IMG/VR virus record: IMGVR_UViG_3300020436_001107
Location: 1-25,528 of that record
Direction: 5' to 3' (one strand)
Length of the DNA stretch: 25,528 nucleotides
Source: a virus
Positions 1-25,528 of the stretch are shown in pieces. The notes beneath the pieces were generated by a model. It made no database searches. It worked only from the letters and a program-made list of their open reading frames with translations, and was not told the origin of the DNA. Both the position numbers and the translations under genes were made by a program. Each line of letters begins with the position of its first letter. Position 1 is the first letter of the stretch.

Positions 1-1781
1 AAGAAAAAAAACTTGCTAACAAAGTTGCAAAATGTAAAACACCAGATGATGTAATTAAACTTGCAATTGAGATTTCTGGTTATCATAAAAAGAAATCAGA
101 AAAAGATAAAAAAGATGAATTAACTATTATTGTTCCTAATAATGCTCCTAAAAACGAAGATGAAGACTCTAACAACAATGAGGAGTCTTCATCTTCAGAT
201 TCAGATGTACAAGAAATTGATACTCAAAATGATAGTGATGAGTCTGATACAACAGATCAAAAAGATGCTGATGGTCAATCAGATGATAAAGAAAAAGAAG
301 ATGCACAAGGTCATGTTGGTGACAAGGGTGCAGGTCTTGGTGCTAAAGGTGACTTACTAAAATCTCATACTGATGGTGCGTATCAATCAGCAATGGATGG
401 TCATAATAATCACGATGCAAAAGATAGAAGTTATGTTAAGATGCCTTCTGGTCTTATCTTAAAAAATTTAATTATACCTTACAAAACTATATTATCAGAT
501 TTAAAAGAGCATTATAAAAATGATGGTCAAACCGCTAATGATTATATTGACTCTGAATATACTAAAATGTTTAATGATAACAAAAAAGTAGTTCAGTATA
601 TGGTAAAAGAATTCGAAATGAAAAAACAAGCAGATTTATATAAGAGAGCAAATATTTCTAAAACTGGTGTTCTTAATATGAGTCAGTTACATACTTACAA
701 ATACAATGATGACTTGTTTGCAAAAATAACTACTTTACCTGGTGCAACTAATCATGGAATGGTCATGTACGTTGATTGGTCTGGTTCGATGAGTGATAAC
801 ATGTCATTTACTTTAAAACAATTATACAACTTGATTTGGTTTTGTAACAGAACAAAGATACCATTTGTTGTTTATGCATTTTCTGATAGAGAGCATAGAA
901 GAGGTGATGATGTTAACTCTAGTCAAAAAGCAATAATCGGTGAAATGGATTTAGAGAATCTTAAATTATTAGAATTGTTTAGTTCTAATATGACTAAACA
1001 AGAACAAGAAGAGCAAATTAAAAACTGTATGAGAATGTGTTTTATGTGGAGTTACAGACATGATAGTACGTTTGAAGGTAGATATTTTGATATAAGTTAT
1101 GTAATGGACAAGTACAATTTAGGTGGTACGCCACTTAATCATACTATTGCGTGTGCAGCTCAACTCATTGAAGACTTTCAAATGAAAACTAAAGTTCAAA
1201 AAACAAATGTGATATTTTTAACTGATGGTGATAGTCATTATTCTAGTTACTATTTTGATTACAAAAAAAATTGGAAAGGTGATGATGAGTTTGGTCATGT
1301 CGACCTTCCTTATGATAATGACGTAGTTTACTCAGATAAAAAAAGAGGTGTCAAAATGGTTCAAGAAAATGGTGCGTATTACAGAGGTTGTAATCAGACT
1401 ATAACTCTTTTAAAGTTTCTTAAAAAACAAGTTCCTAATATTAATGTCGTTGGTTTCTTTATCGAAGGTAGAGGTAGACATGGTAGAGTTAACGTTGATA
1501 CTATTTGCAGAAAAATGGGTTGGTCTAGAGGTTCTGACGAGCAAAAGATTTTAGATGCACAAAAAAAACTAAGAAAAGAAAAAGTGTTAGTATGTAAGAC
1601 TCAAGGTTATGATGAGTACTATATCTTACCAAGAGGTCCTAAAAATTCAGATGAGGAAGAGACTCTTGAAATAGTTGAGGGTGCAAAATCGAATCAGATA
1701 CTAAAAGCATTCAAAAAAGCAAGTGGTGCTAAGACAGTAAATAGACAATTACTTAACAAATTCATAGATATGGTGGCGTAA
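1..1781 (+). CDS. cobT: CobT-like VWA-domain protein (5' truncated)
   Basis: The reading frame is open from base 3, so the gene starts upstream of the window; the ATG at 393 is internal. About 592 residues are visible. An N-terminal piece is followed by a very acidic Ser/Asp/Glu-rich linker (bases about 155-310), then a von Willebrand A domain with MIDAS elements: DWSGS at 774-788, a GGTPLNHT segment near 1120-1145 that supplies the Thr, and LTDGDS near 1219-1236. An acidic linker followed by a C-terminal VWA domain is the CobT arrangement, and the next gene is a CobS-like ATPase. Such pairs usually work together, the ATPase remodelling a target gripped by the VWA protein. In cobaltochelatase the third partner is CobN, which is not in this window, so a cobalt-insertion role is not shown. 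Family is fairly sure; substrate is unknown. Confidence 0.8.
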   Translation, partial: EKKLANKVAKCKTPDDVIKLAIEISGYHKKKSEKDKKDELTIIVPNNAPKNEDEDSNNNEESSSSDSDVQEIDTQNDSDESDTTDQKDADGQSDDKEKEDAQGHVGDKGAGLGAKGDLLKSHTDGAYQSAMDGHNNHDAKDRSYVKMPSGLILKNLIIPYKTILSDLKEHYKNDGQTANDYIDSEYTKMFNDNKKVVQYMVKEFEMKKQADLYKRANISKTGVLNMSQLHTYKYNDDLFAKITTLPGATNHGMVMYVDWSGSMSDNMSFTLKQLYNLIWFCNRTKIPFVVYAFSDREHRRGDDVNSSQKAIIGEMDLENLKLLELFSSNMTKQEQEEQIKNCMRMCFMWSYRHDSTFEGRYFDISYVMDKYNLGGTPLNHTIACAAQLIEDFQMKTKVQKTNVIFLTDGDSHYSSYYFDYKKNWKGDDEFGHVDLPYDNDVVYSDKKRGVKMVQENGAYYRGCNQTITLLKFLKKQVPNINVVGFFIEGRGRHGRVNVDTICRKMGWSRGSDEQKILDAQKKLRKEKVLVCKTQGYDEYYILPRGPKNSDEEETLEIVEGAKSNQILKAFKKASGAKTVNRQLLNKFIDMVA

Positions 1782-1820
1782 ATGATTGATATTACTAGCT
1801 TATTTGATCAGATTATATGG

Positions 1821-1850
1821 TTGACAATCAACACTATACTATGTTATTAT
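1821..1850 (+). promoter_or_regulatory. Candidate sigma70-type promoter before cobS
   Basis: TTGACA at 1821-1826 and TATTAT at 1845-1850 are separated by 18 bases, in one of the few intergenic gaps, 25 bases before the cobS start. The -35 box sits in a small inverted repeat (GTTGA-CAA-TCAAC, 1820-1832). A GAGAGGT ribosome-binding site follows the box. AT-rich DNA produces such matches by chance, so support is moderate. Confidence 0.45.
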
Positions 1851-1874
1851 TAATAATGAAAGAGAGGTTATATT

Positions 1875-3071
1875 ATGTTAACACCCAATAAACAAAAATT
1901 TATTGATGCTGCTTCAAAACATTTTGGAGTCGGTGCAATCGTTGGAAGAAACGAGATCAATGAGTTTGCAGCTAACAATGGATTTTCAAATCCTAGTTGG
2001 TTCAAGAAACCTACTTACAAAGTAGGTCATGGTAAATATCAATTACCAACGGATAATGCTGATGCTAATGTTGAGACTAAGGAAGTTTCGCAATCAGCTG
2101 TTTCTAACAATACTGACAATGCAATGTCAGTTAATTTAATTGCCACAAACGCAGGTTCTGAGAAGTTAGTACCTTCTAAGTTTAAAGGATTTGTACCTTG
2201 GGGTCATTACTCTACAATCAATCAGATTGTAAAGTCTGGTATGTTCTACCCAGTTTTCATTACAGGTTTATCTGGTAATGGTAAAACTCTTATGGTTGAA
2301 CAAGTTCACGCTGCTAGTAACAAAGACTTAATCAGAGTCAATATTACAATTGAAACTGACGAAGATGATTTGTTAGGTGGTTTCAGACTTGTAAATGGTG
2401 AGACTAAGTTTGTTCCTGGCCCTGTGGTCGAGGCAATGGAAAAAGGTTGTACTTTGTTACTTGACGAGTGTGACCTAGGTTCTAACAAGTTAATGTGTTT
2501 GCAACCAGTATTAGAAGGTAAAGGTGTTTATCTTAAAAAAGTTAACAAATGGATTACGCCAAAAGCTGGATTTAATATTATTGCGACAGCGAATACCAAA
2601 GGTAAAGGTTCAGAGGATGGTAGATTTATCGGTACGAATGTTTTGAACGAAGCATTTTTAGAAAGATTTGCTATCACAATCGAACAACCTTATGCTAACA
2701 AAAAGACCGAAGAGAAGATTATACTTGGGTCTATGGACAAGTATGGTAAGTCTGATAAGAAGTTTGCACAAAACTTATGTACTTGGGCAGAGGTTATTAG
2801 AAAAACTTTTTACGATGGTGGTGTAGATGAAATTATATCTACTAGAAGACTTGACCACATTGTAAAAGCATTTTCTATCTTTGGTGATAAAATGAAAGCA
2901 ATCGAGTTATGTGTTGCTAGATTTGATGATGATACTAAAGAGTCATTCTTAAATCTTTACACTAAGATTGATGCTGGAGTTACAGTTGACTCTTTAAACT
3001 CTGATACTCAAACTCAAGTTGAAGAGGACGAAAAAGAGCCAGAGGAAGAGGACGCTGTCTCTACTATCTAA
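1875..3071 (+). CDS. cobS: CobS-like MoxR-type AAA+ ATPase
   Basis: This 398-residue protein has Walker A GLSGNGKT at 131-138, Walker B LLLDEC at 194-199, and the ATANTKGKGSEDGRF segment typical of CobS/MoxR ATPases. Residues 1-60 form a small N-terminal domain; a hydrophilic linker (60-100) leads into the ATPase. The C-terminus is strongly acidic (about 375-395). It closely resembles the CobS homologue that is a common gene of T4-like cyanophages and Pelagibacter myophages. ATP-driven remodelling by a ring-shaped oligomer is the expected activity, with the VWA protein just upstream as likely partner. Whether the phage protein serves cobaltochelatase is unproven. The ATG at 1875 is preceded by GAGAGGT. 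Confidence 0.88.
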   Translation: MLTPNKQKFIDAASKHFGVGAIVGRNEINEFAANNGFSNPSWFKKPTYKVGHGKYQLPTDNADANVETKEVSQSAVSNNTDNAMSVNLIATNAGSEKLVPSKFKGFVPWGHYSTINQIVKSGMFYPVFITGLSGNGKTLMVEQVHAASNKDLIRVNITIETDEDDLLGGFRLVNGETKFVPGPVVEAMEKGCTLLLDECDLGSNKLMCLQPVLEGKGVYLKKVNKWITPKAGFNIIATANTKGKGSEDGRFIGTNVLNEAFLERFAITIEQPYANKKTEEKIILGSMDKYGKSDKKFAQNLCTWAEVIRKTFYDGGVDEIISTRRLDHIVKAFSIFGDKMKAIELCVARFDDDTKESFLNLYTKIDAGVTVDSLNSDTQTQVEEDEKEPEEEDAVSTI

Positions 3072-3082
3072 AAAATTTATTT

Positions 3083-3113
3083 TAGGGGTTGACTTTTTGA
3101 AGGTCAATCCCTA
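3083..3113 (+). terminator. Hairpin between cobS and hsp20
   Basis: TAGGGGTTGAC (3083-3093) pairs with GTCAATCCCTA (3103-3113) as an 11-bp stem with one G-T wobble and a 9-base loop. No U-tract follows; the late promoter box starts at once. It could terminate cobS transcription or protect a 3' end. Confidence 0.5.
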
Positions 3114-3121
3114 TATAAATA
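3114..3121 (+). promoter_or_regulatory. T4-type late promoter before hsp20
   Basis: TATAAATA is an exact match to the -10 element read by the T4 late sigma factor gp55 with clamp-bound gp33; the continuation AATAAT is also late-promoter-like. The expected start of transcription near 3128 leaves a leader of about 55 bases containing the hsp20 ribosome-binding site. Confidence 0.75.
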
Positions 3122-3184
3122 ATAATGACATGCTCATAAGAGGTGTCAAAATTAAACTTTGCTTAAAATAAGGAGGTACTAATC

Positions 3185-3613
3185 ATGACCAATCTAAGCA
3201 TATTCAATCAATTAAGACCATTCTCAGTAGGATTTGACGACATGTTCGATCATTTCGACTCAATGGTAAGTATGGCACCAAGTAACTATCCACCATACAA
3301 CATAGTAAAAACTGATAAGAATAGTTACAATGTAGAAATCGCACTAGCTGGTTTCAACAAAAAAGATATATCAGTTGAAGTAGAGAATGGTATATTAACC
3401 ATCGAGTCTATCAAAGATAAAGATACAAAAGAAGTTGAAGACAATGATGGTGTCTTGCACAAAGGTATATCTAAAAGATACTTTAAAAAACAATTTACAA
3501 TTGCAAAAGATGTAAAAGTAAATGGGGCTGAATTAAAAGACGGTCTTTTAAAAGTGTCTATGGAAAGAATTATACCAGAGGCAATGAAACTAAAACAAAT
3601 TACTGTTAAGTAA
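3185..3613 (+). CDS. hsp20: Small heat-shock protein, Hsp20 / alpha-crystallin family
   Basis: This 142-residue protein is of normal length for the family. The alpha-crystallin domain runs from about 38 to 130 and includes YNVEIALAGFNKKDISVEVE, then NGILTIE, a KRYFKKQFTIAKDV strand and GAELKDGLLKVSMER. The C-terminal KLKQITVK resembles the IxI/V tail that docks onto neighbouring dimers. Members are ATP-independent chaperones; in marine T4-like phages an hsp20 is a common gene, presumed to help fold virion or replication proteins. A strong AAGGAGGT site at 3171-3178 precedes the ATG. The gene has its own exact late promoter and its own terminator, so it appears to be expressed alone and late. 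Confidence 0.95.
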   Translation: MTNLSIFNQLRPFSVGFDDMFDHFDSMVSMAPSNYPPYNIVKTDKNSYNVEIALAGFNKKDISVEVENGILTIESIKDKDTKEVEDNDGVLHKGISKRYFKKQFTIAKDVKVNGAELKDGLLKVSMERIIPEAMKLKQITVK

Positions 3614-3631
3614 TATAACCTAAAAAAAGAT

Positions 3632-3661
3632 AAAAGAGGGGTTGACAACGACCCCTCTTTT
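3632..3661 (+). terminator. Intrinsic terminator after hsp20
   Basis: AAAAGAGGGG (3632-3641) and CCCCTCTTTT (3652-3661) form a perfect 10-bp stem around a 10-base loop, with a T-rich tail that continues into TTTTGTTGT. It lies 19 bases after the hsp20 stop codon. Confidence 0.88.
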
Positions 3662-3671
3662 GTTGTATCTT
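3642..3671 (+). promoter_or_regulatory. Possible sigma70-type promoter overlapping the terminator
   Basis: TTGACA (3642-3647), exactly in the terminator loop, is followed after 18 bases by TATCTT (3666-3671), with the next start codon at 3686. Spacing matches the candidate at 1821-1850. The -10 match is imperfect. Confidence 0.3.
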
Positions 3672-3685
3672 GAGCTTTATATATT

Positions 3686-3862
3686 ATGAAAGTACATGGT
3701 CGTCAACAAGTTGATTCAGAAACTAGAAAACAACTTACATCTATAGAAAAAAAGTTAGACAAGTTAGATACAAAACTTGATAAACATATTGATGAGATAT
3801 GGACGGTGTATAAACCTATAAAGAAACTATTAGAAAAATTAGAGAGATTTAAATTATGGTAA
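3686..3862 (+). CDS. Small coiled-coil protein
   Basis: This 58-residue frame begins MKVHGRQQVDSE and continues with Leu/Ile at heptad spacing (LTSIEKKLDKLDTKLDKHI), then a Trp-containing stretch and a Lys/Leu/Glu-rich helix to the stop. It fills the gap between the hsp20 terminator and the next gene and overlaps that gene's ATG (3856) by 7 bases, as other neighbours in this genome do. No strong ribosome-binding site is visible. No family is recognised; an oligomerising or adaptor role is possible but unproven. Confidence 0.55.
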   Translation: MKVHGRQQVDSETRKQLTSIEKKLDKLDTKLDKHIDEIWTVYKPIKKLLEKLERFKLW

Positions 3863-4449
3863 AAGTATTCGATTTAGAACCAGGTGGTTTAAAAGATGGT
3901 GGACAAGCTAAACTTAATGAGGAAGAGTCTGCCAAGTTCAACAAAGAACAAGAATTAAAAAAGAAACACGAAGAGACTAACAAAGGTCTTGGTATAGAAT
4001 TAAGAAATAAAATATCTGCGCCTATAATGCGTGTAGAATTTCCTAATGAGATATTAGAAGAAATAAAGGATGGTATTGGTAATCCTACAGATGAATTTAG
4101 AAACAATTTAGAAAACATTTTTAAACAAATTGCTAAAACATTTCTGAAAAAAACTTACACACTAGAAAAACAATTAAAGATAGATTTTAGATTATATCAA
4201 AACAATTCTAATGATATCTACGAGCATAAATTAAAAGCATTGTTTTTTACAGATGGTGGTGGTTTATTTAATTTAAAATGGGCAGATGATATAAAAGATC
4301 ATCCATTAAGACCTTCTAACAATGAAGACGTAACTACAGAGCCAGGTGTACTAATAATATATCCTAGTTATGTAAAATTTAATAAAACACCTACAGATGA
4401 TTATCTAGAAAAATCACCTGTCATAGAAATAGGTGTTGATTATGAGTGA
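3856..4449 (+). CDS. Unknown protein, possibly a degenerate 2OG-Fe(II) oxygenase fold
   Basis: The protein has 197 residues. Residues 15-45 are highly charged and probably helical. From residue 56 the order of elements resembles the phage-type 2-oxoglutarate/Fe(II) oxygenases: a PIMRVEFPNEILEEIKD opening, a YEHKLKALFFT segment (122-132) where the HxD strand would lie, and EPGVLIIYPSYVKF (162-175) where the family has a PG.L..FPS..PH segment. The distal His and the 2OG-binding Arg are not evident: VKF replaces the PH region and the last strand has no Arg. It is either catalytically dead, a structural relative, or an unrelated unknown. It overlaps the next gene by 8 bases. Confidence 0.7.
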   Translation: MVKVFDLEPGGLKDGGQAKLNEEESAKFNKEQELKKKHEETNKGLGIELRNKISAPIMRVEFPNEILEEIKDGIGNPTDEFRNNLENIFKQIAKTFLKKTYTLEKQLKIDFRLYQNNSNDIYEHKLKALFFTDGGGLFNLKWADDIKDHPLRPSNNEDVTTEPGVLIIYPSYVKFNKTPTDDYLEKSPVIEIGVDYE

Positions 4450-4753
4450 TAGTATTTACAGGTATAGTGAAGATAAAATTTTAAAAGAATTAAAAGAGTA
4501 TATTGACAGTACCTATAAACAGCACTATTCAAAAAATAAATTTCAAGCAACAGAGTTTATTATGGATAGTGGACACGGTGAGGGATTCTGTATTGGGAAC
4601 ATTATGAAATACGCTCAGCGTTTTGGAAAAAAAGATGGCAAGAATAGAAAAGACTTGCTAAAAGTAATACATTATGGTATAATGGCATTACATAATTTAG
4701 ATAATGGAGAAGTGAAAGATGAAACTAAGCAACGAGACCATTGGGGTTCTTAA
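4442..4753 (+). CDS. DUF3310 family protein
   Basis: This 103-residue protein contains the DUF3310 signature: GFCIGNIMKYAQRFGKK (48-64), followed by KDLLKVIHYGIMALHNL (70-86). The family is widespread in phages, often near nucleotide or replication genes; it has sometimes been labelled a nucleotide kinase without firm evidence. I chose the ATG at 4442 over the in-frame GTG at 4433 because AGGTG (4431-4435) is then placed as a ribosome-binding site. It overlaps both neighbours and directly precedes the sliding clamp, suggesting co-translation with the replisome genes. Confidence 0.75.
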   Translation: MSDSIYRYSEDKILKELKEYIDSTYKQHYSKNKFQATEFIMDSGHGEGFCIGNIMKYAQRFGKKDGKNRKDLLKVIHYGIMALHNLDNGEVKDETKQRDHWGS

Positions 4754-5393
4754 AAACTTTGGTAGTGTAAATCAAAATTTAGTTATCAAAGAAGGCAACA
4801 CCCTAACTACAATGTCAGCAATGAAAAACATTGTAGCGAAAGCAGATGTTGGTGAGACATTTCCTAAAGAAGTAGCGATATATGATTTGAATGAATTCTT
4901 ATCATCACTATCACTATTTACTCAACCAGTTCTTGACTTTCAAGATCAATACATGACAATGAAAGATGAGGGTTCAAAAGCAACTCTTAAATATTGGTAT
5001 TCTGACCCAAGTGTTGTAACAAGTCCTAGTAAGATGATTACAATGCCGAGTGAGGATGTTAAACTTACTTTATCAAGTGAAGACATAGAAAAACTAAAAA
5101 GAGCAGCTAGTGTCGTTCAAGCACCCGATATGGTTCTTGAAAAAACTGATAGTGGATGTTCTTTGATGGTTTGTGATAAGAAAAATAATACTGCTAATAA
5201 TTATGCAATAGATGTAGATTGTGTTTCTAGTGCTAAATCATTTAAGTTCTTTTTCAAAGTAGAGAATATGAAATTATTACCTGGTACATATGACATTGTT
5301 ATATCGTCAAAAAATATCAGTAATTTTAAAAACTCTTCAAAGAATATTGAATATTGGATTGCATTAGAACCTGAATCAACATATGAGGCATAA
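4719..5393 (+). CDS. gp45: Sliding clamp (T4 gp45-like)
   Basis: At 224 residues the protein is close to T4 gp45 (228). It opens MKLSNETIGVLKNF, the normal clamp start, and keeps the family segments NLVIKEGNTL, the FLSSLSLF connector, and the C-terminal EYWIALEPESTYEA strand. The trimeric ring tethers gp43 to DNA; in T4 it also activates late transcription with gp33 and gp55, which fits the late promoter box seen here. GGAG (4707-4710) lies 8 bases before the ATG. The order gp45-gp44 is as in T4. Confidence 0.95.
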   Translation: MKLSNETIGVLKNFGSVNQNLVIKEGNTLTTMSAMKNIVAKADVGETFPKEVAIYDLNEFLSSLSLFTQPVLDFQDQYMTMKDEGSKATLKYWYSDPSVVTSPSKMITMPSEDVKLTLSSEDIEKLKRAASVVQAPDMVLEKTDSGCSLMVCDKKNNTANNYAIDVDCVSSAKSFKFFFKVENMKLLPGTYDIVISSKNISNFKNSSKNIEYWIALEPESTYEA

Positions 5394-5395
5394 TT

Positions 5396-6331
5396 ATGGA
5401 AACATTTCTGTGGGTCGAGAAGTATCGACCAAAGACAGTAGATGAATGTATATTACCTACTGAACTAAAGAAAACTTTTACAGAGTTTGTAAAAGATAAA
5501 CACATACCTAATCTTATTTTATCTGGTTCTGCTGGAACTGGCAAAACTACTATTGCAAAAGCAATGGTGGAAGAGATTGGTTCTACTTGGATGTTGATAA
5601 ATGGTTCTGAGGAATCTGGTATAGATGTTCTACGTACAAAAATCAAAAACTTTGCATCAACTGTATCACTAGAAGGTGGACGTAAGTATATAATTCTAGA
5701 TGAGGCAGATTATCTTAATCCTCAATCTACACAACCTGCGTTGCGTGGATTTATGGAAGAGTTTCATAAAAACTGTGGTTTCATATTAACTTGTAATTAC
5801 AAGAATAGATTAATAGAACCTTTACAATCTAGATGTTCTAATATTGATTTTACAATAAGGAATGGTGAGAGAATAAAACTTGCTAAATCTTTTTTTGAAA
5901 GAGTACAAGATATTCTTGATCAAGAACAAATAAAGTTTGAACCAAAGGCAATCGCTGAACTTATAAATAAATATTTTCCCGATTGGCGAAGATGCTTAAA
6001 TGAATTACAAAGGTATTCCTCATCTGGTCAAATAGATGCAGGTATACTTGTAAATCTTTCAAGCGAGAATATAAAAGAGCTTGTTGGTTTTATGAAAGCA
6101 AAAGAGTTTACCAATGTTCGTAAATGGATTGTTAATAATTTAGATAATGACCCATCAAGAATTTTTAGAACAATTTATAATTCTTTATATGACAATTTAG
6201 ACCATAGCACAATACCACATGCAGTTGTTATTATTGCAGATTATCAATATAAATCTGCATTTGTAGCAGATCAAGAAATAAACATGTTGGCGTGTATGAC
6301 TGAATTAATGTCTCAAGTAAAGTTTAAATAA
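5396..6331 (+). CDS. gp44: Clamp loader large subunit (T4 gp44-like AAA+ ATPase)
   Basis: The protein has 311 residues (T4 gp44: 319). WVEKYRPKTVDECILP opens it, as in RFC/gp44 proteins. Walker A is GSAGTGKT (44-51), Walker B is IILDEAD (99-105), sensor 1 lies around LTCNYKN (131-137) and the SRC arginine-finger motif is at 145-147. The C-terminal helical collar follows. With gp62 it loads gp45 onto primer ends using ATP. It starts two bases after the gp45 stop. In T4 gp62 follows directly; here three metabolic genes come between. Confidence 0.96.
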   Translation: METFLWVEKYRPKTVDECILPTELKKTFTEFVKDKHIPNLILSGSAGTGKTTIAKAMVEEIGSTWMLINGSEESGIDVLRTKIKNFASTVSLEGGRKYIILDEADYLNPQSTQPALRGFMEEFHKNCGFILTCNYKNRLIEPLQSRCSNIDFTIRNGERIKLAKSFFERVQDILDQEQIKFEPKAIAELINKYFPDWRRCLNELQRYSSSGQIDAGILVNLSSENIKELVGFMKAKEFTNVRKWIVNNLDNDPSRIFRTIYNSLYDNLDHSTIPHAVVIIADYQYKSAFVADQEINMLACMTELMSQVKFK

Positions 6332-6347
6332 GATAAATAATGAGTCT

Positions 6348-7007
6348 ATGATGCAAAAAAACGAATGGCATGTCGTCACAGAGTTTGAAAAAAAGATTGC
6401 AGAATTCTTTGGAGCACCTTACGCAGTAGCAACGGATTGTTGCACAAATGCTCTTGAGCTTTGTTTAAGATTAGAAAAAAATAAAAAGTCTAAAGAAGTC
6501 AAATCAATAACTGTACCTTTTAACACTTACATTTCTGTTCCTAATATGTTAATTAAAAATGATTGGCGTTTTCAATGGGGCGATGTTAGATGGCATGAGT
6601 ATTATTATTTAACAAAAGAAATAATTGATGCAGCTGTACATTGGAAGAAAAATGGTTATGTGCCAGGTACCAAAATGTGTTTAAGTTTCTTTTATAGAAA
6701 ACATTTAAGTACAGACAGAGGTGGTATGATTCTTTTAGATAATAAAGAAGATGCTGAACTGTTAAGGTTAATGTGTTATGATGGCAGGTCAAGATCAAGT
6801 GTGCCATGGAATGAACAATATATAAGTGTGTTTGGTTATCATTATTATATGACACCACACAAAGCAAAAATAGGATTAAAAAATTTTGAAAAGGTAAAAG
6901 ACATACCTCGTAAAGAAAAGAATTGGGATTGGTACCCAGACATTCACGAGCTACCTGTCTTTAAACAATTTGGTAATGATGAGAAGTTTAGTATTAGTAC
7001 AAAGTAA
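6348..7007 (+). CDS. Shortened DegT/DnrJ/EryC1-type aminotransferase
   Basis: This is a fold-type I PLP protein of the sugar-aminotransferase family, 219 residues against the usual 360-400. Visible family elements are FEKKIAEFFGAPYAVATDCCTNAL (14-37), the VPFNTYISVPN segment (56-66), the DAA motif (94-96; Asp contacts the PLP ring nitrogen), and SFFYRKHLSTDRGG (113-126), where Lys118 aligns with the PLP-binding lysine. About 60 residues between VPFNTY and DAA, and most of the small C-terminal domain, are missing. It may work on a nucleotide-sugar amine in a reduced form or have changed role. Start is ATG 6348 or 6351. It overlaps the next gene by 32 bases. Confidence 0.82.
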   Translation: MMQKNEWHVVTEFEKKIAEFFGAPYAVATDCCTNALELCLRLEKNKKSKEVKSITVPFNTYISVPNMLIKNDWRFQWGDVRWHEYYYLTKEIIDAAVHWKKNGYVPGTKMCLSFFYRKHLSTDRGGMILLDNKEDAELLRLMCYDGRSRSSVPWNEQYISVFGYHYYMTPHKAKIGLKNFEKVKDIPRKEKNWDWYPDIHELPVFKQFGNDEKFSISTK

Positions 7008-8070
7008 TACTGGTCATGGACATATCAGTAGAGCAACAGCATTAGGTGAACACCTAAATGAAAGAGTTATCATAACTCGACCTTTTACAGGTAAATCAAA
7101 ATCAATAGATTTCTTTGGTAAAGATAAAGAGTATAACGATCTATATCAAGACTATAGAGAGTATAACCCAGATGTAATTATTACAGAGGGTTATCCTTTT
7201 GGTCGATATGGTTGGGACCCCTTTTGGACAGAGCAATGGGGTGAGGACTGGCAACACAATGGTATATTAGATATATTAGAACATGCAAAAGAAAATAAAA
7301 AAAGAATATATTCACTAGATAGAGACATACCATGGATACAACCAAAAGAAATGTTTTTCTATACAGAAAGACTTAATGAATTTTATGATGGTGTTTTTTT
7401 CGCTGGCGATCATAACTTCATAGATGCAACAACTCAGTTACACGATACACCAATGATAGATTGTGAAATACACAATACAGGTTATGTTACATATCCATAT
7501 AAAAGACCAAGTGTTGATAAAAGAAACGGCATATTAGTATCAGGTGGTGATTGGTATGAACTAACTCATCATTATCAAAGATTGTTTTTACAAGTTAAAG
7601 AAAAAATGATGTGGCAAAAAATGTCATTTGTAGTTGGACCAAAGACACCAAAAGATATTAGAATTATGGCAAAGAATAGAGGTATAAACTTAATTGAAAG
7701 ACCAAGTGTAAATGAGTTTAGAGATTATCTATCAGTACACCAAATGGCTTTTACAATGTTAGGATATATGACTTTTACAGATTTAAATATAACTAAAACA
7801 CCAGCATTAGTTACACCAAATGAACCTACATCGTCTGAACTGTACGATGTAAATAATAATGTTATTGCGACAGAGGAACCATATAGAGCATCTAGATATT
7901 CAGATGAAGGTGGTTGCCATTGGATACCTAACAAAGATTTAGAAATTGATGTAGTTATGGAAGGCATAGAAGAGACTTTAAAAATAAAAGAAGAGGATAT
8001 ACCAGATATTGATTTAGACGGTGGAAATTATGTTAAGCAGATTATCTCAAGCACATTACGATACCATTAA
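6976..8070 (+). CDS. GT-B fold glycosyltransferase-like protein
   Basis: The protein has 364 residues. An N-terminal Rossmann half opens LVLVQSNTGHGHISRATAL (5-23), with the glycine/His-rich loop of MurG/UGT-type transferases. A second half begins at about residue 175 (NGILVSGGDWYEL) and carries FVVGPKTPKDI, LIERPSVNEF and the TPALVTPNEPTSSEL region where GT-B enzymes bind the nucleotide sugar. Donor and acceptor are unknown. The family label rests on fold-like motifs, so other nucleotide-sugar enzymes with this fold cannot be excluded. An in-frame TTG at 6970 is a less likely start than ATG 6976 or 6979. It lies between the aminotransferase and radical SAM genes. Confidence 0.72.
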   Translation: MMRSLVLVQSNTGHGHISRATALGEHLNERVIITRPFTGKSKSIDFFGKDKEYNDLYQDYREYNPDVIITEGYPFGRYGWDPFWTEQWGEDWQHNGILDILEHAKENKKRIYSLDRDIPWIQPKEMFFYTERLNEFYDGVFFAGDHNFIDATTQLHDTPMIDCEIHNTGYVTYPYKRPSVDKRNGILVSGGDWYELTHHYQRLFLQVKEKMMWQKMSFVVGPKTPKDIRIMAKNRGINLIERPSVNEFRDYLSVHQMAFTMLGYMTFTDLNITKTPALVTPNEPTSSELYDVNNNVIATEEPYRASRYSDEGGCHWIPNKDLEIDVVMEGIEETLKIKEEDIPDIDLDGGNYVKQIISSTLRYH

Positions 8071-9088
8071 TCCTTTATTAGCAAGTGGGCATTTAAATGC
8101 AGCTGTTGAGGGAAAGTATCATTACCCACATACAATAGTTTTGATACCTGGTTTATCGTGCATGTTTAAATGTACTTTTTGTGGTAGAAACTACGATGCC
8201 AGATTTAAAAATAGTGACATAAAATACTTTCATGTTTATGAGCAATTAATAAAACAAGATAAAGGAAGATCACAAATAAACATTGGTGGTGGTTTAGAAC
8301 CTATGACTAATCCACACATTAATAAAATTATTAAATTACTTTATGAACATGGTTATCGTTCTAGAATGATTACAAATGGTTTTATGTTAACACCAAAATG
8401 GGTTGATAAAAACCCTGAGGTACATTTACTAGATCATTTAAGAATATCTGTTTATGGTATAGATGAAGAGGAATATAATAGAACTACGAGACACGACAAA
8501 GGATGGCAAGTAGTAAAAAATAATTTGATAGAATACAACAAACGATCTTTTAAAACAGATGTAAGTATTAATTATGTTATACTACCAGAAAACTTTAAAA
8601 GATTACATGAGTTACTTAATTACATAGAAGACATTGGTGGAGTAAGAGAGTTGTCTTTAAGAGAAGACTTTACAGCTAATCAATCGATTGAAGATAGAAA
8701 AAAATTTAAAGAAGTATTATTCTCATTTAGAGACATGGCGATTAAGCGTAAGATAAAAGTAGATTATGGTTATGCAATGAAAGAATTACTAGAGGGAAGA
8801 GAAGATTGTAAACTAATTCAATGTGACTTTAAACATCTTGACAATACACAATCACCTCAAGTAAAAATATATGTAGACCCTAAAGGTGACATATATAATT
8901 ATACTGGTGCATCTTTTTTAGATAGAGAAGGTAGCGAAAAACATATATTAGGTAATATATGGAACTCGTCTATAGAAGATGAACTAAAAAAACAAAAAAA
9001 AATTGAACCATCAAGTGATGATCTAAAATATTTAGATGCGTTTGCTCATTTGATAGAATATTATAAATGGAGTGTTCGTAATGTATGA
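8030..9088 (+). CDS. Radical SAM enzyme
   Basis: In this 352-residue protein CMFKCTFC at 44-51 is the CxxxCxxC motif that holds the 4Fe-4S cluster (Cys44, Cys48, Cys51). INIGGGLEPMTNP near 86-98 is the GGGEP SAM-binding segment, and a normal partial TIM barrel follows (SRMITNGF, LRISVYG). The C-terminal part has the KIYVDPKGDIYNYTG and LGNIWNSSIEDEL segments common in SPASM-type proteins but lacks their cysteine set. It makes a 5'-deoxyadenosyl radical; substrate unknown. GGTGGA (8020-8025) fits as ribosome-binding site for ATG 8030, preferred over GTG 8021. It overlaps gp62 by 8 bases. Confidence 0.9.
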   Translation: MLSRLSQAHYDTINPLLASGHLNAAVEGKYHYPHTIVLIPGLSCMFKCTFCGRNYDARFKNSDIKYFHVYEQLIKQDKGRSQINIGGGLEPMTNPHINKIIKLLYEHGYRSRMITNGFMLTPKWVDKNPEVHLLDHLRISVYGIDEEEYNRTTRHDKGWQVVKNNLIEYNKRSFKTDVSINYVILPENFKRLHELLNYIEDIGGVRELSLREDFTANQSIEDRKKFKEVLFSFRDMAIKRKIKVDYGYAMKELLEGREDCKLIQCDFKHLDNTQSPQVKIYVDPKGDIYNYTGASFLDREGSEKHILGNIWNSSIEDELKKQKKIEPSSDDLKYLDAFAHLIEYYKWSVRNV

Positions 9089-9476
9089 GTTGAAAGAGTA
9101 TCTTAATTCTATAAACTATGGAAAAAATAATCTTATGGACAGTGGTGATGTAATGTATGAAAAGAAGTATCCAGCATATGTAGTTAATAAATGTCTAGCA
9201 CCTTTTAATGATACGGTTATGTTAGTAAATGAAATGAATCGTAATCATCATCTAGACAAGAAACTACAGTATGACTTTTTACTAAATAGTTTAAGGACAC
9301 GTAAAAGGTTTGCACCTTGGATGAGGTCAAGCAAGTCCAAAAATTTAGAGTATGTAAAAGAGTATTATGGTTATAATAATGAAAAAGGAAAATCGGCTCT
9401 TAACATATTAAACGATGAACAAATAAAACAAATAAAAGAAAAATTGAATAAGGGTGGTAAACATGGAAAACGTTAA
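9081..9476 (+). CDS. gp62: Clamp loader small subunit (T4 gp62-like)
   Basis: The protein has 131 residues, shorter than T4 gp62 (187) but in the range of marine T4-like phages. YPAYVVNKCLAPFNDTV, then VNEMNRNHHLDKKLQYDF and RKRFAPW, are conserved gp62 segments. It completes the clamp loader with gp44. GGAG at 9069-9072 lies 8 bases before ATG 9081, which I prefer over GTG 9072. It is followed by regA with a 14-base overlap, as in the T4 order gp62-regA. Confidence 0.92.
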   Translation: MYELKEYLNSINYGKNNLMDSGDVMYEKKYPAYVVNKCLAPFNDTVMLVNEMNRNHHLDKKLQYDFLLNSLRTRKRFAPWMRSSKSKNLEYVKEYYGYNNEKGKSALNILNDEQIKQIKEKLNKGGKHGKR

Positions 9477-9894
9477 ATGGTCTAGAGAGCAGATGTTGGA
9501 AGTGACTCTAAAACAACCTGACGATTTCCTAAAGGTCAGAGAGACACTTTCACGTATCGGCGTAGCATCAAGAAAAGAAAAAAAATTATATCAATCATGT
9601 CATATACTTCACAAGCAAGGTAAGTATTACATAGTACATTTCAAAGAGCTGTTTGCATTAGATGGTAAGGAAACAAACTTATCAGAAAATGACATAGGTC
9701 GTAGAAATAGAATAGCATCACTATTAAGCGATTGGGGTCTAGTATCAATCATAGGTAAAACAGAACCTATCGCACCATTAAGTCAGATTAAGATTATTTC
9801 ATTTAAAGAAAAATCAGAGTGGAATTTAGAAACAAAATATAATATTGGAAAGACTAAAGAAGTGAAAAATGATGCAAAACCTATCGGAACTTAA
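9463..9894 (+). CDS. regA: RegA-like translational repressor
   Basis: The protein has 143 residues (T4 RegA: 122). Family segments are QPDDFLKVRETLSRIGVAS near the N-terminus, then CHILHKQGKYYIVHFKELF and a NDIGRRNRIASLLSDWGL helix. RegA binds AU-rich sites around the start codons of early mRNAs, including clamp and clamp-loader messages in T4, and blocks ribosome binding. The extra C-terminal residues are Lys-rich. AGGGTGGT (9451-9458) precedes ATG 9463; the GTG at 9454 lies inside that ribosome-binding site and is rejected. In T4 gp43 follows; here three other genes intervene. Confidence 0.93.
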   Translation: MENVKWSREQMLEVTLKQPDDFLKVRETLSRIGVASRKEKKLYQSCHILHKQGKYYIVHFKELFALDGKETNLSENDIGRRNRIASLLSDWGLVSIIGKTEPIAPLSQIKIISFKEKSEWNLETKYNIGKTKEVKNDAKPIGT

Positions 9895-10609
9895 ATCACA
9901 ATTAAGAAAAATAGAGGAAGTACATTTAGACTATACACCATATGAAGAGTATGGTCGATATCGTTTTCCTATCGATAAAATAAAAGAATATTCAACAGTC
10001 TATAGTATTGGTGTCTCAAAAGATGTTGACATGGAAATTGCTATGGCAACTGATAATCCTAATTTAAAATTTCATTGTTTTGATGGTTCACCTGAATCAG
10101 CACAGTGGTGGAAAACAGATAGTTGGCCGTTTAAACCTCAAATGGAGTTTCATAATGTTTGTTATGCACCAGATAATGGTACACATAAATTTTATTTTAA
10201 TCCTACAGAAATAGAGAATGAAAAAGGATATGGTGATAGACCATATGGTAGAGAGTATAATTTAAAACCACATTTTATCAAATCAGTAGACTCTATCTAT
10301 GAAGATAAAAATCAATCACATGTTTTAGTTGAAACACAAAATTTAAGAACTATGATTAACAAACATGGTATGCCTGATTTAATTAAGGCAGATACTTGGG
10401 GCGTATGGTATGATACTTGTCGAGAAATATTAGATCATAACATACCAGTAAAATGTTTTCATGTTAGAGCTCACTTATATTGTCCTAATCCTCACGAGGC
10501 AATGTTTGATATGATTGAAGTTATAGATGAATTTAGATCGAAAGGATACAACGCTTGTTTATCTCGAAAAAGAGAAAACTTTGGTTGTGATATGTTTTTT
10601 ATAAAATGA
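9869..10609 (+). CDS. FkbM-family methyltransferase-like protein
   Basis: The protein has 246 residues. VYSIGVSKDVDMEIAMA (44-60) is the glycine-containing motif I of FkbM-type SAM methyltransferases and FDGSP (71-75) is the next cofactor-contact segment. Later PDLIKADTWGVWYDTCREIL (about 164-183) corresponds to the family's LLKMDIEGAE segment but has lost the usual Glu-Gly-Ala core. These enzymes usually O-methylate sugars or related polyols. The degenerate second motif leaves activity uncertain. It overlaps regA by 26 bases and the next gene by 4 (ATGA). ATG 9869 and ATG 9872 are equally possible starts. Confidence 0.72.
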   Translation: MMQNLSELKSQLRKIEEVHLDYTPYEEYGRYRFPIDKIKEYSTVYSIGVSKDVDMEIAMATDNPNLKFHCFDGSPESAQWWKTDSWPFKPQMEFHNVCYAPDNGTHKFYFNPTEIENEKGYGDRPYGREYNLKPHFIKSVDSIYEDKNQSHVLVETQNLRTMINKHGMPDLIKADTWGVWYDTCREILDHNIPVKCFHVRAHLYCPNPHEAMFDMIEVIDEFRSKGYNACLSRKRENFGCDMFFIK

Positions 10610-11793
10610 CAGTTTATGATGAGTGGACACCTCTTAAAAAAGTCCTAATAGGTAAAACCTATGATGTTAGTAAAGTAGAAGATGAGTTTGAGAATAAAAT
10701 TCTCATGGAGTACGACAACACAGTACGAAATAGAAGCGTGGAATATGCTGATAATACTCTAGATTACACTAATCATAAAAGAGATATCAAAGAACAATTA
10801 CCATTATACAAAGATACTTTAAAAAAAATACATGATGAAACAAATGAAGATTTAAATTTACTTGCCAAGTTGTGTCAACAGTATGGTGCTGAAGTTGTAA
10901 GACCAGATGTTATTCCTAACATTGAAGATGGTTTAAGTCACCCGATGCAATGTAGAGATACAATAGGAAAGATTGGTAATACCATATTTGAAGTTTACAC
11001 AGCTAAAAAAGAAAGAGGTTTAGAGAACTTAAATCATCAAAGAGTAATGTTAGATGAATTTAAGAATGGTGCTAGATACATTGCAATGCCACCAATGATG
11101 TATGAAAGTAAACCACAACAAGTCACAACAGATATAGACGAAGTAAACAGATATTGCAATGAAGAGATAGAATCATATGATAATCAAAATTGCATTATTG
11201 GTGACACAGCTGCTTTCTATAAATGTGGAAAACATATATTTCATACTTTTGCAAATCCTCAAGATAGATTAGGTATAAAAGAACATTCACAAATATGTAT
11301 TACTAACAATGGTTTAGAATGGTACAAAAGGGAATTTCCTAAACATGAATTTATTGAGATGCAAGCCTACGGACATGTAGATGGTAAGATAGCAATATTA
11401 AGACCAGGGTTAGTATTAACATGGAAAAAAGAATATGTACCAAAAATAATGGTTGACAATAATTGGGATATCATTATAATGGACCCATCAGCAGAATACG
11501 ATGGTAAGACTATCAAAGCATTATGCGAAGAGAGAGGTGTAAAGAATTATCCTATGCCAGAGTTATTAGGTGTGGCTCAAGAAACACGATTTGATTGTAA
11601 TGTGTTATCTTTAGATGAAAACACTATTATTACTTCTGGTTATGATAAGAACTTAGCAGACAAGCTAAAAAAATATAATATCGAAATGATACCTTGGGTT
11701 AATCGTTGGAACTTTTTATGGTCTGGTGGTGCTCATTGTTGTTCATTAGATTTAAAACGAACTGGCAAATTGGAGAACTATTTTAATGATTGA
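10606..11793 (+). CDS. Glycine-amidinotransferase-like enzyme
   Basis: The protein has 395 residues and begins DEWTPLKKVLIG, the usual opening of the amidinotransferase/arginine-deiminase (pentein) superfamily. All three catalytic positions of L-arginine:glycine amidinotransferase can be aligned: the Asp in GDTAAF (matching DAADF), His257 in GHVDGK (matching HIDAT), and Cys378 in GGAHCCS (matching GGxHCxT). It is therefore expected to move an amidino group from arginine to an amine, giving a guanidino product and ornithine; the acceptor is unknown and hydrolysis is the alternative. It is joined by ATGA overlap to the FkbM-like gene and by 8 bases to the oxygenase gene, so the three are probably translated together. 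Confidence 0.88.
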   Translation: MTVYDEWTPLKKVLIGKTYDVSKVEDEFENKILMEYDNTVRNRSVEYADNTLDYTNHKRDIKEQLPLYKDTLKKIHDETNEDLNLLAKLCQQYGAEVVRPDVIPNIEDGLSHPMQCRDTIGKIGNTIFEVYTAKKERGLENLNHQRVMLDEFKNGARYIAMPPMMYESKPQQVTTDIDEVNRYCNEEIESYDNQNCIIGDTAAFYKCGKHIFHTFANPQDRLGIKEHSQICITNNGLEWYKREFPKHEFIEMQAYGHVDGKIAILRPGLVLTWKKEYVPKIMVDNNWDIIIMDPSAEYDGKTIKALCEERGVKNYPMPELLGVAQETRFDCNVLSLDENTIITSGYDKNLADKLKKYNIEMIPWVNRWNFLWSGGAHCCSLDLKRTGKLENYFND

Positions 11794-12307
11794 ATTTTTT
11801 GACGATGTATTAGAAATACATATAGCACAATTAATAGATGAGTCTGTTCACAATGGAACACACCCTTGGCATTGGAACTATAAAGCAAACTCTAAAATAC
11901 CATCAAGACATTGGCATACCTTAGCAGGTCATAGCATAGATGAAATGATGAAGAATGGTTATGATTACTTGGGCCCATTATGGGAAACTATTGAACTTAA
12001 ATATCCAAAACTTAAAATTAAAAGATGTTATTTAAACGCACATACACCTGGCGTTGAACCAACAATACATAAGGACGATGGCGAAGTCACTTTCATATAC
12101 TATCCTAAATTAAATTGGGATGTAAACTTTGGTGGTGGCACAACAATTTACGATGAGAACCTTAACAAAGGAACTCTAATTAATTATAAAGGAAATAGAT
12201 TAATATGTTTTACAGCATCATTGCCACATCAAGCAATGCCTGTATCTAGATTATGTCATGATTTAAGAACTTGTATAGTTTTTAAAACAACTAAAGTGAA
12301 TGAGTAA
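11786..12307 (+). CDS. 2-oxoglutarate/Fe(II) dioxygenase
   Basis: The protein has 173 residues. It has the iron-binding facial triad HxD...H (His95 and Asp97 in TIHKDD; His148 in SLPHQAMP) and Arg161 in LRTCIVFK for the 2-oxoglutarate carboxylate. The FGGGTTIYDENLNKGTLINY stretch between them is the usual core of prolyl-hydroxylase-like members. Such enzymes hydroxylate a C-H bond of a protein, nucleic acid or small molecule; the sequence alone does not say which. It precedes gp43 with an 8-base overlap and follows the amidinotransferase, whose product it could hydroxylate. Confidence 0.85.
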   Translation: MIEFFDDVLEIHIAQLIDESVHNGTHPWHWNYKANSKIPSRHWHTLAGHSIDEMMKNGYDYLGPLWETIELKYPKLKIKRCYLNAHTPGVEPTIHKDDGEVTFIYYPKLNWDVNFGGGTTIYDENLNKGTLINYKGNRLICFTASLPHQAMPVSRLCHDLRTCIVFKTTKVNE

Positions 12308-14777
12308 ATTTTATACTAATATAATTCAATGGGGTAACAATCTTCTATTGAGAGAGATTGTAAATGGTGAGCGAGTTAATCGTAGGGTTAAGTATTCGCC
12401 AACTATGTTTTGCCCTGTCATGAGAGAAACAAAGTATAAAACCTTACAAGGCAAGTATGTCATGCCTATCAAACATGAGACAATCAAAGAAGCAAAGAAC
12501 TGGGTACAACAATACGAAGATCAACCTCACCTAGTTTATGGTAACACCAACTATCAGTTTTCATATCTGTATGAACAATATCCTAACCTTGATTGGAATA
12601 TGGATGAGATACTAATTATCACTATCGATATTGAAGTTGCTTGTGAGAATGGTTTCCCAAATGTAAAAGATGCAGTTGAGGAAATGTTATCTATCACGAT
12701 TAAAAATCAGCAGAATAAACAAATATTTGTTTGGGGTGTGGGTAAATTTAAAACAGAAAGAAAAGATGTTGTTTATATTGAATGTGAAAATGAATATGAA
12801 TTACTTACAGAGTTTCTAAAGTTTTGGAAAGTAAATCAACCAGACGTTATTACAGGTTGGAATACAGAGTTTTTTGATATACCTTATTTGTGTAATCGTA
12901 TCAAAAAGATCATGGGTGAAGATACTCTAAAAGATTTATCACCATGGCGTTCAGTAATATCTAAAACAGTTTATCAAATGGGTAGACAATATCAGGTGTA
13001 TGATATTCAAGGTATTGCAGCTCTTGACTATTATGATTTGTATCGTAAATTTACATACACTAACCAAGAAAGTTATAAACTAGATTATATTGCTAGTGTT
13101 GAACTTGGTATTAAAAAGGATGAAAATCCACATGAAACTTTTAGAGATTGGTACACAAATGACTTTCAATCTTTCATAGATTACAATATCAAAGACGTTG
13201 AGATAGTTGATCAATTAGAAGACAAGATGAAACTAATTGAACTATGTTTAACTATGGCATATGAAGCAAAAGTAAATTATGTTGATGTTCTAGGAACTGT
13301 TAGGTATTGGGATATGTTAATACACAATTACTTAATGGATAAAAAGATTGTAATACCACAAAAGACAGAGAAACAAAAGTCTGACAAGTATGAAGGTGCA
13401 TATGTAAAAGAACCTCAAGTTGGTGAACATAAATGGGTTGTGTCTTTTGACTTGAACTCACTATATCCACATTTAATCATGCAGTATAATATATCACCAG
13501 AAACATTGAAAAGTGAAAAGACAGTACCAAACATGAATGTAGATAAACTACTATCTAAAAAAGTTGATACAAGTATTTTAGAAAATACTACCATGACACC
13601 AAATGGTGCTTTGTTTAGAACTGATAAAAAAGGTTTCTTACCAGAGATGATGCAGACAATGTATGATGATAGGGTAAAATATAAACGAGCGATGTTAGAT
13701 GCTAGACAACAGTATGAGAAAACAAATAATCCTAACCTTCTCAAGATGATATCTAAATTTGATAACATACAGATGGCGAGAAAGATTTCACTTAACTCAG
13801 CATATGGTGCGATTGGTAACAACTGGTTTAGATATTACAACTTACCTATGGCAGAGGCAATCACTACTGCTGGTCAGTTGTCTATTCGTTGGATAGAAGA
13901 AAAATTAAATCAATACATGAATGATTTACTAAAAACAAATGATGTTGATTATGTTATTGCGTCTGATACAGATTCAGTTTACATACGTTTTGATGAACTG
14001 ATTGAAAAGTTTAAACCAAAGAACCCTGTAGATTTTTTAGACACTATCACAAAAGAGAAGATAGAACCATTTATCAATCAAGCATATAAGGAACTTGCTG
14101 ATTACACACACGCATATGATCAAAAGATGCAAATGAAACGTGAGGTGATTGCAGATAAAGGTATTTGGACAGCAAAGAAAAGATATATCTTAAACTCTTA
14201 TGATGTTGAAGGTGTTAGATATGCTAAACCTAAATTAAAAATTATGGGAATAGAAGCGGTTAAGTCTTCAACACCAGCACCTTGTAGAGAAAAAATCAAA
14301 CAAGCATTACGTATAATTATGGATGGTGATGAAAAAGAACTAAACACTTTTATTCAAGATTTTAGAAAAGATTTTCTAAACATGACACCAGAAGATGTGG
14401 CATATCCTAGAGGAGTAAATGGTTTAGACAAATGGACTGAATCACATAACCTATTTAAAAAAGGAGCACCAATACATGTTAAAGGTGCTATACTTTACAA
14501 TCACTTGATTAGAAAAAATAGATTGGCTCATAAGTATCCTTTCATACAAGAGGGTGATAAGATTAAATTTTTACATATGAAACTTCCAAATGTATATCAA
14601 TCTTCTAGCATCTCTTTCATAACTAAACTACCAAAAGAAATAAATTTTGCAGTAGATTATGAATTGCAGTTTGAAAAGTCTTTTGTAGAACCACTAAACT
14701 ATATTATAGAAAAAATTAAATGGAATGTAGATCGTAGTTATGGAACTCAAGGAACATTAGAAAGTTTTTTTGCATGA
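12300..14777 (+). CDS. gp43: Family B DNA polymerase (T4 gp43-like)
   Basis: The protein has 825 residues (T4: 898) and is complete. 3'-5' exonuclease motifs: DIEVA near 109 (Exo I), WNTEFFDIPYL (Exo II) and YNIKDVEIVD (Exo III). Polymerase motifs: FDLNSLYP near 382-389 (motif A), RKISLNSAYGAIGNN near 494-508 (motif B) and SDTDSVYIRF with Asp556 (motif C), then TAKKRYIL. The C-terminal TLESFFA is a clamp-binding tail of the gp45-interacting type. All key carboxylates are present, so it should be active with proofreading. It overlaps both neighbours, which are not replication genes. Confidence 0.98.
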   Translation: MSKFYTNIIQWGNNLLLREIVNGERVNRRVKYSPTMFCPVMRETKYKTLQGKYVMPIKHETIKEAKNWVQQYEDQPHLVYGNTNYQFSYLYEQYPNLDWNMDEILIITIDIEVACENGFPNVKDAVEEMLSITIKNQQNKQIFVWGVGKFKTERKDVVYIECENEYELLTEFLKFWKVNQPDVITGWNTEFFDIPYLCNRIKKIMGEDTLKDLSPWRSVISKTVYQMGRQYQVYDIQGIAALDYYDLYRKFTYTNQESYKLDYIASVELGIKKDENPHETFRDWYTNDFQSFIDYNIKDVEIVDQLEDKMKLIELCLTMAYEAKVNYVDVLGTVRYWDMLIHNYLMDKKIVIPQKTEKQKSDKYEGAYVKEPQVGEHKWVVSFDLNSLYPHLIMQYNISPETLKSEKTVPNMNVDKLLSKKVDTSILENTTMTPNGALFRTDKKGFLPEMMQTMYDDRVKYKRAMLDARQQYEKTNNPNLLKMISKFDNIQMARKISLNSAYGAIGNNWFRYYNLPMAEAITTAGQLSIRWIEEKLNQYMNDLLKTNDVDYVIASDTDSVYIRFDELIEKFKPKNPVDFLDTITKEKIEPFINQAYKELADYTHAYDQKMQMKREVIADKGIWTAKKRYILNSYDVEGVRYAKPKLKIMGIEAVKSSTPAPCREKIKQALRIIMDGDEKELNTFIQDFRKDFLNMTPEDVAYPRGVNGLDKWTESHNLFKKGAPIHVKGAILYNHLIRKNRLAHKYPFIQEGDKIKFLHMKLPNVYQSSSISFITKLPKEINFAVDYELQFEKSFVEPLNYIIEKIKWNVDRSYGTQGTLESFFA

Positions 14778-15580
14778 TAGATAAACTACTAGTTGAAAAC
14801 ATAGAACAAACAACACCAGACAAAGAGGTCGCAGTATTATTATCTGGTGGGGTGGACAGTATATCTGTTGCACTAGCAGCTCACAGACTAGGGAAAACTA
14901 TAACAGCATATTCTTTTTGTCTTGACAATGAACCGTCTTATGATTATAATAAAGCAAAAGAGATTGCAGAGAATCATAATTGGGCATTTGTAGGAACTAG
15001 AATAGATACTACAAAACTTGAAGAGGACTTTTATAGATTAGTAAGTTTGGGATGTAAGAAGAAAACCCACTATGAATGTGTGTATCCTTTCTTACATGTT
15101 TACCCAAAGATTGCAGAGACTTACGTACTCTCTGGTTGGGCGGCAGATGGTTATTATGGAGTGAGTAAAAAAGCAAATATCCATTATAAACATACAAAAG
15201 AAAAGTTTGATGAGTTTAGAGATCAATACTTTTTACCAGAGAATACTGCTGGATATATTATGCATAAAAAAGTTTCAGATATGTTTAATAAAAAATTTAT
15301 TACACCATATCTAAGAATGAACGTGAAAGAATATTTTTATAGTATGGATTGGTATCAACTAAATCAACCTTATCAGAAACATCACGTAAGAACTGCTTTT
15401 AACCTTGACAAAGACGTTAAGAAACATTTAAACTTACAATTAGATTCAAAAATAAATGTTTTGTTCGAGAGACTGCTAAATAATAAAAAGATAAACTACA
15501 AGGGAAGATTAAGAGTAATGGACATGGTTAGAGATTGGCCTAAACAAGAAGGTGCAACACTAAACCAATTTATGTTATGA
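14774..15580 (+). CDS. PP-loop ATPase, asparagine-synthase C-domain-like
   Basis: The protein has 268 residues. SGGVDS (24-29) is the PP-loop that adenylates a substrate, releasing pyrophosphate; SGWAADGYYG (120-129) sits where asparagine synthases have GADELFGGY. There is no glutaminase domain, so ammonia or another nucleophile would have to be supplied otherwise. Asparagine synthase activates a carboxylate and turns it into an amide; relatives close lactam rings or form other amides. QueC and tRNA-thiolase alternatives are less likely because their zinc or cysteine patterns are absent. It is joined by 4-base ATGA overlaps to gp43 and to the DNA methyltransferase, and the pairing with the latter is suggestive. 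Confidence 0.78.
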   Translation: MIDKLLVENIEQTTPDKEVAVLLSGGVDSISVALAAHRLGKTITAYSFCLDNEPSYDYNKAKEIAENHNWAFVGTRIDTTKLEEDFYRLVSLGCKKKTHYECVYPFLHVYPKIAETYVLSGWAADGYYGVSKKANIHYKHTKEKFDEFRDQYFLPENTAGYIMHKKVSDMFNKKFITPYLRMNVKEYFYSMDWYQLNQPYQKHHVRTAFNLDKDVKKHLNLQLDSKINVLFERLLNNKKINYKGRLRVMDMVRDWPKQEGATLNQFML

Positions 15581-16716
15581 AGTACAAACCTTATTTACTA
15601 AAAGATGTACATGCTGGAGAAGCACAAAACAAATTTAGAGTAATATCTACGTTTGCAGGTGGCGGTGGTTCATCTACAGGTTATAGACTTGCAGGTGGTA
15701 AGATACTTGCAATAAATGAGTTTGTAGAAGAGGCAAGAAATACTTACAAAGATAATTATCCTAATACACCTATCCTTGATGGTGACATAAAAGAATTACA
15801 AGGTAAAGATTTTTTAGATATTACAAAATTAAAAGAAGGCGAACTAGAATTACTAGATGGTAGTCCACCATGTTCAGCATTTAGTATGTGTGGTACACTT
15901 GCGAGAGAGGGAACTGTACATAGTGACGGATATGGTAAAACTAAATCTTACTCTGATGGTAAGATTGTTACTAATATAGAAGATTTATTTTTTGAGTTTT
16001 TAAGAGTTGCAGATAAGATTAGACCAAAGACTATCATTGCAGAGAATGTTGAAGGTCTAACAGTTGGAGAAGCAAAACAATATTTTAATAAAATTCAAAA
16101 CACATTTGAAGACATCGGATATCAAGTAGTTGCAAAAGTACATGATTGTTCACAATTTGGTGTTCCACAAAGAAGACGTAGAGTTTTCTTTATGGCAGTA
16201 CGTGATGATATTATGGATAAGGTTGGTTTAAACTTTATGACATTATCATCTATATTTCCTGAGCCAAACAATACTATCACAACTTTACAAGGTGCCTTCG
16301 ATGGTTTAGAGTATGACAAAGAGGAAGTTGATATGTTAACTACAAAATGGAAAGAGACAGCATACTATAAACAAACATGTGTTTTGATGCCAAGAAACCC
16401 AGAGAGAGTTATTACTGGTACAGACTATCATCCTAAAGGATGGCATTTTAATTTAAAGATTGCTTCAGAGTTTCATCCTAGTCCTACTATCACAGCAATG
16501 GGTGCTACAGAAAAGACTGCTGGAGTTTGTCATTGGAATGATGATAGAAAGTTTACACTTGGCGAATTAAAAAGAGTCACTTCACTACCAGATGACTTTA
16601 AACTAACAGGCAAGTGGGCACAAAAAAGTGAAAGGTGTGGTAGGATGGTGCCAAGTCTTATGATGAAAGCTCTTGCTAATTCAATGTATGAAAAGGTGAT
16701 AAAAAATGTCAGATGA
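15577..16716 (+). CDS. DNA (cytosine-5) methyltransferase
   Basis: The protein has 379 residues with the C5-methyltransferase motifs in order: FAGGGGSS (26-33, motif I), SPPCSAFS with catalytic Cys99 (motif IV), AENVEG (155-160, motif VI), QFGVPQRRRRVF (193-204, motif VIII), the SPTITAMG segment (motif IX) and ALANSMYEKV at the end (motif X). It transfers a one-carbon group from SAM to C5 of cytosine in DNA. The target-recognition region between motifs VIII and IX is short, so the target site cannot be read. No companion restriction enzyme is adjacent. An ATGA overlap joins it to the PP-loop gene. Confidence 0.95.
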   Translation: MKYKPYLLKDVHAGEAQNKFRVISTFAGGGGSSTGYRLAGGKILAINEFVEEARNTYKDNYPNTPILDGDIKELQGKDFLDITKLKEGELELLDGSPPCSAFSMCGTLAREGTVHSDGYGKTKSYSDGKIVTNIEDLFFEFLRVADKIRPKTIIAENVEGLTVGEAKQYFNKIQNTFEDIGYQVVAKVHDCSQFGVPQRRRRVFFMAVRDDIMDKVGLNFMTLSSIFPEPNNTITTLQGAFDGLEYDKEEVDMLTTKWKETAYYKQTCVLMPRNPERVITGTDYHPKGWHFNLKIASEFHPSPTITAMGATEKTAGVCHWNDDRKFTLGELKRVTSLPDDFKLTGKWAQKSERCGRMVPSLMMKALANSMYEKVIKNVR

Positions 16717-16852
16717 ACAAAAAATAGAATTACTAGAAAAACAAGTCCTTGAACTTAAAAAAGAACTTGAGGTTATAAAAGTAAAAGTATTTGAAGATGA
16801 GAATATTTGGAAAGAAGCAGTCGATAGATTTGGAACAGGTATCGCTGGATGA
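16706..16852 (+). CDS. Small coiled-coil protein
   Basis: The frame encodes 48 residues: MSDEQKIELLEKQVLELKKE and onward with Leu/Ile/Val at heptad positions, then ENIWKEAVDRFGTG. AGGTGAT (16695-16701) lies upstream, the start overlaps the methyltransferase end by 11 bases, and the stop overlaps the next ATG (ATGA), exactly the local gene style. No family is recognised; a small dimerising accessory subunit is plausible. Confidence 0.65.
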   Translation: MSDEQKIELLEKQVLELKKELEVIKVKVFEDENIWKEAVDRFGTGIAG

Positions 16853-17559
16853 TAAAAACAAACGATTTTACATTTGCACATAGAGATGAAGGTTTTGATC
16901 TTCACATAGATAAATCTATTCGTGGTTATCAAGATATGTTAAAAGATGTTGTGTCTTTTTCTAGATACTTTGTAGAAGATGGTACTTATGTTTTAGATAT
17001 AGGATGTTCAACAGGTAAACTTACTGATAGAATAATAAAAGCAAATAAAGATATAGCACCATCTGCTCATTATGTTGGTGTTGAATATGCAGAGGGATTT
17101 CAAAAAGATTTAAGAGAAAGAACAAAAACAATTAAAAACAATCATGATGTTGATGCTAAATTTTTACATGCAGATATTAGATATCATGAGTTTGATTATA
17201 GAAAGAAATTATCATTTGCAACTTCTATCTTTACTTTACAGTTTATGCCAAAGAGAGATAGAGAGGATGTAATTAAAAAAGTTTACGATCAATTACAACC
17301 AGGTGGAGCATTTGTGTTTGCAGAAAAAGTATATTGTGATAATCCACAAATACAAGACATGATGACTTTCATGTATTACGATCACAAGAAAGAAAGTTTT
17401 ACTTGCGATGATATAATGACAAAAGAAAAAACATTAAGACACATGTTAAAACCTAATACTTGGGATGAATTAAAACAGTTTATGTATAATGCTGGATTTA
17501 AAGATGTGCAAGTGTTTTGGCGTAATTTTATGTTTATAGGAGCGATAGCAATAAAATGA
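16849..17559 (+). CDS. CmoA-like SAM-binding enzyme
   Basis: The protein has 236 residues (E. coli CmoA: 247). The match to CmoA (carboxy-SAM synthase) by eye runs the whole length: HIDKSIRGYQDM, then VLDIGCSTG (48-56, SAM loop), IFTLQFMPKRDRE, VYDQLQPGGAFVFAEK, MYYDHKK, and the closing [22 protein letters not shown]. CmoA converts SAM plus prephenate into carboxy-SAM, used by CmoB on tRNA wobble uridine; no CmoB-like gene is present here. By eye the Arg of CmoA that binds the cofactor carboxyl group falls in TKEKTLR, where the match is ambiguous, so an ordinary methyltransferase of this subfamily is possible. It lies two genes after the cytosine methyltransferase. Confidence 0.8.
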   Translation: MIKTNDFTFAHRDEGFDLHIDKSIRGYQDMLKDVVSFSRYFVEDGTYVLDIGCSTGKLTDRIIKANKDIAPSAHYVGVEYAEGFQKDLRERTKTIKNNHDVDAKFLHADIRYHEFDYRKKLSFATSIFTLQFMPKRDREDVIKKVYDQLQPGGAFVFAEKVYCDNPQIQDMMTFMYYDHKKESFTCDDIMTKEKTLRHMLKPNTWDELKQFMYNAGFKDVQVFWRNFMFIGAIAIK

Positions 17560-17783
17560 CAGAGTTTACGCAAGGTATATTTAAAACAATAGGTGGTACA
17601 AGTATAGGTAGGGCATTGATCTATACTATTGGACATATAATAATAGCAATGTCGGTTGTAAGTGTTGTAACAGGTGCTAGTTTATTTGAAGCAGGTATCG
17701 TTGCACTAGTAGAACCTACTATCAATGGTGTATGGTTTTACATACTAGACAAAATGTTCACTAAATACGTAAGGAGTAAATAA
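17556..17783 (+). CDS. DUF2061 membrane protein
   Basis: The protein has 75 residues with two hydrophobic helices (about 22-40 and 44-62). [17 protein letters not shown], then [27 protein letters not shown], follow the DUF2061 pattern of small bacterial and phage inner-membrane proteins of unknown function. The ATG overlaps the stop of the CmoA-like gene (ATGA) and the stop overlaps the uvsX ATG (TAATG), so it is translated with its neighbours. Confidence 0.8.
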
Positions 17784-18823
17784 TGGCTGGAAGTGATTTT
17801 TTAAAAGAGATAATTAAAACAACAGGTAATGAATATGCATCATTAGCTAATGATGGTATTGAAAGTGGTGATGTATCAGATTTTATTGATACAGGTTCAT
17901 ATATTTTTAATGCTCTTCTTTCAGGTTCACTACATGGTGGACTTCCACAAAACAAAATTACAGCATTAGCAGGTGAGTCTGCAACAGGTAAAACATTTTT
18001 CCTTATGGGAATGGTTAAACATTTTTTAGATGCAAACCCAGATGGCGGTGTTGTTTACTTTGAATCAGAATCAGCGATTACTAAAAAGATGGTTGTTGAT
18101 AGAGGTATAGATGCAGATAGAATGGTTATTGTACCAGTCACTACTGTACAAGAATTTAGAACACAAGCGATTTCAGTATTAGATAGATATATGCAACAAG
18201 ACGTAGATATACGAAGACCATTGTTTATATGTTTAGACTCTTTAGGTATGTTATCTACTACAAAAGAAGTAGAAGATACTAAAGAAGGTAAAGAAACTAG
18301 AGATATGACGAGAGCTCAAGTATTGAAAGCTGCGTTTAGAGTATTGACATTAAAACTTGGAAAAGCAAAAGTACCAATGGTAGTTACTAATCATACTTAC
18401 GATGTTGTTGGTTCTTACATACCTATGAAAGAAATGGGTGGTGGAAGTGGATTAAAATATGCAGCTTCTTCTATCATATATCTCTCTAAGAAAAAAGATA
18501 AAGTAGGCACAGAGGTTGTTGGTAATATTATACATTGCAAAAATCAAAAATCAAGATTGACAAAAGAAAATTCTATGGTGGATGTTAAACTTACATATAC
18601 AAAAGGACTTGATAAGTATTATGGTTTACTACCACTAGCTGAAAAATATGATATATTTAAAAAAGTATCTACTAAGTATGAACTACCAGATGGTAGAAAA
18701 GTATTTGGTAAATCTATAAATGATGACCCTAAAACTTATTTTACTGAGGAAGTAATGAGTAAGTTAGAGGATGCAGCTCAAAAGGAATTTTCATATGGCG
18801 GACAAGAAGAAGAAGCGGTATAG
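17783..18823 (+). CDS. uvsX: RecA-like recombinase (T4 UvsX-like)
   Basis: The protein has 346 residues (T4 UvsX: 391). Walker A is GESATGKT (about 64-71), [11 protein letters not shown] carries the catalytic Glu, and [12 protein letters not shown] is Walker [18 protein letters not shown] and [19 protein letters not shown] are the loop regions that bind DNA. It coats ssDNA and drives strand invasion for recombination-dependent replication and repair. AAGGAG (17770-17775) is placed correctly before the ATG. The C-terminal EEEAV tail is acidic, as in many RecA proteins. Confidence 0.95.
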
Positions 18824-19064
18824 TTATATACAATCAGCAAAGTATCCTAATCAAACTTGTATAGGAATAAACGAAGGTAAGTTTGCTGGTGTAATATACA
18901 AATATGGAAAAGTAACACCAATAGAAAAAGATGACAAACTAACAATGCAGTTTGAGTTTGACATTTTAGAAAACAATGGTTTACCTAGAGATGTTTTTAA
19001 TGACGAGTTTTTTAATTATATTGGTGATATATTAGTGGAAGTAATTGATAAACAAAACGCATGA
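18795..19064 (+). CDS. Small protein of unknown function after uvsX
   Basis: The protein has 89 residues with a basic start ([11 protein letters not shown]) and a mixed alpha/beta look, including [17 protein letters not shown] and an acidic C-terminal half. No family is recognised. I chose ATG 18795 over ATG 18771 because AGGA (18783-18786) then has normal spacing; this still overlaps uvsX by 29 bases. It ends with an ATGA overlap into a membrane-protein gene. Confidence 0.65.
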
Positions 19065-19414
19065 CCATATCACAAGTAACAGTCGCAACAGTCATATGGT
19101 TAGCCATAACCTATGTATTGTATAAACACATTACTTTTCCTAAAATAGAAGAGTGTTATAGAATGTGGTTGCAACGAAAATATTGGACGGACTATAATAT
19201 AGTAGAAGCACTAGCATGGTTTACAAAAGCTATAATTATAATACCAGGGTTAATATTTAAAGTAGAGATATGGTGGTTATACATTTTTAGTTTAGCTACA
19301 AGTACTATGTTAGTATGGGCATCTGAAAAGAAATTGTTACCGACACTTGTAGGTTTTAATACTATGTGGATTTGGCTAAGTCTTATGGTACTAGTACAAC
19401 AGTTAAAAATATGA
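19061..19414 (+). CDS. Small membrane protein, about three helices
   Basis: The protein has 117 residues. Hydrophobic helices lie at about 5-22, 52-66 plus 69-88, and 92-113; a basic loop (ECYRMWLQRKYW) follows the first. Many Trp residues sit at helix ends, as in membrane proteins. No family is recognised. It lies between uvsX and the helicase, joined by ATGA overlaps on both sides. Confidence 0.65.
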   Translation: MTISQVTVATVIWLAITYVLYKHITFPKIEECYRMWLQRKYWTDYNIVEALAWFTKAIIIIPGLIFKVEIWWLYIFSLATSTMLVWASEKKLLPTLVGFNTMWIWLSLMVLVQQLKI

Positions 19415-20805
19415 ACAAAACAATAGAAAAGACAATACTCTCTCACCTGATTTGTAATGAGGATTACTGTAGAAAAGTAATTCCTTTTATCAAGGAAGAT
19501 TACTTTACAGATAAAAATGATAAAGTAATTTATCAAGAGACATTAAAGTTTATACAAAAGTATAATAAAACACCTACGACTACTTCGATACAAATTGAAA
19601 TAGATGGTAGGAAAGATTTGAATGAAGCTCAGTTCAAAGAGATAAGAGAAATAGTATCATCATTTGAAAAAGAAGATGTTGATATTGATTGGTTATCTGA
19701 TACTACAGAGAATTGGTGTAAAGACAAAGCAATATATAATGCAATCGTTGACGGCATATCAATCATCGAAGGCAGAGATAAGAATCGCAAACCAGATGCA
19801 TTACCAACGTTACTAACAGATGCACTAGCAGTTTCATTTGACAATAGAGTTGGACATGATTATCTAAAAGACTCTAATGAAAGGTTTGATTATTATCATA
19901 AAATAGAAGAGAGAATACCTTTTGATTTAGAATTTTTTAATAAGATTACAAAAGGTGGATTACCACAAAAGACTTTAAATGTTGCACTTGCTGGTACAGG
20001 TGTAGGTAAATCTTTGTTCATGTGTCATATGGCATCTAACTGTTTATCTCAAGGAAAAAATGTTTTATACATCACACTTGAAATGGCAGAGGAACGTATC
20101 GCAGAAAGAATAGATGCTAACTTAATGAATATTAGTATTGATGATCTACATGATTTACCTAAAACAATGTATGAAGATAAGATTGACAAAGTTAAGAAAA
20201 GAGCATCTGGTAATCTTATCATCAAAGAATATCCAACAGCATCAGCACATACAAATCATTTTAGACAATTAATACAAGAACTAGCGATTAAAAAATCATT
20301 TAGACCAGATATAATCTTTGTAGATTATCTTAACATATGTGCTTCATCTAGATTTAGAGGTGGAAGTAACATCAATTCATATACAATAATAAAAGCAATA
20401 GCAGAGGAATTAAGAGGACTAGCAGTAGAGAACAATCTACCAATAGTCACAGCAACACAAACAACAAGAAGTGGTTTTGTTTCAACTGACATAGGATTAG
20501 AAGATACATCTGAATCATTTGGACTACCAGCAACAGCAGACTTTATGTTTGCACTTATCTCAACGGATGAGTTAGAGGAATTAAATCAGATAGCTGTTAA
20601 ACAATTGAAAAACAGATATAATGACCCAACAAGTAATAAAAGATTTGTGCTTGGAGTAGACCGAGCAAGAATGAAATTGTATGACGTAGAAATGAAAGCT
20701 CAAAATGATATAGTGGATAAAAATCAAGAGGAAGACGATACACCATTATTCGATAAATCAACAATAGGGTCAAGATATGAAAAATTTCAAAAACTCAAGG
20801 TTTAA
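19411..20805 (+). CDS. gp41: Replicative DNA helicase (T4 gp41 / DnaB-like)
   Basis: The protein has 464 residues (T4 gp41: 475). The DnaB N-domain opens TIEKTILSHLICNEDYC. Walker A is AGTGVGKS (194-201), the LYITLEMAEERIAERID segment follows as in DnaB helicases, Walker B is IIFVDYLNIC near 301-310, and TATQTTRSG lies at motif H3. The hexamer unwinds the lagging-strand template 5' to 3' and works with the gp61 primase, not found here. ATG 19411 overlaps the upstream stop (ATGA); upstream in-frame codons back to 19366 are rejected since they lie deep in the membrane gene. Confidence 0.95.
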   Translation: MNKTIEKTILSHLICNEDYCRKVIPFIKEDYFTDKNDKVIYQETLKFIQKYNKTPTTTSIQIEIDGRKDLNEAQFKEIREIVSSFEKEDVDIDWLSDTTENWCKDKAIYNAIVDGISIIEGRDKNRKPDALPTLLTDALAVSFDNRVGHDYLKDSNERFDYYHKIEERIPFDLEFFNKITKGGLPQKTLNVALAGTGVGKSLFMCHMASNCLSQGKNVLYITLEMAEERIAERIDANLMNISIDDLHDLPKTMYEDKIDKVKKRASGNLIIKEYPTASAHTNHFRQLIQELAIKKSFRPDIIFVDYLNICASSRFRGGSNINSYTIIKAIAEELRGLAVENNLPIVTATQTTRSGFVSTDIGLEDTSESFGLPATADFMFALISTDELEELNQIAVKQLKNRYNDPTSNKRFVLGVDRARMKLYDVEMKAQNDIVDKNQEEDDTPLFDKSTIGSRYEKFQKLKV

Positions 20806-20986
20806 AATCGAGATTAGTACTTTTGGGGGAAAGAAACCCTATCTTTGTTATGATAAAAAGTACAATCATATTGTTCATAGATTTGAATTTAAAGAAGACG
20901 CAAGGGAGTGGTGTAAAATGCAAAACAAAAACTGCACCTTCGGACGATTTGAGTTCCCTCGATTTCTACGACCATACGATGAATAA
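20777..20986 (+). CDS. Small conserved-looking phage protein
   Basis: The protein has 69 residues, starts inside the helicase end (29-base overlap) and is rich in aromatic and basic residues: KIEISTFGGKKPYLCYDK, then HRFEFKEDAREWCKMQNKN and FPRFLRPYDE. The pattern resembles small marine-phage proteins in which an EA.EWC.FQN segment recurs, but no function is known. A second frame over the same bases (20823-21017) looks less protein-like. Confidence 0.55.
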   Translation: MKNFKNSRFKIEISTFGGKKPYLCYDKKYNHIVHRFEFKEDAREWCKMQNKNCTFGRFEFPRFLRPYDE

Positions 20987-20989
20987 ATA
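20982..20989 (+). promoter_or_regulatory. Candidate late promoter before the 3' cassette
   Basis: AATAAATA matches the T4 late box TATAAATA at 7 of 8 bases and is followed by CTTGTT. Predicted transcript start near 20996 leaves room for GGAGAG (21007-21012) before ATG 21017. A second box, TATAAATG (21000-21007), is too close because transcription would begin after that ribosome-binding site. Confidence 0.45.
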
Positions 20990-21016
20990 CTTGTTATTGT
21001 ATAAATGGAGAGATTG

Positions 21017-22357
21017 ATGTCAATCAGCAAGTACATAAAACAAGTAAGAAACAGACAAGAAAACAAAGTAGATCATCTTGAAAGAATATCAGACCTCATT
21101 CAAGAGGATGCTATGAATCTTCCTATTGACATTTTTAGAGGATTATCCTATTCAAAATCTAGTAAACTCTCTTCATCTAAAAGAGATGTCATAATTGTAC
21201 GTTCACCAGACAGAGAAACAGATCGAGACGAAATATTAAGAAATTTAAGACAAGCTGGTGTAGATGCAAAACTAGGAGACTCACAATCTAGTGTAGACCC
21301 TATCGATGGTAAGTTTGAAGATAGAGCATTTAGAATATTCGTTAAACCAGAATCAGGTGGAATGGGTGAGACAACTTTAAATGCTTCTATGACTGAACTG
21401 TTTCCATGTATCGCATTTGAAAACAAATACAAACCAAAAGATGCTAAATCTTTTCATGAATATTTGATAGATGTTGATCTTAAAAAACTTAAATGTGTTA
21501 TACCAGGTGATGTAGAAAAAGCTCAAGAGATAATCAACAGAGCAGATACTTCATCAAAGTTTGAAGATAAAATGAACAATGCTATTGCAATTCATAAATT
21601 TATTCTAGATCAAAACAAAGATAAAAGAATAGTTGAGACTAGGTGGGGGCCAACAAATAAATCTAAACCCACAGGTGTACCAGGTGGACACCCTGGTGAT
21701 ATATTCTTAACTTACTTTGACAAATCAATATTAGGAGTTAGTTTAAAAGCAGGTGGTAAGAAAACCTCTGAACCTAAACTAAACACTTATGTTAATACTG
21801 TATTCAACGCATTTAGACAAGGAAATAAGTTAAGAAGAATTTATGCTAAAGTATATAAAGACGCACATGGTAAGATTCCAGGTATGCCACCAGCAAATAG
21901 ATTTCAGAAAGATAGAAAAACATCACAAGTTTTAAGAGACTTTGACAAAAAGAATAATAAAAGATACGAGGAACTTTACAATGTATATCTTGAGATAATG
22001 AGACAAGAAGTTATCAAACTGTTTAATGCAGATAGAAAAAATACTTTAGAGTATATTAAGAAAGAAGTTTTAAGAGATGCACCAGATGTTCCTACATTGG
22101 TTATTAAAGCAGCTGGTAAAGGTTATTCAGAGATAACTGAAAAGGATGCTTTGGGAGTATTCATACCACAAGTAGATTTTGTAAAAGCATATCCTAGCAG
22201 AACTTCAAAGCAAAATTGGGAGATAGAATTAAAGTCTGGTTCAGATAGTTTGATTATGAAGATGTCTATTAGAACAAATAAATCAGGTCATGCAGGTGTA
22301 AAAAAATTAGGACAACACTCTCTTGCAGTAAAATATAACTCACTAGGAACAAAGTAA
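21017..22357 (+). CDS. Unknown protein with a PD-(D/E)XK nuclease-like core
   Basis: The protein has 446 residues. I prefer ATG 21017, with GGAGAG at 21007-21012, over ATG 21005, which overlaps that site. Residues 224-246 read GGHPGDIFLTYFDKSIL then GVSLKAG: an Asp (228) at the end of one strand and S-x-Lys (242-244) in the next, as in restriction-enzyme relatives where SxK replaces (D/E)xK. Before it lies a long helical region (VEKAQEIINRADTSSKF); after it a Lys/Arg-rich segment typical of nucleic-acid binding. Residues 27-31 (LIQED) could be a prohead-protease cleavage site. No family is firmly recognised; the nuclease reading is an inference. Confidence 0.85.
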   Translation: MSISKYIKQVRNRQENKVDHLERISDLIQEDAMNLPIDIFRGLSYSKSSKLSSSKRDVIIVRSPDRETDRDEILRNLRQAGVDAKLGDSQSSVDPIDGKFEDRAFRIFVKPESGGMGETTLNASMTELFPCIAFENKYKPKDAKSFHEYLIDVDLKKLKCVIPGDVEKAQEIINRADTSSKFEDKMNNAIAIHKFILDQNKDKRIVETRWGPTNKSKPTGVPGGHPGDIFLTYFDKSILGVSLKAGGKKTSEPKLNTYVNTVFNAFRQGNKLRRIYAKVYKDAHGKIPGMPPANRFQKDRKTSQVLRDFDKKNNKRYEELYNVYLEIMRQEVIKLFNADRKNTLEYIKKEVLRDAPDVPTLVIKAAGKGYSEITEKDALGVFIPQVDFVKAYPSRTSKQNWEIELKSGSDSLIMKMSIRTNKSGHAGVKKLGQHSLAVKYNSLGTK

Positions 22358-22809
22358 TGAAAACATTTAAAGATTTAATGAATGATAGTAGATGTCCACC
22401 AGGCATGAGGTACGACAAAAAATTAAAACAATGTGTGCCAATAAAGATAAGATATAAAGGAAGATATATTCTCGGAGTTCCCAAAAGTTCAGATAACTCA
22501 AATGGTGATGATAGTGGTAATGGTAACGGCAATGGCAATGGTAATGGAAATGGTAACGGAAACGGAAATGGTGGAAACGGCAACGGTGGAAACGGTGGTG
22601 GAGGTAATGGCGGAGGCGAGTCTTACTTAGCTGCAGACGTTAGAAGAATGCCCGATGGTAGATATGGTGTATATGCAGATAAATTTAAAAATAAAAAAAG
22701 AGTTATGACACCAGGTGGAAAACACGCAAAAGAATTAAAAAAAGTTTACAGTAATAAAAAAGATGCCAATGATTACATGGCAGCTATAATGATGGCGAAA
22801 GGTGGATAA
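22357..22809 (+). CDS. Gly/Asn-rich linker protein with MKTF N-terminus
   Basis: The protein has 150 residues in three parts. Residues 1-40 hold MKTFKDLMND and CPPGMRYDKKLKQCVP, a Cys-framed motif found near the N-terminus of several marine-phage proteins as I recall it. Residues about 54-87 are a nearly pure Gly-Asn run. Residues 88-150 form a basic domain (YLAADVRRMPDGRYGVY, then KDANDYMAAIMMAKGG). Function is unknown; the layout suggests an anchor, a flexible tether and a binding module. The start overlaps the previous stop (TAATG), as does the next gene's start. Confidence 0.75.
   Translation: MKTFKDLMNDSRCPPGMRYDKKLKQCVPIKIRYKGRYILGVPKSSDNSNGDDSGNGNGNGNGNGNGNGNGNGGNGNGGNGGGGNGGGESYLAADVRRMPDGRYGVYADKFKNKKRVMTPGGKHAKELKKVYSNKKDANDYMAAIMMAKGG
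22516..22617 (+). repeat. Degenerate hexanucleotide (GGNAAN) run coding for Gly-Asn repeats
   Basis: About 34 codons of alternating GGN and AAY, ending in glycine-only codons. Synonymous codons vary (GGT/GGC/GGA, AAT/AAC), so the array is old or selected at protein level rather than freshly expanded. It is locally GC-rich compared with the surroundings. Confidence 0.9.
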
Positions 22810-24041
22810 TGTTAAGTTTTATACAAGAACAAGCTGGTAAAAATCTTCACATGGAACACATTGAAGATGAGATTATTAATCATGGTGTTCCTGGTGGAAG
22901 AGCAGCAATAAACTTTTTAAGAAGTTTAAGAGATATGTTAGCAGGTGCAAGTAGATCATCTGTTAATATGACTGTTAAATGGGATGGTGCTCCAGCGATA
23001 TTCGCTGGTATAGACCCATCTGATGGTAAGTTTTTTGTTGCAAAGAAATCAGTATTTAATGTTAATCCTAAATTATACAAAACAAATAAGGAGATAGACG
23101 ATGACTTATCTGGTCAACTTAATGCAAAGTTTAAAGTGGCTCTCAAAGAGTTTTCAAAACTTAACATTAAAGGTGTACTTCAAGGTGATCTCATGTTTAC
23201 AAATGATCTTGGTAAAACTAAAATCGATGGTGTTTCATATATCACATTTCAACCCAACACTATTGTTTATGCTGTTCCTAGTGATTCTGACTTTGCAAAG
23301 GTTATAAACAAGGCAAAGATTGGAGTAGTATGGCATACAACATATACAGGTAAAGACTTACCTAGTATGAAAGCATCTTTTGGTGCAGACATAAAAAAAC
23401 TTACAAACACATCATCGGTTTGGATGGATGATGCACAATATAAAGACGTTTCTGGTAGAGCAACATTTACTAAATCAGAAACAGATCAAATAACTAAAAT
23501 ATTATCTGAAACAGGTAAGACTTTTCAAAGAATATCAAGTCCTTTACTTAAAAAATTCTTGAGTTTACAAGGGTCTATGACTGGTCAGTTAGCAGGTGCA
23601 TCATACAAGACATATTATAATAGTAAAGTAAGAGCAGGTGAGACAATCAAAAACCCTAGTAAATATGCGAAAGAATACGTTGATTTTGTTGAAAAAGCCT
23701 TGCAAAAACAAGTAGATAAGTTAAAAACACCTAAAGGCAAACAAAAATATGAGAATATAAAGAAACAATATACTATAGAAATTAAGAAACATATACGTAA
23801 TTTAGAACAGGTTGTCAGATTTCAAAACTTATTAATAGATGCTAAAATGCAGATAGTAAAAAAACTAAATAGTGTTAAGCAGTTGACTGACACGTTTATT
23901 AAGACTGGTAATGGATATAAAGTGACTAACCCAGAGGGTTATGTAGCAATAGATAGAGTGACAGGCAACGCAGTTAAATTAGTTGATCGTATGGAGTTTT
24001 CTTTCAATAACTTCACAGCGATTAAGCAATGGGATAAATGA
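22809..24041 (+). CDS. KxDG nucleotidyltransferase/ligase-like protein (DUF6267-like)
   Basis: The protein has 410 residues. VKWDGAPAIFAG (56-67) looks like motif I (KxDG, Lys57 as the adenylated lysine) of the ATP-dependent DNA/RNA ligase and capping superfamily. FFVAKKSVF follows, LQGDLMFT near 122-129 resembles motif IIIa/IV, and IGVVWHTTYTG resembles motif V without its usual paired lysines. The C-terminal 150 residues are Lys-rich and helical. The closest label I can give is the phage family DUF6267, of unknown function. An N-terminal MLSFIQEQAGKN may be a capsid-targeting peptide. Ligation, end-healing or a non-catalytic scaffold role are all possible. Confidence 0.82.
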   Translation: MLSFIQEQAGKNLHMEHIEDEIINHGVPGGRAAINFLRSLRDMLAGASRSSVNMTVKWDGAPAIFAGIDPSDGKFFVAKKSVFNVNPKLYKTNKEIDDDLSGQLNAKFKVALKEFSKLNIKGVLQGDLMFTNDLGKTKIDGVSYITFQPNTIVYAVPSDSDFAKVINKAKIGVVWHTTYTGKDLPSMKASFGADIKKLTNTSSVWMDDAQYKDVSGRATFTKSETDQITKILSETGKTFQRISSPLLKKFLSLQGSMTGQLAGASYKTYYNSKVRAGETIKNPSKYAKEYVDFVEKALQKQVDKLKTPKGKQKYENIKKQYTIEIKKHIRNLEQVVRFQNLLIDAKMQIVKKLNSVKQLTDTFIKTGNGYKVTNPEGYVAIDRVTGNAVKLVDRMEFSFNNFTAIKQWDK

Positions 24042-24044
24042 TAA

Positions 24045-24440
24045 ATGAGAACGTTCGCAGAATTAACTAAAGATATAGAAGAGTTGCGTGTAATCAACGT
24101 TGCACAAAGACGTAAGATTGCAAGACGAATGAAACGTCTAGCAAAATCTTCAGCATTCCAAAAGAAAAAAGAAAGAGCAAAATTAAAGATTGCTTCGCCC
24201 GAGAAACAAGCTGTAAAAGCAAGAAAAGCTGCTAAAAAAATCATAATCAAAAAGTTCTTTAAAAATTATGATAAGTTATCCCCACAAATGAAGATGAAAG
24301 TTGATCAAAGAATAGCTGCCAAATATGGTAACGCTATCAATAAGATTGCTCAACGTATGAAGATCAGAGTTAAAAAAGGTGAGATAGAAAAAGTAAAAGC
24401 AGCTAGAGCTGCGAGACAGGCGAAACAAAGTGAAAAATAA
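24045..24440 (+). CDS. Small very basic helical protein
   Basis: The protein has 131 residues, more than a third Lys or Arg, with almost no aromatic residues after position 70. It opens MRTFAELTKDIEELRV, similar to the MKTFKDLMND of the gene two places upstream. The body (RRKIARRMKRLAK, AVKARKAAKKIIIKKFF) should form amphipathic helices able to bind DNA or RNA. No family is recognised; a DNA-condensing internal protein is one reading. It overlaps the next gene by 11 bases. Confidence 0.75.
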   Translation: MRTFAELTKDIEELRVINVAQRRKIARRMKRLAKSSAFQKKKERAKLKIASPEKQAVKARKAAKKIIIKKFFKNYDKLSPQMKMKVDQRIAAKYGNAINKIAQRMKIRVKKGEIEKVKAARAARQAKQSEK

Positions 24441-25528
24441 TATAACAAAGTTTTCAGTTTACGAAGCACCTCTTGTAGAAAAGAAAGTTGTATTTACTTT
24501 TGGTCGTTTCAATCCACCAACTACAGGTCACGAAAAACTGATTGATAAAGTTAAATCAGTTGCAGGTAGTGATGACTATCGTATCTATCCATCACAATCA
24601 CAAAATCAAAAGAAAGACCCTCTTCCATATTCTAAAAAAATAGCATACATGAGAAAGATGTTTCCTAAACATAAAAGAAGCATTGCTGTAGATAAAAATC
24701 CTAAAACTGCTATAGATGTTGCAACGTCTTTATATAACTCTGGTTATAGAGATGTAACCATGGTCGTAGGTTCAGATAGAGTAAAAGAATTCGAAACACT
24801 ATTGAAAAAATACAATGGTGTAAAAGCAAGACATGGTATGTATAAGTTTGACAACATCAAAGTTGTATCTGCTGGTGACAGAGACCCAGATGCTGAAGGT
24901 GTGTCAGGCATGTCGGCAAGTAAAATGAGACAGGCTGCTACTGATGGTAATATGAATGCTTTCATGGATGGTTTGCCAAAAGGATTTAGAGACGGTAAAC
25001 AATTATACAGAGATGTTAGAAAAAACATGGGTATCAGAGAAGAGAAAGATATGGGTACCATGAGTGACTATGAGTCTAAGAGAGATGCGTATCTAACAGG
25101 TAAGATTTGGAACATAGGTGATATAATCGAAGCAAAAGATATGACAGGTCCTATTGTTCAAAGAGGTACAAACTATGTGTCAATGGAAGTAAATAACAAA
25201 ATTCATAGAGTATGGTTACATGATATAGAAGAAGGTTCTAGTGCTTTTGCACCAAGTGTATTTAATAAAGATTTAGGTCGTGTTGCTAAAGATCAAGATA
25301 AAACATATAATAAAATGTCTAGTAGAGACAAGAAAAAAGTATTACAATTAATAAAAAGAAAAAAGATGGGTGTTGGATTTGCATTAAGACAAGTTCAAAA
25401 AGAATATGCACATGGTGGAAGAGCTCAAGGATATGGATTGTACAGACCAACAGCTGATTTAAATTTAAGAGCTTCTAAATTAGATAAGACAAGACAAGAC
25501 AAAGATGTGAAAGACGAACCAGGTACAC
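24430..25528 (+). CDS. Nucleotidyltransferase (cytidylyltransferase fold), 3' truncated
   Basis: The frame opens at GTG 24430 and continues to the window edge (366 residues visible). VVFTFGRFNPPTTGHEKL (20-37) holds the (H/T)xGH nucleotide-binding motif, MVVGSDR is the middle motif, and VSGMSASKMR (about 161-170) is the family's ISSTxxR motif, so this is an adenylyl- or cytidylyltransferase of the NMN-adenylyltransferase type. A second part (NIGDIIEAKDMTGPIVQRG, then VHRVWLHDI-like KIHRVWLHDIEE) is unassigned and probably a separate domain. N-terminal FSVYEAPLVE precedes the catalytic domain and could be a cleavable targeting peptide. No ATG is available before the TFGRF motif, so the GTG start is required. 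Confidence 0.85.
   Translation, partial: MKNNITKFSVYEAPLVEKKVVFTFGRFNPPTTGHEKLIDKVKSVAGSDDYRIYPSQSQNQKKDPLPYSKKIAYMRKMFPKHKRSIAVDKNPKTAIDVATSLYNSGYRDVTMVVGSDRVKEFETLLKKYNGVKARHGMYKFDNIKVVSAGDRDPDAEGVSGMSASKMRQAATDGNMNAFMDGLPKGFRDGKQLYRDVRKNMGIREEKDMGTMSDYESKRDAYLTGKIWNIGDIIEAKDMTGPIVQRGTNYVSMEVNNKIHRVWLHDIEEGSSAFAPSVFNKDLGRVAKDQDKTYNKMSSRDKKKVLQLIKRKKMGVGFALRQVQKEYAHGGRAQGYGLYRPTADLNLRASKLDKTRQDKDVKDEPGT

Follow-up and report, generated by a model that had tools for sequence, protein, structure and literature searches.

A probable head-cargo operon in marine T4-like phages: N-terminal tags resembling the T4 capsid-targeting sequence on unrelated, enzyme-like proteins

Five consecutive genes in a marine T4-like phage fragment probably form a late operon for head cargo, with targeting, clipping and delivery of the T4 kind, and what is new here is a variant of T4 internal-protein delivery with swappable cargo. 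The window, by which we mean the whole 25.5 kb IMG/VR virus fragment analysed, is T4-like, falls in the Kyanoviridae (marine T4-like phages) and has their gene order, running from replication proteins through a DnaB-like helicase to the cassette. Its closest named relative is Methylophilales phage Melnitz-1 (72% identity between the third cassette protein, P3, and Melnitz gene 15), and a cassette 3' of the helicase is also found in Melnitz, HTVC008M, S-SM1, S-SZBM1, S-RIM2, S-CAM9 and Bellamy. About 230 related loci were surveyed overall, and the sequence upstream of conserved domains was read in 149 loci. A sequence-only reading of the window had claimed targeting-like N-termini on five consecutive genes, and all five peptides are present in the sequence where that reading placed them. 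The features are given below, with a slash following the E of an [LIVF]-x-E site.

20982..20989, + strand: AATAAATA, probable late promoter box of T4 type for the cassette (spacing; NATAAAT in relatives)
21000..21007, + strand: TATAAATG (TATAAAT at 21000), then GAGAG, near the ribosome-binding site
21017..21106, + strand: P1 leader, residues 1-30, with LIQE at 27-30 (position statistics of [LIVF]xE)
21017..22357, + strand: P1, leader MSISKYIKQVRNRQENKVDHLERISDLIQE/D plus a nuclease-like payload with D228...S242-L-K244 (leader kept over unrelated payloads; phrog_2496; residues invariant in group A1; predicted model)
22357..22809, + strand: P2, tag MKTFKDLMND, small basic protein with a Gly/Asn-rich linker (tag of relatives; profile score; pI 9.9)
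22809..24041, + strand: P3, tag MLSFIQE/Q plus DUF6267, a predicted nucleic-acid ligase with K57xDG, E376GYV and K390 (PF19782, E 7.8e-106; motifs; fold)
24045..24440, + strand: P4, tag MRTFAELTKDIEE (MRTFAELTKD) plus a strongly basic protein, pI 11.2 (tag kept in the family; composition)
24430..25528, + strand: P5, leader MKNNITKFSVYEAPLVE/K plus a cytidylyl/NMN-adenylyltransferase-like domain, incomplete at the window end (PF01467; phrog_395)

All five proteins are basic (pI 9.6-11.2), which fits the expectation for DNA-associated internal proteins. For P1 a longer start at 21005 was discarded in favour of the conserved start at 21017. A late-promoter-like box had been proposed for this first gene and one is indeed present, although the TATAAAT at 21000 merges with the ribosome-binding site; the stronger candidate is AATAAATA (20982-20989), whose spacing is the usual one. 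Of 52 relatives, 51 have NATAAAT in the 50 nt that precede the P1 start, as against 12% of shuffles, and in Melnitz TATAAATA stands ahead of gp22, gp23 and the gene in the P1 position.

Across the related loci one start peptide, M-x-x-F-x-x-[LIF], heads unrelated domains, namely DUF6267, a cytidylyltransferase-like domain, the small basic protein and two P-loop kinases, and it usually closes with [LIVF]-x-E adjoining the domain. Examples from the 149 loci are MISFAELTE/DKGGKNLH on DUF6267, MKNFRDIVE/ARGDTAVFTFGRF on the cytidylyltransferase, MKTFRELGSELSE on P4 and MKTYKDLMND on P2, whose relatives retain MKTY[KN][DE]LM. A separate scan recovered the tag on the two P-loop kinase families (MKTFAELQE/GVYDP and MKSFRDFIFE/Q), and in HTVC008M a tagged kinase sits within the cassette between the ligase and the nucleotidyltransferase. 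HTVC008M and the soil phage DLP6 are likewise tagged (MLSFTGYSNLSE/A, MIPFILKE/G and MMKFTQFLAE/S), the last of these peptides being the start of the DUF6267 protein of a Stenotrophomonas soil phage. Conservation of the N-terminus independently of the downstream domain, looked for in the relatives, was thus borne out.

The tags of one family also find those of the others. When a 9-position profile built from P3-family tags only was run over the 217 genes of Melnitz, the kinase ranked first, followed by the P4, P5 and P3 homologues, and just two of the 217 genes outscored the tag of P2. A profile pooled from the marine tags, applied to T4, placed ipI, ipIII and ipII at ranks 1, 2 and 3 among 74 genes tested, a ranking that amounts to about two independent hits since ipII and ipIII have one common tag. 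The proposed likeness to the T4 capsid-targeting sequence is therefore upheld in that, among the T4 genes tested, those with the real targeting peptides match the marine profile best; the peptide given for T4, MKTYQEFIAE, is also correct, the T4 record giving MKTYQEFIAE/A for both ipII and ipIII. In S-SCSM1 a profile trained on ligase and kinase tags put the NMNAT, the capsid protein, the protease and the scaffold at ranks 1-4 of 66 genes, each of them a virion protein by mass spectrometry. The profile is imperfect: S-SZBM1_140, positive by mass spectrometry, scores low, and the untagged S-SZBM1_141 scores higher. Among cyanophages P5 alone is clearly tagged, and the absence of the tag from the DUF6267 and P1 homologues of S-SZBM1, S-RIM2 and S-CAM9 rules out the proposition that every cyanophage homologue carries it.

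An [LIVF]xE site precedes the domain in 51 of 57 unique P3 leaders and 31 of 33 unique P5 leaders, compared with 24% of control ORFs, and lies at residues 24-38 in 51 of the 54 P1-locus leaders (distinct genes), compared with 31% of control ORFs. P1, P3 and P5 thus carry a candidate [LI]xE cleavage site, unlike P2 and P4, in which the targeting half of the motif is present and the standard cleavage site is absent from residues 8-10. The T4 protein ipI shows that the two elements can be separated, as P2 and P4 would require: its peptide in the T4 record, MKTFKEFTSTTTPVSTITE/A, starts MKTFKEF and has ITE/A at residue 19, the position calculated from a gene of 95 codons and a mature form reported to have 76 residues. 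Because the window is without head genes, the protease and the capsid site were examined in Melnitz, the nearest relative, which encodes a T4-type (gp21-type) prohead protease (PF03420) and whose gp23 reads AFLSE/AAPT at the place equivalent to FLTE/A of T4. Many leaders end like this Melnitz capsid propeptide (FLSE/A), and the S-SCSM1 capsid protein has SFLAE/APT in its cleavage region. The cut positions given for the marine phages are predicted from those of T4.

The P1 position is occupied by 54 distinct genes with a common leader, roughly 30 residues long, that follows the pattern MSLRKYVRQLRPIQENY..PVDKIQ.FLSE. By BLASTP the sequences behind it fall into six payload groups that are mutually without matches at 1e-3, and identity between leaders taken from separate groups reaches 93% over 30 residues; profile comparison with hhalign merges some payload subgroups and leaves most unrelated. 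A near-identical leader on sequence-unrelated downstream domains argues that payloads have been swapped behind the leader.

P1 had been called nuclease-like, a description that is plausible from its conserved residues and stands in part. Common to the payload families compared is a D-[IVF]...S-[LVN]-K signature resembling the hairpin of PD-(D/E)XK nucleases with Ser replacing the acid, and in P1 D228 and K244 are invariant with Ser at the (D/E) position. Assignment to the PD-(D/E)XK nucleases proper was rejected, as the acidic residue that defines them is missing. Three related payload groups conserve a Glu 13 residues past the Lys, and Cfr10I-type restriction enzymes, in which the acidic residue is comparably shifted, offer a lead only. 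In the predicted model the helix-strand-strand-strand order round the motif fits PD-(D/E)XK, and fold searches (Foldseek, VIA) gave the core no usable match and no significant nuclease match. We also set aside a reading of P1 as a polymerase-beta-like nucleotidyltransferase: the best fold matches (Z 8.9) span residues 25-113 only, a segment not used for function because it is absent from some relatives. A PDB sequence-profile search returned nothing useful for P1 or P3.

The evidence on P3 is more specific. Across 34 sequences that diverge to as little as 26% identity, K57-W-D-G, E376-G-x-V and K390 of DUF6267 are invariant, and these correspond to ligase motifs I (KxDG), IV (EGxV) and V (the lysine). 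The best 50 matches listed in the fold search with the predicted model (mean pLDDT 79) are nucleic-acid ligases only, with the Naegleria RNA ligase first (Z 9.2, rmsd 3.7, 185 aligned) and T4 RNA ligase 2 at Z 7.7; plain Foldseek alone gave no significant match. A Z near 9 is modest by itself, and motifs and fold combined are persuasive. The ligase-like character attributed to P3 is accordingly retained, and DUF6267, on which we found no literature, resembles nucleic-acid ligases in both motifs and fold, with a predicted activity. The nucleotidyltransferase expected right behind MKNNITKFSVYEAPLVE was also found: P5 exceeds the PF01467 cutoff (29.3 bits versus 21), has a GRFNPPT-GH signature and matches phrog_395 at 2.5e-73. 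Pfam hits to TrAA12 on P2 and to AcrB on P4 were discarded as low-complexity or below cutoff.

In cyanophages, published mass spectrometry has detected P5-family members and a homologue of one P1-locus payload in virions, and packaging of the protein family in the head is probable. S-SM1 virions hold a 'putative citidylyltransferase (T4-GC190)' (PMC3037559), which is S-SM1_190; it begins MKKFSAFLNE/A and is 43% identical to P5 over 273 columns. S-SZBM1_140, with the N-terminus MRFRQFIIE/A, is in the virion protein table of that phage, and the untagged S-SZBM1_141 (DUF6267) and S-SZBM1_142 receive no mention in the text (PMC9146016). In S-SCSM1 the virion proteins include genes 89 to 93, among which gene 91 is the NMNAT tagged MKSFLQFLKE/A, gene 89 starts MDSKTFNSLSE/A, and gene 90, with merely a weak LNE site, matches the nuclease-like P1-locus payload cluster 3 (BLASTP 4e-26, HMM 1e-55). 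S-CREM2 virions contain a cytidylyltransferase (ORF154) together with its neighbours ORF155 and ORF156 (PMC10665884).

These observations lead us to the following model. The N-terminal peptide of each cassette protein would bind the prohead core in the manner of the T4 capsid-targeting sequence, so that the tagged proteins are built into the core. The gp21-type protease would then clip the peptide after [LIVF]-x-E where a site exists, as with the capsid protein, and the mature proteins would stay beside the DNA in the head and are expected to accompany it into the host. Since the same head-loading peptide stands on unrelated enzymes, the phages probably bring ready-made nuclease-like, ligase-like and nucleotide-transfer proteins into the cell along with their DNA. 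Once inside, the nuclease-like P1 may attack host or competing nucleic acid at entry, and the ligase-like P3, together with the tagged P-loop kinase of relatives, may heal and seal broken ends; such attack and repair is the likeliest role we can give the enzymes, and we hold it tentatively. It is likewise no firmer than a working proposal that marine T4-like phages possess a modular delivery system in which a conserved leader with swappable nuclease-like effectors, and their tagged partners, form an injected attack-and-repair kit acting before phage gene expression.

The strongest competing explanation, though an improbable one, is that the tag is a prohead-core assembly peptide on proteins that serve head assembly (scaffold filling, DNA packaging or end repair of the packaged concatemer), becoming dispensable once injection has taken place. 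The tag profile picks the N-termini of the capsid protein, protease and scaffold as well, and so marks core membership rather than injection, and a core or DNA-condensing role would suit the small basic P4. However, the P5-family proteins are still present in finished virions, and whole enzyme-like payloads swapped behind one leader look host- or rival-facing and not like fixed parts. Considerably less probable again is that the enzymes work late in the infected cell, with carry-over accounting for their presence in virions and the N-terminus being a convergent translation-start or stability feature. Authors of two mass-spectrometric studies, including that of S-CREM2 (PMC10665884), themselves warn of possible carry-over in CsCl fractions, and cyanophages do have untagged DUF6267 and P1 homologues; against this, several phages purified independently of one another have cytidylyltransferase homologues in their virions, within T4 the internal proteins match the tag best, and the [LIVF]xE site is much more frequent than in controls. 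That so short a motif arose by chance from look-alike Lys- and Phe-rich start regions of an AT-rich genome is hardly credible, as F or Y at position 4 plus the site occur together in 5% of control ORFs, a profile from another family brings cassette genes to the top of the Melnitz gene set, and rankings and site counts tell against chance for the P3, P4 and P5 families.

The T4 internal proteins, their targeting sequence and polymorphism, and the cyanophage NMNAT-like virion proteins were already known, and head-cargo delivery by tag as outlined above differs from each known system in part. In T4 the internal proteins have polymorphic payloads and the targeting sequence alone is conserved (PMC3012670, PMC9958956); as in IPI, IPII and IPIII, a peptide of about 10 residues begins otherwise unrelated proteins. 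Unlike IPI, a small inhibitor with a known role, the marine proteins carry the tag on domains that resemble enzymes and are encoded in a single operon; in addition, P1 has a second type of leader that extends to about 30 residues. Alt, an ADP-ribosyltransferase of the prohead core that is clipped by gp21 and acts on host RNA polymerase (PMC9958956), is likewise an enzyme in the head, a likeness by description only, with enzyme kinds that differ from the marine ones. Giant phages such as SPN3US, with their ejection proteins, also package many head proteins with DNA, and several are clipped by a gp21-related protease, at an A-x-E motif (PMC10052503) in contrast to the [LIVF]-x-E of the marine phages. 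P5 belongs to the same family as the NMNAT-like or cytidylyltransferase virion proteins of S-SM1, S-SZBM1, S-SCSM1 and S-CREM2, for which the cyanophage virion papers propose no packaging signal. The tag fills that gap and brings ligase-like, kinase and nuclease-like proteins into the set. Our literature search on capsid targeting in marine phages found no paper describing the tag, linking the T4 internal proteins to the cyanophage NMNAT-like virion proteins or describing swapped payloads.

A T4 targeting peptide known from coliphages thus has close counterparts far beyond them, on enzyme-like domains. Being readable, the packaging tag predicts which proteins the head carries, explains the repeated finding of NMNAT-like enzymes in cyanophage virions and gives an easy way of searching T4-like phages for hidden injected effectors, and DUF6267 gains a likely function. 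Pelagi- and methylo-myophages occur abundantly in the ocean, in hosts that do not lend themselves easily to manipulation. Finally, Melnitz and HTVC008M encode a 5'-nucleotidase-like gene (PF06941), which together with the kinase suggests a putative end-healing and sealing set.

The tag MKTFAELQEG, of the kind carried by the cassette proteins, also starts a P-loop kinase (Zeta_toxin/AAA_33) of phage Melnitz that is located outside the cassette; in HTVC008M the P-loop kinase lies within it. The tag profile gave a very high score to S-SM1_192 (MLSFKELQEKKTKIKVNPKK), and the S-RIM2 counterpart of that protein begins MLSFKALSERKTKIKINPK. In both Melnitz and HTVC008M a 5'-nucleotidase-like HAD phosphatase is encoded downstream in the same gene run as the cassette; its N-terminus in HTVC008M is MKYSAFKAETLNLHLVQE.

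Genes in related phages
L003:31603-32268 (Melnitz 64603-65271), also L199-L278: tagged P-loop kinase (Zeta_toxin/AAA_33)
L155:15845-16333 and L198:10172-11029: S-SM1_192 and its S-RIM2 counterpart (tag-profile score, N-terminal sequence)
L002:18025-18537 (Melnitz) and L279:13308-13898 (HTVC008M): 5'-nucleotidase-like HAD phosphatase (PF06941)

The counterparts of P1, the first cassette gene, in five related loci (L124, L127, L062, L111 and L038) are without the first domain (about residues 35-115), and their core domain directly follows the leader.

Elsewhere, window 6348-16716 is a stretch of apparent accessory genes.

Apparent accessory genes in the window
within 6348-16716: DegT-type aminotransferase fragment
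within 6348-16716: radical SAM enzyme
within 6348-16716: 2OG-Fe(II) oxygenase
14774-15580: asparagine-synthase-like gene
15577-16716: C5 DNA methylase

The 395-residue protein of window 10606-11793 resembles amidinotransferases by eye (SGGAHCCSLDL) and had zero Pfam matches at 1e-4.
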